From Pseudomonadota bacterium (lineage in GTDB: Bacteria > Desulfobacterota > Syntrophorhabdia > Syntrophorhabdales > Syntrophorhabdaceae): a stretch of DNA of 64,000 nucleotides. The notes beneath the pieces were generated by a model, which saw nothing but the letters and a program-made list of their open reading frames with translations, was not told the DNA's origin and searched no databases. Both the position numbers and the translations under genes were made by a program. The stretch spans positions 62,001-126,000 of the forward strand of contig JAPLKB010000034.1 in assembly GCA_026388275.1 (NCBI GenBank), in the 5' to 3' direction. This document shows positions 1 through 64,000 of the stretch, one piece after another (position 1 is the stretch's first letter; every line of letters starts with the position of its first letter).

Positions 1-1942
1 GATCAAAGGGGTCTTTAAAGCGATACTCGATGTCATGACCCTGCTTGTCGAGGGCGTTCATCTTCTTGCGATGTGGTCTTATATCAAGTTGCTGGGCATC
101 GAATTTCTTTTCTTCGCCTGCCTCTTCACTAACTATCACGGCCATTTCCACACTTCGCATGTAATCGACGGTTTTTCTAAGCCGGTCCTTCACAGCATCG
201 TCCTTTGCTTTGGCAATCTGACCTATAAGGCGCTTTATCTCCTCCTTCCAGTGTGCCTGCACCTTGTCATGCATCTTCACGGCAGTGAATTTATCGACGC
301 AGACAACCATGCCTTTTCCCAGATAGCCTCTTTGCGGAAAATGGCAGACAATATCCTTCGCTATAGTCTCCAGCCGGTCATCCCTTTTGATGACTTCAAT
401 TTCGGTAGCAAACTCTTTCTCCAGTTTCTCCTGCTGCTTCTCGTCAAGATTCTCGTCTTCGAGTATCCGGTAGAACTCTTCGCTCAAATCCTCGTTCTGT
501 ATCAGCACCTCAGGAACGCGCTTCTGATAGAAAAGGGGCACCGTGGCTTCATCATCTACAGACTGGACAAAATTGTACTCGCTCACATAGTCGCCGAACC
601 AGGCATTTGTCTTCCTCTCTCTTCCGAGGAGCGGCGTACCAGTGAAGGCAATATACTGGGCATTGGGAAGACCGGCCCTCATATTCTCTGCCAATGTAAG
701 ATATTGTGTACGGTGGGCTTCATCGACAATGACAATGATATCCTTCCGGTCGGAAAGGAGAGGATATTTCTTCCCCTGGGGCCATCGAAATTTATGGATG
801 AGTGTAAAAACAATCCTTTTATTCAGGGAAAGGAATCGGCGCATCTCTTCACTGTCTTTCGGTCTCGCCGCTTCGTTCTTCTTCACCGTCATTGTATCAA
901 GAAAGCTCCGGTATATCTGGCCGTCAAGGTCATCCCGGTCGGTAATCACTACAAAGGAAAAATTACCTGTATATTTCCTGAAGATCTTCCGCACAAAGAA
1001 GATCATGGAAAAGCTCTTGCCCGCGCCCTGGGTATGCCAGAAAACGCCTAATTTCCCTGCTCTTTCCTCGCGTGCCTCAAAAGACCGGATGGCCTTATTG
1101 ACGCCGATAAACTGGTGGTTCTGGGCAACAATCTTGTTTGTGTCCCGATAGTAGAGGATAAAGTTCTCAAGGTAATCCAGTAAACGCTGCTGATCGCAGA
1201 GGCCCTCGATAGCCCGCTCAATGCTTGTCCCTTCTTTCTTCATTTGCAGCCGGTCTACCTTTTCCCGCTCATCATCAACGCGAAGCCAGGGGAAGAAGTG
1301 CTCCCACTCTGAAGTGACGCTGCCGACCTTTGTCTCAATAGCGTTTGAAAGGATGCAAAGTCCGTTGTACTGAAAGAGAAGTGGTATGTCGTGGCGATAG
1401 TTAATAAGGTTGTCGTCATAGGCATTCCTGAGCGCAATGTTTGAGTTCTTCAGTTCAATGAATACAAGCGGAATGCCGTTCACATAGAGAAGTACATCGG
1501 GCCGCCTGAAATATCGCTCACCTTTGACCCACAACTGCGTAACAACAAAAAAGTCATTCTTTACAGGATTGTCAAAGTCAATGATCTTGACTCTTGGCCG
1601 TTCTTTCTTTCCCTTGCTGTTTTCGTATTCCACAGGTATACCGTCACGAATAAGGTTGTAGACCTCTTTATTGGCAATAGCCTGGGACATGGCGTAACGC
1701 CTCGCTGTGAGTTTGGAAATGACCTCGTCAATGGCTGTTTCCGGCACGCGGGGGTTAATCTGTTTTATTTGCCTTTTAAGGATGTCAAATAGTACGACTT
1801 CGGTCTTATTGTCCCGCCCGGAACCATCCTTGAGAGCGTCCGGTTCTTTGGTGAAGCAATCCATATGCCGCCAGCCGAACTTTTTTGTAAGAAGGTAGGT
1901 GATAGCTTTTTCTATCTGAGTCTCAGAAATGAAGTTAGGCAC
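1..1942 (-). CDS. hsdR: Type I restriction endonuclease subunit R, HsdR (3' end beyond window)
   Basis: This is the motor and nuclease subunit of a type I restriction-modification enzyme; it translocates and cleaves DNA lacking the HsdM methylation. I translated the complement of 1-1942, which is open throughout. The N-terminal nuclease domain has a PD-(D/E)XK core (D..VFIELKN, near 1443-1500). A Walker A (HTQGAGKS, near 1006-1035) and a DEAH box (VDEAHRTQ, near 716-745) follow. The start is taken as GTG at 1942, giving VPNFISETQIEK, with AAGGGGG about ten bases upstream. It overlaps the last codons of hsdS by eight bases, as expected for translational coupling. About 647 codons lie in the window and the C-terminal part is missing beyond base 1. 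Confidence 0.93.
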   Translation of the reverse strand, partial: MPNFISETQIEKAITYLLTKKFGWRHMDCFTKEPDALKDGSGRDNKTEVVLFDILKRQIKQINPRVPETAIDEVISKLTARRYAMSQAIANKEVYNLIRDGIPVEYENSKGKKERPRVKIIDFDNPVKNDFFVVTQLWVKGERYFRRPDVLLYVNGIPLVFIELKNSNIALRNAYDDNLINYRHDIPLLFQYNGLCILSNAIETKVGSVTSEWEHFFPWLRVDDEREKVDRLQMKKEGTSIERAIEGLCDQQRLLDYLENFILYYRDTNKIVAQNHQFIGVNKAIRSFEAREERAGKLGVFWHTQGAGKSFSMIFFVRKIFRKYTGNFSFVVITDRDDLDGQIYRSFLDTMTVKKNEAARPKDSEEMRRFLSLNKRIVFTLIHKFRWPQGKKYPLLSDRKDIIVIVDEAHRTQYLTLAENMRAGLPNAQYIAFTGTPLLGRERKTNAWFGDYVSEYNFVQSVDDEATVPLFYQKRVPEVLIQNEDLSEEFYRILEDENLDEKQQEKLEKEFATEIEVIKRDDRLETIAKDIVCHFPQRGYLGKGMVVCVDKFTAVKMHDKVQAHWKEEIKRLIGQIAKAKDDAVKDRLRKTVDYMRSVEMAVIVSEEAGEEKKFDAQQLDIRPHRKKMNALDKQGHDIEYRFKDPFD

Positions 1943-3080
1943 CGGATTCGCCCCCTTCGGCAGACTCAGAGTTCCCCATGCTCGGCGGAAAATGGATATC
2001 CAGGTCTTCGACAGAAAGTTTGCCGGTAATGAGGCGGGAGAGGAGGATGTTGCGGGAGGTTACCAACATTTAATTCCTAATGAAAAGGTTCCTTTTCATG
2101 GTAAAGATACATTTCATTGTATCATCGAATATAACCAGCAGCGATGGTTCAGGGACATAGACTATACTTGAATACGCCTGATTTCTGTTAAGGCCTGGAA
2201 CCGCAGCGTCACTATTTAGAAAGTTCAAACCTTGCAACAAAAAGAACAGGTAATAGAGACTAATGGCTGATTTCACGTAATAAACTGTATCAATTGGATA
2301 GAAATCACTGTCGGACCAACTTACACTCCCAACGTTTCCTTTGCGACCAACAATTATACCCGGACCATTAACGATATGTTTATTGTGATATCCTACAACT
2401 CCACTAGAACCATAAACTGGAAATGGACCCTGTATTCTCTCATGTTCCTTCAGAGCTTTACCATAGGCAAGCTCAAGAACCATTCCCAACCGCAATGTTT
2501 CCCACTCCTCAGGCACACCCTTATGAAATTTTACCTTCTCATGCCCCGGGAAGCGCATACGCACAAACCATTCCCGGTAAATTTCCTCAGCCATCTTTTC
2601 CAGAATGGCAATCCGGCGATTATTGTTTTCAATCAAATCGTCATAAGCGGAGAGGATAGCGGCAATTTTGCGTTGGATGGGGAGAGGTGGTTTGGAAATC
2701 CATAGATTATTCAAGATTCCCATTGTAAGAAACTTGGTTGTTGCTCCGGTGGATGTTTGCTCGAAGGATTTTAAAAATAACTTGAATGATTCATAAATAT
2801 AGCGGGTATTTATTTCGTTACGATCTTTTGGTTCAATAATATAAGTTCTTTGGTAAGCATTAAATTTCCCTTTATAGTACTTGAGGGGAAATATGCCATC
2901 TGCGTTATTACCTGCAAGCAAAACACACTCAGTATCAAACGCACATTTATTGATTCTGTATGTTTCTTGGGCACATGTGAAAAAGGGATATTTCCCGTCT
3001 GCCTCGGCAGCATTCGAATCCAACTTGCCCGTTTTAAATGTGACAAGGTCTTTTGCCTTAATACGAGCCCACCCCTTCAT
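1935..3080 (-). pseudogene. hsdS: Type I specificity subunit HsdS, interrupted by an in-frame TAA
   Basis: HsdS recognises the target sequence and anchors HsdM and HsdR. Both target-recognition domains are visible: MKGWARIKAKDL to about residue 115, and EEWETLRL from about residue 190. The central conserved helix (RKIAAILSAYDDLIENN) lies between them. Frame 3080-2070 ends at TAA (2072-2070) after KRNLFIRN. The same frame continues at once with ATG at 2069 as MLVTSRNILLSRLITGKL..., the normal distal conserved region, and ends at 1935 overlapping hsdR. The full frame would be 381 codons, a normal HsdS length. A single C-to-T change (CAA to TAA) would explain the stop. The TAAATG arrangement could allow re-initiation of the 44-residue tail, so residual function is possible. 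The ATG at 3080 overlaps the stop of the upstream AlbA_2 gene. Confidence 0.85.
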
Positions 3081-4438
3081 TCTTTCCCCGCAATCTGCCG
3101 GATATTTTCCCCTTGTGCTGTGAGTTTGTATTTCTGCAATCTGCTGTTGGGACTGTCCGGGATCGTCATCTCAATCAACTTGGCAGCCAAAGCAGGCTTA
3201 ATATACAGTTCTCTAAAAGATTTTCTATCCTTTAATTGCAGGGCACTTTGCAGTTCATCACGGTTCATTTCCCTTTTAATGACTGTGAGCAATCGTACCA
3301 CTTGGGGGGTGACTTGGGGGGTGACTTGGGGGGCATATTCCAGACCTTCCGAATACCCCTCTTCGTAGGGGAAGACAATACGTGTAAAATTTTCTGAGAA
3401 CTGAAACACGGAGGCGTCGTATTTTTGAAGAATACGCGGGATACCTGAGCCGAGATATTCAACAAGATCAAGGTCTTTAAAAACCCGCATCAATTCCTTA
3501 TTGCGGGGAACTGAAATGCCGGAAAAGAAGTCATCTCTGTTCAAACCGAAAGGCAGCCCTCCCGTGGAGGTGATTTCCATACGGTCCGAGAATAACTCGA
3601 ATTTTGGAGGAGCTTCATAGGAATAATTGTTATGGACAATTGCGTTGATCACCGCCTCACGTAGCGCTGTTTCATCCATCATCCGTTTTTGCAGCCGCTG
3701 TTTGGAGGTAATTTTTGTAAACGTCCTGTTTGCCACATCCAGTTTGTCCAGCACCTGTTTGGTGGCCTTCACAAGACAGCAATAGCCGTATTCGTTGTTT
3801 TCGGCAAGATCAACGCGGGTTTTGCCGTTATACCGGGCAACTTTAATGGATATGCCGTTTTTGTCGGATAACAGATAAGCCGCGTAATTGTATAGTCCGT
3901 CGGGCGTCAACAGTTCCAGGGTGGCGGCAAAATGCTCATTGAGGTGAAACCCCATTTCCTGATAGTAAATTTTTAGTTGTTCAAACGAGAGTTCTCTTTT
4001 GGGCGAACGCATCAGCCCGATGGAATTTCTCGAACGTCCGGCAAACATTTCTTCGATCATCCTTGAGGACATTGGTTCCGCCGCTGAACCGACGCGGATA
4101 AAACAACCTTTTTCCGACATGCCCAGTTTTTTGATATGGTAAGGTTTCTCCGGTCCGCTGGCGATATTGATTTTGATGATGTTTTTATCGTCCATCCGTC
4201 CCAGTAATACGTCAAACAAGCCCAGTGTTGACGGTGCAATATTATTTTTAATCCGGTCTTTTATTTTCAACTGAACTGCATCAGCATCAGTGACGTTCCA
4301 CACGGTCTGAGTCTTGCTGTCAATACCGATGTAAATAACGCCGCCTTCGCCGGTGTTGAGAAAAGCAACCACTTCCTTTTCCAGTGTTTCAGAAAGTTCG
4401 CGTTTGTACTCAATGTGTTTTGATTCGACGAAACGCAT
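3077..4438 (-). CDS. AlbA_2/Schlafen-type putative ATP- or DNA-binding regulator inside the RM locus
   Basis: 453 aa. The N-terminus (residues ~5-120: ESKHIEYKREL, TGEGGVIYIGID) matches the AlbA_2/Schlafen divergent domain. The central part (residues ~250-340: DETALREAVINAIVHNNY, LPFGLNRDDFFSG, RNKELMRVF, YLGSGIPRI) is the HATPase-like region typical of proteins annotated 'RecG-like ATP-binding'. A winged-helix-like C-terminus follows a TPQV-repeat linker. Such genes are often embedded in type I RM operons, between hsdM and hsdS as here. Role uncertain; regulation of the RM operon or an accessory defence role is inferred. The stop codon overlaps the hsdS start (ATGA), indicating coupled translation. 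Confidence 0.8.
   Translation of the reverse strand: MRFVESKHIEYKRELSETLEKEVVAFLNTGEGGVIYIGIDSKTQTVWNVTDADAVQLKIKDRIKNNIAPSTLGLFDVLLGRMDDKNIIKINIASGPEKPYHIKKLGMSEKGCFIRVGSAAEPMSSRMIEEMFAGRSRNSIGLMRSPKRELSFEQLKIYYQEMGFHLNEHFAATLELLTPDGLYNYAAYLLSDKNGISIKVARYNGKTRVDLAENNEYGYCCLVKATKQVLDKLDVANRTFTKITSKQRLQKRMMDETALREAVINAIVHNNYSYEAPPKFELFSDRMEITSTGGLPFGLNRDDFFSGISVPRNKELMRVFKDLDLVEYLGSGIPRILQKYDASVFQFSENFTRIVFPYEEGYSEGLEYAPQVTPQVTPQVVRLLTVIKREMNRDELQSALQLKDRKSFRELYIKPALAAKLIEMTIPDSPNSRLQKYKLTAQGENIRQIAGKE
3300..3333 (-). repeat. In-frame 12-bp tandem repeat
   Basis: Nearly three identical copies of a 12-bp unit (ACTTGGGGGGTG on the plus strand) encode PQVTPQVTPQV in the linker of the AlbA_2 protein. 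Each copy adds four residues, so slippage would lengthen or shorten the linker without shifting frame. The G6 runs inside the unit could also cause frameshifts. Confidence 0.9.
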
Positions 4439-4564
4439 TACTTTTGCCCTGCCTTTTTCTCCGGCAAATAAATCCTATACCAATAAGTAAATATTTTTAA
4501 CTTAGTCAAATCATTGGCAATAAGTCAACATAATTGCCGTTAATTTGATTCTCTGCCAGGCTTG

Positions 4565-6613
4565 TTATTCTCCAGCAAGCTGTCTGATGTTATGATTTAT
4601 AATGTCTTCCAGCTCTCGTGCCTCTTTATTCAGCTTGTTGAGTTCATCGTTCATTAAAACAATTTCTTCGATGAATTCTTCCTCGGTTTTTCCGTCCTCT
4701 TCAATGACGACACCCACATACCGGCCCGGATTGAGGGAATAATCCTGTTCCTTTATTTCGTCAAGCGTGGCAAGTTTACAGAGACCTGTCACATCCTCAT
4801 ATCTTGAATCGGGGAACCGCTCCTGAAGCCAGTTGATGTGAATAAAGAAATATTCGGCGTCCTTTATCTCTTTGTGGAGGATGTCCAGATCAACTTTTAT
4901 TGTTTTTGCTTCTTTGCTATTGCCATGTTCTTTTTCAAGAAGGCGCATCTTTTTGTCTATTGTCTTGAGTATTTCATGAATGACCGCAAAGAATGGTGCA
5001 AAAGCAGCAGCCAATGTCCGTTGCGCACTGTTGGCCTTATCTATTTGTAGGGAAAGGTCGCAACCGTTCCCCACAGTATCCGTGCAATGTCCCGCATATG
5101 CAGCCTCTAATATTCTAATCTCTTCGAGACGCGCCGCAAAGTCTGGTAATTCGTTTTTCTTATATGTTTTGAGAAAGTCGCCGATGGCCTTCGATACCTC
5201 CACTATCTTTTCCTTGTTTTCCTTCAACCGTTCCATGCCTGCTTCAAAGTAGCGGTCAATAAGGCGGATAAAGCCCTTGCGGTCGCCTCTCTGGAGGCGG
5301 CTGATTATGGCGATATCGAGTATCTGCTCGTCTGAGAATTCTCTGTGGGCACGGTCAACCTGAGTGAAAATATTGCGGGTGTCAATAAAGAGAATGCGGT
5401 TATCCGGCTTGGCCCTGTCGAAAAACCAGAGCGTTGCCGGGAGCGTTACCGTGTAGAACATGTTTGAAGGCAGGGTAAGCATTGCATAGATAAGGTTCTC
5501 TTCGATTAGCCTTTTGCGAATATCAGCCTCGCTGTGGCGGGCATCTGACGCTGAATTGGCCATGACAAGGGCTGCCCGGCCTGTAGGTTTCAGGGAAGTG
5601 GCAAAGAGATTAATCCAAAGATAGTTGCCGTTAGGCACCGTGTCTTTGCCTTTATCCTTCTTGCTCTGCTTTGATTTATTACGTGGTACACCGTATGTGT
5701 TGAAACGCCTGTCTTTTTCTACACGGCTCAAATTCACATCATCCACATTAAAGGGCGGATTGGCAAGAACATAATCGAACTTTTCAAAGCTTTCAAAAAG
5801 GTCTTCATAGTATGTGTTAGCCTGTCTTATATCGCCCCTCAGACCGTTGACAGCAATATTCATCTTGGCAAGTTTCACCGTTTCAAGGGTCTTTTCCTGA
5901 CCATATACAAAGAGGCTCGACTCTTCGTTTTCTGCAAGCTCTTTACTGCGATGCTCCACAAATTTCGCCGACTGGACAAACATGCCGCCGGAGCCGCAGG
6001 CAGGGTCAAAGACGGTACCATTATAAGGCGCTACGATATCAACCATTAGGCGGACAACAGAACGCGGGGTAAAAAACTCCCCGCCGCCCTGTCCTTCAGC
6101 CATGGCAAAATTACCAAGGAAATATTCGTAAATCTGGCCGAACATGTCATAAGAAGCATCCCTGGGGATATTGGAAAAGTTCTTCAGAAGCTGGTTGGGG
6201 ATAGTCTTATCGGTACGGACAAGACGTAAATACTCATCCTGGGGAAGCACTCCTTTCAATTCTGGCTTATACTCTTCAATAGCTTCCATGGCTTTTTTGA
6301 TAGCCTTGTCCACTTCCTTGTCTTCGGATAAACCGAGAAGATAGTCATATCTGGCATGGTCAGGCAGATAAAAGCCGCATCTTTCCACAGCTATCTGACT
6401 TATCGGCTTTTCCCGTCTGGTGCCTTTCAGGCTGTTGTATTCCTCTATAATCTCTTTTTCGTAGTTACTGTAACGGTTATCGGCAAATTTCAGGAAAATA
6501 AGGCCCATGACGGGCGTAGAATATTCGGAGGATTTTAGGTCAGAATTAGCCCGCATTGTATCCGCTGATTTCCAGAGTGTTTCTTCAAGTTTTTTCAATT
6601 CTTCACTGGTCAT
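4565..6613 (-). CDS. hsdM: Type I DNA methyltransferase subunit HsdM
   Basis: 682 aa. N6-adenine methyltransferase of the type I complex. The N-terminal helical HsdM_N domain (LEETLWKSADTMRANSDLKSSEY) is followed by the Rossmann methyltransferase domain. That domain carries SAM motif I (DPACGSGG, near residue 207) and catalytic motif IV (NPPF, near residue 290). The C-terminal ~250 residues hold coiled-coil stretches, usual for the longer HsdM subfamily, and an SLNPGRYVGV motif near residue 600. All catalytic motifs are intact, so methylation could persist even if HsdS is damaged in its tail. The gene heads the operon hsdM-AlbA_2-hsdS-hsdR, with a 126-bp gap to the AlbA_2 gene that shows nothing notable. 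Confidence 0.95.
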   Translation of the reverse strand: MTSEELKKLEETLWKSADTMRANSDLKSSEYSTPVMGLIFLKFADNRYSNYEKEIIEEYNSLKGTRREKPISQIAVERCGFYLPDHARYDYLLGLSEDKEVDKAIKKAMEAIEEYKPELKGVLPQDEYLRLVRTDKTIPNQLLKNFSNIPRDASYDMFGQIYEYFLGNFAMAEGQGGGEFFTPRSVVRLMVDIVAPYNGTVFDPACGSGGMFVQSAKFVEHRSKELAENEESSLFVYGQEKTLETVKLAKMNIAVNGLRGDIRQANTYYEDLFESFEKFDYVLANPPFNVDDVNLSRVEKDRRFNTYGVPRNKSKQSKKDKGKDTVPNGNYLWINLFATSLKPTGRAALVMANSASDARHSEADIRKRLIEENLIYAMLTLPSNMFYTVTLPATLWFFDRAKPDNRILFIDTRNIFTQVDRAHREFSDEQILDIAIISRLQRGDRKGFIRLIDRYFEAGMERLKENKEKIVEVSKAIGDFLKTYKKNELPDFAARLEEIRILEAAYAGHCTDTVGNGCDLSLQIDKANSAQRTLAAAFAPFFAVIHEILKTIDKKMRLLEKEHGNSKEAKTIKVDLDILHKEIKDAEYFFIHINWLQERFPDSRYEDVTGLCKLATLDEIKEQDYSLNPGRYVGVVIEEDGKTEEEFIEEIVLMNDELNKLNKEARELEDIINHNIRQLAGE

Positions 6614-6704
6614 TTCCCGAACCTTTTCTCATGTCGTTGCGCATTGTTTAAACCCTTAATTTCTATAGCTTCAGGTTCCTAAACCATATATTTTTGTCAC
6701 ATCT

Positions 6705-6767
6705 TTGCGAATCAGTCACCGGTGCATCGCTTAAGACAGATAGACAACGTTCAAGTCCTTTGTAACT
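6705..6767. repeat. 63-bp direct repeat, left copy
   Basis: The segment from TTGCGAATCAGTC to CCTTTGTAACT recurs at 9407-9469 with only a few mismatches and no gap. This copy lies ~92 bp upstream of hsdM; the other lies ~116 bp upstream of abiEi. It could be a shared upstream regulatory sequence or the scar of a duplication that bounded the AbiE segment. Confidence 0.9.
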
Positions 6768-6859
6768 GAACTTCTGGGGCCAAATTTTGCAATCATACAT
6801 GCCCTATTCATCGGTCTCAAAACATCCAACAGGTAATAGTCTATAACTCATATTATTCA

Positions 6860-7620
6860 GCTCACAACTTTCCGTTGACACTGTGTCAACCAATTTCAAA
6901 ATCTCCGTAAAACCAATACAGACAAGCATATCCACAACATGCATTTTGAAAACTGTGTATTCAGGGTTTTCCTAAATTCTAACTTCCCAATTCTAAATTT
7001 ACAATGTGTAATTGAAACCGCCCCTTTTTCCTGTATGCGAAAATTCTACCCCTATGAGATGGAAAATACAAACAATTTCAGTTTGGATGTTGAACATTAT
7101 CTTATTGTAGGGATTACAAGTAATATTATCTTTATTGGAGGTATACCGGTATCAGATTCAAAACCATGTCCTCCGCCTTTCTTCCATAACTGTGATGAGT
7201 AACAACTCACAGTTTTCATTTCGCAAACATTTTTCTGCCACTGTGGCAGAAACTTCCAAAATCTCTGTAGAACCAATACAGACAAGGTATTGCAAGAAAT
7301 ACTATTTTGAAAGAGAAGCTGGGCATTTCGAATGGGTTGAATCCAAAATTCCCAATTCTACTGGAAAGAGGCTCATACCCCCCTCACCCCGCCCTCTCCC
7401 CCGAAGGGGCGAGGGAAAGTAGTAACCCTGCAGCAAGCTGCATCATTTGGATTGAAACCGCCCCTTTTTCCTGTATGCGAAAATTCTACCCCTATGGGAT
7501 CAAAAATACAAACGGTTTCAACCTGAATGTTAAATGGATTTTTAATTCAAGCATTGAAATAACGCCTTCCCCCATCCCCAACACTTCCTATCCCCCGCCT
7601 CCATCAAAAACCGCTTAATT
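6860..7620. repeat. Degenerate ~340-bp tandem duplication between abiEii and hsdM
   Basis: No gene is supported in this ~1-kb gap. Copy 1 (about 6860-7200) and copy 2 (about 7205-7620) share blocks in the same order. These are a hairpin with a CTG loop (6874-6890 and 7232-7252), a block CCAATACAGACAAG (6914-6928 and 7274-7287), CCCAATTCTA, and an ~85-bp block starting ATTGAAACCGCCCC (7011 and 7451). Copy 2 also holds a GC-rich inverted repeat (about 7378-7418, CCCTCACCCCGCCCTC...GAGGGAAAG) of the common interoperonic type. The hairpin arms differ between copies but remain fully paired. Confidence 0.75.
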
Positions 7621-7628
7621 CTTCCCCA

Positions 7629-8507
7629 TCAATGCAACCCCGCAAAGGCTGCATTTATCCGCCCCAGGGCAGCATCAAGATCAAATCTGCTCCGTTCTGC
7701 AGGGGTGAGTACCTCATAAAGTTCTTCTTTAATGCGTCCTCTCATATCCTGAATCTCACCAGTACTTCTTCCAAGGTTAAGGCTGTATCGGGCAAGGTCT
7801 GTATCTGCCTTGTCCTCTTCAAGTTTTCTTTGGAATAGGGTTAATACTTCCGGTTCCGTAACATTAAAATCGTTTCTGATGATATAGTCGATATCGTAGA
7901 AATCACGCGGGGCAATGGTTTCCCTCGTTGCCGCAGCCCGCAGTTTTTCAGCAACGATCTCTTTGAGGGTCAGGCAGAAGACCTCTTTTGTATCAAAGAG
8001 CGGTTCCCCGGTAAAGGGGTGGAGAAATCCGTGCTGGACCTTTTTTCTTTCCGGTGTGCAGATCGGGTTGGAACGCAGTCCTATTTCCATCTTGATCTTT
8101 GATTCAACGGGCAGGACAGCAGACTTGTAGAGAAAGTGATATACATACTGTCTTGATTCATTGCGTCCCGCCTCTTCCGTGTTGTCAATCCTCATGTCGA
8201 ATTGTGCGGCATATGCCTCGATGCCTTCCTTTACCGGCTCAATACACTTCCTGCGTATTGCCCGTGTTGCCGCATCTGCGGGCAGGCGCATGGTGAAATC
8301 AAGGTCCTCGCTCAACCGGTAATAGGAGAAATAGATTTTGTTCAGACAAGTTCCTCCTTTAAAAACAAGGTCAGGGCTCAACTCATTAAGGCGGGAGAGG
8401 ACAAGGGTCAAGTAATAATCCTTTTCTACAAGGGTCAACAGAAAGCCCGTTTGCATGGCCACCTGATTCAGGGTTCTAACAAAGTCATCCTTATTTCTGT
8501 GGAGCAT
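7629..8507 (-). CDS. abiEii: AbiEii-type nucleotidyltransferase toxin
   Basis: Toxin of a type IV toxin-antitoxin/abortive-infection pair. Its nucleotidyltransferase fold shows the motif FKGGTCLNK (residues ~49-57) and SEDLDF (~66-71), which hold the acidic residues expected for nucleotide and metal binding in the DUF1814/AbiEii family. 292 aa, normal length. ATG at 8507 is preferred over the TTG at 8513 because GGAGGG lies nine bases upstream. It overlaps the antitoxin gene by 17 bases, the usual antitoxin-first coupled order. The C-terminal half (ALGRINAAFAGLH end) is intact. Phage defence is the known role of the family; activity here is inferred. Confidence 0.9.
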   Translation of the reverse strand: MLHRNKDDFVRTLNQVAMQTGFLLTLVEKDYYLTLVLSRLNELSPDLVFKGGTCLNKIYFSYYRLSEDLDFTMRLPADAATRAIRRKCIEPVKEGIEAYAAQFDMRIDNTEEAGRNESRQYVYHFLYKSAVLPVESKIKMEIGLRSNPICTPERKKVQHGFLHPFTGEPLFDTKEVFCLTLKEIVAEKLRAAATRETIAPRDFYDIDYIIRNDFNVTEPEVLTLFQRKLEEDKADTDLARYSLNLGRSTGEIQDMRGRIKEELYEVLTPAERSRFDLDAALGRINAAFAGLH

Positions 8508-9291
8508 TGACAATGACCCTCCACGTTTTGTTCAATGTGCCTTTTCGTGAATCCGTCAGGGAGCTTATGGCAGTTTTCTTCACGCTCTCTATTAATGGAG
8601 TCAGGGCAGTCTCTACAATGCCGAGGCTCTCAAGGACAACTCCTATCCGTTTTCTTACCGTAGCATTGGGAAACAGTGATGCACACTCAACAAGTTTACT
8701 TATGTCACACCCCTTTTCTCTTATCATCCTTGTCAGAATCTCAACGGCCCTCTCGACACCACCAACTGGTCTGTTAAAATATATAAGATCAACAAGCGTT
8801 CTCTCTTTGGAGCTGGCTTGTACATCCGTGTTGTCCACTCTTATAGTCTCGATCCCGTACATCCGGTCTTTTGAAACCTTCAAAAATTTGAACGAGGCGC
8901 CGCAAATGGTACGCTCCTGAAAGAGGGACGTGTTGAGCACATAGACGGTCTGAAAGAGCTGATCTGTAAATCCATAGTAATTAAACATGGTCGAATATCC
9001 GATGTAATAGCCTTTTCGGGGAAAGAAAATTGGCGGAATGAGGAATTCGTTGACCCGCAGGCCCGTGGAGATTGCCTCCAATGGCGTAAACACATAAAAC
9101 CCGCGTTTGATGGGGGTAAGTATCTTCTTTTGTTTTAAGGTATAGACAAGCTGGTTGCGGTACTTAAATTCCGGCGGCAGAAAGCCGGTTATGTCGGCAG
9201 CAGATAGAATGGTCTTCTTCTCGTATGTGAGCCGGGCAACAAATTCGGCTTCCTTTGGCCCCAAACCGCTGAATGTATTTTTATTAGTCAT
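8491..9291 (-). CDS. abiEi: AbiEi-type antitoxin / transcriptional regulator
   Basis: 266 aa. The N-terminal winged-helix region (LTYEKKTILSAADI, YTLKQKKILTPIKRGFYVF) has the pattern of AbiEi antitoxins: a small HTH followed by a C-terminal antitoxin domain (residues ~90-260) with RTLVDLIYF. It would neutralise AbiEii and repress its own promoter by binding upstream DNA. It is first in the two-gene operon; upstream of it lies the right copy of the 63-bp direct repeat. The family assignment rests on gene pairing plus these motifs. Confidence 0.85.
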   Translation of the reverse strand: MTNKNTFSGLGPKEAEFVARLTYEKKTILSAADITGFLPPEFKYRNQLVYTLKQKKILTPIKRGFYVFTPLEAISTGLRVNEFLIPPIFFPRKGYYIGYSTMFNYYGFTDQLFQTVYVLNTSLFQERTICGASFKFLKVSKDRMYGIETIRVDNTDVQASSKERTLVDLIYFNRPVGGVERAVEILTRMIREKGCDISKLVECASLFPNATVRKRIGVVLESLGIVETALTPLIESVKKTAISSLTDSRKGTLNKTWRVIVNAPQK

Positions 9292-9406
9292 AGATAACCC
9301 ACTGGATTATTATCGTATAATTAAATTACATTTGCAAGTCTTCACAACACCTGATAATCGGGTCGTTTTTCTTTCGCCGTGGCTATTGACCCATCTGTCA
9401 TTCTTC

Positions 9407-9469
9407 TTGCGAATCACTCACTGGTGCATCGCTTAAGACGCACAGACAACGTTCAAGTCCTTTGTAACT
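9407..9469. repeat. 63-bp direct repeat, right copy
   Basis: Partner of 6705-6767, from TTGCGAATCACTC to CCTTTGTAACT. It lies between the parB-like stop (9490) and the abiEi start (9291). The two copies enclose the noncoding duplication and both abiE genes. Confidence 0.9.
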
Positions 9470-9489
9470 AATGTTGAACACCTAACTCT

Positions 9490-10434
9490 TTATATCTGCG
9501 GAACAGGTTTTGTTACCGGTTTTATTGGCACACTTTCCGGGGCTGTTTTAATCTGCTGTTCTATCAATGAGGATAAAACTTTCAATTCATCGAGAAATGT
9601 CTGAAGGTTTGATTTGGCGTACATACCGGTCTTCTTCTCAAAGTATGATTCTATAGTCTGCAGGCTTGCAACCTTTATTTTCATAGGTATCGGTTTAGGT
9701 TCTGTTGATTTGGGTTTTCTCCTTTTGTACGCGGTGAGTTTCTTTTCAAGCACTGCATTTGTTACAGGCGTCTCAAGTATTTCATCGAAGATGGTAAAAA
9801 AATCGGGGGTCCCAAGGTTCGCGGCAAAAAGATATCCCTGGGAAACCGGGAGTGTTCCAGCAGAAATTACGTCCTGAATTTTAGGGACGAGTTTTAAAAG
9901 CGATATCGTGCGATGCAGCGTCTGTATTGACTTTGCAGAGATTTCAATAATTGCTCTCACAGTGAGAGCAATTTCTTCAGCCAGGCCTTCCGGCCTACGG
10001 TTATAACTCACCAAGTCACTCATTACCCCGTCCACATTATAATTTTTATCAGGATGCTTTGCCTTAATATAGGCAAGCATCCCATTTGCCTGATCTATGG
10101 GATTCAAGTCTTCACGCTGGAGATTTTCAGTCAGTTGAATGGCAAGGATTTCATCTTTTTGTGTAATGGTATTTACTACCCTTGCCGGGATAATTTCAAG
10201 ACCTGCATTGTAGGCGGCAAGATATCTTCTTTCTCCGCAGAGGAGGAGATATTTATCATCCTTTGGTGTTACAAGGACAGGTTCCAGTACACCCTTTTCT
10301 TTAATGGATGCCACAAGAGCTTTAAAGGATTCTGTTGTTTTGTCGATTGATGATCTTATCTGTTTTTCCAGTATGATGCTCTTTAATGGTAGATACTGAA
10401 ATTCCTGATTCTCCATTGTCTTATTCGCTGCCAT
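9490..10434 (-). CDS. ParB/RepB/Spo0J-family protein (orphan)
   Basis: 314 aa. The N-terminal ParB/Srx-like CTPase domain is clear: LPLKSIILEKQIRSS, EKGVLEPVLVTP, LCGERRYLAAYNAG (residues ~70-85) and QLTENLQREDLNPIDQA (~110-126). A central helix-turn-helix region (ISAKSIQTLHRTISLL) and a lysine/proline-rich C-terminus follow. No parA partner is adjacent, and it sits beside RM and AbiE genes. A plasmid- or island-type segregation or regulatory protein is therefore more likely than the chromosomal ParB. The start is ATG 10434, with GGGGG about seven bases upstream. Confidence 0.85.
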   Translation of the reverse strand: MAANKTMENQEFQYLPLKSIILEKQIRSSIDKTTESFKALVASIKEKGVLEPVLVTPKDDKYLLLCGERRYLAAYNAGLEIIPARVVNTITQKDEILAIQLTENLQREDLNPIDQANGMLAYIKAKHPDKNYNVDGVMSDLVSYNRRPEGLAEEIALTVRAIIEISAKSIQTLHRTISLLKLVPKIQDVISAGTLPVSQGYLFAANLGTPDFFTIFDEILETPVTNAVLEKKLTAYKRRKPKSTEPKPIPMKIKVASLQTIESYFEKKTGMYAKSNLQTFLDELKVLSSLIEQQIKTAPESVPIKPVTKPVPQI

Positions 10435-10496
10435 GTATAACCCCCTAGTTTTGTAAGTAATATCAAAAGATTTTTACTCTTTTGAGAGTGCTCTCC

Positions 10497-10680
10497 TTGT
10501 TCGGTCAGCGGCATGATTGTAATGCTCATCTTCGGCGTTCTGCATCGCCTTGTGCCCTCCAACATACATAAAGTATAGTTTCCGGTCTACAAGACTCACA
10601 GCCCATCCGAATCTGAAACATCACTGCCATGCCACTGCCCACTCAACCCGGATTCACATATACGATTATGTGAATCCGGA
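10497..10680 (-). repeat. Structured dispersed repeat, copy A
   Basis: Read on the minus strand, this 184-bp segment aligns along its whole length with 21141-21325. It opens with a perfect hairpin (arms 10648-10660 and 10667-10679, CCGGATTCACATA). Next come TTGAGTGGGC..GGCATG and, at the far end, CATGCCGCTGACCGA. The hairpin arms differ from copy B at two pairs that changed together. A 31-codon reading frame starting MYVGGHKAMQNAEDEHY (10569-10474, minus) lies in it, just upstream of the parB-like gene; it has only a weak ribosome site and I do not call it a gene. Confidence 0.8.
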
Positions 10681-11038
10681 AACATTAAATTGTCAGTTTT
10701 CCTCTTCTCAACTTTATTTTTACATATTGATCGTAAGTATAAAAAATAATACATACTATTCACCCGCACATCCTGCGGGTAAAATTTACTTCTGCCTTTC
10801 TCTGTGTACCCTGCGTACTCTGCGAGAGATAAATGCTTTTGATTCTTCTATTAATAACAATTCCCCAACATTAATGTGCAGTTAAAGGTACAATTACATG
10901 TGTTGAAAATATTTGTCAAGAAGATTTTTGACTGAAGTTTCCTGGCTTTGTCTCGTAGAAACAAAAGATTAATAAAAAAAGATGTTGAAGGATAAAAATA
11001 TCCAATAAAAAAAACCGGAAAACTTAATCAAATCAAAG
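10681..11038. other. Intergenic region without a gene
   Basis: AT-rich spacer. It holds a short hairpin (ACCCGCA/TGCGGGT, 10762-10780) and a stretch resembling the common intergenic string CTCTGTGTACCCTGCGTACTCTGCGAG (about 10799-10825). No convincing open frame was found. Confidence 0.6.
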
Positions 11039-11068
11039 TTGATTATTAAAGAAAAATAGTTTAATAAT
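11039..11068 (+). promoter_or_regulatory. Candidate sigma-70 promoter of the ETF-QO operon
   Basis: TTGATT (11039-11044), 18-bp spacer, AATAAT (11063-11068). The predicted transcript start falls two to four bases before the ATG at 11078. No Shine-Dalgarno sequence is present, so a leaderless mRNA is suggested. Confidence 0.4.
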
Positions 11069-11077
11069 GAATTAATT

Positions 11078-12367
11078 ATGGAAAAGATTGATGTAGTCAT
11101 TGTCGGTGGGGGTCTTTCAGGGCTTGCCTGTGCGTATATGCTTGCTGAACAGAATATGCAGGTAATAGTTGTTGAGAGGGGGGATTTCCCCGGCAGCAAG
11201 AACGTAACAGGCGGAAGGCTTTATCTCGAACAAATCGGTGAACTTACAGGAACCATGTTTGATGGCGCTCCCTTTGAGAGAAAGGTCGTCAGGGAAAGGT
11301 GGAGCCTGCTGGGAGAAACAAATTCCATCGGAGTAGACTTTACCGGAGATAAATTCAGGCAGGAAGCTCACAGCTATACAATTTTAAGGGCACATTTTGA
11401 CAGGTGGCTGGCAGACAGACTGATGGAGAAAGGCGTTTTTGTCATACCAAAATACAGGGTGGACTCCCTGTTATGGGAAGGCGAAAATGTGGCTGGTATA
11501 AAAGCGGGCAAAGAGGAGATATACGCAAACGTAGTGGTTGCAGCAGACGGCGCTCTTTCATTCATGGCTGAACAGGCCGGGCTCAGGCCTAAAATGAAGC
11601 CGAAAAGTTATGCCGTAGGTATTAAAGAAGTGATTGAGCTTTCCGAAGAGAAGATAAACGACAGATTTAATGTGGATAAAGACGAAGGTGTTGCACAGCT
11701 TTTTGTGGGTGATGTTACAAAAGGGATGTTCGGCGGCGGATTTCTGTACACGAATAGAGAGACAATCTCATTGGGCATAGTGGTTGGAATAAGGGCTCTT
11801 ATGGAAAAGTCCCCCACCATAGAAGCGCATACATTGATAGATGCTTTTAAAGAAAGATATGAGATTAAGAGGCTTATTGATGGAGGCACGCTTGCAGAAT
11901 ATGCTGCCCATATAATCCCGGAATCAGGCTACAACGGCATATCGAAACTTTACGGAAACAACATTCTGGTAACCGGCGATGCAGCAGGTTTTGCCTTGAA
12001 TATGGGCGTAACAGTGAGAGGTATGGAGTTTGCTATAGCATCAGGTATAATTGCGGCGGAAACAATCATCAAGGCAAAGTCATCGGATGACTATTCGGCA
12101 AAAACACTTTCCTATTATGAAGATAGACTGAAAGATAGTTTTGTCTTGAAAGATCTTTATAATTACAAGGAGATGCCTGAATTTCTCGATAATGATGATT
12201 TTTTCTCATATTATCCGAATCTTTTCCCTGGGCTTGTTGAAAAGGCAATGTGGTTCGGCAGGGAACCAAAGGAAAAGTTAAGCAAGACCATATGGGAAGG
12301 ACTGAAAAATTCAGGCGCATTGAGCATGAAAGGATTAAAAATACTTTACAGAATGAAAAATATATAG
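11078..12367 (+). CDS. fixC: Electron-transfer flavoprotein:quinone oxidoreductase, FixC-like
   Basis: 429 aa FAD-dependent dehydrogenase. The N-terminal dinucleotide fold (IVGGGLSGLACAYML, then VVERG, residues ~8-33) and the second FAD motif near residue 295 (VTGDAAGFALNMG) place it in the FixC/ETF-QO family. These proteins pass electrons from ETF to the quinone pool. The partner ferredoxin FixX follows after ten bases. ETF subunits (FixA/FixB) are not in the window and would have to be supplied from elsewhere. In syntrophic anaerobes such modules link acyl-CoA dehydrogenation to the membrane; that role is inferred here. Confidence 0.88.
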   Translation: MEKIDVVIVGGGLSGLACAYMLAEQNMQVIVVERGDFPGSKNVTGGRLYLEQIGELTGTMFDGAPFERKVVRERWSLLGETNSIGVDFTGDKFRQEAHSYTILRAHFDRWLADRLMEKGVFVIPKYRVDSLLWEGENVAGIKAGKEEIYANVVVAADGALSFMAEQAGLRPKMKPKSYAVGIKEVIELSEEKINDRFNVDKDEGVAQLFVGDVTKGMFGGGFLYTNRETISLGIVVGIRALMEKSPTIEAHTLIDAFKERYEIKRLIDGGTLAEYAAHIIPESGYNGISKLYGNNILVTGDAAGFALNMGVTVRGMEFAIASGIIAAETIIKAKSSDDYSAKTLSYYEDRLKDSFVLKDLYNYKEMPEFLDNDDFFSYYPNLFPGLVEKAMWFGREPKEKLSKTIWEGLKNSGALSMKGLKILYRMKNI

Positions 12368-12377
12368 GTGCCACGTA

Positions 12378-12659
12378 ATGAAAGTTGATGAAAAACTTGC
12401 CCTTGATGCATTCAAAACAGACAGCAGGGACAGCCACATAAAAATAAATCATGATATATGCAGAAGTAAATGCAAAGCAAAATATTGCCTGTATATCTGT
12501 CCGGGGCATCTTTATACATATAACGAAGAAACTGATGAGATAGTTGTGGAATACGCAGGCTGCCTCGAATGCGGGACGTGCAGGGTAGCATGCATCGAAG
12601 GGGCTATTGACTGGACATATCCAAGAGGGGAATTCGGAATTCAGTACAGATTCGGTTAA
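12378..12659 (+). CDS. fixX: FixX-like ferredoxin
   Basis: 93 aa. Two cysteine clusters are present, CRSKCKAKYCLYICP (residues ~29-43) and CLECGTCRVAC (~64-74), followed by EGAIDWTYPRGEFG. The C-terminal pattern (W-x-YPRG-x-FG) is characteristic of FixX, the 4Fe-4S partner of FixC. It is translated in the same operon, immediately downstream of fixC. Confidence 0.9.
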   Translation: MKVDEKLALDAFKTDSRDSHIKINHDICRSKCKAKYCLYICPGHLYTYNEETDEIVVEYAGCLECGTCRVACIEGAIDWTYPRGEFGIQYRFG

Positions 12660-12660
12660 C

Positions 12661-13572
12661 ATGTCAAAAATACCTGAATTCCCTGATTTCAAACCGATTG
12701 ATTTACAAGATCGTGACATATTCAAAAATATATTAAAACAATGTCAACCTCGTGTTTCTGAGTGGACTTTTACAAACCTTTTTATATGGCGCTCTCTATA
12801 CCGCTTTCAGTGGTCATGCTATAAGGACTGGTTAATGATAATATGCCGGGACAGCAATGATAGTTTTTATGCTATGGAACCAATGGGGCCGGCATCACGA
12901 CGTGAAGCTGCCTTTGTCCTCCTTGAATGGCTCTCAAAGGAAAAGAACGCTTCTGATCCCCGTATCGAACGGGCAGATGAATTACTTGCCTCAGAGCTCA
13001 ACGGTTTGAAACACCTTATAATTGAGCCTGCCAGGGAACATTTTGATTATGTTTACCTGAGAGATGATCTTGTGGCACTTGCCGGAAACAAATACCGTTC
13101 AAAAAGAAATCATATAAACCAGTTATTTCGTTCATATAATTTTGAATATGAGGCTCTGGACCAACATCATATAGACGAATGCCTTAAGCTTCAGGAAAAA
13201 TGGTGCCTGTTAAAGCGCTGCGAAGAAGACCTGAACCTTTCCAGCGAATGGGAGGCTGTCCGTGAAGTGCTGCATAATTACAGCGCCCTTGAGCTGAAGG
13301 GCGGGGTGGTTATGGTTGAAAAAAAGGTTATGGCCTTTACAATAGGCGAATTGCTGAATGATGAAACAGCAGTTGTGCATATAGAAAAGGCCGATCCGGA
13401 TATACCGGGATTGTATCAGATTGTAAATCAACAGTTCTGCGAAAAGGCATGGGAGAATGTGCCTTACATTAACAGGGAACAGGATCTGGGGTTGCAAGGC
13501 CTGCGTGAGGCCAAGCTTTCCTATTATCCGCACCATTTTGTCGAGAAATATATGATAAGGCTGATCCGCTGA
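12661..13572 (+). CDS. DUF2156 (GNAT-fold) protein
   Basis: 303 aa. Homology pattern of the DUF2156/phosphatidylglycerol lysyltransferase C-terminal domain: two tandem acyltransferase-like folds, with EWTFTNLFIWR near the N-terminus, AGNKYRSKRNHINQ in the middle and YINREQDLGLQGLREAKLSYYP near the end. An aminoacyl- or acyl-transferase role is possible but no substrate can be named. The start is taken as ATG 12661, one base after the fixX stop, rather than the upstream in-frame ATG at 12607, which would lie inside fixX. Confidence 0.8.
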   Translation: MSKIPEFPDFKPIDLQDRDIFKNILKQCQPRVSEWTFTNLFIWRSLYRFQWSCYKDWLMIICRDSNDSFYAMEPMGPASRREAAFVLLEWLSKEKNASDPRIERADELLASELNGLKHLIIEPAREHFDYVYLRDDLVALAGNKYRSKRNHINQLFRSYNFEYEALDQHHIDECLKLQEKWCLLKRCEEDLNLSSEWEAVREVLHNYSALELKGGVVMVEKKVMAFTIGELLNDETAVVHIEKADPDIPGLYQIVNQQFCEKAWENVPYINREQDLGLQGLREAKLSYYPHHFVEKYMIRLIR

Positions 13573-13597
13573 CCCGAGCAATGCATCTACAGGACGC

Positions 13598-14611
13598 ATG
13601 AAAAATACCGCAAATTTACCAAAGAAGAATAAAAGTTTCTGCTTCATCGGGTATACAAAGTACACTTGTGCTTTAATAATCCTACTTATGTTTTTCACTG
13701 TTGACAATGGTTTTTCTGCAAACAGTCAATCAAAGTCAATAAACATACCTGTTAACATAAAACAAATGAGGCAGGACGTGGAAGCACTTACAACAATAGA
13801 TCCGCCCAGAAATTATAAGAACATCAAATCCCTTAATAAAAGCGCTGAGTATATCCTCAAGGAATTCAATAAAACCGGTTGTACTACCCGGATACAGTCA
13901 TTTGTTTATGATAAGAACGAGTATAAAAATGTGATTTGTTCCTTCGGCCCTGAGGACGGGGAGAGAATTGTAGTGGGAGCACACTATGATGTTCATGGAA
14001 ATCAGCCGGGCGCAGACGACAACGCAAGCGGGGTTGCAGGACTTCTGGAACTCAGCCGTCTTGTAAATAGTCTGAAACCTTCTCTTAAATACCGTATTGA
14101 TTTTGTGGCCTACACCCTTGAAGAACCGAAATTGTTCCGTACCCGCCATATGGGAAGCTACGTGCACGCAGAATCACTTGCAAATGCGGGTGTTCAGGTC
14201 CGTGCAATGATATCGCTTGAGATGATCGGATATTTCTCCGATACACCCAAATCCCAGAAATATCCGGTATTTTTCCTTAAATGGTTTTATCCTGACATTG
14301 GCAACTTTATTTCAGTAGTCGGAAAATGGGGGCAGGGAGACTTCGTTGAGAGCGTAAGAAAAAATATTTCGGAAGCAGCTAACATGCCAGTAGAGTCCAT
14401 AGCCGCACCGTCCTTTCTCCCTGGTATTGATTTTTCAGACCATCAGAGCTTCTGGCGTTTTCATTATAAGGCGCTGATGATTACCGACACTGCATTCTAC
14501 AGGAACCGTAATTATCATGAAACCACGGACACGATTGATACGCTTGATTTCAACAAAATGGCAGAGGTAGTAAAAGGTCTTTATTGGACCATTGTTAACC
14601 TATCCAAATAG
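13598..14611 (+). CDS. M28-family zinc aminopeptidase, exported
   Basis: 337 aa. The N-terminus has a basic stretch and hydrophobic segment (ALIILLMFFTV, residues ~25-36), a signal peptide or membrane anchor. Zinc-ligand motifs of M28 peptidases are in order: VVGAHYDVHG (~residue 128), ADDNASGVAG (~140), YTLEEP (~172), LEMIGYF (~207) and a late FSDHQSFW (~286) region with a histidine ligand. It probably cleaves peptides in the periplasm. It follows DUF2156 by 25 bases on the same strand. Confidence 0.87.
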   Translation: MKNTANLPKKNKSFCFIGYTKYTCALIILLMFFTVDNGFSANSQSKSINIPVNIKQMRQDVEALTTIDPPRNYKNIKSLNKSAEYILKEFNKTGCTTRIQSFVYDKNEYKNVICSFGPEDGERIVVGAHYDVHGNQPGADDNASGVAGLLELSRLVNSLKPSLKYRIDFVAYTLEEPKLFRTRHMGSYVHAESLANAGVQVRAMISLEMIGYFSDTPKSQKYPVFFLKWFYPDIGNFISVVGKWGQGDFVESVRKNISEAANMPVESIAAPSFLPGIDFSDHQSFWRFHYKALMITDTAFYRNRNYHETTDTIDTLDFNKMAEVVKGLYWTIVNLSK

Positions 14612-14635
14612 TTGGAATATTCAAGGAACCATCTA

Positions 14636-15286
14636 TTATAAAATAACGAATTTTTTTATGTACTCGGTAATCTCTTCAGGATCATCCATGATCCTGAATA
14701 TATTCAGATCTTCTTTGGAGATTTTGCCCTGAGACAGAAGGGTACCATTAATCCAATCCATAAGCCCCTTCCAATATGAGGAATCCACAAGTATAACAGG
14801 AAATGGTTTTACCTTCTTTGTCTGGATAAGGGTAATGGCTTCAAAACACTCATCCAGCGTTCCGAACCCTCCGGGCATGATAATGTACGCCATGGCGTAT
14901 CTTATAAACATGACCTTCCGTACAAAAAAATACCGGTAGCTTAATCTGAGTGTTGAGTATGGATTCGGTTTCTGCTCAAAGGGAAGTTCAATGTTTATGC
15001 CCACTGATTTTACCCCTGCCTCTTTTGCGCCTTTGTTCGCAGCCTCCATTACGCCGCCGCCGCCGCCGGTAATAATATTAAAACCGTTTTTTCCAAGCAT
15101 CTTCGACAACTTAAACGTTTGTTCATAAAGAGCTTCGCCTTTTTGACACCGTGCGCTGCCGAATATGCTCACAGCAGGGTGTATATCGGAAAGGTTTTCA
15201 AACCCTTCAACAAATTCAGACATAATATGGAACAGCCTCCACGTATCTCTTAACGTGAATTCGTCGATTACATACTGTTTTTCCAT
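14636..15286 (-). CDS. LOG-family (TIGR00730) nucleotide-processing protein
   Basis: 216 aa Rossmann-like fold with the glycine-rich stretch ITGGGGGVMEAANKGA (residues ~68-83) and the diagnostic PGGFGTLDE motif (~139-147). Family members are cytokinin-riboside 5'-monophosphate phosphoribohydrolase (LOG) or PpnN-like nucleotide monophosphate nucleosidases. Catalytic Arg/Glu residues of the PGGxGTxxE motif are present. It is convergent with the M28 gene, with only a 24-bp gap and no clear terminator. Confidence 0.88.
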   Translation of the reverse strand: MEKQYVIDEFTLRDTWRLFHIMSEFVEGFENLSDIHPAVSIFGSARCQKGEALYEQTFKLSKMLGKNGFNIITGGGGGVMEAANKGAKEAGVKSVGINIELPFEQKPNPYSTLRLSYRYFFVRKVMFIRYAMAYIIMPGGFGTLDECFEAITLIQTKKVKPFPVILVDSSYWKGLMDWINGTLLSQGKISKEDLNIFRIMDDPEEITEYIKKFVIL

Positions 15287-15441
15287 GGCCGCTCCTTTTT
15301 ACCTTGAGATTTGAAATGTTCATATATATTATTTAGATATTGGCAAAATATGTCAAATTAAAACGTAAACATGAAAAGGTAAAAGGATAAAGAGGCAGAG
15401 GCTGTGAACCGTGAAATGTGAACCATGAACAAGGCTTTATT

Positions 15442-16227
15442 ATGGGCGATATACTTATAGGTACAAGCGGTTTTTCCTTTGATGACTGGGTGGGAGAGGT
15501 ATATCCTGCACATATAAAAAAGCATGAAATGCTGCCATATTATGAAAAAACATTAGGCTTCAGGGCACTCGAAGTCAATTACACATACTATTCGATGCCT
15601 TCAAAGAAGACTATGGAGTCTTTTTCGATGAAAACATCAAGGGATTTTTCTTTTGTGGTAAAAGCCTATAAGGGCCTGACCCATGAAAGGACCGGAAGCC
15701 CCAAAGAGCAGTGCACACTTTTTAAGGACGGGGTAAGTCCTCTGGGTGACAGTCTGAAGGCGCTTCTTTTTCAGTTTCCTTATACGTTTCTGCCTGACAG
15801 TAAAAACATAGACTATTTGAAGATGCTTAGGCAAGAGTTTGAAAATTTTGAATCAATGGTAGAATTCAGGAATGCAAAATGGTTTGATAATGGATATCTT
15901 GATATTCTTAAAGAATTGTCTTTCGGCTGTTGCATTGTTGACGAACCCAGGCTGAAGGGCCTATTACCATTTTACCCTGTCCTTACGTCAGATACAGGAT
16001 ATTTCCGGTTTCATGGAAGGAACAAGGCATGGTTTAACGAACCGGTAAATGTTAGATACGATTATCTTTACTCGGAGAAGGAACTTGAAAAATTCGTTGA
16101 TCCGATAATGGATATTTCCAGCAAAGCAGGGAATACCTTTGTATTCTTCAACAACTGTCATCTGGGCAAGGCAGTAAAGAATGCGCAGATGATGAAAGAG
16201 ATGATAAAAAAAGTGAATAGTCGTTAG
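15442..16227 (+). CDS. DUF72 family protein
   Basis: 261 aa. Clear DUF72 (YecE-like) signature: ILIGTSGFSFDDWVGEVYP at the N-terminus, FSFVVKAYKGLTHER, LFQFPYTF, MVEFRNAKWF, YFRFHGRN and FFNNCHLGKAVKNA. It is a TIM-barrel-like family of unknown biochemical function. ATG 15442 is preferred over in-frame ATGs at 15418/15424 because AAGG lies seven bases upstream and the conserved domain begins there. The last codons form part of a 31-bp inverted repeat. Confidence 0.85.
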   Translation: MGDILIGTSGFSFDDWVGEVYPAHIKKHEMLPYYEKTLGFRALEVNYTYYSMPSKKTMESFSMKTSRDFSFVVKAYKGLTHERTGSPKEQCTLFKDGVSPLGDSLKALLFQFPYTFLPDSKNIDYLKMLRQEFENFESMVEFRNAKWFDNGYLDILKELSFGCCIVDEPRLKGLLPFYPVLTSDTGYFRFHGRNKAWFNEPVNVRYDYLYSEKELEKFVDPIMDISSKAGNTFVFFNNCHLGKAVKNAQMMKEMIKKVNSR

Positions 16228-16405
16228 TGAACAGTGAATAGTGAAAAAACCGGGAAACGAAGGAGTTTACGGTTTGGTTCTGATTTTGTTTTTTACTATG
16301 TCCCGCATTAAGCGGGGTTAAACCATACACTAACAACTATTCACTGAGATTAATGAGTTACGGGTTTGATTTTTACTATTCACTGTTCACTAACGACTAT
16401 TCACT
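16212..16405. repeat. 31-bp perfect inverted repeat pair
   Basis: Arm 16212-16242 (AGTGAATAGTCGTTAGTGAA...) is the exact reverse complement of 16375-16405; the left arm overlaps the end of the DUF72 gene. A shorter related copy (AACTATTCACTGAG) lies at about 16335-16348. Such AGTGAATAGTGAA-like strings are common spacer repeats. The arms leave the ROK gene ribosome site (GAGGT, 16406-16410) just outside. Confidence 0.9.
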
Positions 16406-16415
16406 GAGGTTTAAT

Positions 16416-17354
16416 ATGCGTATCGGTATTGATATTGGCGGCACAAAAATTATAGCCGGTCTGGTTGACGAATCAGGACGGGTTACCTGCAAGAAGAAGA
16501 TTCCTGCTGAGAGCGAAAAGGGTTACGCGGCAGTCAGGGACAACATTGCCGGATTAATAAGGACAATTGTTAAGGAAGGCAATATTAAAACAGAAGAGGT
16601 GAAAAGGGTGGGCATAGCCTGTGCCGGACAAATTGATAAAACTACTAAAAATGTTCTGTTTTCACCGAATCTTGATTGGCACAATGTGTCTTTAAGAGGC
16701 GACATTGAAAAAATGTGCGGTATAGATACTTTTATTGAGAATGATGTAAATGCAGCAGTATACGGTGAATGGAAATTCGGATTGAAAGAAGTTCCCGATG
16801 ATGTGATCGGGGTGTCTTTTGGAACCGGCATTGGCGGCGGAATCATTGTAGATAAGAAAATCTACAGGGGATTTTCTCATGTCGGAGGCGAGGTGGGACA
16901 CATTATAGTCAATCCCTACGGTTACAAATGCCATTGCGGAAACAAAGGCTGTTTTGAGGCATACTGCGGAGGCTCATATATAATAGAAAGAGTAAGGACT
17001 GAAGTTGAGGAGGGATATCGAGGGAAACTATGGGACATAATAGAATGCAACATCGGCTCGCTCCATACAGGCCATATCGAAGAAGCATATCTGCTTGGAG
17101 ATACTCTTTGCAGAAGAACATGGGGAGAAGTTATTGAATATGCGGGCGCTGCCCTGGCAAGCCTTGTAAATCTTTTAAATCCTGAGGTTGTAATACTTGG
17201 CGGCGGGGTTGTATATGGGTCAAAATATTTCATTGAGGATGTAAAGGCTGCGATGGAGAAAAGGACAATGCAGGCATCCCTTGCCGGCTTAAAGATAGAG
17301 AAAGCGAAACTCGGTGAAGATGCCGGTATTGTCGGCGCAGCGTTTGTGGAGTAA
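16416..17354 (+). CDS. ROK-family sugar kinase (glucokinase-like)
   Basis: 312 aa. The N-terminal ATP-binding motif IDIGGTKIIAGLVD is followed by the ENDVNAAVYGEW motif (~residue 107) with its catalytic aspartate, and GTGIGGGIIV. The ROK zinc motif CHCGNKGCFEAY (~residues 171-182) lies near GHIIVNPYG. It probably phosphorylates glucose or N-acetyl-sugars in the cytoplasm; no HTH domain is fused, so it is an enzyme rather than a NagC-type repressor. ATG 16416 is preferred, with GAGGT six bases upstream; the in-frame ATG at 16353 would add residues encoded by the inverted repeat. Confidence 0.9.
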   Translation: MRIGIDIGGTKIIAGLVDESGRVTCKKKIPAESEKGYAAVRDNIAGLIRTIVKEGNIKTEEVKRVGIACAGQIDKTTKNVLFSPNLDWHNVSLRGDIEKMCGIDTFIENDVNAAVYGEWKFGLKEVPDDVIGVSFGTGIGGGIIVDKKIYRGFSHVGGEVGHIIVNPYGYKCHCGNKGCFEAYCGGSYIIERVRTEVEEGYRGKLWDIIECNIGSLHTGHIEEAYLLGDTLCRRTWGEVIEYAGAALASLVNLLNPEVVILGGGVVYGSKYFIEDVKAAMEKRTMQASLAGLKIEKAKLGEDAGIVGAAFVE

Positions 17355-17374
17355 ACAGCGGGGGATGTTTCCCG

Positions 17375-17596
17375 CTATAGTAATTCTAAAAACCGCTCTA
17401 CAGTTAAACCGGCATTCCGGATCAATGCACGAAGCGTACCAGTGGACAATTCCTTATGTTGAGGTATGGACAGATTAACACGGACATCAGGTTTAACCAT
17501 TACCACATGACTCCCAACCTGACCAATAGTTTGCCAACCATCTTTCTGAAATGCTTTAACCGCTTCTTTACCGGAAATATTTCCTAATTTACCCAC
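17375..17596 (-). CDS. hicA: HicA mRNA interferase toxin
   Basis: 73 aa. HicA/YcfA fold with GKLGNISGKEAVKAFQKDGW, the catalytic histidine context GSHVVM (residue ~29) and SIPQHKELSTGTLRALIRNAGL. It degrades mRNA when free of HicB. It is second in the pair, two bases after the hicB stop. The order hicB-hicA is one of the two orders found in the family. Confidence 0.92.
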   Translation of the reverse strand: MGKLGNISGKEAVKAFQKDGWQTIGQVGSHVVMVKPDVRVNLSIPQHKELSTGTLRALIRNAGLTVERFLELL

Positions 17597-17598
17597 GG

Positions 17599-17814
17599 TT
17601 ACACCGCAACAACAATGGGTTGATAATCAGGTTTGCAAGAGAGTCCTTCCATTGCCTTTTGGTCTTCAGCCCATAACCAGGCAGTGATAGCTTCCTTAAT
17701 ATTCTCAAGCGCTTCTTCTTCATCTTTTCCCTGAGAGACACAACCAGGAAGCGCAGGACATTCGGCAACAATCCAGCCATCTTCGGCGTGCTCAAGCATG
17801 ACATGAAAAATCAT
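17599..17814 (-). CDS. hicB: HicB antitoxin
   Basis: 71 aa. The partially degraded RNase H-like HicB fold shows GWIVAECPALPGCVSQGKDEEEALENIKEAI. There is no added C-terminal DNA-binding domain, so this is the short HicB type. ATG 17814 is preferred to the TTG at 17829 because GGAGG lies eight bases upstream of it. It neutralises HicA encoded directly downstream. Confidence 0.9.
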   Translation of the reverse strand: MIFHVMLEHAEDGWIVAECPALPGCVSQGKDEEEALENIKEAITAWLWAEDQKAMEGLSCKPDYQPIVVAV

Positions 17815-17829
17815 AATCCTTACCTCCAA

Positions 17830-18211
17830 AGTATTTTCAGTTTAATTCACCACTATAAATCCTCAATAAGGACTATAGAAAGGTTCAGTGTAATATTTTA
17901 TCATCACTAAGCTTTTTAATCTCTATTATTTTTTACCTGTGTTGATTTGATATAAATCCATCTTATTTCCATAAAGCTGCAGTAACAACAACTGTATGCA
18001 GCAAAGTTTTGCCTGAAATAAATCATATCGAGTGGCAACCAATATTCTCTGCGTAAAAAACCTCATCGTAGAAATGGTCAGTTTGTGGGGACAGATACGC
18101 CTGGCAATCAGCGTCACAATTGAAGAGAGCAAGTGTTGATGAGGGAAAAACCCACATCAAAAACTTATTTTAATAACCCATAATATCAGATACTTACACG
18201 ACACAAAAATG
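17830..18211. other. Intergenic region upstream of hicB and left of the IR-flanked cassette
   Basis: AT-rich, no supported gene. A partial copy of the cassette end sequence (GATGAGGGAAAAAC, 18138-18151) lies in the same orientation as the left inverted repeat. Confidence 0.6.
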
Positions 18212-18400
18212 GTGAGGGAAAAACAAATGATTTATACTCACTGAACCACGTACAGCTTCTTGAAGTTGAGAGTTTGTCGTAATTACGATATGTATGCTAT
18301 ATTTCAGTCAGTAATAGATCGTATCTCTATTTCTTTAGTCCCGAGAATATTGAATTTCAACATTTATCATTAAGATTGCCAGTTGAAGGTCGTATAATTC

Positions 18401-18429
18401 TTGACAACCTATGTTGGCCCGAATAGTAT
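18401..18429 (+). promoter_or_regulatory. Candidate sigma-70 promoter of the nuclease cassette
   Basis: TTGACA (18401-18406), 17-bp spacer, TAGTAT (18424-18429). The start site would lie ~45 bases before the ATG at 18481, which has GAGG seven bases upstream. Confidence 0.6.
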
Positions 18430-18480
18430 TAGATAGAATGCCACTTATAGTAAATACATTTTTCATGTTGAGGTTCCATA

Positions 18481-19701
18481 ATGACTGAATCAAACGAAAG
18501 CATGAATGATTTGAAACACCGCAGCCTGGCCGAATTCCTTGTCGGCAATAGTGAATTGGAGGAGTTGTCAGCAAAACTGAGTGAATTCAATATCCTTCAA
18601 GTGCTTCGCATCGAACAGGCAGAAATACGGCACAGTAATGTTTTGGCCTGGCTTCTAAACCCGAGAGAAAGCCACGGTCTGCTCGATACCTTTGTGAGAC
18701 GATTTATCTCAACGCTATTGCTCGATAATGAGCAGGCCGACTTCGGTTTGTCCCCGGCCAAAGTGGAATTAATGAATTTCTCTGATGTGGAAGTGCGGCG
18801 TGAGTGGAGCAACATCGATCTGCTCATCTATAGCAAGGAAAACCGCCTCATTCTACTGATTGAGAAGAAGATACGGACCAAGGAATCCAAGGGTCAACTC
18901 GTCAAGTATAAAGAGCGCGTCAGGAAGACCTTCCCGGACGTTGATGTAATTATCCCAGTGATCCTTACCCTCGACGGTGACGAACCCTCAACGGCAGCTA
19001 AAGAATCGTATTATATTCCCTGGAGCTATGTTGCGCTCTATAAAGCGGCAGGAAAGGTAGCGGAGCAGAACCGGAGCCGCATACCTGAGGATGCACAAAC
19101 GTTCCTCCGCCATTACCTGAACATTTTAAGGAGAGAAACCATGCAAGACAAAGAGCTTGAGGATTTATGTAAATCAATTTACCGGAAGCATAAAGGCGCC
19201 ATAGATCTGATTGTCCAGTATGGTGCCACCACGGGGTTTGGAGAGGCTGCTGATGGCTTTATCACAAAGAACCATAGCAAATTTAAACAAACATACAGCG
19301 CACCGGGGGAGTTGTGGTTCGTTCCGAAAGAATGGGCGCGCGCAATGCACGAATACGAACCTGTCGTGGGTTGGCGATCCCCTTATCCAGTTTCACTCTG
19401 GTTTGTCAGATATCAACAAGCTCAAAAGGTAAGTATCATTTTGGAGGTAGGCCCAATGACCGACGGAACATTCCGTCAACAGTTGGTGAAGGCGTTTGCT
19501 AAAGCTGGATTTAGGACAACTGAAAAATCTTATCGTGAAGATGCAAGATATACACGAGTCTATTCCCGCTCTCACAAAGTTCGAGATTTAGGCGATTCCG
19601 ATGAAATAAAGGAAGTTATAGAGGAGCTATGGCAACAAAGCAAAGATAAAGTTGCAGAAGCCACGAAGGTCATTAATAATTTCGGTTGGAAAAGGAAATG
19701 A
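18481..19701 (+). CDS. PD-(D/E)XK nuclease superfamily protein (PDDEXK_20-like)
   Basis: 406 aa. The N-terminal region has the signature HSNVLAWLLNPRESHGL (residues ~54-70) seen in PD-(D/E)XK proteins of the PF14281 type. The nuclease core follows: VEVRREWSNIDLLIYS with an acidic residue in NIDLLI (~residue 115), then LILLIEKKIRTKE, whose E-x-K completes the catalytic motif, and a GQLVKYKERV helix. The C-terminal half (residues ~230-400) is not recognised. A nucleic-acid-cleaving defence role is inferred from family and context. It is first gene of the IR-bounded cassette. Confidence 0.75.
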   Translation: MTESNESMNDLKHRSLAEFLVGNSELEELSAKLSEFNILQVLRIEQAEIRHSNVLAWLLNPRESHGLLDTFVRRFISTLLLDNEQADFGLSPAKVELMNFSDVEVRREWSNIDLLIYSKENRLILLIEKKIRTKESKGQLVKYKERVRKTFPDVDVIIPVILTLDGDEPSTAAKESYYIPWSYVALYKAAGKVAEQNRSRIPEDAQTFLRHYLNILRRETMQDKELEDLCKSIYRKHKGAIDLIVQYGATTGFGEAADGFITKNHSKFKQTYSAPGELWFVPKEWARAMHEYEPVVGWRSPYPVSLWFVRYQQAQKVSIILEVGPMTDGTFRQQLVKAFAKAGFRTTEKSYREDARYTRVYSRSHKVRDLGDSDEIKEVIEELWQQSKDKVAEATKVINNFGWKRK

Positions 19702-19740
19702 GTACCGGATCACATGCGGAGATTCGGTTGACGAGGGTCT

Positions 19741-20355
19741 ATGAAAATAAGAAGAAAGCCTGTTCGAAATAATACCGAAGATGCTGTGGTAACCACAGGA
19801 AAAGAAATTTCCAAGGGCGCTTTCCAACGCTGGGCAAAGAGCTACCGAGCTGCCGCCCGTCTCGATGGTTATCATGCTGCCGCGAGGACTCTATCCCTTG
19901 AGCACGACGACCATGCAACGATACGGCAAGCACAGCGTGCGGTCCGTGAGAACATCCAGCTTGTCTCGGTCGCAATGTCCTTTGCATTGCTCAACGAAAC
20001 GGCTGATTTCGCGCCTATGATCGGCAAGCAGACTTACGATGCCGAAGCCTCCCCCTGCCGCTATATGGTTCTCTTTTTTGATTATGAAGGCAACACGCGC
20101 TGGCTCCTCGTCGATGAGCTGCGCGAAATAGACTTGGCGGACCAGGTCGCTGCGGGTCGTCTCTGGGCGCCAACTGTTGCAGAAATATGCATCCGCCACC
20201 CAGGGGAGCGGCCGTTCTCACGGGACGAGTACACACGCATCGAGAAAGAAGTCGAAGACGATCTACGGTTTGACTTAAATGAGAGTGAGTTGTCGATCGA
20301 CTTCAACCGTTACTCCGTTGGGCTCCAGGTGTGTTTGGAGGAACTCGATGAATGA
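19741..20355 (+). CDS. Unrecognised 204-aa protein, cassette second gene
   Basis: I do not recognise a family. The protein starts with a basic stretch (MKIRRKPVRN) and then a helical, alanine/arginine-rich section (residues ~25-65). A beta-rich middle follows (CRYMVLFFDYEGNTRWLLVDELREIDLADQV), with an acidic end (EKEVEDDLRFDLNESELSIDF). It has no signal peptide or membrane segment. ATG 19741 has GAGGGT a few bases upstream. It lies 39 bases after the PD-(D/E)XK gene on the same strand and shares its higher G+C, so the two are likely co-transcribed and may act together, for example as effector and partner or immunity protein. Confidence 0.6.
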   Translation: MKIRRKPVRNNTEDAVVTTGKEISKGAFQRWAKSYRAAARLDGYHAAARTLSLEHDDHATIRQAQRAVRENIQLVSVAMSFALLNETADFAPMIGKQTYDAEASPCRYMVLFFDYEGNTRWLLVDELREIDLADQVAAGRLWAPTVAEICIRHPGERPFSRDEYTRIEKEVEDDLRFDLNESELSIDFNRYSVGLQVCLEELDE

Positions 20356-20751
20356 GTCCGTTCTGTATGGAATAATGAATGAACTAATCCGATAACATGA
20401 TGCATTACTAACGGAAATTCTTAGAGTATTGTTTTATACTAACCATTTGCTAGCGAAGAAGACCCTGGTTCCAACACGTTGCGTATAAATCATTAGTTTT
20501 TCCCTCACGGTTTTTCCATCCACTAACATACCAATAATATTAAAATTATTGGTATCATTTTTAATGGTGTTTTTCACGTACGTCAAACATCGTATTGAGC
20601 TTTTTTGTGGTAGCTGTTAATTAAAACAAAATGTCATAGTTTATAAACTTGCATATAAATAAAGGTATTGTCAAAAGTTACATGATATAATGATGGTAAT
20701 GTTTTGTAAATACAAGATGTTATGATATAAAATAAGGAGGAGGTAAAAATC
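20356..20751. other. Intergenic region right of the cassette
   Basis: Contains the right 26-bp inverted repeat (20483-20508) and then very AT-rich DNA leading to the strong ribosome site AAGGAGGAGG of the next gene. No supported gene. Confidence 0.6.
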
Positions 20752-21033
20752 ATGTCAGAAGAAAAAGGAATAGGCTACCGGGTAGTCGGTACAATAAAGG
20801 AAGTAAAGGGATATTGCAATGCAGGGCATAAAGTTGGGGAAAAAATTGAGTTGAGCGGGCATCGCTCAGGCAATATGTGCGGTTTTTTCTATCATGATTT
20901 GTTCCCCTATGTTATTATGCTACAGTTTGGCGGTGGTTTCCCTGTCGAATGGGGAGACCCTGACGTTATTGAAGCCAGTTGTATGGATATAAAGAATGCA
21001 GTAACGATAGAACTAAGACGCATAAAAGAGTAA
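20752..21033 (+). CDS. TIGR04076-family small protein
   Basis: 93 aa. The pattern GYCNAGHKVGEKIELSG, MCGFFYHDLFPYVIMLQFGGGFPVEWGDPD and CMDIKNAVTIELRRI matches the TIGR04076 family, which has conserved cysteines and unknown function and is common in anaerobes. Conserved Cys residues at positions ~23, 42 and 81 might bind a metal. A strong Shine-Dalgarno (AAGGAGGAGG) lies about eight bases before the ATG. It stands alone, followed by a structured repeat. Confidence 0.8.
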   Translation: MSEEKGIGYRVVGTIKEVKGYCNAGHKVGEKIELSGHRSGNMCGFFYHDLFPYVIMLQFGGGFPVEWGDPDVIEASCMDIKNAVTIELRRIKE

Positions 21034-21140
21034 TATATTATCTTTTAATAATAAGGCGTTTGTTAAAAAGTTATCAAGTTGAGCAATGGATAAACAGTAC
21101 AAAAAAGGTACAAAATAAAATTTGAAAATGTATTTTTTAT

Positions 21141-21325
21141 TCCGGGTTTGCATAAACATATATGCAAATCCGGTTTGAGTGGGCGACGGCATGTTGGGAA
21201 TTTTGCAGATGTGGATGGGCTGCGAGATTTGCAGGCCGCAGACGTACTGAACGTACGTCGGAGGATCGCAAGGCGAAGCAGACCGCCGCAGATCAAAATT
21301 CCCAACATGCCGTTGACCGACCAAG
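21141..21325 (+). repeat. Structured dispersed repeat, copy B
   Basis: 185 bp that align end to end with the minus strand of 10497-10680. Hairpin 1 has arms 21142-21154/21161-21173 (CCGGGTTTGCATA/TATGCAAATCCGG). A long stem has perfect 19-bp arms at 21187-21205 and 21294-21312 (CGGCATGTTGGGAATTTTG). An inner palindrome lies at 21241-21259 (GACGTAC/GTACGTC). Open frames across it are by-products of the repeat. It ends ~64 bp before the phosphomannomutase start. Confidence 0.85.
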
Positions 21326-21388
21326 AGAAAACCAAGAAAAACATAAAATGCAAAAGGACAATACCTGCAGCCATCAAGGGAGGGAAAC

Positions 21389-22744
21389 ATGAATAAAGAG
21401 ATTTTTAGAGAGTATGATATAAGGGGCACAGTAGAGCAAGACTTAACTGACGATGTTGTGAAAAATATCGGCAGAGCCCTGGCAACATACATGTCCGACC
21501 GCGGTAAAATAAATGCATCTGTGGCAAGGGATGGCAGACTAAGCTCGGAACATTTTAAAAATCTTCTTGTTGAAGGCATGGTTGAAAGCGGCCTGAACGT
21601 CGTTGACCTTGGGCAGGCGCCTACCCCTTTGTTTTATTTTTCTCTTTTTAATCTCGGGATGGAAGGCGGAATTATGGTAACGGGGAGTCACAACCCGCCT
21701 GAATTCAACGGCTTTAAAGTAGCTTTTGGAAAAGCCACTCTTTTCGGTGATGAAATACAGGATTTGAGAAAAATAATAGAAGAAGAGAGATTTGTCCACG
21801 GAACAGGCTCCTTCAGAGAGTACAAAAATATCGTTGATGATTACTACACGTTTTTGCGTGGGAATATTAAACTCAATAAAAAATTCAAAGTGGTAATAGA
21901 TGCCGGAAACGGTGTTGGAGGCGTGGTTGCTCTCCCTATTTTGAAGGAAATGGGGCAGGAAGTAATAGACCTTTATTGTGATGTGGACGGGCATTTCCCG
22001 AACCATTTTGCAGACCCGACAGTTGAAAAAAATCTTGTTGACCTCAGAAAAACGGTCGTTGAAACAAAAGCCGATGTCGGCATCGGCTACGACGGCGACG
22101 CCGACAGGATCGGTGTGATTGATAATGAAGGGAACATTATCTGGGGCGATTATCTTATGATCATTTTTGCAAGAGATATTTTCAGGGAGAAAAAAGGCGC
22201 CTACTTTGTGTCTGAGGTAAAATGCTCGCAGAACCTCTATGAAGATATTGAAAAGCATGGCGGCATTCCGATTATGTGGAAGGCAGGTCATTCATTGATA
22301 AAAAAGAAAATGAAGGAAGTTAATGCCGTTCTCGGCGGCGAGATGAGCGGGCATATGTTTTTCGCTGACAGATTTTTCGGATACGATGATGCCATTTACG
22401 CATCTCTGCGGTTCCTTGAGATCATGGAAAGAGATGGGAGGCCTGTTTCCGAGTTTCTAAAAGACCTTCCGAAGCTGTACTCAACACCCGAGATACGGAT
22501 AAACTGTCCGGATGAAATAAAGTTCGACGTAGTTAAAAAACTGACTGAATATTATAGAAGTAAGTTTAAAATTATCGATATAGATGGTGTAAGGTTGGTA
22601 CTCGATGACGGTTGGGGGCTTGTAAGACCTTCGAACACAGGACCCATACTTGTTCTGCGCTTTGAGGCAAAGACCGAAGAGGCGCTGGAAAGAATCCAGA
22701 AAATGGTCAATGAAGACCTTAACCGGATTATAAAGGAGAATTAA
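21389..22744 (+). CDS. Phosphomannomutase/phosphoglucomutase
   Basis: 451 aa, normal length for the AlgC/ManB-type alpha-D-phosphohexomutase family. It opens with FREYDIRG. The phosphoserine loop is TGSHNPPEFNGFK (~residue 104), the magnesium loop is DGDADRIGV (~residue 236) and the sugar-binding loop is GGEMSGHMFF (~residue 320). The C-terminal phosphate-binding part reads VRPSNTGPILVLRFEA. It interconverts mannose/glucose 1- and 6-phosphates for cell-surface polysaccharide. GGAGGG lies just before the ATG. Confidence 0.93.
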   Translation: MNKEIFREYDIRGTVEQDLTDDVVKNIGRALATYMSDRGKINASVARDGRLSSEHFKNLLVEGMVESGLNVVDLGQAPTPLFYFSLFNLGMEGGIMVTGSHNPPEFNGFKVAFGKATLFGDEIQDLRKIIEEERFVHGTGSFREYKNIVDDYYTFLRGNIKLNKKFKVVIDAGNGVGGVVALPILKEMGQEVIDLYCDVDGHFPNHFADPTVEKNLVDLRKTVVETKADVGIGYDGDADRIGVIDNEGNIIWGDYLMIIFARDIFREKKGAYFVSEVKCSQNLYEDIEKHGGIPIMWKAGHSLIKKKMKEVNAVLGGEMSGHMFFADRFFGYDDAIYASLRFLEIMERDGRPVSEFLKDLPKLYSTPEIRINCPDEIKFDVVKKLTEYYRSKFKIIDIDGVRLVLDDGWGLVRPSNTGPILVLRFEAKTEEALERIQKMVNEDLNRIIKEN

Positions 22745-22828
22745 CATTCAATAAAGAATCATAAATTAAGAATTACCATTACACTTTTCTCTTCTTAATG
22801 CTCCATTCTTCATTGATTAAACCATATT

Positions 22829-25135
22829 ATGAAAATCATACCCAATAATATCATGAAACCAGCCCGCTACACGGGCATTGAACCCAACAGGGTCATGAAA
22901 AATCCTGAAGAAGTCTCTGTCCGTTTTGCCCTTTGCTACCCCGATGTATATGAGATCGGCATGTCCTATTACGGATATTTTCTTCTCTATGAGCTTGCAA
23001 ATACGGTGGAAGGGGTGTGGTGTGAAAGATGCTTTGCCCCCTGGTACGACATGGATGACTACATGAAGTCGAAAGACATACCGTTAAGCGTTCTTGAGTC
23101 CGGAACGCCGTTATATGCAATGGATCTGGTGGGCTTCTCCCTTTCCTATGAACTGAATGTAACAAATGTACTCAACATGCTTAAACTCGGCAAAATACCG
23201 CTAAGATCAGAAGACAGACAAGCCGGCCCTATTATCATCGGCGGCGGACCCCTTATGCTGAATCCGAGACCCTTTGAAAAGTTTTTTGATCTGATTGTTA
23301 TCGGCGAAGCAGAGGAAAGCCTGGTTGAAATGCTGAATGTCTTTAAAAGTATAAAAGGAGACAACAGAGCAAATATTATCAGAGAACTGGCAAAGATCGA
23401 AGGTATTTACTCTCCTTTATATCCTAAAGAATCCGTAAAAAGGTCGTATATAAAAGACCTTGACGCTTCTTATCACCCGTTAAAGCCGCCTATACCTGTT
23501 TCCGGAAGCATCCATAACAGGCTGAATATCGAAATATCGAGAGGCTGCGGAAACGGATGCCGCTTCTGTATGGCAGGATTCGGATATAGACCATACAGGG
23601 AAAGATCCTTTGAAAGGATTAAGGAGATAATAGACATCTCAATTAAGGGTACCGGGTACGAAGAGATATCCCTTCTTTCATTGAGTTCCGGCGACTACAG
23701 CGCCCTTTTTCAAACCATCTCCTATATAAAAGAGCACCATAAAGGGGTATCCGTTTCATTGCCATCCCTGAAAATAGGCAGCATAAGTGAAGATGAGATT
23801 GGAGCAATAAGCAGCATTGCAAGGACCGGATTTACCTTTGCCCTTGAATCTGCTTCTCCCGGGATCAGATGCATGATTAATAAAAATATTGATGTTGATG
23901 TGCTTTTCAGGCAACTGCCTCTCCTTAAAAAGTGCGGCTGGAGAAGATTGAAAATATACTTCATGATAGGTTTCCCATGGGAAAAGGAAGAAGACATATC
24001 AATAATCAAAGAGATTGTCAGGAGTTTTGAACAGGCCGGCATGGATATAAATCTTGCAATTTCTCCATTTATCCCCAAGCCGCATACACCCTTCCAGTGG
24101 CTGCCCATGGAAGATGCAGATACTCTGAGAGAAAAGATGTCAGTAATAAGAACACTGCTGCGGAAAAAGGGTAAAACAGTAAAATACAGAGATGTTGCGA
24201 CAAGCATGATCGAGGGGATAATTTCAAGAGGCGATGCCTCCCTGTCGCCTCTTTTTGAATACCTTGCAGACAAAGATGTAAGGCTTGAAGCATGGAGAGA
24301 ATTTTTTAAACCGGAAGTCTATTATGAATGGTTCAATAATAACGGAATAGGCATGGAAAAATACCTCGGGAAAAAGGAGTTTGACAAACCTCTGCCATGG
24401 GAATTTATTGATACAGGTGTTGACAAGTCCTTTCTGATCGACGAAACAAAAAGTGCTGAACTTGGCAAGCTCACTACAGACTGTTATTCAGGTTGTGCAC
24501 AGTGCGGCATAGGCTGTGAATCAGAAGTCAGGATTGGGAAATCACAAATCACAAATCTTAAATCTCAAATTTCTGATTCCGAAATTAATACGGTTCAATA
24601 CGTCCAAAAGCCGGAAAATCCAAAGTTCACAATTACAAAAAAGTTTACGCTCAGATACGGAAAATATGGTAATGCAAGGTATATGGGTCATATTGACGCC
24701 ATGGATATCCTGCTCCGGGCACTCAGGGTTTCCGGGGTTTCGATAAAAATGCACGGGAAATACCATCCTATGCCGAATATTGCCCTGTCCGATGCACTTC
24801 CCGTCGGGATCGAGAGCATCTGCGAATTAATGGAAATAGAGACAGAGACCGGCACTTTTTCGGATAAAAAAGTGCTAAAGGAAATGAACAGGATATTGCC
24901 TGCAGGTATGAAGATTTTAGAAATTGTTGAGAGCAACCTGAAATATATGGTAAAAGAATATACATATATTTTGGTCTCCGGTGAAAATGAAGGACTGGAA
25001 GATTTAAAAAAATGGAGAACCGGAACAAAAAACACTTTTTACCTTTGGAAAGGCAAGGGAATTAAAACATTTTGGCAAAAAGGAATATTTAGCAGGATAA
25101 TGAAAGTAGAAGACAGGAAGATACATGGGATCTGA
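22829..25135 (+). CDS. TIGR03960-type radical SAM protein with C-terminal TIGR03936/DUF2344 domain
   Basis: 768 aa. A B12-binding-like N-terminal region (residues ~30-200, with GGGPLMLNPRPFEKFFD) is followed by the radical SAM core. Its cluster motif is RGCGNGCRFCMAG (~residue 239), with three cysteines in CxxxCxxC spacing. The C-terminal DUF2344 domain starts FTLRYGKYGNARYMGHIDAMD (~residue 610). Such fusions usually precede RNase G, as here. The substrate is unknown; a tRNA- or ribosome-related modification is suspected in the family. The linker before DUF2344 (GKSQITNLKSQISDSEI, 24,536-24,590) is coded by an AATCACAAATC-type spacer repeat absent from usual homologues. Confidence 0.88.
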   Translation: MKIIPNNIMKPARYTGIEPNRVMKNPEEVSVRFALCYPDVYEIGMSYYGYFLLYELANTVEGVWCERCFAPWYDMDDYMKSKDIPLSVLESGTPLYAMDLVGFSLSYELNVTNVLNMLKLGKIPLRSEDRQAGPIIIGGGPLMLNPRPFEKFFDLIVIGEAEESLVEMLNVFKSIKGDNRANIIRELAKIEGIYSPLYPKESVKRSYIKDLDASYHPLKPPIPVSGSIHNRLNIEISRGCGNGCRFCMAGFGYRPYRERSFERIKEIIDISIKGTGYEEISLLSLSSGDYSALFQTISYIKEHHKGVSVSLPSLKIGSISEDEIGAISSIARTGFTFALESASPGIRCMINKNIDVDVLFRQLPLLKKCGWRRLKIYFMIGFPWEKEEDISIIKEIVRSFEQAGMDINLAISPFIPKPHTPFQWLPMEDADTLREKMSVIRTLLRKKGKTVKYRDVATSMIEGIISRGDASLSPLFEYLADKDVRLEAWREFFKPEVYYEWFNNNGIGMEKYLGKKEFDKPLPWEFIDTGVDKSFLIDETKSAELGKLTTDCYSGCAQCGIGCESEVRIGKSQITNLKSQISDSEINTVQYVQKPENPKFTITKKFTLRYGKYGNARYMGHIDAMDILLRALRVSGVSIKMHGKYHPMPNIALSDALPVGIESICELMEIETETGTFSDKKVLKEMNRILPAGMKILEIVESNLKYMVKEYTYILVSGENEGLEDLKKWRTGTKNTFYLWKGKGIKTFWQKGIFSRIMKVEDRKIHGI

Positions 25136-26612
25136 ACTGATCATTAATGTAACATTCAATGAAATTCGTATGGCTTTTCTGGAAAATAGCATGCCTGTGG
25201 AATTTTTTATCGAAAGGAAAAACGATAAAAACATGGTGGGAAACATTTTCAAAGGCAGGGTAGCAAGGATTGTTCCTGGAATGGACGCCGCCTTTGTTGA
25301 TGTTGGACTTGAAAAATCAGCATTTTTGTATGTCGGCGATATCATGCTGGATAAGGCTATGTACGAGGAATATGAAGATGCAGACCTTATTTTCCCCATT
25401 GAGATGAACGAAAGGATAGAAGGTGTATTAGAAGAAGGGCAGGAATTGATCGTACAGGTTTCAAGAGAACCTATAGGCCAAAAAGGAACTAAAGTCACTT
25501 CAAAAATAACGCTGCCGGGAAGACTGCTTGTTCTTATGCCGTCGACTCAGCATATCGGTGTATCAAGACGAATAGATCAGGAAGAAGAAAGAAAAAGACT
25601 GGCTGATATGTTAAAAGACATATGCCCGAAAGGGTTCGGTCTCATTGCAAGAACCGCTTCGGAAGGCAAAACAACTGAAGAGCTGTCGGCTGATCTTAAC
25701 TTTTTAATGAGAATATGGGAGAGCATCCATGAGAAGGCAAAATATACAAGGGCGCCTTCTATACTGCATCAGGACCTCGGGTTGATATTGCGGGTCATCA
25801 GAGACCTCCATTCACACAATCTGAAAAAGATCGTAATTGACAATGAACCGCTTTTTAAAACTATTGAGGAGTTTCTAAAGGAATATCTGCCGGAAGAAAA
25901 ATGCGAAGCAATTTATTTTGATGAAAAAGACCCCATATTTGAAGCATATGGAATTGAAATAGACATTGCCAAACTTATACAGAAGAAAATATGGTTAAAA
26001 TCAGGGGGATATATAATAATAGATTATACCGAGGCATTGACGGTTATTGATGTCAATACCGGCAGGTATCTTGGGAAAAAAGGTCTTGAGGACACCATAC
26101 TGCGAACAAACCTTGAAGCCGTGAAAGAGATAGCATACCAGATAAGGTTGAGGAACATCGGGGGAATTATTGTTGTAGATTTTATAGACATGGAGAGGAA
26201 AGAATCGAGAGATACGGTCTTTCAGGCTCTAATGGAAGCTCTAAAAAGGGACAGGATAAAAACTTTCGTGTATCCCATCAGTGAGATCGGCCTCGTCCAG
26301 ATTACACGGAAAAGGACAAGACACAATATAGTCAACATGCTTACTGAAACCTGCCCGAACTGCGACGGTTCAGGCTATGTAAAATCAAGATACACAGTTT
26401 GTTATGAAGTACTCAGAGAAATCAGAAGTTTTTGCAGGAATGAAGAGGTGGATAGCGTGAACGTCTATCTATCCCCCGAAGCAGCAACTTTTATTTACGA
26501 GGAAGAGAAAAGTTCAATAGAGTTCATAGAAAATACCCTTAAAACAAAGGTTAATCTTATTGCCAATCCTGATTTCAGCATTGACAGGTTCCAGGTAGTA
26601 AAAGCATCGTAG
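25125..26612 (+). CDS. rng: Ribonuclease G/E family protein
   Basis: 495 aa, RNase G length, without the long RNase E scaffold. It starts GSELIINVTFNEIRMAFLEN. The S1 domain is near residues 35-100 (GNIFKGRVARIVPGMDAAFVDVG), and the catalytic DNase I-like region carries VIDVNTGRYLG and VVDFIDM (aspartates for Mg2+, ~residues 305-350). The zinc-link CPNCDGSGY is at ~408-416. It processes 5S/16S rRNA and mRNA. The start overlaps the radical SAM gene end by eleven bases, implying coupled expression. Confidence 0.93.
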   Translation: MGSELIINVTFNEIRMAFLENSMPVEFFIERKNDKNMVGNIFKGRVARIVPGMDAAFVDVGLEKSAFLYVGDIMLDKAMYEEYEDADLIFPIEMNERIEGVLEEGQELIVQVSREPIGQKGTKVTSKITLPGRLLVLMPSTQHIGVSRRIDQEEERKRLADMLKDICPKGFGLIARTASEGKTTEELSADLNFLMRIWESIHEKAKYTRAPSILHQDLGLILRVIRDLHSHNLKKIVIDNEPLFKTIEEFLKEYLPEEKCEAIYFDEKDPIFEAYGIEIDIAKLIQKKIWLKSGGYIIIDYTEALTVIDVNTGRYLGKKGLEDTILRTNLEAVKEIAYQIRLRNIGGIIVVDFIDMERKESRDTVFQALMEALKRDRIKTFVYPISEIGLVQITRKRTRHNIVNMLTETCPNCDGSGYVKSRYTVCYEVLREIRSFCRNEEVDSVNVYLSPEAATFIYEEEKSSIEFIENTLKTKVNLIANPDFSIDRFQVVKAS

Positions 26613-26638
26613 AGCAACAGTACAGCAGGAAACGGAAA

Positions 26639-27622
26639 GTGAAAAACGGAAAAATAAGACAGCATATGCAAGGTTCAGAATCCGTAAGTAAAAGTGATTT
26701 GGCAAATCAAAATAAAGATGATGCTCAACATATTTGCATGTCCCCTGCAAAAGTTAATCTCTTTTTGAAAGTCCTTTCAAAAAGAGATGATGGTTATCAT
26801 AATATCATAAGCATCGTGTCGCCTGTTTCTATTTATGATGTGATATATTTTAAAAATCAGGATGATGAAATTGTAACTGTAAAGGATAATAAAAATTGTC
26901 TTCCCGAAGGGCATGCAAATACAATATACAGGGCAGCAATGCTGTTGAAAAAAAGATATGGAATCAACAAAGGGATTAATATATACGTGGAAAAAAATAT
27001 ACCAATAGGCAGCGGTCTTGGCGGACCAAGCAGTAATGCTGCTGCTGTTTTAAGGGAATTACCGAAATTGTGGGGATTGACTATAGAACATTCAGATCTT
27101 GTGGAAATGGGGAAGGAAATAGGCGCTGATGTTCCTTTATTCCTTAGCGAAGGCCCATGCATAATAAGAGGAATAGGAGAGAAGGTATCGCCTATCAAAC
27201 TACCCCGGTTATGGTACCTCATCATATATCCTGATATAGCGTTAAAAACCCCGGATGTATATGGAGGCCTAAAAATCGTATTGACAAAAGACAAAAATGA
27301 TATTAAATTGAGGAAAAATTTTGAATCTGTTCAAGAAGTTGCGGATATCCTGGAAAACGATCTTGAGAAGGTCGCCATATTAATGTGTCCAAAAATTAAG
27401 ACATTAAAAGAGAGATTAATTGATGCAGGCGCTTTTGGTGCGCTTATGAGCGGCAGTGGATCCTCGGTTTTCGGTATATTCAAAGATAAGGAGCAAGCAA
27501 AAAAAACATTGATATCTTTCGGCGATATGAAAAGTGCATTCATTGCACATAGCATACATAAGGGGGAGTTAAATGGATATAACAGATATCAAGATTTTTC
27601 CGGTAGAGGAGAAGCGGGTTAA
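26639..27622 (+). CDS. ispE: 4-diphosphocytidyl-2-C-methyl-D-erythritol kinase
   Basis: GHMP kinase of the MEP isoprenoid pathway. SPAKVNLFLKVLSKRDDGYHNI marks the N-terminal domain, the ATP loop is PIGSGLGGPSSNAAA (~residue 121) and a C-terminal glycine loop reads LMSGSGSSVFGIF. The start is uncertain: GTG 26639 with AGGA upstream (327 aa), or in-frame ATG 26666 or 26738; the conserved part begins near residue 35. The 3' end runs 50 bases into spoVG, an unusually long overlap, because the stop after SIHKGELNGYNRYQ is delayed. Confidence 0.92.
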   Translation: MKNGKIRQHMQGSESVSKSDLANQNKDDAQHICMSPAKVNLFLKVLSKRDDGYHNIISIVSPVSIYDVIYFKNQDDEIVTVKDNKNCLPEGHANTIYRAAMLLKKRYGINKGINIYVEKNIPIGSGLGGPSSNAAAVLRELPKLWGLTIEHSDLVEMGKEIGADVPLFLSEGPCIIRGIGEKVSPIKLPRLWYLIIYPDIALKTPDVYGGLKIVLTKDKNDIKLRKNFESVQEVADILENDLEKVAILMCPKIKTLKERLIDAGAFGALMSGSGSSVFGIFKDKEQAKKTLISFGDMKSAFIAHSIHKGELNGYNRYQDFSGRGEAG

Positions 27623-27842
27623 AGCTTATGCATCAATTGTATTTGACAATTGTTTTATTGTGAGGGATTTGAAAGTGATAAATGGGGACAGCAAACTTTT
27701 TGTTGCAATGCCGAGCAAGAAAATGAAAGACGGTTCTTATAGAGACACAGTTCATCCTTTGAATAATGCTACAAGGCAGAAAATTGAATTAAGCGTGATT
27801 GAAGCATACGAAAAAGAGGCACACAGAAAACATCAGCAATAA
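27573..27842 (+). CDS. spoVG: SpoVG-family regulator
   Basis: 89 aa, full-length SpoVG: MDITDIKIFPVEEKRVKAYAS, IVRDLKVI, FVAMPSKKMKDGSYRDTVHPL. SpoVG proteins are small RNA/DNA-binding regulators; outside Firmicutes the target is not established. GGGGGAG precedes the ATG inside the ispE end, so the two are coupled. The order ispE-spoVG-tRNA-prs is maintained in several deltaproteobacteria as far as I know. Confidence 0.93.
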   Translation: MDITDIKIFPVEEKRVKAYASIVFDNCFIVRDLKVINGDSKLFVAMPSKKMKDGSYRDTVHPLNNATRQKIELSVIEAYEKEAHRKHQQ

Positions 27843-27856
27843 ATAATAAAAATTAT

Positions 27857-27928
27857 TGGGGCGTCGTCAAATGGTAAGACACAGGCCTTTGGAGCCTGCA
27901 TTTGGAGGTTCGAGCCCTCCCGCCCCAG
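27857..27928 (+). tRNA. tRNA-Gln (anticodon TTG)
   Basis: 72 nt. Acceptor stem TGGGGCG/CGCCCCA with discriminator G; anticodon stem CAGGC/GCCTG closing the loop CTTTGGA, giving anticodon TTG; T arm GGAGG-TTCGAGC-CCTCC. CCA is not encoded. It lies between spoVG and prs and may be cotranscribed with them. Confidence 0.95.
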
Positions 27929-27947
27929 AATTTTAAAGGAGCATTAC

Positions 27948-28883
27948 GTGGATAAACTTAGGGTATTTACAGGAAACGCCAACGTTGATCTTGCATATAA
28001 GATATGTAAGTACCTGGACATTCAACCGGGTAAAGCAAAAGTCGGCAGATTCAGCGACGGTGAAATTCAGGTGGAAATTGTGGAAAATATAAGGGGGATG
28101 GACACTTTCCTCGTTCAGCCTACCTGCCCTCCCGTGAGTGACAATCTTATGGAATTGTTGATAATGCTTGATGCAGTGAAGAGGGCTTCGGCAAAAAGGA
28201 TAACTGTAGTAATGCCATACTATGGTTATGCAAGACAGGACAGAAAGGTAGTGCCAAGAACACCGATATCGGCAAGGCTTGTCGCCAATCTAATCACACT
28301 GGCAGGCGCTACAAGGATACTTGCTATGGATTTACATGCGGGGCAGATTCAGGGTTTCTTTGACATCCCTGTTGATCACCTTTATGCTTTGCCTGCACAG
28401 TTTGAATACTTGAAAAAGATAGAAGGTGAAATCATCATAGTATCGCCTGATGCAGGAGGTGTTGAAAGGGCAAAAGAACTTGCCAAGCGCATGAATACTT
28501 CCATTGCCATTATTGATAAGAGAAGAGAAAAAGCGAATGTCTCAAGGGTTATGAACATCGTCGGTACTGTAAGGGATAAAATAGCAATACTTCTTGATGA
28601 TATGATTGATACTGGCGGAAGCATTGTCCAGGCAGCCGAAGCGCTTATGGAAAACGGCGCAAGAAGTGTTTATGCTTGCTGTACCCATGCAGTGCTCTCA
28701 GGAAATGCAGTTGAAAGGATAAACAACTCGCAGATAAAAGAACTCATTGCAACAAACACAATCCCCTTGGTGGAAGAGGCAAAAAAGGTCGAGAAGATCA
28801 AGGTGCTTGATGTCTCTCCCATACTCGGTGAAGCAATAAAAAGGATACACAGGGACGAATCCGTTAGTTCTTTGTTTATATAA
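27948..28883 (+). CDS. prs: Ribose-phosphate pyrophosphokinase
   Basis: 311 aa. Makes PRPP from ribose 5-phosphate and ATP. Motifs: [11 protein letters not shown], the ATP-binding loop [11 protein letters not shown] (~residue 91), the [18 protein letters not shown] region (~129) and the PRPP-binding loop [11 protein letters not shown] (~213-223). The start is GTG 27948, with AAAGGAG upstream; the N-terminus [12 protein letters not shown] fits the family. It follows the tRNA-Gln gene by 19 bases. Confidence 0.96.
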
Positions 28884-28965
28884 AAGCAGCAGACCCGACA
28901 TCAGATTCAGCCGGAGACGGATCGAGTTTTAATTATTCATTAAGTAATAAAACCAGGAGGTTTAA

Positions 28966-29583
28966 ATGGAAGAAATATTAATTGAAGCAAATGTCAGAAA
29001 TGGCCATGGCAAGTCCCTTGCAAAAAAGATAAGAAAAGAGGGAGGTATCCCTGCAGTTTTATACGGCAGAGACATTGAATCGTTACCGATCACAATCTCA
29101 TTAAAAGATTGGGAAAAACTCCGCAAGCAATTGAAAAGGAATACAATTCTTACAATGAAACTACCTGATAGCACCGGCACTGCAGACAGACCAGTCATGG
29201 TGAAAAACGTGCAAAGGACCGTAATAAGCAATACCATTTGTCATATTGATTTTTTGCAGGTTTCCATGAAAAGAATCATTGAGGTGGAAATACCCATCTA
29301 CCTGACCGGTACGCCAATAGGATTAAAAGACGGTGGAATCGTTGAACAGCATTTGAGGACAGTTATGGCCGAATGTCTTCCGTCTCAGATACCGGAAAAA
29401 TTTGAGGTTGATATTACAAACCTCGGTATAGGGGATTCCGTTCATGTTCACGAGATATCCATGCCTGGGGTTAAGCTACTTGAAAATCAGGATGTCGCAA
29501 TAGTAACAGTTATCCACGCTGCCGGCGAAGAAAAGGCTTTAACCGAGGAAACCGTGGTAGCCGAAGAAAAGAAGGAAGGGTAA
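28966..29583 (+). CDS. rplY: 50S ribosomal protein L25, general stress protein Ctc form
   Basis: 205 aa, the long Ctc form with L25 N-terminal 5S rRNA-binding domain (NVRNGHGKSLAKKIRKEGGIPAVLYG) and the C-terminal beta domain (LGIGDSVHVHEISMPGVKLL). It ends in an acidic tail, EEKALTEETVVAEEKKEG. AGGAGG lies before the ATG. Between prs and pth as in many bacteria. Confidence 0.95.
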   Translation: MEEILIEANVRNGHGKSLAKKIRKEGGIPAVLYGRDIESLPITISLKDWEKLRKQLKRNTILTMKLPDSTGTADRPVMVKNVQRTVISNTICHIDFLQVSMKRIIEVEIPIYLTGTPIGLKDGGIVEQHLRTVMAECLPSQIPEKFEVDITNLGIGDSVHVHEISMPGVKLLENQDVAIVTVIHAAGEEKALTEETVVAEEKKEG

Positions 29584-29591
29584 AAGTTTTT

Positions 29592-30149
29592 TTGTTTTTA
29601 TTATGCGGTCTTGGTAATAAAGGTTCTGAATATCAGTTTACAAGGCATAATATTGGCTATCTTGTAATAGACAGGTTTTCAGAAAAATTCCATATCCCGG
29701 TAAAAAAAAAGGTCTGTGGCTGCAGAATAGGTATGCATGAAAATGTGCTTCTTGCAAAACCGGATACTTTTATGAACATCTCTGGCGCACCTGTTTCATC
29801 TCTTGCAGGGAAAATGGGTATAAAACCCGAAGAGCTTATTCTTATCCACGACGATCTTGATATGGATTTCGGTAAAATCAGGATAAAACTAAACGGGGGG
29901 GACGGCGGACACAGAGGCGTAAGATCCGTTGCAGATGCTCTGCAAACAAAACTCTTTTACAGGGTAAAAATCGGGATCGGCAGGAGTCCCTTCATGGAAC
30001 CGGAAGATTATGTACTTTCCGGTTTCAGGGAAGAAGAAAGGGAAATACTGATAGAATCTCTTGACAGAGCAACAGATGCAATTCATACGTTCATCTTTGA
30101 AAGCAAAGAAAAAGCGATGAGCATGTTTAACAAGAAAGATATTTTGTAA
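29592..30149 (+). CDS. pth: Peptidyl-tRNA hydrolase
   Basis: 185 aa. Releases peptides from stalled peptidyl-tRNA. Motifs: LLCGLGNKGSEYQFTRHNIGY, containing the catalytic histidine of TRHN; LAKPDTFMN; ILIHDDLDMDFGKIR; and GGHRGVRS. The only start that keeps the conserved N-terminus is TTG at 29592; GAAGGG inside the preceding ctc end is the likely ribosome site. A TTG start eight bases after ctc suggests coupling. Confidence 0.94.
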   Translation: MFLLCGLGNKGSEYQFTRHNIGYLVIDRFSEKFHIPVKKKVCGCRIGMHENVLLAKPDTFMNISGAPVSSLAGKMGIKPEELILIHDDLDMDFGKIRIKLNGGDGGHRGVRSVADALQTKLFYRVKIGIGRSPFMEPEDYVLSGFREEEREILIESLDRATDAIHTFIFESKEKAMSMFNKKDIL

Positions 30150-30171
30150 AAAAGTTTTCCGCGGTGAATTT

Positions 30172-31497
30172 TTAAGGACTACCTGTATAACGCTGGAATC
30201 TGTTTCTGCCGTTCCTTTTTGCATCGTACATTGCTATATCAGCGTTTCTAACGAGATTTTCCGAATCTGTACCATCCTCAGGGTAAACGGCAATCCCGAT
30301 ACTCGCAGTAACAGCAAGTTGGTGACTATCTAAAACAAAACTTTTTTCAAAGGTTTCGAGAATCTTATTTGCCGTTGCATACGCATCTTCCGCTTTTATG
30401 ATATCCGGCAGAAGCAGAATGAATTCATCTCCGCCCAAACGTGCGACGGTATCGGCTTTGCGCAGTACGCTTTTAAATCTATCTGCCACAGATCTAAGCA
30501 GCATATCTCCCACATCATGCCCCAGTGTATCGTTTACCTCCTTAAACCTATCAAGGTCAAGCATTAGGACAGCGAGTTTCAGTTGCCGGCGTTGCACATA
30601 TGCAAGGGAAAACTGTAAACGGTCATTGAAAAGAAGGCGGTTGGGAAGTCCGGTTAAGGCATCATGGGTTGCCATATAAGCAAGTTCCTCTTCATGGAAC
30701 TTCTGGTCGGTAACATCTTCAACAAACATAAGGAGTCTTTTCTCTCCGGCTTCCTCGAAAGGTATGCCAATAAAATTTCTTACTGTAGGTTTTTTGCCGA
30801 AATGGGATATGTATTTAACATTATCCATTCTGAAGGGCTCACCTTGTAATCCTTTTTTTATTTTATCGGCAAGTCCCACTTTCTGATATTCCTCGAGATT
30901 GAGCATGTTCGCCTCAAGAATCTGTTCATCGGTTACTCCACTTATTTTACGGAATGCATGATTGTAATAAACGATCCTGCCGCGGTCATTCATGACATAT
31001 ATCCCGACCGGTGAGTTTTGTATAATATCATGGGTTGCTATAAGTGCATTACGGAGATTCTCCTCGATGCGCTTTCGTTCCGAAATATCGAGCAGAGAAG
31101 TTATACTCTTCTTTGTTCCCGGGATTACGGCAACAGTCAGGAAAACATTCTTTATGTTGCCCGATCTGTCTTTAAAAAGGAATTCACAACTACCAGGCGA
31201 ATTGTCTGAATCTGTCTCTCGCGCAGCATAATAATCCTCCATTCTTTCCAAATCTTCCTGAGAAACAAATTCCATCCAGGTTTTTCTGCCCTCAATTTCT
31301 TCTTTTTGATACCCCGAAAGTGTTTCAAATTCCTGATTTGCCATGGATATTAATCCGTCTTCCTCAACAATGATCGTTGCGGTACTCATTATCTCAAAAA
31401 TTGTTCGGTATACAACCTCATCGCTTTTTATTTCAGTGTATTCTGCTGACATTGTAAGCTGAAGTATATTATTTTGGAATTTTCTTGTCAACTCCAT
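30172..31497 (-). CDS. PAS-PAS-GGDEF diguanylate cyclase
   Basis: 441 aa, cytoplasmic (no membrane helix). Two PAS domains (residues ~30-140: IIVEEDGLISMANQEFETLSGY; ~155-265: GIYVMNDRGRIVYYNHAFRKISG) are followed by a GGDEF domain (~280-440). The active-site GGDEF is intact (ARLGGDEF), and RKAD five residues upstream is a likely inhibitory I-site (RxxD). It should make cyclic di-GMP under control of a PAS-sensed signal. The gene is convergent with pth and divergent from the catabolic operon. Confidence 0.92.
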   Translation of the reverse strand: MELTRKFQNNILQLTMSAEYTEIKSDEVVYRTIFEIMSTATIIVEEDGLISMANQEFETLSGYQKEEIEGRKTWMEFVSQEDLERMEDYYAARETDSDNSPGSCEFLFKDRSGNIKNVFLTVAVIPGTKKSITSLLDISERKRIEENLRNALIATHDIIQNSPVGIYVMNDRGRIVYYNHAFRKISGVTDEQILEANMLNLEEYQKVGLADKIKKGLQGEPFRMDNVKYISHFGKKPTVRNFIGIPFEEAGEKRLLMFVEDVTDQKFHEEELAYMATHDALTGLPNRLLFNDRLQFSLAYVQRRQLKLAVLMLDLDRFKEVNDTLGHDVGDMLLRSVADRFKSVLRKADTVARLGGDEFILLLPDIIKAEDAYATANKILETFEKSFVLDSHQLAVTASIGIAVYPEDGTDSENLVRNADIAMYDAKRNGRNRFQRYTGSP

Positions 31498-31579
31498 TTA
31501 TGGATAGATAAACAAACCTCTTTTGCAGGTCATCATTACCGGCATTATGCGGAAGTCCGCTTCCTAACAGTCTCTTTAC

Positions 31580-31607
31580 TTGACAAATATATAACATGGT
31601 ATACCAT
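31580..31607 (+). promoter_or_regulatory. Promoter with overlapping palindromic operator for the ALDH operon
   Basis: TTGACA (31580-31585), 16-bp spacer, TACCAT (31602-31607). The perfect 12-bp palindrome ATGGTATACCAT (31596-31607) covers the -10 box. TGGTATACCA-like palindromes are typical of GntR-family operators, so repression by an unlinked GntR regulator is inferred. No regulator gene is adjacent. Confidence 0.5.
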
Positions 31608-31740
31608 ATATGGAGACAAGGGCAGACAAACTGAATGCGGAAAGATTGTGCCGGCAGGGCTTTTGTGCATTAGAAGTTATATAACAGGGGAGAAATAAGA
31701 GGTTTGACGCAATGCCTGCCCGTTAGGATGGTGAAAAGCT

Positions 31741-33270
31741 ATGGAAGACATATTAAAAAAATTGGATTTGTCGGAAGAACAGTCCGGGGCAGGCATCGGT
31801 CATTGGTTCCCCTGCACAGGGGAGTTGCTCGAGGCCGTTTCTCCGGTCAACGGCCGGACCATCGGAAGGGTCCGCTGTGCTGATAAGGCAGATTGTGACC
31901 AGGTGATAAAGGAGGCCGGAAAGGCCTTCCAGGAATGGAAAACTGTTCCTGCCCCCAAAAGAGGTGAGGTTGTCAGACAACTGGGCAACGCCTTTCGCGA
32001 ACAAAAAAAAGAATTGGGTGCCCTGGTAAGTCTCGAAATGGGAAAGATCAGGGCCGAAGGTGAAGGCGAAATCCAGGAGATGATCGATATGGCCGATTTT
32101 GCCGTGGGCCAATCGAGGATGCTCTATGGTCTTTCGATGCAGAGCGAGCGCCCATTTCACCGTATGTATGAGCAGTGGCACTCTTTGGGTCCCATCGTTG
32201 TCATAACTGCCTTCAACTTTCCTGTAGCTGTCTGGGCCTGGAATGCGATGCTTGCACTGATTGCAGGAGATACGGTAATCTGGAAACCATCTTCCAAGGT
32301 ACCTTTCTCTGCCATTGCTGCCACGAAGATTGCCTGGAGGGTGCTGCATGACAATGGACTTCCGGAAGGCATTCTGAACCTTGTGATCGGAAAGGGCAGT
32401 TCTGTGGGGGAGGCCCTCATCAAAGACCGCTGTATTCCCCTCGTCTCTTTCACGGGCAGCGTACGGATGGGACGCCATATCGGAGAGAAGGTGAGTGCAC
32501 GACTCGGGAGAACCTTACTTGAACTGGGCGGAAATAACGGGATCATCGTAGCCCCCAGCGCAGACTTGAATCTGGCTGTTCGGGCTATCCTCTTCGGTGC
32601 AATCGGGACTTCAGGCCAGCGGTGCACAAGCACGCGCCGAGTGATCATTCATGAGTCCATATATTCCACCGTCTCCAAAGCCCTGGTCAAAGCATACAAA
32701 TCAATCAGAATTGGAAACCCTCTCGAAGAGATGACCCTTATGGGGCCCCTCGTGGACCGGGAAGCAGTGGAGGCCATGCAGGCAGCCCTCGCCACGCTTA
32801 AGGAACAGGGTGGCCATGTGCTGTATGGCGGAGAAGTCCTCTCGGGAGGAGGGATCTATGATGCAGGAACCTATGTAACGCCCTGCATCTGCGAGGCAAA
32901 GGCCGATATATCCATAGTCCGCGAAGAGACCTTTGCACCTATCCTTTATCTCATCCCGTACAAGACAATTCAAGAAGCTATCTGCTATCATAACGAGGTT
33001 CCCCAGGGTCTCTCCTCTGCTATCTTTACCAATGACCTGAGAGAAGCCGAGCTGTTCCTGAGTTCACAAGGTTCCGACTGCGGTATTGCGAATGTGAATA
33101 TCGGCACCTCCGGGGCTGAAATAGGGGGTGCCTTCGGGGGCGAGAAAGACACCGGGGGCGGCCGTGAATCAGGTTCCGACGCCTGGAAAGCCTACATGCG
33201 GCGCCAGACCTGCACCATAAACTGGGGAAAGGACCTTCCTCTGGCCCAGGGTATCCGGTTCGAAACATAG
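31741..33270 (+). CDS. Aldehyde dehydrogenase, ALDH7-like
   Basis: 509 aa NAD(P)+-dependent dehydrogenase. The cofactor region reads PIVVITAFNFPVAVWAWN and WKPSSKVP (~residues 150-190). The catalytic glutamate is in LLELGGNNG (~262) and the nucleophilic cysteine in GTSGQRCTSTRR (~297). The C-terminal stretch GGEKDTGGGRESGSDAW resembles the ALDH7 (alpha-aminoadipic semialdehyde) subfamily. It would oxidise an aldehyde to the acid, perhaps the one released by the ThDP enzyme next door. It is first gene of the operon, with AGGA/GGTG sequence just before the ATG. Confidence 0.9.
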   Translation: MEDILKKLDLSEEQSGAGIGHWFPCTGELLEAVSPVNGRTIGRVRCADKADCDQVIKEAGKAFQEWKTVPAPKRGEVVRQLGNAFREQKKELGALVSLEMGKIRAEGEGEIQEMIDMADFAVGQSRMLYGLSMQSERPFHRMYEQWHSLGPIVVITAFNFPVAVWAWNAMLALIAGDTVIWKPSSKVPFSAIAATKIAWRVLHDNGLPEGILNLVIGKGSSVGEALIKDRCIPLVSFTGSVRMGRHIGEKVSARLGRTLLELGGNNGIIVAPSADLNLAVRAILFGAIGTSGQRCTSTRRVIIHESIYSTVSKALVKAYKSIRIGNPLEEMTLMGPLVDREAVEAMQAALATLKEQGGHVLYGGEVLSGGGIYDAGTYVTPCICEAKADISIVREETFAPILYLIPYKTIQEAICYHNEVPQGLSSAIFTNDLREAELFLSSQGSDCGIANVNIGTSGAEIGGAFGGEKDTGGGRESGSDAWKAYMRRQTCTINWGKDLPLAQGIRFET

Positions 33271-33359
33271 CGAATCTCCGCAGACTTGCGGCCTGGGTCC
33301 TCTGCGGACCCTATTAAAGAAGAAATTTTCTGGACATATTGCTTCTCAGGAGGTAATTT

Positions 33360-33476
33360 ATGGAACGTGTTCAAACCTTGTCGCAGATCCCGTTAGGGAA
33401 AACCGTGGTCAAAACTTTATCTATTGAGAACATGCCAAAGAACAAGTATTTGACCCCTTTGTGGAGCAGGCCATGA
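33360..33476 (+). CDS. 38-aa small ORF coupled to the ThDP enzyme
   Basis: A short frame, MERVQTLSQIPLGKTVVKTL...LWSRP, starts at ATG 33360 with an excellent AGGAGG seven bases upstream. It ends in TGA overlapping the ThDP gene ATG (33473) as ATGA. Two short hairpins (33278-33291, CCGCA/TGCGG; 33295-33311, GGGTCC/GGACCC) precede it. It may be a leader peptide for translational coupling or a real microprotein. I do not recognise it. Confidence 0.5.
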   Translation: MERVQTLSQIPLGKTVVKTLSIENMPKNKYLTPLWSRP

Positions 33477-35197
33477 AAGGTGCCGAGATTCTCATACAGA
33501 TGCTTTTGGAATATAAGGTCGAGGTGATCTTCGGGGTACCCGGAGATACCAGCCTGGCCCTCTATGAAGCTATCTATGATGCAGCACCTAAAATACGCCA
33601 CGTAATGGCAAGAGACGAACGTTCCGCCGGTTTTATGGCCGATGCCTATGCACGGTTATCCAACAAGCCAGGTATCTGCGAGTGTCCCAGCGGAGCAGGT
33701 GCCCTCTATTCCATCCCCGGTGTGGCAGAAGCCAATTCTTCGTCGATCCCCGTAATCCTCTTCACCTCCGACATCTCTCTGGCAGACGAAGGCAGGGGAG
33801 CTATTACAGCTCTTGACCATCTCAGGCTCTTCGAACCTGTCACCAAGTGGTCCGGTTTTTTGAAACAGGTGGAAAAAATACCGGAAACCGTGCGAAGGGC
33901 CTTTCGGGTGGCCACCACAGGGAAACCTGGCGCGGTGCATCTGGCCTTTCCTCAGGAAACACTGTCAGGGGAATTCCATGGAGGCAGCCACGCCATTTTT
34001 TCTGAAACCGAGTGCATAGACTACCCGGCATACCGGACCAGGGGCAGCAGAAAGATCCTGGAGGAAGCAGCAAAACATCTCATTAAGGCTGTTCGGCCCG
34101 TGATCATCGCAGGGGGCGGCGCCAACCATTCCCAGGCTTCGCAGGAAATTCTCGCCCTTTCCGAATGGCTTGCCGCTCCGGTGGCAACAACCATCTCCGG
34201 CCAGGGGATCATGCCTGACGATCATCCTTTAGCGTTGGGAGTCGTCGGGGATAACGGATTTCACATGTATGCCAATCAAGCTGTTGAAGAGGCGGACCTT
34301 CTCCTCTACATAGGCTGCAAAAGAGGATCGGTCTCGACCATACGCTGGACCCTGCCCTCTTATCAGCCGACTCGCAAAATAATCCAGATAGACCTCGACC
34401 CGGTCCAGTTGTCGAACAATTTCGCCAACACTTTAGATGTGGCTGGAGATGCCAGGCTCGTATCAAAAGACCTTCTCGAATTACTGGCAAAAGAGGGGAG
34501 ATCCCGCAAGCCTTCGCCGTGGGTGGACGAACTAAATCGGTCAAGGACCCGTTTCTGGGAAGAATCACAGTCCGACCTCAATTCAGACTCGATCCCTATT
34601 AAGCCCCAGCGCCTTATACATGCCCTGAACCAGAGGCTTCCTTCGCCATCCATAGTGATTTCCGATGCAGGTACCCCGACGCCTTATATTACACGCTTCC
34701 TGAAATTGCAGGGCGGAGGCTCCAGGTTCCTTATCCCCCGCTCTTTCGGAGGGCTGGGATATGCTATTCCTGCCGCAGTAGGGGCTTCTTTTGCCCGGCC
34801 CGGAACGCGCGTAGTTGCCCTTTTTGGAGACGGCAGCCTCGGTATGTCCGCCGGAGAACTGGAGACCCTTGTTCGGCTCGGAACACCGGCCGTGCTGATC
34901 CATTTCAACAACGGCTGTTTTGGCTGGATTAAAGCGTTACAGGCCTTGCATTGCAAAGGCAAGTTTCTCTCCGTGGACTTTACCCCCGGCGATATGGCTC
35001 GTGTCGCAGAAGGGTTCGGCCTCAAAGCGTTCCACATAGAGAGTCCGGAAGAATTAGAAGCAGGCCTGGATGAAGCTTTTGCTTCAAGAACTCCTGTTTT
35101 TCTTGATGTCGTAACCGAACCGGAACTGAGTGAACTTCCCCCTGTATACTCCTGGCTGAAAAAAGCAGGTAAAATCGGTGTGGAGGGGGCGACGTGA
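33473..35197 (+). CDS. Thiamine diphosphate-dependent enzyme (acetolactate synthase/2-oxoacid decarboxylase family)
   Basis: 574 aa. The N-terminal pyrimidine-binding domain has the activating glutamate in ARDERSAGFMADAYAR (~residue 48). A central domain follows (~190-330). The C-terminal pyrophosphate-binding domain has the ThDP motif GDGSLGMSAGELETL...FNNGCFGW (~residues 445-475). It is a non-oxidative decarboxylase or carboligase; substrate unknown. With an aldehyde dehydrogenase in the operon, decarboxylation of a 2-oxo acid to an aldehyde is the simplest idea. ATG 33473 is used because it couples to the small ORF; GTG 33461 is an in-frame alternative. Confidence 0.88.
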   Translation: MKGAEILIQMLLEYKVEVIFGVPGDTSLALYEAIYDAAPKIRHVMARDERSAGFMADAYARLSNKPGICECPSGAGALYSIPGVAEANSSSIPVILFTSDISLADEGRGAITALDHLRLFEPVTKWSGFLKQVEKIPETVRRAFRVATTGKPGAVHLAFPQETLSGEFHGGSHAIFSETECIDYPAYRTRGSRKILEEAAKHLIKAVRPVIIAGGGANHSQASQEILALSEWLAAPVATTISGQGIMPDDHPLALGVVGDNGFHMYANQAVEEADLLLYIGCKRGSVSTIRWTLPSYQPTRKIIQIDLDPVQLSNNFANTLDVAGDARLVSKDLLELLAKEGRSRKPSPWVDELNRSRTRFWEESQSDLNSDSIPIKPQRLIHALNQRLPSPSIVISDAGTPTPYITRFLKLQGGGSRFLIPRSFGGLGYAIPAAVGASFARPGTRVVALFGDGSLGMSAGELETLVRLGTPAVLIHFNNGCFGWIKALQALHCKGKFLSVDFTPGDMARVAEGFGLKAFHIESPEELEAGLDEAFASRTPVFLDVVTEPELSELPPVYSWLKKAGKIGVEGAT

Positions 35198-35302
35198 GCC
35201 CCAGTAATGAGTATCATCTTGTCTTTTGTAGCGACTTCTGTCGCGAGAGGGGGTGGCTCCGACAGCTTTGCTGGTGGAGGGGGCGACGTGAGCCCCAGTA
35301 AT
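35180..35302 (+). repeat. Dispersed hairpin repeat, copy A, with 29-bp flanking direct repeats
   Basis: 29 bp (GTGGAGGGGGCGACGTGAGC...) at 35180-35208 are repeated exactly at 35274-35302; the first copy includes the ThDP gene stop codon. Between them lie hairpins GCGAC/GTCGC (35231-35244) and CAGC/GCTG. The segment 35228-35302 is related to 49196-49320 and 52600-52678. Confidence 0.85.
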
Positions 35303-35316
35303 AAAAGGAGAACAAT

Positions 35317-36588
35317 TTGAAAGTCGTTATCATAGGCGGGGGGTGGTCAGGATGCGCAGCAGCGATCTCCGCAAAAAAGCAGGGCGCCCAGGTCATACTC
35401 CTGGAACGGACTGACATGCTGCTGGGTACAGGTCTCGTTGGGGGCATTATGCGCAACAACGGCCGTTTTACCGCAACAGAAGAGTGCCTGGCAATGGGCG
35501 GAAAAGAAATCTTCAATCTTATTGATCAAAACTACCTTCACAGGGACATCGAATTCCCTGGTCATAAACATGCGTCCCTGTACAACGTGGCTACCATGGA
35601 ACCTATTGTAAGAGACTTTCTTCTGAAAAAAGGGATCGAGATCCGCTTTGCCACCCGCATCGATAATGTGGTGATTAAGAATGACCATATCGAAGCTGTA
35701 ACCGCAAGAATCAAGGGCAATAAGGTCCGTTTCGAGGGAGATGTATTTGTTGAAACCACAGGCACTGCAGGAGGTCCTGTCAACTGCACGAAATACGGCA
35801 ACGGGTGTGCTATGTGCATTCTTCGCTGCCCATCTTTTGGCAGCAGGGTGAGCATTGCGGCAAAATGTGGCATTACTGAAATGGTCGGACGAAAAGGTGA
35901 TCATATAGGGGCTATGAGCGGCTCCTGCAAGCTTCTTAAGGAATCCCTTTCCAGGGAGGTCGCCGACACCCTGGACAAAGAGGGGGTAGCCGTAATCCCC
36001 ATACCTCCCTCAATGCGCAACGCAGAGAAGCTTGCAATGAAGGCCTGTCAGCAATATGCCCTTCCGGAATTCCTTGACAATATTATCCTTTTGAATACGG
36101 GCCACGCAAAACTTATGACCTCCTACATCCCTCTCGATTCCCTCAGGCAGGTCCCGGGTATGGAATGCGCGCGTTATGAAGACCCTTATGCCGGCGGTCT
36201 CGGCAATTCCATCAGGTATATCGGCATGTCGCCCAGGGATGACGCACTCAAGGTCCTCGGGGTGGAGAATCTTTTCTGCGCCGGAGAAAAGGCAGGACTC
36301 CTGGTTGGTCACACCGAAGCCATCATTACCGGCACACTTGCAGGTTACAATGCTGCAAAACAAGCAAAGAAGGAGAAACCTCTGGTTCTTCCACCTGCCC
36401 TTGCCATCGGCGACGCAATTGCCTACGTTCGCGACCAGATGGCCACAGAAGAGGGACTGGGATATAAATATACCTTCTCCGGGTCGGTTTACTTTGAACG
36501 GATGAGGGAGAATAATTTTTACACAACGGACATTAATAAGATTCGAAAGCGGGTAGACGAAGCGGGTTTGACGGACATTTTTTCCTGA
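35317..36588 (+). CDS. FAD-dependent oxidoreductase
   Basis: 423 aa. The FAD fold opens the protein (VVIIGGGWSGCAAAISAKKQG, VILLERT) and a second FAD motif lies near residue 320 (LFCAGEKAGLLVGHTEAIITGTLAG), as in GidA-like/FAD_oxidored proteins. A cysteine pair in YGNGCAMCILRCPSFG (~residue 165) might be redox-active or bind a cluster. It could oxidise a hydroxy acid or pass electrons for the operon pathway; the substrate is unknown. The start is TTG 35317, with AAAGGAG six bases upstream. Confidence 0.82.
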   Translation: MKVVIIGGGWSGCAAAISAKKQGAQVILLERTDMLLGTGLVGGIMRNNGRFTATEECLAMGGKEIFNLIDQNYLHRDIEFPGHKHASLYNVATMEPIVRDFLLKKGIEIRFATRIDNVVIKNDHIEAVTARIKGNKVRFEGDVFVETTGTAGGPVNCTKYGNGCAMCILRCPSFGSRVSIAAKCGITEMVGRKGDHIGAMSGSCKLLKESLSREVADTLDKEGVAVIPIPPSMRNAEKLAMKACQQYALPEFLDNIILLNTGHAKLMTSYIPLDSLRQVPGMECARYEDPYAGGLGNSIRYIGMSPRDDALKVLGVENLFCAGEKAGLLVGHTEAIITGTLAGYNAAKQAKKEKPLVLPPALAIGDAIAYVRDQMATEEGLGYKYTFSGSVYFERMRENNFYTTDINKIRKRVDEAGLTDIFS

Positions 36589-36634
36589 GACAGTAACCGG
36601 AAGTCATTAGTCTACACTATACAAGAGGTCTAAC

Positions 36635-38029
36635 ATGGTTGAATTAACAGCAGCACACTGGATTTATGCTCTCTTTGTTGTTCTCGTATTAGTGGCCATG
36701 GCTTACAGGCTGGATCCACCCCTGGTCTGTATTGTCGGTTCTTTTACTCTCTCCTGGGTAATTACAGGAAATATCATAAAGGCAGTGCAGGCAGTCTTCA
36801 ACTCGATCAATGTGGCTTTCAATGAACTTCTGGGTACGGTGGTGATAATTTCGATGATTGTCTCCATGGCTAAAATGCTTGAGGAATGCGGACTTGCTGA
36901 AATGATGTTCCACCCTGTTCGCAAACTGATTAAATCCCCGAGCATTGCTTTCTGGGTTATGGGCTTTGTGATTCTGGCAGTTGCCTGGATCATATGGCCC
37001 TCTCCTGCAATTGCCCTCGTAGGCGCTCTGCTGCTCCCGGCTGCCGTAGAGGTTGGACTTCCCCCTATCTCCGCAGCCATGGCCATCAGCATGTTCGGGT
37101 ACGGTTGTGCACTCACCACAGACTTCATAATACAAGGCGCGCCGGCCATAACATCCAAGGCATCAGGCGTTCCCGTGGAAGATATCATGGCTAAAAGCGT
37201 CCCCATGCTCATTGCCTGGGCTGTGATCGCCCTGCCGCTTTCCTTCATATCGGCTAAGAAGGACATCAAAGCCAATGCAGGCAAACCGATCAAATGGGCA
37301 CCCTTCGAAATCTCCGCAGAAGCTATGGCAGAGAGACAAAAGTGGAGTAAAGCAGCCCCTATCTTTAAGAAGTCAGCCATCTGGATCATTGTAATCCTCT
37401 TTTGTCTCGACGTGGCGGGAATGCTGGCCTTCAAGCTGCGCGGAGGTGATGCTACGGCTTTATTAGGAGGCACCGTCGGTCTCATCATGGTGATCGTCAG
37501 TTTCGGGGTCTACAAAATGGAGGGTTTCGGAAAACTGGCAGACCATACACGTGCAGGTTTTATGTTCGGGGTGCGCATCTTTGCACCGGTTTTTTTGATC
37601 GCAAGTTTTTTCTTTATGGGTGCTCCCGGAACAGCAAAAGCGGTCTTCGGAGAAGGAGCACGGGGTCTTCTCTTTGATCTTGGCCAAGCCTTGGCAAACA
37701 TGGTGCCTTTGAGCCGCATTCCGGTGGCGATTGTACAGGGCGTGGTTGGAGGTATCACGGGATTGGACGGTTCAGGATTCGCAGGGCTACCGTTAATGGG
37801 TACATTAGCCCAGGCTCTCGGTGGACCTACCCATCTTAATGTGGCAACGTTAGGCGCGCTGGGACAGTTTTTTGCAGTGTGCGTTGGGGGAGGAACAATT
37901 ATCCCCTGGGCAATTATTCCGGCCGCTGCCATAACCGGTACGGACCCGATTGAGATTGCCAGACGCAATCTTTGGCCCACCATGCTCGGGTTTATAGGTG
38001 TTATCATCGTGGCCATCTTCATGCTATGA
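36635..38029 (+). CDS. Polytopic membrane permease (GntP/CitM-like ion-transporter superfamily)
   Basis: 464 aa with about eleven or twelve hydrophobic segments spread over the whole length (first at ~8-25, last at ~445-463). Two glycine-rich re-entrant-like stretches are present (ALVGALLLPAAVEVGLPPISAAMAISMFGYG and VVGGITGLDGSGFAGLPLMGTLAQALGG), in similar positions of two halves. This fold is typical of anion symporters such as gluconate, citrate or lactate permeases. It probably imports the substrate of the operon; the exact family cannot be set by eye. Confidence 0.78.
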   Translation: MVELTAAHWIYALFVVLVLVAMAYRLDPPLVCIVGSFTLSWVITGNIIKAVQAVFNSINVAFNELLGTVVIISMIVSMAKMLEECGLAEMMFHPVRKLIKSPSIAFWVMGFVILAVAWIIWPSPAIALVGALLLPAAVEVGLPPISAAMAISMFGYGCALTTDFIIQGAPAITSKASGVPVEDIMAKSVPMLIAWAVIALPLSFISAKKDIKANAGKPIKWAPFEISAEAMAERQKWSKAAPIFKKSAIWIIVILFCLDVAGMLAFKLRGGDATALLGGTVGLIMVIVSFGVYKMEGFGKLADHTRAGFMFGVRIFAPVFLIASFFFMGAPGTAKAVFGEGARGLLFDLGQALANMVPLSRIPVAIVQGVVGGITGLDGSGFAGLPLMGTLAQALGGPTHLNVATLGALGQFFAVCVGGGTIIPWAIIPAAAITGTDPIEIARRNLWPTMLGFIGVIIVAIFML

Positions 38030-38049
38030 CAGTTTAACAGGGGGTGTTT

Positions 38050-38526
38050 ATGATAACCTATAAGAACATACTTTTTTCCACGGATTTTTCCGAAAATGCC
38101 AGGGCTGCTATCCCATTTGCAGTAGACTTGGCAAAGAAATACGGCGCAACGCTCCATGTTGTCCATGTATATCTTGAGGCAGGCCACATCGCAGAGTTTG
38201 AAGCACCTACTCACGGCGAGGGGGGACTCAGGATGGTTCAGCCTGCCGGAACAGAAGCAGAAAGGAAACTGCAAGCACTATGCGAAGAAATATCCCGTGA
38301 AATAGGATCTTGCAAGAGCCGGTTGCTTCGGGGCAAACCAGCCGCAGAAATTGTCCGATATGCAAAAGAAGCGGCGATAGACCTAATCGTTATGTCGAGC
38401 CATGGTTTGACAGGTTTTGAGCACGTCCTCTTCGGGAGCACGGCAGAGAAGGTTCTTCGGGAGAGCCCGTGCAACGTATACATTATAAAACGTGTTGACA
38501 GTTCCATTGATACGGCGATAAACTGA
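38050..38526 (+). CDS. Universal stress protein UspA-family
   Basis: 158 aa single Usp domain. It starts MITYKNILFSTDFSENARAAIPFA, and VHV at the end of the second strand and the C-terminal ATP-binding signature SSHGLTGFEHVLFGSTAEKVLRESPCNV fit the ATP-binding subgroup (G-2x-G-9x-G-S/T). ATG 38050 lies seven bases after GGGGG; GTG 38044 is possible. Usp genes often accompany transporters in operons. Confidence 0.9.
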   Translation: MITYKNILFSTDFSENARAAIPFAVDLAKKYGATLHVVHVYLEAGHIAEFEAPTHGEGGLRMVQPAGTEAERKLQALCEEISREIGSCKSRLLRGKPAAEIVRYAKEAAIDLIVMSSHGLTGFEHVLFGSTAEKVLRESPCNVYIIKRVDSSIDTAIN

Positions 38527-38606
38527 AGGGGCGATCATGCTTATGGCGACGCAGGAAACCCCCGTATTAAGACAGATTAAATAAACATAAATGGAGGATT
38601 TGAATA

Positions 38607-39701
38607 ATGAGATTAGTAAAGAGTAAGATTTCCGTTCTGCTTGTCACAGTTGTCCTGATGTCTTTGGCCGGCATGGCCTTTGGGGCCGATAAAATATACA
38701 CGGTCACTGACGTTAACGAAGCCCTCAATGTCATCACCAATGGCAGGGTAATTATGAAGACAGAGACCGCCTTTGGTACAGGAAGCCCTTTCGTGGTGAC
38801 CAAAAGTTCTAATATCCCGGGAAAAGCCATCACGGAAACCCCTGGGTTGGTCGTTGGCAATCCGAAGTTAATCGTGAAGAAGATCGCAGTGGGAATGACA
38901 CTTACAGAAAGCGCTATTGAGCTGGCAGGCGCCACCGGCGTAGACGCCATTGTGCTCCACCATCCTGTGGCAGATGCGGCAAGCAGCGGAGGGGTTCCCC
39001 TTCGGAACTACTCTGTGCTTTACGGGCTGGCTATATTCGAAGTTCATGAAGCCTTCCACGGCCGCCATCCAGGTATCGCCTGGATGCACGGCCATGTACC
39101 CTTCAAATCGGATATTCACTATGGCGGCATACCCGGAAACGTAGTTTTTGTGGGAAAACCTCTTCCTGATGTAAAGAAGCTTGGCGACATCGTTGATCGG
39201 TTAACTGTCCTTGCCGATTTGTCCCGGGAAAAAACAATACTGAAAAGCGAACAGGAACAGAGGCAGTCGCCGGCCATACAGGAAGCCAACATAGCCGCAG
39301 CTCCGGAGATCCTCCTCGGAACACGGGAAAGCAAAGTAGGAACAATCCTGCACATCTTCCCCCACACCGGATTTACACCCCAGCATATGCGCCAGCTTAA
39401 AAAGGACTACCCTGACATCGATACGGTGGTCGTTTCAATCAGCCGCGTGAAAAAAGACAATCCTCTGGTAGCAACAGCCAAAGAACTCGGATTGACCATG
39501 GTGCTCGGGAATTCCCACGCCTTAGAGATCGTGGAGAACGGCGTACCCCTTGCCTACGCATTGAAAAGTCTGCTCCCTGGAGTTGAAGTGGTTTTATTTC
39601 GGGAGAGGATGACTTCAGCTCCCGTAGATGTTTTTGGTTCTAAAGCAATGAGGGATTATGGTCAGGAAATGGCCGGCAAGTATCTTGTGCCGAAGAAGTA
39701 A
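38607..39701 (+). CDS. Exported NIF3/DUF34-like putative metal-binding protein
   Basis: 364 aa. The N-terminus is a clear signal peptide (MRLVKSKISVLLVTVVLMSLAGMAFGA, cleavage after ~AFG-A). The mature part has NIF3-like features: KKIAVGMTLTESAIELAGATGVDAIVLHHP (~residues 90-120), where HH matches the metal-ligand pair, and GNSHALEIVENGVPLAYALKSLLPGVEV (~300-330). NIF3 proteins normally are cytoplasmic hexamers with two metals. Extra histidines (HEAFHGRHPGIAWMHGH, ~145-161) may add ligands. It is last gene of the operon. Confidence 0.65.
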   Translation: MRLVKSKISVLLVTVVLMSLAGMAFGADKIYTVTDVNEALNVITNGRVIMKTETAFGTGSPFVVTKSSNIPGKAITETPGLVVGNPKLIVKKIAVGMTLTESAIELAGATGVDAIVLHHPVADAASSGGVPLRNYSVLYGLAIFEVHEAFHGRHPGIAWMHGHVPFKSDIHYGGIPGNVVFVGKPLPDVKKLGDIVDRLTVLADLSREKTILKSEQEQRQSPAIQEANIAAAPEILLGTRESKVGTILHIFPHTGFTPQHMRQLKKDYPDIDTVVVSISRVKKDNPLVATAKELGLTMVLGNSHALEIVENGVPLAYALKSLLPGVEVVLFRERMTSAPVDVFGSKAMRDYGQEMAGKYLVPKK

Positions 39702-39717
39702 TCGCCGGTATCTGTGA

Positions 39718-39816
39718 GCCGTAAGGGACAGGCAGGCAATTGGCAGTTCGGAGTCTACTCCGACTGACCGATTCCCCGCCTTACGGCGAATGCGGCGAAT
39801 TCCGTTTACGCCGCAG
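39718..39816. repeat. Strongly structured noncoding segment after the catabolic operon
   Basis: Outer arms GCCGTAAGG (39718-39726) and CCTTACGGC (39779-39787) enclose an inner stem CAG-T-TCGGAG/CTCCGA-CTG (about 39744-39763). A second hairpin TGCGGCG/CGCCGCA follows at 39791-39816. The weak open frames across 39615-40007 look like by-products. It may be a terminator-like region, a structured RNA or a decayed repeat; the rest to 40,079 shows no gene. Confidence 0.55.
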
Positions 39817-40079
39817 GCAGCAAGACAGCCATGAACTTGCCTATGCAACAGCCAGGGCTCGGACCACAGGGTTTGATGCAGTCCAGAACACCGATTGCCA
39901 AATGAAAGCTGGCATAATTGCCGAAGATACAGTTTCGTTTGTTGCAGGAAGTACATCGCAGAAATGGATTTCTGAATCGAATCAATTTTAAAAATTGTGA
40001 GCTTCACCTGCTCATCCTTGATTTCAGTGATGAGCTCATACTGGTAATTACAACATGAAACACATAGATAAATATTTAA

Positions 40080-40107
40080 AAAGGCAGAGCCATTTCTGGC
40101 TCTGCCT
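40080..40107 (-). terminator. Rho-independent terminator of the PEP-CTERM gene
   Basis: Perfect 12-bp stem AAGGCAGAGCCA/TGGCTCTGCCTT with a four-base loop. On the minus strand it is followed by a T-rich run (TTTTTAAATATTT). It lies 31 bases past the stop at 40138. Confidence 0.85.
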
Positions 40108-40137
40108 TAAGAATACTGTATTTGTTAATTGGTTTGT

Positions 40138-40806
40138 TTAGATTTTCTTGAATCTCCGGAATCCGACAAGACCAATTAAACTGGAGCCGAGCAGCCAAAC
40201 GCTTGGTGGCAGGGGAACAGATGAAGCGGTACCTTGAAGACCGGACACCAACAGACCGCTTGGGTTACCCCAATAATAATCACCGGAATAGTTAGTAACT
40301 TTAAATTCTAATGTGTTGATTCCATTTATGAAGTTCGGTCCCGTTAACAAAAAAGATTCCAAACTACCGAACCCGCCGACAGTCGCCATTGATTTACCGT
40401 TTAATAAAAGCTCCGCACTATTGTCCGCTGCCCATTTGCCGCTAATGCTTGCAGAATTAGGATTTAGGCCTGTAAGGCTGAAATTGAGTTTGTAGCTATA
40501 AGCACCTTCAGGGTCACTACTTAATCCTGCTGCATGGGCTTGAGGGCCAATCCAATTAGATTCTGGTGGGGGTGGCAACCAGGCGCCAGAGGCATATGGA
40601 ACCACCGTGGTTATTCCAGATGCAAGAGGACTGACAGAAGATAAAATATAATGTGTTTCGACATCGCCAGTGGCCAGTGCTTTGCCTGCATCATTAACAC
40701 CCGTATCATATAATCCGGAAATGGAAATCATGTCAGCAAAAACAGGCAAAGTAATACCGAGGAAAAGAATTGTTGTACTCACAAACATTACTAAATGCCG
40801 TTTCAT
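40138..40806 (-). CDS. PEP-CTERM-type sorting-signal protein
   Basis: 222 aa. A signal peptide (MKRHLVMFVSTTILFLGITLPVFA) leads a beta-rich exported domain (residues ~25-195) with NWIGPQAHAAGLSSDPEGAYSY and a TLEFKVTNYSGDY segment. It ends in the sorting tripartite tail VPLPPSVWLLGSSLIGLVGFRRFKK: a VPLP variant of the PEP motif, a hydrophobic helix and a basic end. Such proteins are processed by exosortase and displayed or secreted with exopolysaccharide. ATG 40806 has AAGGAG eight bases upstream; the longer frame to 40887 is not supported. No exosortase gene is in the window. Confidence 0.88.
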   Translation of the reverse strand: MKRHLVMFVSTTILFLGITLPVFADMISISGLYDTGVNDAGKALATGDVETHYILSSVSPLASGITTVVPYASGAWLPPPPESNWIGPQAHAAGLSSDPEGAYSYKLNFSLTGLNPNSASISGKWAADNSAELLLNGKSMATVGGFGSLESFLLTGPNFINGINTLEFKVTNYSGDYYWGNPSGLLVSGLQGTASSVPLPPSVWLLGSSLIGLVGFRRFKKI

Positions 40807-41322
40807 AGAAAATCTCCTTTTTGATATGAGTTTTTTATCACATAAATAAATAAGTCTTGTATAGAGGTCATTACTTATATTCACCATGCATAATTTAACA
40901 AAATTGCAAAGCGTGGGCTGGTTGTGGTCTCTCTTGAGCAGGTTTTCGGTTCACTGACATGGATTGTGCCACATGTTGGGTTCTGACTACAGGTCGAGCT
41001 TGGGTTGCACTCTTTACGGCGCCAGTCATGAGACCTCCTTTTGGTGTACCTTCATACTCCTATTAGTTTTTTATCGGAATGAAAATAAATTAACTTAAGG
41101 GTAAAATTTACTGGTTGGAGATAATCACTTTGATTGCAGAAAGGCATGGCCAGAAGGCTCTGCCTTTTTTTATTCATACGGCCACGATTATTACCCACAA
41201 GATCGCATGGCAAAAGGATCGGCGAAAACGACAATTTTAGGAAGCTATTTATGCTTCAGTCAAGAACCGCGCAGCATTTACCCAGGCAAAAACCGCGTGG
41301 CATTGACTTCAGCAAGCAACTC
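40807..41322. other. Intergenic region without a supported gene
   Basis: About 500 bp between the PEP-CTERM gene and the ferredoxin stop. Frames here (for example 41134-41419, plus) lack ribosome sites and family resemblance. It contains a terminator-like hairpin at 41140-41171. Confidence 0.6.
41140..41171. terminator. Terminator-like hairpin, possibly bidirectional
   Basis: AAAGGCA...TGCCTTTTTTT, with an inner GGCC-AGAA-GGCT pairing. The T7 run follows on the plus strand although no plus-strand gene is upstream; on the minus strand it sits ~150 bases past the ferredoxin stop. It closely resembles the hairpin at 40080-40107. Confidence 0.6.
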
Positions 41323-41514
41323 TTATTCATCTGAGACCGGGAAGATTATCCTGATCGCCTCAACCGGACATTCGGCAGCACAGAAGCCGCACTCCTCACA
41401 AAATTCTTCCTTAATTTGAACTTTTTCATCTTTTAAAAAAAGGGCCAGCGGCGGACAGACCTCGACACAAGCGCCGCAACCTGTACAGGATTCTTTTTCA
41501 ATAACCGGTATCAT
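41323..41514 (-). CDS. Small 2[4Fe-4S] ferredoxin
   Basis: 63 aa. Two cluster motifs: CTGCGACVEVCP (residues ~10-21) and CEECGFCAAECP (~39-50). It starts two bases after the stop of the flavin oxidoreductase gene and is the likely electron partner for it. Confidence 0.93.
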   Translation of the reverse strand: MIPVIEKESCTGCGACVEVCPPLALFLKDEKVQIKEEFCEECGFCAAECPVEAIRIIFPVSDE

Positions 41515-41516
41515 AA

Positions 41517-43460
41517 TTATATCTCCATTCCAAGTCGATAGCCATCGTGTATTGCATTGAGCAGTCTTCTCGGCTTTTTTGCATCACCGACAAAATAGAC
41601 CTCTTTCTTGATATTATTCAACATATTGCTCCAGCCTGATAATGCAGCATTCCTCTGAGCTACAACGATACTGTCGAATCCTACTGTCCTGGCTTCTCCT
41701 TTGCCTTCAATACTTAATTCATTCCCATTCACTGCCGTGACTTTCGAGTTCAGCATGATTGCCGCCTTCTTCTTTTTTAATAATTGTATGTATTGCCAAA
41801 GGTAAAAGGGGTTCACATCGCGGCCGAGTTTACTGCTGTTTTCCACAATAGTAATATTATATTCCCCGTTTCTTAAAAGATAAATCGCCGTGCCGAGTCC
41901 TGCGCCTTCGCCACTGATAATTAACACGCGTTTCCCCGGCATTATCCCTTTTTTAATAATATCTTCCGGGATTAAAGGATTTATTGAAAAAATTCCGGCA
42001 GGTATGTCAACATTTGCGCCTGCAGCAATTATAACTGCATCTGCATCGCATTCATTAAGCGTTTGAGAAGTAAATTCAGCTCCAAGCCTTATATCAACAC
42101 CATTGCGCCGGCATTCCCCTTCAAGATAGCTGACAGGCCTCATCAGCTCTATTGCCCCTTCATCAACCTTTGATGCAAGCAATATACTGCCGCCTAAGAC
42201 ATCGCCCTTCTCGTAGAGGGTAACGTTATGGCCTCTTTTTGCGGCCACGGCAGCGCACTGCAATCCTGCAGGCCCTCCTCCGGCAATAATGATATTTTTC
42301 TTCTTTTTTACAGGGGGAAACCCATAGTAACCCCATTTATCGTCTTTTTCATGGCCCAACGACGGCCTTACAGAACACATAATCGGCTGGTGAAAATAAA
42401 GTCGTGAAAAACAAACATTACAGGCAATACAGGGAATAATCTCGTTCTCTTTGCCTTCCTTGGCTTTCCGGGGGATCTCGGGGTCGGCAATCATGGGACG
42501 GCATGCCTCCCAGAAGTCTATTTTACCTTCGGCAATTGCCCGTTCTGGTATATCAGGCAAAAACTGGCGAAAAGCCATCGTAACCGGGAAATCCACCGCC
42601 TTCTTTATTGTCTCAGCCACATAAAGCCAATGCCCCATAGGTACATCCCTTGTAATGACCGATTGGGAAGACTCATGCCAACCTATAGTTACGCTCAGGT
42701 AATCAGCCCCGGCCTCTTCTGCAAGACGAAAACTCTCTATGCTCTCTTCAACGGCATTCCCTCCCCGGTCATCAAGGAGCTCAAGGCCGCATAAACGGAT
42801 ACCTACAGGTACGTTTTTGCCTACTTCTGCTTTGACACCCTGTATTATTTCCATCATAAGGCGGCATCTGGCCCGTATGTCACCGCAGTAGTCATCCTGT
42901 CGTTTATTTGTGTAACGTGAAATGAATGTGGAGATAAGATAACCCACTATGCCAGACAGTTCTATCATGTCATAGCCTGCTTCCACTGCCCTGCGTGCAG
43001 CCTTGATATGGTCACTTACGGATTCCTTTATCTGTTTTGCTGTAATTTCTCTTGGAGCTTTAAAGTACGACAGTTTCTGGGGCACAATTGACGGCATAAG
43101 GCAATAATCAAGGTCTACTCCACCTTCTCTTCCGCAATGCAAAATCTGAATGCACGATAAAGCCCCGTTGTCTTTAATGACTCTGGCAATTTTGGCAAGT
43201 CCGGGTATAAAACGGTTATCATCAATACTCATCATACCCTTAAAACCCTTTCCCTCCCCTTTTGAGTCAGGATAGGCTCCCTGTGTAGTCACAATCCCTG
43301 CTCCGCCTTTTGCCTGCGCCTCCATGTATGCTACTTCCTTATCGGTAACATAACCATCGCCGTAATTAAAGTTTGTCTCTGTTGCAGCATATTTTATACG
43401 GTTCTTTATTGTCAGGGATCCGATGCGTCCTGTTGAAAAAATATGGGGATATTTCTCCAT
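41517..43460 (-). CDS. Old-yellow-enzyme-family NADH:flavin oxidoreductase with FAD/NAD domain
   Basis: 647 aa, built like 2,4-dienoyl-CoA reductase. An FMN TIM barrel covers residues ~1-340 (IGSLTIKNRIKYAATETNF, DMIELSGIVGYLISTFISRYTNKRQDDYCGD). A 4Fe-4S motif CIACNVC..C lies at ~345-365, then an FAD/NAD(P)-binding half (IIIAGGGPAGLQCAAVAAKRGHNVTLYEKGD, ~residue 390). It should reduce an enoyl or related C=C bond with electrons relayed through FeS, FAD and FMN. In place of the usual HGYL the barrel has LSGIVGYLISTF, so the substrate-binding histidine may differ. It is co-transcribed with a ferredoxin. Confidence 0.88.
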   Translation of the reverse strand: MEKYPHIFSTGRIGSLTIKNRIKYAATETNFNYGDGYVTDKEVAYMEAQAKGGAGIVTTQGAYPDSKGEGKGFKGMMSIDDNRFIPGLAKIARVIKDNGALSCIQILHCGREGGVDLDYCLMPSIVPQKLSYFKAPREITAKQIKESVSDHIKAARRAVEAGYDMIELSGIVGYLISTFISRYTNKRQDDYCGDIRARCRLMMEIIQGVKAEVGKNVPVGIRLCGLELLDDRGGNAVEESIESFRLAEEAGADYLSVTIGWHESSQSVITRDVPMGHWLYVAETIKKAVDFPVTMAFRQFLPDIPERAIAEGKIDFWEACRPMIADPEIPRKAKEGKENEIIPCIACNVCFSRLYFHQPIMCSVRPSLGHEKDDKWGYYGFPPVKKKKNIIIAGGGPAGLQCAAVAAKRGHNVTLYEKGDVLGGSILLASKVDEGAIELMRPVSYLEGECRRNGVDIRLGAEFTSQTLNECDADAVIIAAGANVDIPAGIFSINPLIPEDIIKKGIMPGKRVLIISGEGAGLGTAIYLLRNGEYNITIVENSSKLGRDVNPFYLWQYIQLLKKKKAAIMLNSKVTAVNGNELSIEGKGEARTVGFDSIVVAQRNAALSGWSNMLNNIKKEVYFVGDAKKPRRLLNAIHDGYRLGMEI

Positions 43461-43566
43461 GTCATTCCTCTTTATTTTTTATAATTTTATTTTATATGCT
43501 TACCATAGTGAACATTAGTAAGTCAACCAAAGGCAACGGCTGGAGCTGCTGTATGTTATTATCAGC

Positions 43567-44337
43567 TTACACAAAAATTGTCTTAGCCTTTTCAATAGCA
43601 CGTTTTTTAAAGGGACGGAATTTCATCAAAATATTAAATACAGATGGTATATTTATAATATGTTGATTTGCACGTTTTTGTGTTTTTGGAGAAATTCTGC
43701 CAGTTGTCGCCAGGTCTTTTCCTGCCTGCTGAAATGCCTCATATACATCATAAATTTTAGGATATTGTTTTTCCTTTTCCGACGATTTACCATGCCCGAT
43801 AAGTTTGCCCGATTTCCGTACAAGAGTTCCCACAATCGGTGCATCCATAAATTTAGAGTAGGTTCTGAAATAAGAAATCACATTCTTTGGAGTTTCATCC
43901 TCGAGATTGTCACAACATACGAGCAATACTAACGGTTTAGAACAAAGTTCATGATCTATGTGATGAAAAAACAGACCGCTCTTCGATAATTGCAGCTTAC
44001 ACGAATCACCTGTTGAATTAATTCTATCCAAAAAAATCTTAAGCAGACCTGACATATTAAAAAGATAAACCGGTGTGGCAAATATCAGAATATCTGCTTC
44101 TCTCATTTTATCAAATATTTCCTTAACGTCATCTTTGTCTTCATAGATACATTTCAAATAGCTTTTTTCCGTATGACAGGCCTGGCACCCGATACAGCGG
44201 TTAATTCTGTGCTTTGTTAAAACAACAGTCTCGAATAATGCCCCTTGTTGAGCAGCACCTGTGGCTATCTTATTGATCAGGAAATGCGTAAAACCTTCAT
44301 CGCCTCGATGGCTTGCATTTATCGCCGTAATTTTCAT
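43567..44337 (-). CDS. Flavodoxin-fold NADPH-dependent FMN reductase family protein
   Basis: 256 aa. FMN-binding fold: KITAINASHRGDEGFTHFLIN at the start, RCIGCQACHTEKSYLKCIYEDKDDV with extra cysteines (~residues 48-62), and ADILIFATPVYLFNMSGLLKIFLDRI (~83-108). The Cys-rich insert after the first strand is typical of iron-sulfur flavoproteins/related reductases. AAAGGTGGG precedes the ATG. The gap of 106 bases to the next gene shows no terminator. Confidence 0.85.
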   Translation of the reverse strand: MKITAINASHRGDEGFTHFLINKIATGAAQQGALFETVVLTKHRINRCIGCQACHTEKSYLKCIYEDKDDVKEIFDKMREADILIFATPVYLFNMSGLLKIFLDRINSTGDSCKLQLSKSGLFFHHIDHELCSKPLVLLVCCDNLEDETPKNVISYFRTYSKFMDAPIVGTLVRKSGKLIGHGKSSEKEKQYPKIYDVYEAFQQAGKDLATTGRISPKTQKRANQHIINIPSVFNILMKFRPFKKRAIEKAKTIFV

Positions 44338-44384
44338 TGGGACCCACCTTTTTATTCATTTTTGTAAAAGTACTTCTGTTGATA

Positions 44385-45272
44385 TTATATCTTGAATATC
44401 ACTATACTTGTTTGCGGGCTTGAAAGGTCAGAACTCAATGAATAATGAAGCGTTACATAATAAAAATCGCTGCGAGCACTGCTTTTGAAAGATATTACAT
44501 CGGTAAAAACACTATTTACCGGAATAAGTACATAAAAAGGAGACACCCCTGTATTGAATCTGAACAGTGCCTGCGGGGAGGGATCCGGCGGATTATCAGG
44601 CTGGGGCAGGCAAATACCGTTATTCTTTTTGTAATACGGGTTTGATGTGTCCAGCGTATAATCATATACCTGCCCTGCAGCAACATTAATATCCTGCAGA
44701 CAATCATTACTGCCGGCATTTAACAGGCTTATATCTATTTGAAAAAGATAGATATCAGCATTATAGTTATTCATGAGGGGTATGTGAACTTCTTTATTGG
44801 CCCCCTCACCCTGATGAGGGAGATTTGCAGAACCAGGCACCAATGTTAACCCGCCTGTTAAGGCATAGGCAAGAAAACTTTTTATGCTTACTTCTCTTGT
44901 TGCACTCCCGCACATACCGCGAGAGATCAATGTATTGGTGGTTGAATTATAGTTTATCCGGAAGCTTCCATTTCCAAAATTTATTGTTGTCCAGTTTGGA
45001 GGAGAGGCTATATATGTTGTCGTATTATAAAGAAATGCATTAGGAAAACCGGGATTGACCGGGTTGTTGTTCTGATCATTTGCATACCTTATGGCAAATT
45101 CAGCTCCGGCATTTGCAAGATTCAGCGCCTGATAGGACTGTGCCTGGAGAGGATAGCTTCTCTGCTTAACATCCATAAAAGAAACAATTCCGGCACCGAT
45201 AATACCTACAGCAACTATTATTCCCATAAGAATAATAAGAGACATGCCTTTATCAGTAAATTCGATCTTCAT
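44385..45272 (-). CDS. Type IV pilus minor pilin, PilX-like
   Basis: 295 aa. A short basic leader ends in DKG, then MSLIILMGIIVAVGIIGAGIVSFM is a hydrophobic helix without the usual Glu+5, as in PilX-type proteins. A large C-terminal globular domain follows with ALNLANAGAEFAIRYAND. ATG 45272 (MKIEFTDKG) is preferred since GGGGG lies seven bases upstream; the longer frame to 45350 is not needed. It overlaps the upstream PilW gene by 20 bases. It is last gene of the pilin cluster. Confidence 0.75.
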   Translation of the reverse strand: MKIEFTDKGMSLIILMGIIVAVGIIGAGIVSFMDVKQRSYPLQAQSYQALNLANAGAEFAIRYANDQNNNPVNPGFPNAFLYNTTTYIASPPNWTTINFGNGSFRINYNSTTNTLISRGMCGSATREVSIKSFLAYALTGGLTLVPGSANLPHQGEGANKEVHIPLMNNYNADIYLFQIDISLLNAGSNDCLQDINVAAGQVYDYTLDTSNPYYKKNNGICLPQPDNPPDPSPQALFRFNTGVSPFYVLIPVNSVFTDVISFKSSARSDFYYVTLHYSLSSDLSSPQTSIVIFKI

Positions 45273-45870
45273 AACAACCCCCGAAATCCCTCCCTGTAAA
45301 AATGCAACTGCCTGTTGTTGTGTAATTCTTTGGACAAACATTTGTAGCATAGCTCTGCGTCAGTCCACCCTGAGAAACTGAAACCGCTACCTGTGCAAAA
45401 GTGTTTTGCGGCAATGCCCCTGTAGGTGCAACAGTAAAATTAGTTATATTCCTGCCAATGATTTTACTCGTCGTATAGCTTGTGCTTGAAGGGCCGGAGT
45501 CTCTGTAAAGGTCTGTGCCCGACAGCCTGAATCTTACGTATACGTTGGTGCTGGCGTCTGTGGCAACAACATGACTTTTCAAGAAGGCAACGCTGTTGCC
45601 CGCAACGGAAACAGACTTCGCATCTCTTAATTCCCGGGAAATTCTCTCAACTATATATGCAGCTTCCTGATGGATACCTCTCTGGCTTTCCATCGACGTA
45701 TAAACCTTTGTAAGATCAACAAAAAAAGTAAAGGTAAACAAAGCAATAACGGAGAGAATAACGATGGTTATTATCATCTCCATCAGTGTAAAACCACGGC
45801 ATTGTTTAAAAACACCAATATATGCTTTACTACGGTCTTTGAGTAACAATTGTAAACGCCTTATATTCAT
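45253..45870 (-). CDS. Prepilin-type protein, PilW-like
   Basis: 205 aa. The prepilin peptidase site is CRG|FTLMEMIITIVILSVIALFTFTFF (residues ~24-48), with Glu at +5. The body has EAAYIVERISRELRDAKSV, a motif shared by PilW/GspJ-type minor pilins. It overlaps PilV (45830-46228) and PilX at either end, so the genes are translationally coupled. Confidence 0.85.
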   Translation of the reverse strand: MNIRRLQLLLKDRSKAYIGVFKQCRGFTLMEMIITIVILSVIALFTFTFFVDLTKVYTSMESQRGIHQEAAYIVERISRELRDAKSVSVAGNSVAFLKSHVVATDASTNVYVRFRLSGTDLYRDSGPSSTSYTTSKIIGRNITNFTVAPTGALPQNTFAQVAVSVSQGGLTQSYATNVCPKNYTTTGSCIFTGRDFGGCYEDRIY

Positions 45871-46228
45871 AATTGTTCGGTTCCTTCACATAAACAACGA
45901 TTTTCTTATATTTAGTATAATCTGTTATCGGGGGACTAACTGTCGATATATCGGCAGAGGCCAATTGTTGAATCGTCCATTTCCATTCATAACCGGTACT
46001 GCCAGGCACTGCAATATATGTTGACTGTGCTGGAGGGAGGCTGCTATAAGGATTTCTCGTTATATCTTCCATCTTATGCTCAGCTATAAACCTTGCTTTT
46101 ATAATTGTTTCCGGGGCAGTCCCGCTTTTTATTGCTCCGGAAAATGCAATAAAGGCAAGTGGCACAAATATTCCTGCAACAACAATGAATATTATAAGTT
46201 CAATCATTGTAAACCCGTCTTTTTTCAA
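45830..46228 (-). CDS. Prepilin-type protein, PilV/GspI-like
   Basis: 132 aa. Very short leader MKKDG|FTMIELIIFIVVAGIFVPLAFIAF with Glu+5. Body: AEHKMEDITRNPYSSLP and a C-terminal beta section (KKIVVYVKEPNNYEYKAFTIV). This fits small PilV/GspI minor pilins. It overlaps the GspH-like gene by ATGA and PilW by 41 bases. Confidence 0.83.
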   Translation of the reverse strand: MKKDGFTMIELIIFIVVAGIFVPLAFIAFSGAIKSGTAPETIIKARFIAEHKMEDITRNPYSSLPPAQSTYIAVPGSTGYEWKWTIQQLASADISTVSPPITDYTKYKKIVVYVKEPNNYEYKAFTIVTQRP

Positions 46229-46707
46229 GGCAGTTCCTCAACTTTTCCTGTAATTGCCCAAACCTTTATTTGCTTTGAACCTATCGATACTATACTGTCT
46301 CCTCCACTAGTTGGTTCTCCAAGGGAATTGAAAGTAAACATTATTGTTATACCTGCAGTAGCATTTCCCGGAAGCGTTCTGGCTTCGCCGGCCATATTAT
46401 ATCCGCCGGAACCGTTTGTAAATGAAATGCTCTTAGAAGACATGGTGCCCATTGCAAGAGTTTGAACATATTGGATATCCGCCGTTGCCTGATCCACCCC
46501 TGCAACAGTGCTTGTCTCGGAAGTGGAAAAAAATCTGTATCCTATGGTTATAACAAGAATACCGATAATAATAATTACAATAATTGTTTCAAGTAATGTA
46601 AAACCGTTGGCTTTAGGTTGAAAATTGAACCACTTTATCGGGGATATGCATTCCCGGCAGGAAGGGGCAGAAATTGCAGATCGCAAAAAGCGCTGAATCA
46701 GGAACAT
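46225..46707 (-). CDS. Prepilin-type protein, GspH/FimT-like
   Basis: 160 aa. The leader is unusually long (~34 residues, ending PKANG) before FTLLETIIVIIIIGILVITIGYRFF. Downstream is a small beta domain (GGYNMAGEARTLPGNATAGITIMFTFNSLGEP), typical for FimT/GspH initiators. No better start codon lies nearer the cleavage site. It begins two bases after the glycosyltransferase stop. Confidence 0.8.
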   Translation of the reverse strand: MFLIQRFLRSAISAPSCRECISPIKWFNFQPKANGFTLLETIIVIIIIGILVITIGYRFFSTSETSTVAGVDQATADIQYVQTLAMGTMSSKSISFTNGSGGYNMAGEARTLPGNATAGITIMFTFNSLGEPTSGGDSIVSIGSKQIKVWAITGKVEELP

Positions 46708-46709
46708 AC

Positions 46710-47459
46710 TTACTTCCTGAAAAGATTATATTTGATAATAGTAAATACAGCCTTTACACCATCTCTCCAGGTAATTTTCTTTCCTTCTTCATAGCTTCTG
46801 CCGTAATAAGAAATTGGCACTTCGTATATCCTGCAGACTTTCTTTGCCATCTTTGCTGTAATTTCAGGTTCAAAACCAAACCTGTTGGATTCTATCTGTA
46901 TCCCATCCAGCATCTCTCTCTTAAAAGCCTTATAACATGTCTCCATATCCGTAAGATTTAGATCGGTAAACATGTTAGACGCAAGCGTAATCAATTTATT
47001 GCCCACATAGTGCCAGAAATAAAATACTCTATGGGTTCCTCCCAAAAATCTCGATCCATAAACAACATCTGCCTTTCCCTCAATAATAGGTTCAAACAAT
47101 GTGGGGTAATCTTTGGGATCATACTCCAGGTCCGCATCCTGTATAATTATAATATCTCCCATGGCAGCTTTTATACCACTTCGGATAGCTGCGCCTTTAC
47201 CCATGTTTTTTTCATGAAATATGACCTTTACATCAGTTAAAAAAGTTCCTTCACCCTTACCAGGTGCTGGAGTGGCAGAAGGGGTTAATGGTGAACTATG
47301 AACAGAGAATCGCGAACTTAAGTATTCCCTTGTCCCGTCTTTTGAGCCATCGTCAACTATAATAATTTCTTTATTATAGGGCGTCTCTTCCACTTTTTTT
47401 AAAACATAGGAAATTGTATTAATTTCATTATATGCTGGAATTATCACGGATATAAGCAT
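46710..47459 (-). CDS. Family 2 glycosyltransferase (polyprenyl-phosphate type)
   Basis: 249 aa. GT2 fold: ISVIIPAYNEINTISYVLKKVE, IIIVDDGSKDGTREYL, FHEKNMGKGAAIRSGI, QDADLEYDPKDYPTL and GSRFLGGTHRV, like dolichyl/undecaprenyl-phosphate mannosyl- or glucosyl-transferases. A stretch of about 24 residues (FSVHSSPLTPSATPAPGKGEG, ~47-70) interrupts the usual short loop and is coded by spacer-repeat-like DNA. ATG 47459 starts the conserved domain. It is first in the pilin gene string, so pilin or surface glycosylation is possible. Confidence 0.87.
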   Translation of the reverse strand: MLISVIIPAYNEINTISYVLKKVEETPYNKEIIIVDDGSKDGTREYLSSRFSVHSSPLTPSATPAPGKGEGTFLTDVKVIFHEKNMGKGAAIRSGIKAAMGDIIIIQDADLEYDPKDYPTLFEPIIEGKADVVYGSRFLGGTHRVFYFWHYVGNKLITLASNMFTDLNLTDMETCYKAFKREMLDGIQIESNRFGFEPEITAKMAKKVCRIYEVPISYYGRSYEEGKKITWRDGVKAVFTIIKYNLFRK

Positions 47460-47515
47460 TTGTAAAATATTATACATAAAATTATACAAATAACGATAGT
47501 ATTATCAAATATTTC

Positions 47516-47544
47516 TTGCATAATATTCAAATATTCTGTAAAAG
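47516..47544 (+). promoter_or_regulatory. Candidate promoter of the ExeA-like gene
   Basis: TTGCAT (47516-47521), 17-bp spacer, TAAAAG (47539-47544). The predicted start lies ~3 bases before the ATG (47554), and no ribosome-binding site is present. Confidence 0.35.
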
Positions 47545-47553
47545 TAAAAACAA

Positions 47554-48540
47554 ATGGACATCCCATATCTGGAATACTTTGGTCTTAATGAAAAACCCTT
47601 TGGACTGACGCCTGACCCGCATTTTTATTATGAGTCCATCACACACAGAGAAGCCGTTGACCATCTGAAGTTTTTCCTGTCCCAGAAAGAAGGATTTGCT
47701 TCAATTTACGGCGACGTAGGTACAGGAAAAACCGTTTTATCCCGTATATTCATAGATTCTCTTGATAAATCAATATATAATACTGCTCTTATTTTAAACC
47801 CGATAATGGATGAAAAGGAGTTTTTGCATGAAATTTTAAAGGAACTCAATATTTCTCATGATAATTTATCAAAAAAAGAGATGTTTGATACATTTCAGTC
47901 GTACCTTCTTGAAGAATTCAGAGAGGGAAAAGAAACCATAATTATTATTGATGAGTCACAATTACTTTCAGATGAAATGCTTGAATTCATAAGAATTCTT
48001 TCAAATCTTGAAACAGAAAAGGAAAAAATACTTCACACAATCCTTTTAGGGCAACAAGAATTGATAGAAAAATTAAAAGAACCGCGTATGAGGTATTTAT
48101 CTCAAAGAATAACCGTCATATACAGACTTAAACCTCTTTCTTTGAGAGAGGTTAATCTTTATATTACCCACAGACTTCTAAAGGCAGGTTCTAAGGGATT
48201 TTTGCAATTCAAAGACGATGCAATCAAACTTATTTACTCTGCATCAAAAGGATATCCGAGGCTTATTAATGTCATCTGTGACAGATGTTTGCTTCTTCTC
48301 TATTCAAAATCCGAAAGGACAGTTGATGAAAGCATTGTGAATACGGTGCTTAAAGAGGAGAGCATCTCTACATTGGCAGATATGACTAAAGTAAATAAAA
48401 GACTTCCTTCGCTCCCTTATCTTGTAGCGGCATTAATTGCAATTACTCTTCTCGCACTATCCTTAACGAATTTGATTTCAGTAGAAACTATTTTTCATAA
48501 CATATTACCATCTCATATATATCGTGGGGGCATTAAATGA
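47554..48540 (+). CDS. ExeA/GspA-like AAA ATPase
   Basis: 328 aa. Starts YFGLNEKPFGLTPDPHFYYES, the ExeA signature. Walker A GDVGTGKT (~residue 54), Walker B TIIIIDESQ (~132) and the sensor helix KGYPRLINVICDRCLL are intact. One membrane helix is near the C-terminus (~288-308, YLVAALIAITLLALSLTN) with almost no periplasmic domain. ExeA/GspA proteins help to place secretins for type II secretion or pili. It is divergent from the minor pilin genes, consistent with that job. Confidence 0.88.
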   Translation: MDIPYLEYFGLNEKPFGLTPDPHFYYESITHREAVDHLKFFLSQKEGFASIYGDVGTGKTVLSRIFIDSLDKSIYNTALILNPIMDEKEFLHEILKELNISHDNLSKKEMFDTFQSYLLEEFREGKETIIIIDESQLLSDEMLEFIRILSNLETEKEKILHTILLGQQELIEKLKEPRMRYLSQRITVIYRLKPLSLREVNLYITHRLLKAGSKGFLQFKDDAIKLIYSASKGYPRLINVICDRCLLLLYSKSERTVDESIVNTVLKEESISTLADMTKVNKRLPSLPYLVAALIAITLLALSLTNLISVETIFHNILPSHIYRGGIK

Positions 48541-49166
48541 AAAAAATACTTATTGCAGACAAGGACATGAGCTTAAAGGATGCGTTCCGTGTTGTTTTTC
48601 CCAGCGATGAATTTGATATAATATTCACTTCAAATGGGAAAGAAGTAGAAAAAATATCAGAAGAATATCGGCCAGAAATATATATTCTTAATACCAGGCT
48701 TGAAAAAAAAGATGGTACAGATGTTTATAAAGAATTAAAAGAAAAAAATATGCTTCAGAACGTACGACTTTTTTTCTTGAAAGATGAGGGCATAGAATTA
48801 AATCTTTCCAGTTATTATGATATAGATGGAGTCATTGAAAAACCTATTAATTTTTTTAGAGTCCATCAAATGATAGATAAAGAAGACATCCTTCCTGAAA
48901 TAAAAATTGCAAATAAAGTCGAAGATAATGAAATCCAAGTAGCTACTTTGACGAAAGAAAGAACAATCGCGCTTGAAGATGAGTTGAGAAATATTATTTA
49001 TGATTCAATAGAAAGTATAAAGATGAGCATTGCAGATAGAATAACACCAGTGATCTGTCAATACATAGAAGAACAGACAAAAATGATTCTAAATAACGCA
49101 GCAGAAAAGGTCATACGGGATGAAATGGATAAGCTTTTAAACTTAATAAGAGAATCAAGAAGATAA
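48537..49166 (+). CDS. Degenerate receiver (pseudo-REC) protein with C-terminal helical tail
   Basis: 209 aa. Residues 1-115 follow the response-regulator fold: KKILIADKDMSLKDAF, PEIYILNTRLEKKDGTDVYKEL, and VIEKPINFF with the conserved lysine. However, the phosphoacceptor aspartate is replaced by Asn (~residue 52, ILNTR), and the Thr/Ser of strand 4 is missing (LFFLKDEG). Phosphorylation is therefore unlikely. The C-terminal 70 residues are amphipathic helices without a known output domain. It overlaps the ExeA-like gene by ATGA. Confidence 0.75.
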   Translation: MKKILIADKDMSLKDAFRVVFPSDEFDIIFTSNGKEVEKISEEYRPEIYILNTRLEKKDGTDVYKELKEKNMLQNVRLFFLKDEGIELNLSSYYDIDGVIEKPINFFRVHQMIDKEDILPEIKIANKVEDNEIQVATLTKERTIALEDELRNIIYDSIESIKMSIADRITPVICQYIEEQTKMILNNAAEKVIRDEMDKLLNLIRESRR

Positions 49167-49195
49167 CCGCATATTCCTTCAAACAATCCAAGTAC

Positions 49196-49320
49196 AGGAC
49201 GAGTTAGCCCCGGTAATATCAAAGAATCTATTCAGGACGCTCAGCGTGCGAGAAGGGGAGGCTCTGACGGCTTGGCCGGTGGAGGGGGCGACCGGGTACC
49301 CGTTCACGGGTGTCCCGGTA
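49196..49320. repeat. Dispersed hairpin repeat, copy B
   Basis: Related to 35190-35302 over GACGAGTTAGCCCCGGTAAT, GCGAGAAGGGGAGGCTCTGAC and GGTGGAGGGGGCGAC. It ends in a perfect hairpin ACCCGT-TC-ACGGGT (about 49297-49310). It lies between two convergent genes. Confidence 0.8.
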
Positions 49321-49327
49321 AAGGAAG

Positions 49328-51472
49328 CTATACATACCACATTTCCATCTCAAAATCCTTTGAAGGCACCTTGGCTGTGATATAGCCCCTTACAGGAATT
49401 CTATCTACCAGCATCTCTTTCATTTTCAAGGAAGACCATATATTGATCTTGTCACCGGCAGTAACACCAAGAGATTCAAAATCAACTTCCATTTCCAGAA
49501 TTGCAGAGAAGGCGGCTTTAATAGGTAAAGGGCTTTCGATTACTCTCCCTTTGACATGGTAAACCATTTCAAATGTACTTTTTCCTGCAACAGTTATTTC
49601 AAAAGAAATATCATTAATATTCTGGATAAACGATTTATCAATATCTACTCTCATATACAGTGAGTGTTCATCAAATCCAAAATAGAACCCCTTCATGAGT
49701 AAAACAGAATCATGCATTGCAGCCCCATGCCCCTTACCTTCCAGAAAACCTGATCCCATCCATTCAAAATAGTTCGATACCCCTCCATCTATTTTTGGAT
49801 GTATAAAGTTCATAGGTTCTATTGTAGGTTTTACTTCCCTATCCTTGAGTATTACTGGGATGCTTAGTTTTTCGGGAGGCTCCTCACCCAAAAATCTATA
49901 TATATTTGAGAGGTTCTCACGAAAGAGAAAATCGAATATTTCGTCACTATCAGATGAATGCTCGTCGCCGTACCACCAGTTCCAATCACTGCCTTCGGCA
50001 ATATAAAGGGATTCCCATGCATTTTTATTCAGCCCATCCGGGTCCTTCGCTTCCAAAAAATCTCTTGTCTCGGAAAGCAAAGTCCAACTTGTATTATCCT
50101 CTATATGACCAATCCATATGGAAAAATTATTGCTGATCCATGAGCCTGCAAAACAGTGTGACAATGTGCCGACATCTTTTGTATCTTTAAGTATCTCAGA
50201 AACTGTCTGGCAAATAATATCTTTTTCCTTCAGTATACCCTCATAAAGATAATTAAAAAAATCTCTTCCATCGTTTCTGTAGCTTTCCCATGCATTTTCT
50301 CCATCCATAACAATTGCCACAAGAGGCTTCCGGATCTTGTCTTTTACAGATTCTCCTATTTTTTTTATCCTTCTTATTAAATCTGTTGCTGCATCTTTGG
50401 GATCTGATTTGGAATAATGGAAGGAAATAAGATCGGATAAATATTTATCCCTGAAAATAATATTGATTTCTTTACCTGATTTCTCAAAGCGGTATGGCTT
50501 GTATAACACTTCAGGGTTTATAAGAAAACCCTCATTGTCTCTTCGGCCCTCCTGATTCAAACTTCTGTAAAGGATTTCCTCATCCGTTGCAACCCATTCC
50601 ACATCATGCTCCATGTACAATTGAAGGGCATCAACACTTACAGAGCCTTCCGGAGGCCACATCCCTTTTGAATTAAATTCAAACACATGATAAAAAAAAT
50701 CTTTTGCCTTGCTGATCTGGGCTGATGCATCTTTCGGACTGGCAAAGAGTTTTTCAGGCAAGCTGCATTCAGGCATCGCATCCCGTGCAATCCTGTTATC
50801 GATTAAAAGCGGGATTATAGGATGATAAAAAGGCGATGTGGATAGCTCTATGTTGCCATTTAATGAAAGCTCTTTGCACAACGGGATAATGCCTTTTAAT
50901 ATATCTTTTTGAACATTTTCTAAAATACGCTTATCATCTTCGCCGTATCCCTTGCCTTTAGATTTTAGATATTTCAAATCATCATAATGCTCATAAAACA
51001 ACGGATCAATCCAGGAAAGAAAAAACAAAACCTGTGTATCCTGATAATCTTCATCGTTAAAATACCCTAAAATATCCTTAATATGCTCCTGGGGATAATA
51101 GAATCCCCTCTTCCGTAACAGTTCATAATACCTCGGAAAAGGTCTTATCATATTGTCCCAGTTTGCATTAAAAAAATTCACCAATAAAAATATTTTTTCA
51201 TTTTCCGAAAGTTCCTTAGGTGTCTTTTTGAATATCTCCAGATATGTATCTTTTACGTTTAAATCTTCATAATCAATAAGCTGCAGCAATAGTGATGGGA
51301 CAAAATTAAAATTCTGTCGTATACCTTCAAATTCCTTTAGCAAAAAAGGCATATCATAGTAGTCTTTTGTGCCGTGAAGCAAAACCCAGGGGAGCAGATA
51401 TTCGCCATTGTACAGGTTTTTATAATACGGTTGATGCATATGCCAGATGAATGACAGGTAGATATTATCCAT
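49328..51472 (-). CDS. Glycoside hydrolase family 57 protein
   Basis: 714 aa. The N-terminal catalytic barrel begins IYLSFIWHMHQPYYKN, the GH57 signature. Further conserved points are MWPPEGSVSVDALQLY (~residue 275), VAIVMDGENAWESY (~375) with the candidate acid aspartate, and ESLYIAEGSDWNWWYGDEHSSDSDE (~480-505). A C-terminal beta domain covers ~540-714. It likely acts on alpha-glucans (amylase or branching-type); specificity cannot be set. No signal peptide, so cytoplasmic glycogen/glucan metabolism is probable. Confidence 0.9.
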   Translation of the reverse strand: MDNIYLSFIWHMHQPYYKNLYNGEYLLPWVLLHGTKDYYDMPFLLKEFEGIRQNFNFVPSLLLQLIDYEDLNVKDTYLEIFKKTPKELSENEKIFLLVNFFNANWDNMIRPFPRYYELLRKRGFYYPQEHIKDILGYFNDEDYQDTQVLFFLSWIDPLFYEHYDDLKYLKSKGKGYGEDDKRILENVQKDILKGIIPLCKELSLNGNIELSTSPFYHPIIPLLIDNRIARDAMPECSLPEKLFASPKDASAQISKAKDFFYHVFEFNSKGMWPPEGSVSVDALQLYMEHDVEWVATDEEILYRSLNQEGRRDNEGFLINPEVLYKPYRFEKSGKEINIIFRDKYLSDLISFHYSKSDPKDAATDLIRRIKKIGESVKDKIRKPLVAIVMDGENAWESYRNDGRDFFNYLYEGILKEKDIICQTVSEILKDTKDVGTLSHCFAGSWISNNFSIWIGHIEDNTSWTLLSETRDFLEAKDPDGLNKNAWESLYIAEGSDWNWWYGDEHSSDSDEIFDFLFRENLSNIYRFLGEEPPEKLSIPVILKDREVKPTIEPMNFIHPKIDGGVSNYFEWMGSGFLEGKGHGAAMHDSVLLMKGFYFGFDEHSLYMRVDIDKSFIQNINDISFEITVAGKSTFEMVYHVKGRVIESPLPIKAAFSAILEMEVDFESLGVTAGDKINIWSSLKMKEMLVDRIPVRGYITAKVPSKDFEMEMWYV

Positions 51473-51529
51473 AGTTTTAATCGTAAAAATTCATTATTTT
51501 TCTTACCATCCTAATCTTTTTAACCTTGT

Positions 51530-52024
51530 TTATCCATAAAAATCATCTAATTTAAGAAGTCTGAACACTATTTCATTATCACTAATTTCCATAATACCCG
51601 CTGTGCCTGGAGGGGTATAGGGTTTTCTGAAAGAACCCGGGTTAAACATAACTATATTACCCTTTTTTGCATGAAACGGTATATGTGAATGACCAAAAAT
51701 AATGGCATCAACATCTTGAAACTCAGTGGAAACAAACATATCAACAAAATATGGAGGGCCTTTGCCGTGGATAATGCCTATCTTCTTACCATTAATTTCT
51801 TCTACCCTTTTATCCGGAAGAATAGCCTTCAGGTCATGGTTATCCATATTCCCTCTGACAGCCTTCAGATCCCAGTTACAGAGATATTCATAAACTCCCA
51901 TTCCTATCATATCGCCTGCGTGAATTATTATGTCTATATCCGAAAAAATTGTTTTTATTGCCGATTTAAAGCCATCAGTGGCTCTATCAAGGTGTGTGTC
52001 AGCAAGAATTCCTATTTTTACCAT
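51530..52024 (-). CDS. YfcE/MJ0936-family metallophosphodiesterase
   Basis: 164 aa calcineurin-like fold. Metal motifs in order: ILADTHLD (D-x-H), IIHAGDMIG (GD), VRGNMDNHD (GNxD/H), IHGKG and IFGHSHIPF (GHxH). This short family hydrolyses phosphodiesters such as cyclic nucleotides; the natural substrate is unclear. ATG 52024 lies upstream of GH57 on the same strand with a 57-bp gap, so the two may be co-transcribed. Confidence 0.92.
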   Translation of the reverse strand: MVKIGILADTHLDRATDGFKSAIKTIFSDIDIIIHAGDMIGMGVYEYLCNWDLKAVRGNMDNHDLKAILPDKRVEEINGKKIGIIHGKGPPYFVDMFVSTEFQDVDAIIFGHSHIPFHAKKGNIVMFNPGSFRKPYTPPGTAGIMEISDNEIVFRLLKLDDFYG

Positions 52025-52210
52025 GCCTGATATACTTTATATAAAACAGTTTTTCATGTCAATGGCTTATCTTTAATAAATAAAGCCTCATAAACTGATA
52101 TGTGGAACCCATGAGCCTGCAACGACAAATACATGTTTATCATATAATCAGAAAAAGCATTCACGTTATTGACAAAATACTCAGGAACATTCAGTATTAA
52201 AGAGATTGTT

Positions 52211-52591
52211 ATGGACAAAAAGGAAGATAATGTCTGTAAAGACGATTGTTCAACAAAAACACCGGAACTTATAAAGATTATAACGGTCAACGGGATAGAA
52301 ATCACTGGGAATATATTCCTTCTTTCTCCTAATCAGGGATGTTGCGCACAGACCCTATTGCCATTTTGGGCAAAAGTAATCGGCAGAATAAAAAACTGCA
52401 CTACAAAAGAAATTTTCATAAGAATTAACATAAACCTCTTTGACAACAACGAAAATGTGGTCAGCAGATGTTCCGATATAATCATACTCGATGCAGGTCA
52501 AAAAGGGGAGTTTGATGTAAAATTAACCAGGCAAAACAAAAGCATAAGCAAATACTCAATTGAAGCTGAAGCGGTAGATGAATTTATTTAG
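52211..52591 (+). CDS. Small FxLYD-like beta-sandwich protein
   Basis: 126 aa, no signal peptide. The middle and end (KVIGRIKNCTTKEIFIRININLFDNNENVVSRCSDIIILDAGQKGEFDVKL) have the rhythm of FxLYD domains, in which F/I-x-L-Y/F-D precedes N and a charged turn. Cysteines at the N-terminus (CKDDC) and in NQGCCAQT are notable for a cytoplasmic protein. ATG 52211 (MDKKEDN) is preferred over the upstream frame start 52169. Function unknown. Confidence 0.6.
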   Translation: MDKKEDNVCKDDCSTKTPELIKIITVNGIEITGNIFLLSPNQGCCAQTLLPFWAKVIGRIKNCTTKEIFIRININLFDNNENVVSRCSDIIILDAGQKGEFDVKLTRQNKSISKYSIEAEAVDEFI

Positions 52592-52599
52592 CTGACATG

Positions 52600-52678
52600 A
52601 GTGAGCGAGGGGGAGAAACTCCGACAGCTTTGCCGGCAGAGGGGGGCTACTTGGTAACCGTTCACCGGTGTCACGGTC
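52600..52678. repeat. Dispersed hairpin repeat, copy C
   Basis: Shares GAGCGAGGGGGAG, CTCCGACAGCTTTGCCGG, and GTAACCGTTCACCGGTGTCACGGT with copy B at 49230-49320. The terminal hairpin ACCG-TTCA-CCGGT corresponds to ACCCGT-TC-ACGGGT in copy B, with the pairing maintained. Its end touches the rsmG stop codon. Confidence 0.8.
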
Positions 52679-53291
52679 ATTGTTTTTTATAAACAAAAAG
52701 CCGGTATTCCCTGTCACTCACCGGCAAGGTATAAGGCATTACATAATCCAATTCAAAACCCCGATATATTACCTGGTCCTCACCTTTACCCTTTAGAATG
52801 AATGCACAGCCTCCTGTCCGTATGTGTCTTCCTCCACTTTCCAGTATCGCCTCAATGCTGCCAAATCCTTTTACAAGCATTGCATCTACTTCCATAGAAT
52901 CAAGCGCTTCTACTCTGCCATATGCTGCTGTAAAATTTTTTAAATGCATTGTTCTTTTTATATGCCTTTGGAATTGGATCTTCTTCAGACTTTTGTCAAC
53001 TGAAATAATTTTAAAGTTTTCATTCAATATCGCAATAGGAATTGCAAGAATTCCGGCACCGGAACCCAAATCAAGAATGGATTTCATTTCTTGCATATAT
53101 CCATATAGAAAAAATGCATCATATAATAGTTCGCTAACAATACGATTTATTTCTTTCAGGCCGGTAAGGTTCATGCGCTCATTCCATTTCTTAAGTTCAA
53201 GAGCATAGGAGCATAGTTTGTTTACTGTTTTTTCATTATACTGAATATTGAAAAAATTTAGTCCTTTCTGCATTATTTTCTCTAACTCCAT
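52677..53291 (-). CDS. rsmG: 16S rRNA 7-methylguanosine methyltransferase RsmG
   Basis: 204 aa. SAM-binding fold: ILDLGSGAGILAIPIAIL (~residue 72) with the GxGxG loop, VDKSLKKIQFQRHI, and VKGFGSIEAIL. The N-terminus ELKKWNERMNLTGLKE is the RsmG signature. It methylates 16S rRNA at G527. ATG 53291 (MELEKIMQKG) is chosen; the longer frame to 53396 would overlap the divergent lipoprotein gene. Confidence 0.9.
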   Translation of the reverse strand: MELEKIMQKGLNFFNIQYNEKTVNKLCSYALELKKWNERMNLTGLKEINRIVSELLYDAFFLYGYMQEMKSILDLGSGAGILAIPIAILNENFKIISVDKSLKKIQFQRHIKRTMHLKNFTAAYGRVEALDSMEVDAMLVKGFGSIEAILESGGRHIRTGGCAFILKGKGEDQVIYRGFELDYVMPYTLPVSDREYRLFVYKKQ

Positions 53292-53326
53292 TGCACTTAA
53301 GGATAGCACAAATAAATTTCTTCTGT

Positions 53327-53332
53327 TATAAT
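53327..53332 (+). promoter_or_regulatory. Consensus -10 box of the BamD-LptA gene
   Basis: Perfect TATAAT ends five bases before the ATG at 53338. No good -35 or ribosome site is visible, so a leaderless transcript is suggested. Confidence 0.4.
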
Positions 53333-53337
53333 TAAGC

Positions 53338-54585
53338 ATGCATAAAATTATAATCCTTGTAGTGGCATGTCTATTATTATTTTCATGCGCTTCCAAAACA
53401 CCTAAAAAATCTGAAAATCCTGGCGATATTTACGTAGAGGGCGTCAATTATCTGAAAATGAAAAAATATGATAAAGCCATAGACGATTTCTCTTACATAA
53501 GGGAAAATTTTCCTTTTGACCCGATTTCTTTTATAGCATCGGTTAAGCTTGGAGATGTATACTTTGCGAAAAAAGAATACATTCTCGCATCAGGTGTATA
53601 TGAAGATTTCTTTAATACCCACCCTGAAGATGAAAATATCCCTTATGTACTTACAAGGCTTGGTGAGTGTTATGAAAAGCTGTCCCTTTCTTTTGATAGA
53701 GACCAGGCATATACTTTAAAAGCAATTGAAAGATACGTTTACTTAAAAAACCGTTTTCCTGCAAGCAGTTACACAAAAGATACTGATCTAAAATTAAAAA
53801 TACTGAGTCAGAAACTTGCTGACCGTGAGTTGTATGTCGGTGAGTTCTATTATAGAACAGACCAGTATAACGCATCCATTTTGAGGCTTGAATATTTCCT
53901 GAAAAAATTTTCTTACGCTAAGGGCATAGACAAGGCACTCTATTATCTAAGTATGTCATATAGAGCGATTGGGAATTTCCAAAAAGGTGATTTTTACTCT
54001 GATATCCTTAAAAAAGAATACCCGAAAAGCTTGTTCGCAAAAGCAGCTGCAAGAGAAAGAAGGAGTCTCCAATTAGCAAAGGCTGACAAAGCACTACCCA
54101 TTGAGGGAACCAAAAAAAAAGAGATTGAATTAGAGCCTCAGCCAATAAAAACAAAAGCAGAAGAACAAGAGGGAAAACTCGCATTTTTTGATGAGACTAA
54201 ACCAATTGATATAGTTTCCGACACCATGGAAGGTTTTGATAAAGAGAAATATGTAATTTTTAAGGGAAGTGTTATTGCAAGACAGGAAGATCTTTTTATC
54301 TTCTCCGATATTATTGAAGCTCATATGAATGAAGTTACAAATGAAATTGAAAAAGCCTATGCAAAGGGAAATGTTAAAATTGTAAAGAAAGAGCGTACAG
54401 CAACATGCAATGAAGCAGAATTTAATAATACAAAAGCCGAAATCATATTAAAGGGCAATGTAATTGTCTATTCCGGTCTGGACAAACTGACAGGTGAAAT
54501 TGTAACTTACTACGTTGATGAGGACCGGGTTGTTGTCGAAGGCGAAAAAGAGAAAAAGGCACATATCACCGTAACACCTAAATAA
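53338..54585 (+). CDS. BamD-like lipoprotein fused to an LptA/OstA-like domain
   Basis: 415 aa. A lipoprotein signal peptide (MHKIIILVVACLLLFSC, lipobox LFSC, residues 14-17) leads a TPR region like BamD (residues ~35-240: YVEGVNYLKMKKYDKAIDDFSYIRENFPFDP, YYRTDQYNASILRLEYFLKKF). A charged linker (~250-280) follows. The end (~285-415) shows the LptA/OstA beta-strand repeat: PIDIVSDTMEGFDKEKYVIFKGSVIARQEDLFIFSD..EIEKAYAKGNVKIVKKERTATCNEAEF. Thus outer-membrane protein assembly and lipopolysaccharide transport modules share one polypeptide. It is divergent from rsmG. Confidence 0.8.
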   Translation: MHKIIILVVACLLLFSCASKTPKKSENPGDIYVEGVNYLKMKKYDKAIDDFSYIRENFPFDPISFIASVKLGDVYFAKKEYILASGVYEDFFNTHPEDENIPYVLTRLGECYEKLSLSFDRDQAYTLKAIERYVYLKNRFPASSYTKDTDLKLKILSQKLADRELYVGEFYYRTDQYNASILRLEYFLKKFSYAKGIDKALYYLSMSYRAIGNFQKGDFYSDILKKEYPKSLFAKAAARERRSLQLAKADKALPIEGTKKKEIELEPQPIKTKAEEQEGKLAFFDETKPIDIVSDTMEGFDKEKYVIFKGSVIARQEDLFIFSDIIEAHMNEVTNEIEKAYAKGNVKIVKKERTATCNEAEFNNTKAEIILKGNVIVYSGLDKLTGEIVTYYVDEDRVVVEGEKEKKAHITVTPK

Positions 54586-54654
54586 CTATGCTCCTTTGAT
54601 ATGCTTTAAGAAAGGATTGGGCGTCGACCGGTCTTTGATTTAACCGCAAAAAAA

Positions 54655-55074
54655 CTAATTGATGAAAGGTATTTCCTGGTCCTTCACATATACCAACGCC
54701 TGACATACGGCAATCAGGCTGTCGTTATCCTTTACGGTAATATTATATGTTGCTGTTCTTCTTGTTCTATTTATCTCCCTGGATTCAGCCGTTATAATGG
54801 TATTTTTCTTCGGTGGCTTCATGTATGTAACATTCATATTCAAAGCTACAGCAATATTCTCGTGGCTGTTTGACGATATCTCAAATGCTTCATCTATCAA
54901 TGAAAACAGGGCTCCTCCATGTGCATTCCCATAGATATTGTCCATTTTTTCCGTATATTCCATCTCGCATAGGGCATAACCATCTTCCACATCCTTCAGT
55001 TTTATATCAAGCAATTTAGCAAGCGGTTCTTCGCTGACTTTTTTGAAATACACCTCTTTCTTTTTGATATCCAC
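54655..55074 (-). CDS. PaaI-family hotdog thioesterase
   Basis: 139 aa. Hotdog fold with the PaaI signature YGNAHGGALFSLIDEAFEI (~residues 48-66), in which the HGG(x)(x)xxxD residues are catalytic. The end reads NMNVTYMKPPKKNTIITAES. It hydrolyses aryl- or acyl-CoA thioesters. The thioredoxin gene ends four bases upstream on the same strand, so they are likely co-transcribed. Confidence 0.9.
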   Translation of the reverse strand: MDIKKKEVYFKKVSEEPLAKLLDIKLKDVEDGYALCEMEYTEKMDNIYGNAHGGALFSLIDEAFEISSNSHENIAVALNMNVTYMKPPKKNTIITAESREINRTRRTATYNITVKDNDSLIAVCQALVYVKDQEIPFIN

Positions 55075-55077
55075 AGA

Positions 55078-55404
55078 TCAACCTAAAACCTTTTTAATCA
55101 GGCTATCAACACTCCCTTTTGGCTGTGCACCGATAATCCTGTCAACGATTTCACCTTTATTGAAAAGAATCAACGTAGGTATTCCTCTGATTCCATATTT
55201 TGCAGGAGTAGCAGGATTTTCATCTACATTAATCTTAAGAACCTTTATCTTCCCCTCATATTCTCCTGCAATTGTATCTAGTATTGGTCCCATTGTCTGG
55301 CATGGTCCGCACCATGTTGCCCAGAAATCTACAAGAACCGGCATAGTAGATTCAAGGACCACACCTGCAAATTCACTATCACTTACTGGTTTTGCATTAC
55401 TCAT
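55078..55404 (-). CDS. trxA: Thioredoxin
   Basis: 108 aa, classical thioredoxin: VLVDFWATWCGPCQTMGPIL (active site WCGPC, ~residue 31), NPATPAKYGIRGIPTLILF with the cis-proline, and GAQPKGSVDSLIKKVL. No signal peptide, so it acts in the cytoplasm as a disulfide reductant. Confidence 0.95.
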   Translation of the reverse strand: MSNAKPVSDSEFAGVVLESTMPVLVDFWATWCGPCQTMGPILDTIAGEYEGKIKVLKINVDENPATPAKYGIRGIPTLILFNKGEIVDRIIGAQPKGSVDSLIKKVLG

Positions 55405-55514
55405 AGTTATCTCCTTTCTTTGTTTTCAGTTACGGGCAAGCAGTCTGCCCGGGTAGAAGTAACTCCTTGTCAATAACAAATATTTATACTTATTAAACCC
55501 TTAATATCTTTTTG

Positions 55515-57701
55515 TCAATCCTTGAACATTTTTAATCTTAATGAATTGCTTACAACAGAAACAGAGCTTATCATCATTGCAATTGCTCCATACATAGGCT
55601 TAAAGCGTATCCCGAAAAAGGGATAGAGTGCGCCGAAAGCTATAGGGATTCCAATAATATTGTATATGAAAGCCCAGAACAGATTTTCTTTTATGATCAA
55701 GAGGGTTTTCTTTGAGAGTTTAATAAGACTTACAAGCCTTGAAAGCTGTCCCTTCATTAAAACAACATCGGCCGACTCTATAGCGATATCTGTTCCCTTC
55801 CCCATTGCTACGCCTACATCGGCAGTAGCTAAAGAAGGGGCATCGTTTATACCATCACCGACCATAACGGTTATGCCCTTCTTCTTATACTCTTCCACTA
55901 TATTGGTCTTTTCATCCGGCAATACCCTGTAAAAATATTTTTCAATACCTACCTTTTCACTTATTGCTCTTGCCCCTTCCATACTGTCACCCGTGATCAT
56001 AACTGACTCTATACCGGCTTTACTTAACTCACTGATAACTGCCTTCGATTCATCTCTTACCTTATCACTGAATGTAATAATACCCATAAAGCTATCATTA
56101 TTCCAGATCAGAACAGGCGATGTCCCTTTTTTCTCTTTTTCATGATATACCTGTCTTGCAGCATCATAAAGGGTTTTACCTGTTTCTTCATAAAGGGCAA
56201 CATTACCGATAAAATATTTTGTGCTGTTTATCTCTCCTATAACACCTTTGCCCGGTATAGCTTGGAAATTATCAACTTTTTCTACATCAAGATTCAACTC
56301 TTCAGCCTTTTTCCTCAACGCTTCAGAAAAAGGGTGTTCGGACTGTTTCTCAAGATTGTATGCAACACTGAGCATTTGCGCTTCAGAAAAATCGTTGAAC
56401 GGTAATACCTCGGAAAGTACGATAATACCTTGAGTCAATGTCCCTGTCTTATCAAAAAGTACATATTTAGCCTTGTTGGTAAGCTCAAGGGCTTCAGCAC
56501 TTTTAATCAGGATACCATTATTTGCACCTACACCCGATGAAACCATAATTGCTGTTGGTGTTGCAAGACCAAGGGCACATGGACATGCAATAATCAGAAC
56601 ACTTACAAAGGATAAAAGGGCGTTTGTCAACTTAGGTTCAGGCCCGAAGATATACCATACAAACAGCGCCCCTATACTGATAAGTATCACAATAGGGACA
56701 AATATGCCTGCCACTTTATCCGCAAGTCTTTGGACAGGGGCTTTTGTGAACTGGGCCTCTTCTACAAGACGGATAACCTTTGATAAAACAGTATCTTTTC
56801 CTATTCTTACTACTTTTACGATTATTGAGCCCTTACCGTTTATTGTTCCCCCAATCACCTCATCACCTATATTTTTATGTATAGGTATGCTTTCGCCGGT
56901 AATCATGGATTCATCAATATACGTATTACCTTCCGCAACATCTCCATCTACAGGCACCTTTTCACCTGGTCTTATCAGTACCATATCACCTACTTCAATG
57001 ATATCTGTAGGCACTCTTGTTTCTCTACCGTCTTTTATTAAAGCGCATTCCTTTGGCGTCAGCTCATATAGCATTTTTATAGCCGTATATGTCCTTGTCT
57101 TTGCCTTCGATTCAAGGAATCTTCCAAACAATATCAATGTAATAATGGTTGCACTGGAATCAAAATACACATCCGGGTTCAAACCAGCAGATAAAATAAT
57201 ATGCGGAAAAAATGTAACAAAGGAACTGTAAAAAAAGGCAGCAGAGGTCCCAATCGATATGAGGGTATTCATATCGGCAGCAAAATGTCTGAGATTCATA
57301 ATGGCAGGCTTGTGAAACCTCATACCGAAATAGAACTGTACAGGCAGTGTCAGCAGGAGAAGGATAAAATTACTATGAGGAAGGATCATCCACATGGAAA
57401 AGGTCATAACCACAGCACCGAAACATGCAGACCATATGAAATCTCTTTTTAATTCTGCCTCTTCTTTCTTTGCTCTTACTGTTACATCACCCTCTATATC
57501 TACATCGTATCCGATATTACGGATAAGGGAAATGATATCTTTTAGTTCGATATCGTTTTTTGGTATTATAACTGCTTTCTTCAGAGGAAAGTTAACGTGG
57601 GCTTCTTTGATATTTTCAAGCTTGTTCAATTCTCTTTCTATACGGGCAGCACATGCCGCACAGTTCATGCCGTTAATTGGAAGCTCAACTTTTTCTGCCA
57701 T
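55515..57701 (-). CDS. copA: Copper-translocating P1B-type ATPase, CopA-like
   Basis: 728 aa. One N-terminal heavy-metal domain (GMNCAACAARIER, CxxC) is followed by eight expected membrane helices. The transport motif is CPCALGLATPTAIMV (~residue 385), the phosphorylation site DKTGTLTQG (~425), and MVGDGINDAPSLATADVGVAMGKGTDIAIESADVVL (~620-655) completes the P-type core. It exports Cu+ (or Ag+). No copper regulator is adjacent. The HMA motif NCAAC and the CPC motif are both intact. Confidence 0.93.
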   Translation of the reverse strand: MAEKVELPINGMNCAACAARIERELNKLENIKEAHVNFPLKKAVIIPKNDIELKDIISLIRNIGYDVDIEGDVTVRAKKEEAELKRDFIWSACFGAVVMTFSMWMILPHSNFILLLLTLPVQFYFGMRFHKPAIMNLRHFAADMNTLISIGTSAAFFYSSFVTFFPHIILSAGLNPDVYFDSSATIITLILFGRFLESKAKTRTYTAIKMLYELTPKECALIKDGRETRVPTDIIEVGDMVLIRPGEKVPVDGDVAEGNTYIDESMITGESIPIHKNIGDEVIGGTINGKGSIIVKVVRIGKDTVLSKVIRLVEEAQFTKAPVQRLADKVAGIFVPIVILISIGALFVWYIFGPEPKLTNALLSFVSVLIIACPCALGLATPTAIMVSSGVGANNGILIKSAEALELTNKAKYVLFDKTGTLTQGIIVLSEVLPFNDFSEAQMLSVAYNLEKQSEHPFSEALRKKAEELNLDVEKVDNFQAIPGKGVIGEINSTKYFIGNVALYEETGKTLYDAARQVYHEKEKKGTSPVLIWNNDSFMGIITFSDKVRDESKAVISELSKAGIESVMITGDSMEGARAISEKVGIEKYFYRVLPDEKTNIVEEYKKKGITVMVGDGINDAPSLATADVGVAMGKGTDIAIESADVVLMKGQLSRLVSLIKLSKKTLLIIKENLFWAFIYNIIGIPIAFGALYPFFGIRFKPMYGAIAMMISSVSVVSNSLRLKMFKD

Positions 57702-57886
57702 AAAACTCCTTCATATAAAACTCTTAGAATAACAGTACAAAAAATATAATGCATAACACAGAAAATAACAATACCACAAATACGGTGACCCTTTTATCAA
57801 ATTGGGCAAACCAATTAATGGCTTAACTAATGAATGGGACAATATGAACCTGGTAATAACGTCAGTTCACAAATTGCACATAGAGG

Positions 57887-57916
57887 TTGACAATGAATAC
57901 TAAACTGTTCTAAGAT
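57887..57916 (+). promoter_or_regulatory. Candidate sigma-70 promoter of the lytic transglycosylase
   Basis: TTGACA (57887-57892), 18-bp spacer, TAAGAT (57911-57916). The predicted start is one to three bases before the ATG 57925, which lacks a ribosome site. Confidence 0.5.
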
Positions 57917-57924
57917 ATAAACTT

Positions 57925-58527
57925 ATGAAATTTCGTAAATGCTTTATATTAATACTGACATCAATTTTTATTATAATATCAATAAGTTATAGTAATTTAT
58001 TTGTTACGAAAGCTTTTTGCAATAGTGATGATAAAAAAGAGATGATTATTAGCGAGATTGTACAGTTTCTAAAAGATAAGAAAGTAAAACTGAGCGATAG
58101 CAAACTGGAGAGTATGGCAACCACCGTGTATGAAGAATCAAGATTATACGATTTGGATTACCGGCTTGTACTTGCATTGATAAAAGTAGAGAGCAACTTC
58201 AGACATAACGCAACATCGCGTGACGGATCATGGGGATTGATGCAGATAAAACCATCTCTCGCAAAATTTATTTCAAAGAATACCGGTTTAGAATTTAAAA
58301 GCAAAAAAGACTTGCATCAACCTGACAACAACATAAGACTTGGCACCTATCATATCTCAAAACTTATGGAAGACTTTGAGAATATTCATGCCGTGCTTCA
58401 TGCATACAACGTTGGTCAAAAAAAGGCTCGTGTGAGATTAAACAAAGAAAATGAACCTGATACTCCATTTACCAGGCGGGTATTGAAAGAATATCAGAAA
58501 AACACCGCTGTACTTCCAGAACCGTAA
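57925..58527 (+). CDS. Lytic transglycosylase (SLT domain), exported
   Basis: 200 aa. An N-terminal signal peptide/anchor (residues ~5-30, FILILTSIFIIISISYSN) is followed by a Slt35/goose-lysozyme-like domain. It contains LALIKVESNFRHNATSRDGSWGLMQIKP with the catalytic glutamate of KVESNF (~residue 92) and AYNVGQKKARVRL. It cuts peptidoglycan, possibly to let flagella or pili assemble. Confidence 0.9.
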   Translation: MKFRKCFILILTSIFIIISISYSNLFVTKAFCNSDDKKEMIISEIVQFLKDKKVKLSDSKLESMATTVYEESRLYDLDYRLVLALIKVESNFRHNATSRDGSWGLMQIKPSLAKFISKNTGLEFKSKKDLHQPDNNIRLGTYHISKLMEDFENIHAVLHAYNVGQKKARVRLNKENEPDTPFTRRVLKEYQKNTAVLPEP

Positions 58528-58549
58528 TTGAAAAACAATTAAAACACAT

Positions 58550-59287
58550 TCACTGAGATAGTACTTTGTTACCCTGATGTTCATCTTGGCTTTTAGCTAC
58601 AATGATTTCTATTCTTCTGTTTAAAGCCCTGTTTGCAGCAGTATCATTATCCACTAAAGGTCTGTATTCGGCATAGCCCGTAGCAGAGATCCTCTGGGGC
58701 GGGACCCCTCCTCTTTCGATGAAATATCTTACCACCTCAGTACTTCTTCTAACGGAAAGTTCCCAGTTGGATCTAAACTCATTCGTTTTAATAGGTACAT
58801 TATCTGTATGCCCTTCTATCCTGATATGGTTATTTGTTTGTTTAATAACAGGAACAATTTTGTCTAGTGCCCTCTTTGCGCTATCCTTTAAATCAGCTTT
58901 GCCCTCATCAAAGAAAGCCTTGTCCATTATTCTTATAACAATACCCCTCTCATCAGAAAAAACAGTGTAATTATCCTTCAAACCATTTGCTTTTGCCATA
59001 GAATCAATTTCCTGTTCAATCTGTTTTTTTATCTCATTGCTGGATGCGCTTTTGTTAGATATTGTGTCCAACTGGGCAGTACCGGAAACACTCCCTTTCT
59101 GCGCAATCCCTGTCCCGCCGGCAAAAATAGCCTTAAGATGCATAGACACCTCCTGATATTTCTGTGCATCCTGCTTTGAAAAAGTGTACATCATAATAAA
59201 GAAAGCAAGTAAAAGAGTTATGAGGTCTGCATAAGTGAGAAGCCACCTCTCGGCATTTTCATGTTCTTCATTATGTTTCTTTCTCAT
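58550..59287 (-). CDS. motB: Flagellar motor stator protein MotB
   Basis: 245 aa. The plug/transmembrane segment ENAERWLLTYADLITLLLAFFIMMYTFSK carries the proton-binding aspartate (TYADLITLL, ~residue 21). The C-terminal OmpA-like peptidoglycan-binding domain shows IRIEGHTDNVPI and NWELSVRRSTEVVRYFIERGGVPPQRISATGYAEYRP. It anchors the stator to the wall. The start overlaps motA stop by ATGA. Confidence 0.94.
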   Translation of the reverse strand: MRKKHNEEHENAERWLLTYADLITLLLAFFIMMYTFSKQDAQKYQEVSMHLKAIFAGGTGIAQKGSVSGTAQLDTISNKSASSNEIKKQIEQEIDSMAKANGLKDNYTVFSDERGIVIRIMDKAFFDEGKADLKDSAKRALDKIVPVIKQTNNHIRIEGHTDNVPIKTNEFRSNWELSVRRSTEVVRYFIERGGVPPQRISATGYAEYRPLVDNDTAANRALNRRIEIIVAKSQDEHQGNKVLSQ

Positions 59288-60054
59288 AATTCATCTGCTC
59301 CACTACGGTTATTCGGCAGAAGAAAAGACAGAAGTTTCATCCTGATGACCCGCGGGTTGTCTCCCATAGCCAACGATATGACCCCCTCGCTTATTATTTC
59401 AAGATATAAAGCTTCATCCTGATGTTTTACCTTTAACTTGTCAGATATCGGCAGGTAAACAAGATTTGCCAGCGCAACACCCCAGAGAGTAGCTATAAAA
59501 GCACTCGCAATAGATGCAGCCATATTCGAACTGTTTTCCATATTGCCAAGTGCATGGATCAACCCCAGAACCGTTCCAATAATACCGAGGGTCGGGGAAA
59601 AACCACCCAGCTTTTGAAAAAACGTTGAACCCACTTTATGCCTTTCCTCAATATATAACATCTCTATTTCAAGAATTTCACGAATTTTATTTGTCTCAAA
59701 ACCATCGATGGCAAGCTGGATTGCTTTTTTCAAAAAAGAATCATCAATATTTGGCAACTCTTTTTCAAGGCTTAATAGACCATTTTTTCTCGATTTCTGT
59801 GCAAGATCATAGATAAAGTCAATTAATTGCTGGGAGTTTAGCTTTTTCTCAAACAGTATAACTTTGAACAGTTTGGGCAAACTCATTAACTGTCCAAAAG
59901 ATGTTGTGATGGTGGCAGCACCAAAGGTGCCACAAATAACCAGAAGCATTGCCGGTGCCTGTATTAAAGATGAGATATGTCCCCCCTCCATTAAAAATGA
60001 GGTAAGGACTGCGCCGATACCGAGAATAAGTCCAAAAATTGTTGTAATATCCAT
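59284..60054 (-). CDS. motA: Flagellar motor stator protein MotA
   Basis: 256 aa. Four membrane helices (~5-20, ~33-52, ~150-170, ~183-205), a large cytoplasmic loop with KIREILEIEMLYIEERHKVGSTFFQKLGGFSPTLGIIGTVLGLIHALG, and the end LSFLLPNNRSGADEL. It is paired with motB to form the ion-driven stator. The upstream PilZ gene ends six bases before. Confidence 0.94.
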   Translation of the reverse strand: MDITTIFGLILGIGAVLTSFLMEGGHISSLIQAPAMLLVICGTFGAATITTSFGQLMSLPKLFKVILFEKKLNSQQLIDFIYDLAQKSRKNGLLSLEKELPNIDDSFLKKAIQLAIDGFETNKIREILEIEMLYIEERHKVGSTFFQKLGGFSPTLGIIGTVLGLIHALGNMENSSNMAASIASAFIATLWGVALANLVYLPISDKLKVKHQDEALYLEIISEGVISLAMGDNPRVIRMKLLSFLLPNNRSGADEL

Positions 60055-60060
60055 AGACCA

Positions 60061-60648
60061 TTAACCTGATTGCTCTTTTTTGTAACGTAAAACTTCCCTC
60101 TCTTTCGTAAATATGAAATTTATTAGAAGATCTCTATCGTCTTCGTTTATAGTTTTGAAAGCTAAGGCAGTCTCCCAATTGTCAATTCCGTCGATATCGC
60201 AAACATCGCTTCTTACAACATCGCATAACAACACAATTTTAGGGTAAGGAGGGATAGGCAATGTGATCTTCAATTCCACATGCTCGGCATCATGCAGATT
60301 AACATCTGTTGTAAACCTGATACCCGCACCACTTATATTAACATTTATATATCTGCTCAGATACAAACTATCATTTTTTGATTTGTACAAAAGGTCAAGA
60401 ATCATATCTATTTTTTTGTCTATTATTTTTATATATGCAAGTATCTGCTCCTTGTCTTGCTCATCTTTAGAAACAATTTCCTTTAGAAAATGCATCTCCT
60501 TTGCATTATCTATAATCTTAACGGAACCATACTTGATCGTACTTTCAATATTTAAATATTCATCATGACTAATTTTTCTGAATTCTATGGGGAGTCTGAC
60601 TTCAACTCTGAAATATTCTCTATTTTCAGCCTTTTCCACTTGTATCAT
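60061..60648 (-). CDS. PilZ-domain c-di-GMP effector
   Basis: 195 aa. PilZ motif 1 is at the N-terminus (REYFRVEVRLPIEFRK, R..R) and motif 2 is NVNISGAGIRF (~residues 105-115). The remaining helical part (~30-85) lies between them, as in YcgR-like motor brakes. Encoded between HD-GYP and motA, it likely couples c-di-GMP levels to the stator. The start overlaps the HD-GYP gene by 23 bases. Confidence 0.85.
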   Translation of the reverse strand: MIQVEKAENREYFRVEVRLPIEFRKISHDEYLNIESTIKYGSVKIIDNAKEMHFLKEIVSKDEQDKEQILAYIKIIDKKIDMILDLLYKSKNDSLYLSRYINVNISGAGIRFTTDVNLHDAEHVELKITLPIPPYPKIVLLCDVVRSDVCDIDGIDNWETALAFKTINEDDRDLLINFIFTKEREVLRYKKEQSG

Positions 60649-62107
60649 CTCTTACCATTTCAATGAAATAATCGGCAATATCAGGATCAAATTGGCTGCC
60701 CTTACATCGCTCGATTTCATTTAATGCGTGTCCTTTTTCAAGAGCATTACGGTAAGGCCTGTTTGTGGTCATAGCGTCATAAGTATCGCATACAGCAATT
60801 ACACGCGAACATACCGGTATCTCATCTTTGGATAATGAATCAGGATAGCCCTTCCCATCATACCTTTCATGATGACTTCTTATTATCTTTGCCTCATTAG
60901 AAAGGATATCAAATCTGCTCAGGATCTCTTCACCAAAGACCGAATGAGATTTCATCATATAATACTCTTCGTCTGAAAGTTTGCCAGGTTTAAGCAATAT
61001 CGAATCGGATATACCAATCTTACCGAGATCATGAACAGGTCCTACAAATTTTATCACATTCCTCTCATAATCAGCTAAATTCATTTTATCTGCTAAACGT
61101 AGACTCATGTCTGTAACTCTATGGCAGTGGTTTTTAGTATACAAATCTCTTTTGTTAATAGCAGCAATAAGTGATGTAAGAGTTTGGAAAACATTTTCAA
61201 AAAGGCTTTCGTATAACATCCTATTTTCAATTTGAGTGGAAGCTTTCTCTGCAATAAGCTTCAAAAAGAATAGATCACTATCCAGCAGATGGTCATCCTT
61301 TCTTAAACCGTTTCTTTTGCTGTCCACCATGATGAAGCCTATGCACTCCCCTTTTATGCTAATTGGTAGATATAACTCATCGTTTTTCGCTAAATATTTT
61401 TTTTGAGAGCGAAGGTGTTCAAGAAAATCCTCTGATACCGGGATTCTGCTTTCAAGTACATTGCCACCATTTTTTGTTTTTTCCTTATAAAGAATTAATT
61501 CCTTATTCTTGCCGTCAAAAATATAGTACCCACACGATTTTACCTCCAAAGCATCATAAACAATATGGAGCATTTTTTCATATACATCATTAAAAATTGT
61601 CAGGGAGTTAAACTGATTCGATATCTGGTACATAGTCGTCAGTTCTTTGATTTTCCTTTGCAGCTCCCTGTTTAATAACTCTATTTTCTTTTTATCCTCC
61701 AGGGTTTGATAAATATTTTCTTTTTCAATTAACAGCGATCTTTCTCTCAATGCCCTAATAAGAACAAGCACCAGTTTATCAAATTCAAAGGGCTTGATAA
61801 GAAAATCAGAGGCACCCTTTTTCATTGCTTCTACAACATAATTAGGATTATAGTAGCCTGTTGCCATTACCACAGCAACAGTTGGATTGTTTATCTTAAT
61901 AGTATCTAAAAGAGAAACGCCGTTGACGTCTGGCAGTTTCACATCAAGTATAACGACTTCAATATCATTTTTATTAAGAAGCTCTATGGCCTTTTTACCA
62001 GTAGGAGCAGTAAAAACGCTACAACCGTTTAGCGTTAAGAAATCAGACAGGGCATCTATGATATCAACATTATCATCAACAACTAATATTTTAGAACCTT
62101 CGATCAT
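60626..62107 (-). CDS. REC-GAF-HD-GYP c-di-GMP phosphodiesterase
   Basis: 493 aa. REC domain (residues 1-115; VVILDVKLPDVNG gives the phosphoacceptor aspartate), a coiled-coil linker, a GAF-like domain (~165-300) and the HD-GYP domain (~310-485). The HD-GYP part reads GPVHDLGKIGISDSILLKPG, RSHHERYDGKGYP and CDTYDAMTTNRPYR, so HD, HHExxDGxGYP and metal-binding residues are intact. It should degrade c-di-GMP when phosphorylated. Confidence 0.93.
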   Translation of the reverse strand: MIEGSKILVVDDNVDIIDALSDFLTLNGCSVFTAPTGKKAIELLNKNDIEVVILDVKLPDVNGVSLLDTIKINNPTVAVVMATGYYNPNYVVEAMKKGASDFLIKPFEFDKLVLVLIRALRERSLLIEKENIYQTLEDKKKIELLNRELQRKIKELTTMYQISNQFNSLTIFNDVYEKMLHIVYDALEVKSCGYYIFDGKNKELILYKEKTKNGGNVLESRIPVSEDFLEHLRSQKKYLAKNDELYLPISIKGECIGFIMVDSKRNGLRKDDHLLDSDLFFLKLIAEKASTQIENRMLYESLFENVFQTLTSLIAAINKRDLYTKNHCHRVTDMSLRLADKMNLADYERNVIKFVGPVHDLGKIGISDSILLKPGKLSDEEYYMMKSHSVFGEEILSRFDILSNEAKIIRSHHERYDGKGYPDSLSKDEIPVCSRVIAVCDTYDAMTTNRPYRNALEKGHALNEIERCKGSQFDPDIADYFIEMVRDDTSGKG

Positions 62108-62135
62108 AAGAAACCTTCTTTTTTTATTTTTGCAA

Positions 62136-62705
62136 TTACTCGATCATTAAACGCCCTTTTACAAGTTTCTCCAAATTCTTAATCTCATCAACAATCCTTT
62201 CGGTATCTTTTCCGGATTCAGGTGTTTCAACATTTGAATCCGATTTACCATGTTGCCTGTATCTTTCAATTTCATCGTAAAATTTCTTTAACTTCTTAAA
62301 TAATTCTATATTAGTTTTTACAAGAAATATTTTATCTTTCGCATTTTTAACAATAACTTTCAATTCTTCCATCCTAAAAGGCTTAACAATATAATCAAAA
62401 GCTCCTATTTTAATTGCCTCTACTGCTGTATCCAGAGAAGCATATGCAGTAATAATAATAAATTCCGTTATATTATTATTTTTTCTTATCTTCTTCATCA
62501 GATCAATACCAGTCATTTCAGGCATATTTAAATCTGTAATAATAAGATCATAGTTATTTTCCATATGCTTATGAAGAGCATCTTTGCCATCACAAGCTCC
62601 ATCAACAAGATCACCTTTATCACTTAAGTACTCTTTTATAATTGATCTGAGATCATTATTGTCATCTACAACAAGTATTCTGAATACATCATATTTTTTA
62701 CTCAT
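62136..62705 (-). CDS. Single-domain response regulator with coiled-coil tail
   Basis: 189 aa. REC domain: ILVVDDNNDLRSII, LIITDLNMPEMTG (phosphoacceptor aspartate), IITAYASLDTAVEAIKIGAFDYIVKPF. A helical tail follows (~125-189, ELFKKLKKFYDEIERYR, KNLEKLVKGRL) without a DNA-binding or enzyme domain. The stop-to-start gap to the HD-GYP gene is 28 bases. It likely signals by protein contact to the motility operon. Confidence 0.9.
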   Translation of the reverse strand: MSKKYDVFRILVVDDNNDLRSIIKEYLSDKGDLVDGACDGKDALHKHMENNYDLIITDLNMPEMTGIDLMKKIRKNNNITEFIIITAYASLDTAVEAIKIGAFDYIVKPFRMEELKVIVKNAKDKIFLVKTNIELFKKLKKFYDEIERYRQHGKSDSNVETPESGKDTERIVDEIKNLEKLVKGRLMIE

Positions 62706-62904
62706 ATCTTTTTAATCTTTCGGTCATCTGCTCACCTATTCTGTCAAATAACATTTTTTTTACACCCTCTTCGGATATCATGACATTGTCTTCATGTACC
62801 ATGCCTCCGTTTACAGGTTCTTTTTCAACACATTTTGCTTTAACCTTCATGTTTTTCATGTAAGTTTTTATAACACTGCTTATCTGGTAATCTGATATCG
62901 TCAT
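62698..62904 (-). CDS. Small flagellar-type protein (DVU0524/FlgM-associated-like)
   Basis: 68 aa. MTISDYQISSVIKTYMKNMKVKAKC resembles short proteins starting with ISxYQIxNVIKxY found next to flgM in deltaproteobacteria. A loop (EKEPVNGGMVHEDNV) and a helix (GVKKMLFDRIGEQMTERLKRYE) complete it. No known catalytic motif. The start of the REC gene overlaps its end by eight bases. Confidence 0.6.
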   Translation of the reverse strand: MTISDYQISSVIKTYMKNMKVKAKCVEKEPVNGGMVHEDNVMISEEGVKKMLFDRIGEQMTERLKRYE

Positions 62905-62953
62905 AACACTCTCTTTTAACGTTATCGGATACGCTATTTAAAACTTAAGAAGA

Positions 62954-63352
62954 TCAGCCTTTTTTTTCAAAAAAAACAGGCAGTGGCGGGAATGGAAATT
63001 TAGGTGAATAGGTTCTCATTACAGCTTTGCTTTTTGAAAGTTCATCCATATCAGTTAATAACTTTTTGCGCTCATCTTCTAATCTTTGAATAACTTTTTC
63101 CTCCTGCAACAAATAATTTTGAGCTTCTTCTGCAATTATCGCTATGTTATGATCCATTATATATTCTGAATACGCATCTCTTTGCATAAGTAAATCGATA
63201 AATTTATCAATATCTTCCTCTTTTAAGGCTTTTTTAGTCAGTTTTTCAAAGTTTTCAATATAGCTTGTGTCCATAATCATACATTTATCAAATATTATCG
63301 CCTGTGACAAGGAAATAATAATAAAAAAATTGAAAGCCTTTTTCAGCAACAT
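62954..63352 (-). CDS. FliT/FlgN-like helical protein
   Basis: 132 aa or shorter. The core is helical: IDKFIDLLMQRDAYSEYIMDHNI, YLLQEEKVIQRLEDERKKLLTDMDELSKSKAVMRTYSP. This pattern fits small flagellar export chaperones such as FliT, an assignment made mostly from context. In-frame ATGs at 63280/63274 (MIMDTSYI...) could be the true start; the first 24 residues (MLLKKAFNFFIIISLSQ) are hydrophobic and may not be translated. No good ribosome site is seen for any start. Confidence 0.55.
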   Translation of the reverse strand: MLLKKAFNFFIIISLSQAIIFDKCMIMDTSYIENFEKLTKKALKEEDIDKFIDLLMQRDAYSEYIMDHNIAIIAEEAQNYLLQEEKVIQRLEDERKKLLTDMDELSKSKAVMRTYSPKFPFPPLPVFFEKKG

Positions 63353-63439
63353 ACTAACTTGCTGTTACCCTGCTAAGTATATCTTTAGTATCTTGTCACC
63401 CCCCTATGTTATCAATTTTTAATTTTAGTAATCCTTTAT

Positions 63440-63468
63440 TTGTAACGAAACTTTATTCATATTATTAT
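63440..63468 (+). promoter_or_regulatory. Candidate promoter for a small RNA
   Basis: TTGTAA (63440-63445), 17-bp spacer, TATTAT (63463-63468). A transcript starting near 63475 would run to the terminator at 63672-63708 with no convincing coding frame. Confidence 0.4.
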
Positions 63469-63474
63469 GTTAAG

Positions 63475-63708
63475 TCAAATTTCTATCTGTTCCCGAAAAC
63501 ATAATACTATATACGCTATAGCATATAAAAGGAGACATTAGACTGCCTTTGGACAGGTTGTGCAATAAGCCATGCCGGCAATTCAATGATATTTGTTAAT
63601 AAGATAGGCTAAAATCAGAAAAAACAAGATCATGAGCCGGAAACGCTTTTAGGTTCATCTCACAATACTCCGGCCGTTTTTTGCAAAGTGAAACGGCCTT
63701 CTTTTATT
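63475..63708 (+). ncRNA. Candidate small RNA, ~230 nt
   Basis: The interval lies between a candidate promoter and a good terminator on the plus strand, and has no supported ORF. GCCGGA (about 63637) and TCCGGC (about 63669) could pair. I matched it to no known riboswitch: no c-di-GMP, SAM or cobalamin consensus was seen. Confidence 0.35.
63672..63708 (+). terminator. Rho-independent terminator
   Basis: Stem GGCCGTTT (63672-63679)/AAACGGCC (63691-63698), then TTCTTTTATTT. It lies between the candidate small RNA and the promoter of the dehydratase gene, so it insulates that gene. Confidence 0.8.
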
Positions 63709-63715
63709 TCATTCC

Positions 63716-63745
63716 TTGACAACAAGAAAAGGGATTTCTTATAAT
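63716..63745 (+). promoter_or_regulatory. Consensus sigma-70 promoter of the dehydratase gene
   Basis: TTGACA (63716-63721), 18-bp spacer, perfect TATAAT (63740-63745). Start near 63752; GGAGGG (63769-63774) then leads to ATG 63778. Confidence 0.8.
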
Positions 63746-63777
63746 GTGTGAAATTTTTGTATCCAGTTGGAGGGTTT

Positions 63778-64000
63778 ATGTGGGACAACTTGACCATAAG
63801 AGAGGCTGTGGAATATGCAAAGGATCCTTATCCATCTATACGAAAATGGATAAAAGATAAGGGGAAAAAGGTAGTTGGCAGCACCTTTGCCGATGTCCCT
63901 GAAGAGGTGATATATGCATTCGGTTTTTTACCTGTTACAATTATGGGTACAAATAAACCACTGAAAAAAGCCCCAAGCCACTTGCCTGATAATGCATGTT
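63778..64000 (+). CDS. 2-hydroxyacyl-CoA dehydratase / benzoyl-CoA reductase-type subunit (5' part)
   Basis: 74 codons before the window edge: MWDNLTIREAVEYAKDPYPSIRKW, KGKKVVGSTFADVPEEVIYAFGFLPVTIMGTN, SHLPDNAC. The pattern VGSTFADVPEEVIYAFGFLPV is typical of the subunits of 2-hydroxyacyl-CoA dehydratases and related benzoyl-CoA reductase proteins (HgdB/BcrB/BcrC superfamily). The cysteine in DNAC would ligate the 4Fe-4S cluster. It is cut by the right edge; the partner subunit and activator are expected downstream. Confidence 0.82.
   Translation, partial: MWDNLTIREAVEYAKDPYPSIRKWIKDKGKKVVGSTFADVPEEVIYAFGFLPVTIMGTNKPLKKAPSHLPDNAC

Follow-up and report, generated by a model that had tools for sequence, protein, structure and literature searches.

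The window analysed here, a stretch of 64,000 nucleotides, carries two copies of a structured repeat, which we refer to as A and B, and these are old copies of a MITE whose ends have become degenerate. We propose, with a probability of roughly 0.6, that both carry a two-hairpin module whose + strand is the one that matters, and that this module serves as the 5' leader of the gene behind it.

Structured core and pairing constraint

The core of copy A, which consists of a 5' hairpin and a long hairpin, occupies positions 10497-10680 on the minus strand, and that of copy B occupies 21141-21325 on the plus strand. A scan of the window with a covariance model, R1, built from 38 aligned copies of the same genome, gives these two full copies with scores of 190 bits for A and 210 bits for B, together with two other matches (36 and 47 bits) that are the A and B sites on the opposite strand. 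The BLAST identity between A and B is 74%. Both are predicted to fold stably, with z-scores of -7.8 for A and -11.8 for B, and for either copy none of 200 dinucleotide-preserving shuffles folds as well. The original prediction, made from the letters of this DNA, was that the minus strand of A and the plus strand of B align over their whole length, and the alignment bears this out; the paired double change that it reported in the first hairpin is real, and the long outer stem of B is present. Its unit of about 185 bp holds as the structured core but not as the full element, because the common sequence extends beyond both copies, to about 10457 for A (the right end) and to about 21055-21365 for B.

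The genome to which the window belongs (G000; 3.53 Mb in 71 contigs, 99.5% complete) contains many more such elements. BLAST gives at least 44 matches with B as the query and at least 60 with A, and R1 gives 85 matches at E <= 0.01, many of which are the same palindromes on the opposite strand. When these opposite-strand matches (28-66 bits) are discarded, together with a duplicated row and three places with weak matches (C20:1023, C25:20923 and C12:11752), 57 distinct copies are left, none of which overlaps a heuristically called gene, so that all are intergenic. The two copies first described are real but understate a family of 57 members; the finding that was to count against the idea, namely a lack both of more copies and of constrained pairing, is contradicted on both points, by the 57 copies and by strong covariation. 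No conserved region further upstream is common to the copies in this genome, and the upstream gaps contain other repeats.

RNAalifold predicts 60 pairs from the 38 aligned copies, and in 27 of these at least one copy has changed both partners and kept the pair, against a mean of 14.7 in shuffles. Cells with such double changes number 171 against 46.9, and 97.5% of cells are paired against 89.9%, with none of 500 shuffles as high in any of the three measures. As a control, partners shifted by 1-3 columns yield 5-8 such pairs and 10-25 such cells. Double changes also occur in 23 of the 30 pairs predicted from a joint phylum-wide alignment of 30 sequences.

The two strands differ in how well they fold. 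In each of 98 sequences the + strand RNA folds lower than the complement (38 of 38 from G000, 19 of 19 from G010, 11 of 11 from G019, 8 of 8 from G043 and 22 of 22 at the phylum level), which, as the sequences are related, amounts to one consistent trend and not to 98 tests; one phylum-level row (L217) is mis-cut. At pairs picked by Watson-Crick covariation alone, G-U outnumbers A-C by 73 to 17 in the copies of G000, and when these are counted pairwise G-U leads in 10 and A-C in 7. The corresponding figures in relatives are 201 to 24, or 27 pairs against 6, in an alignment fitted to the model; after model-free MAFFT realignment they are 23 to 8 in G010, 3 to 2 in G043, 3 to 5 in G019 and 31 to 15 in the 22 distant sequences. 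On balance these sequence patterns favour use of the + strand as RNA, or as strand-specific single-stranded DNA. Of the structured RNA offered as one possibility in the original prediction, the structure therefore stands, on the 27 of 60 double-change pairs and the strand asymmetry, whereas a role as transcribed RNA is something that we infer.

A protein-coding core was considered and rejected. By eye, an open reading frame with an SD-like start enters the core, yet columns 30-105 are without codon phase, the variability in the three phases being 0.119, 0.132 and 0.134, which is no difference; in the 3' half of the core the phases are uneven, at 0.157, 0.176 and 0.083, one of them being less variable. 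At the gathering score, Rfam finds only tRNA in the window and no family that matches A or B. At a relaxed threshold around B it returns two miRNA models, both far under their cut-off, and it gives no match on eight phylum-level loci.

Ends, target duplications and the search for a transposase

On the left the full unit opens with GGTATTGTCAAAAGTT, as a rule 122-125 nt ahead of the core, and on the right it closes with AACTTTTGACAATACC, usually 59-64 nt past the core. Copies with both ends are 360-471 bp long and bounded by GGTATTGTCAAAAGTT inverted repeats, the element's own ends being of the GGTATTGTC type. At up to 4 mismatches, 27 of 56 copies have a recognisable left end, 19 a right end and 14 both, a count that excludes L143, which lies at a contig end. 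An 8-bp target duplication is perfect in 3 of the 14 two-ended copies and matches at 7 of 8 positions in one more; when flanks are paired across different copies, 7 or more matches occur in 0 of 182 pairs. The other 10 have no clear 8-bp duplication, and among these L144 matches at 8 of 9. There are also derivatives with both ends, L206 with a partial core left by an internal deletion and L207, a 143-bp element that has no core. Because of the terminal repeats, the duplications and the deleted derivatives, we identify the element as a MITE: it is shorter than 500 bp and has no protein, it has terminal inverted repeats and a target duplication, and it is multicopy and intergenic. This identity of the A/B family is a strong one. 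That the repeat might be non-autonomous and mobile had been raised as a possibility beforehand, with a search for target duplications as the check, and the terminal inverted repeats, the 8-bp duplications (3 of 14 perfect and 1 of 14 at 7 of 8, with a null of 0 in 182) and the internally deleted derivatives all speak for it.

In A and B themselves these ends are worn. The right terminal repeat of A, at 10457-10472 on the minus strand, reads AATCTTTTGATATTAC against AACTTTTGACAATACC, with the ATG of the next gene 21-22 nt on, and the left end of A is unrecognised, its best match having 6 mismatches. The gene behind A, at 9490-10434 on the minus strand, encodes a ParB_N-domain protein of 314 aa (Pfam PF02195, E 2e-14). 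The left repeat of B (GGCGTTTGTTAAAAAGTT; 21055-21072, plus strand) was read by eye and has 5 mismatches in its best 16-nt match; its right repeat (21350-21365, plus strand) ends in GGACAATACC, has 7 mismatches in 16, was identified by eye on the strength of its final 10 letters and lies 23 nt before an ATG. This ATG belongs to the gene of a phosphoglucomutase/phosphomannomutase (451 aa; 21389-22744, plus strand; Pfam PF02878, PF02879, PF02880 and PF00408). At 20664-20679 on the plus strand a perfect left terminal repeat GGTATTGTCAAAAGTT stands alone, with no core attached; it lies 72 nt upstream of an ATG at 20752 and is probably a relic.

The 8-bp length of the duplication suggests that the mover would be a DDE-type transposase acting in trans. 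No autonomous element with the same ends was recognised in the 46 genomes of the order with a 16-nt pattern at 1 mismatch; this end motif occurs 37 times in G000 and one to three times each in 14 of the 45 other genomes. The sole inverted pair of ends at insertion-sequence distance, C29:39638/42046 in G000 (2.4 kb), is made up of the outer ends of element copies L126 and L056, and none of four ORFs that lie between these has a Pfam match. The locus as a whole (L214:1839-4262, equivalent to C29:39638-42061 in G000) has two copies in opposite orientation around about 1.6 kb and is possibly a composite unit. G000 contains no match to PF12762 (IS1595) and none to PF01797 (Y1_Tnp). An IS1595-type element in G011 (L224) does make 8-bp duplications (AAGATTTC) but has other ends, GGTAATATAATACTTGAC, and an IS1595 parent seems doubtful, being absent from G000 and having matches in G011, G007, G041 and G006 without a clear copy of the element's ends. 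Carriage by a plasmid, phage or virus was likewise set aside, with no match for B, for the phylum-level element L257 or for three patterns.

Gene context and relatives

The neighbour downstream of the 57 copies is in sense in 40, antisense in 16 and not called in one, a sense bias of 40:16 with a two-sided binomial p of 0.0018, and for 34 of the 40 sense neighbours the start is no more than 100 nt from the core. Measured from the right end (at up to 5 mismatches), the start codon of a sense gene is 21-25 nt away in 18 of the 24 copies that have this end. In 19 of the 24 a script identifies a start codon accompanied by an SD-like motif, 15 of these at 21-25 nt, and three were added by eye, namely L127 (24 nt, no SD), L073 (23 nt) and L145 (24 nt, with the true end 31 nt further on). 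Start codons are closer in L003 (17 nt), L063 (19 nt) and L129 (13 nt), and absent at the fixed distance in L044, L050 and L138. B (23 nt) and the deleted derivatives L206 and L207 (25 nt) fit the spacing, and L208, which has the right end alone, has a start codon at 16 nt. The SD begins at +12, that is 3 nt past an 8-bp duplication, in 13 of 25 listed sites, a list from which L044, L050 and L138 are excluded. As background, 9,122 oriented intergenic positions were taken from 1-26612 of the window, a stretch that has A and B inside it, and at 0.93% of them a sense start lies 21-25 nt away.

No such spacing is seen on the other side. In 19 copies the upstream neighbour is antisense, and the start of that gene never falls at the mirror distance, which would be about 147 nt from the core; the closest cases are 98 and 226. 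We found no sense-strand promoter-like site inside A or B, and -10-like sites are only weakly enriched ahead of left ends, at a level that 18 of 500 shuffles reach.

The R1 core is present in 12 of the 46 genomes of the order, the own genome included, which has the most copies found; G010 has 32, G041 has 22 and G019 has 19, with G010 and G019 belonging to the same family as G000. One 8,432-nt contig is found in both G019 (C79, L124) and G010 (C105, L152) with the element at the same coordinates, and since these MAGs are of different genera this is a probable binning carry-over. In a phylum-wide set of 395 genomes, R1 matches at E <= 1e-4 in at least 44, five of them from the own order. A further 22 weaker matches, one of which (L245) is from the own order, mostly have CAGATG...CGTAC..GTACG...GCAGATG in a hairpin of roughly 125 nt, with some departures. 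Pattern matches in Myxococcus, Pyxidicoccus, Archangium, Comamonas and Ferranicluibacter were examined and are not family members.

With a G044 copy as the query there are at least 47 matches in G044, at least 41 in G085 and at least 40 in G164. Several G044 copies are more than 95% identical, which argues that the family is mobile there, now or recently. The elements of G164 and G260 are 152-155 bp long, their ends are the hairpin arms themselves, and perfect 6-bp duplications occur in 10 of 12 loci with full-length ends, the other two having 5 of 6 matches and an offset copy; three more loci that have no left end stand outside the 12. Mismatched pairs give a 6-bp duplication in 26 of 1,122 cases, in a tally that includes both strands and repeated places. 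G044 and G085 have TA or YTA, possibly a duplication, at both ends in most of 16 loci, and in 5 of the 16 the 3' end coincides with an antisense neighbour's stop codon. L246, L247, L251, L259 and L271, from these two genomes, have the 3' end at the antisense stop with an offset of -1, which looks as though insertion at TA had left the stop intact. The inner structure is thus common across lineages, and the ends and the length of the duplication differ.

The position relative to genes in these relatives is more varied. Of 30 copies, two have the spacing described above (L110 in G001, 23 nt, and L151 in G010, 22 nt), and in G010 the conserved stretch passes the element end and includes SD-like letters. 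At the 22 phylum-level loci, 13 elements lie between two antisense genes, and 13 have a 3' end no more than 18 nt from the stop codon of an antisense gene. Thirty further loci in four genomes have no dominant arrangement.

Proposed mechanism, rival explanations and known systems

A plausible mechanism is that a MITE with no recognisable protein of its own would be moved in trans by a transposase, and that the + strand of its two-hairpin module would be the functional strand, most likely as RNA. Insertion would target a site just 5' of an SD, in sense, or would survive best there. A host promoter would then transcribe the element, which would become the 5' leader of the gene, and stable hairpins would most likely make this leader neutral to useful by protecting the mRNA 5' end while leaving the ribosome-binding site free, so that the insertion would not be purged. 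Of the two possibilities for the site, we favour targeted insertion because selection alone predicts spread distances and both orientations. The leader-RNA role and the SD targeting are what we infer with good reason. A stronger form, which we advance tentatively and would not bet on, is a mobile 5'-leader cassette that would insert only in sense, its right end locked to the SD and start-codon region at about -23. Each jump would then give another gene the phylum-conserved, strand-specific RNA module as its leader, and the module would itself have travelled on transposons whose ends differ between lineages.

The same terminal repeats and target duplications, together with the intergenic location of all 57 copies, would be expected of a plain MITE in which the hairpin is the DNA substrate of a transposase, as a cruciform or a single strand, the RNA has no role, and the bias in position arises from purging of harmful insertions. 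The G164 and G260 elements fit this, with hairpin arms that are the ends and perfect 6-bp duplications at 10 of 12 loci. However, the same core is found with different ends and with both 6- and 8-bp duplications, so no single transposase explains its conservation, and the strand asymmetry is unexpected for a double-stranded substrate. Purging moreover predicts broad distances and both orientations, but 18 of 24 copies fall within 5 nt in one orientation, and we regard this explanation as unlikely, if still a serious one. Fixed spacing to SD and ATG in a sense leader position, along with the covariation, might instead indicate a cis-regulatory, riboswitch-like leader RNA that spread by duplication and not as a transposon. 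We consider this improbable in view of the target duplications and terminal repeats, the core-deleted derivatives L206 and L207 at similar sites, the unrelated genes behind A and B (a ParB_N protein and a phosphomannomutase), the 16 of 57 copies that face an antisense neighbour and the lack of an Rfam match.

Strand-specific folding, and the presence of Y1 transposases in 34 of the 46 genomes of the order, bring to mind a REP/RAYT-type element that a Y1 (HUH) transposase transfers in single-stranded form. REP/REPIN sequences with their RAYT resemble the element in being palindromic, multicopy and extragenic, but REPs, as far as the accessible text of PMC3733652 describes them, are 20-40 bp long with GTAG or CGTC tags, whereas here the core is about 185 nt, the inner hairpin is about 125 nt, and the RAYT partner has no counterpart in G000. 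The 8-bp and 6-bp duplications also stand against such transfer, as does G000, which at 99.5% completeness has no Y1_Tnp match though it has the most copies found in the order, and this origin seems to us very improbable.

Several known systems resemble the element. Correia elements carry known promoters and RNase III sites, and by description they differ here from A and B, which have no sense promoter-like site. The accessible portions of the sources describe them as multicopy MITEs of Neisseria that lie predominantly just upstream of genes and are processed in mRNA (PMC10969869). They describe ERIC of enterobacteria as a multicopy, mostly intergenic sequence of about 127 bp that forms one long hairpin and alters transcript levels in Yersinia (PMC10969869, PMC2267715). 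Compared with ERIC, the element has an extra 5' hairpin and, in its own lineage, outer ends, 8-bp duplications and a fixed position before the start; neither B nor L257 has a blastn match in an E. coli collection. Closer to the phylum, the Chunjie MITE of Geobacter uraniireducens, in the part of PMC10969869 that treats it, is 178-235 bp long with terminal and direct repeats and has 38 full copies and partial ones, a likeness by description alone (MITE, terminal repeats, multicopy). The same applies to multicopy intergenic palindromic families mentioned for Geobacter metallireducens and G. bemidjiensis in the accessible text of PMC2700814 and PMC2996986, which are alike by description alone in being palindromic and multicopy. 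The accessible portions of these five papers (PMC2700814, PMC2996986, PMC3733652, PMC10969869 and PMC2267715) contain no description of the present family, of which there may be an earlier one under another name. One 11-letter word of the core occurs in six papers, and the titles among the matches listed are unrelated.

Bacterial MITEs are commonly regarded as passive debris. Here a MITE retains an RNA-like structure under pairing constraint, as do its relatives phylum-wide, and this structure is outside Rfam. If transcription were confirmed, the element would represent a natural route for placing one leader RNA onto many unrelated genes. This raises the questions of whether the transposon aims at ribosome-binding sites, and of what preserves the structure of a passenger RNA as the transposon ends change.

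Other repeats occur in the window and near copies elsewhere. The region of the ParB_N gene behind A has similar DNA (74-89% identity) near L004, L016, L041, L044, L143 and the weak place L135, and this gene family, annotated only at A, may itself be duplicated or mobile. Two direct-repeat pairs are found near A, at 6705-6767 and 9407-9469 (63 nt, 92%) and at 7011-7094 and 7451-7534 (84 nt, 88%). A 36-bp inverted repeat (AAAAATGGTGAGGGAAAAACAAATGATTTATACTCA) is situated at 18205-18240 and 20480-20515; with a comparable TTTTTCCCTCATGGTTTTT stretch present 5' of the element copy L124 in G019, it may belong to a further repeat family. The 36-nt inverted arms of ACTATTCACT-like units are at 16212-16247 and 16370-16405, and such a unit recurs beside L044 and L208. 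Finally, a G-rich 45-nt repeat (GCGAGAGGGGGTGGCTCCGACAGC...) is present three times, at 35243-35287, 49248-49292 and 52605-52649.
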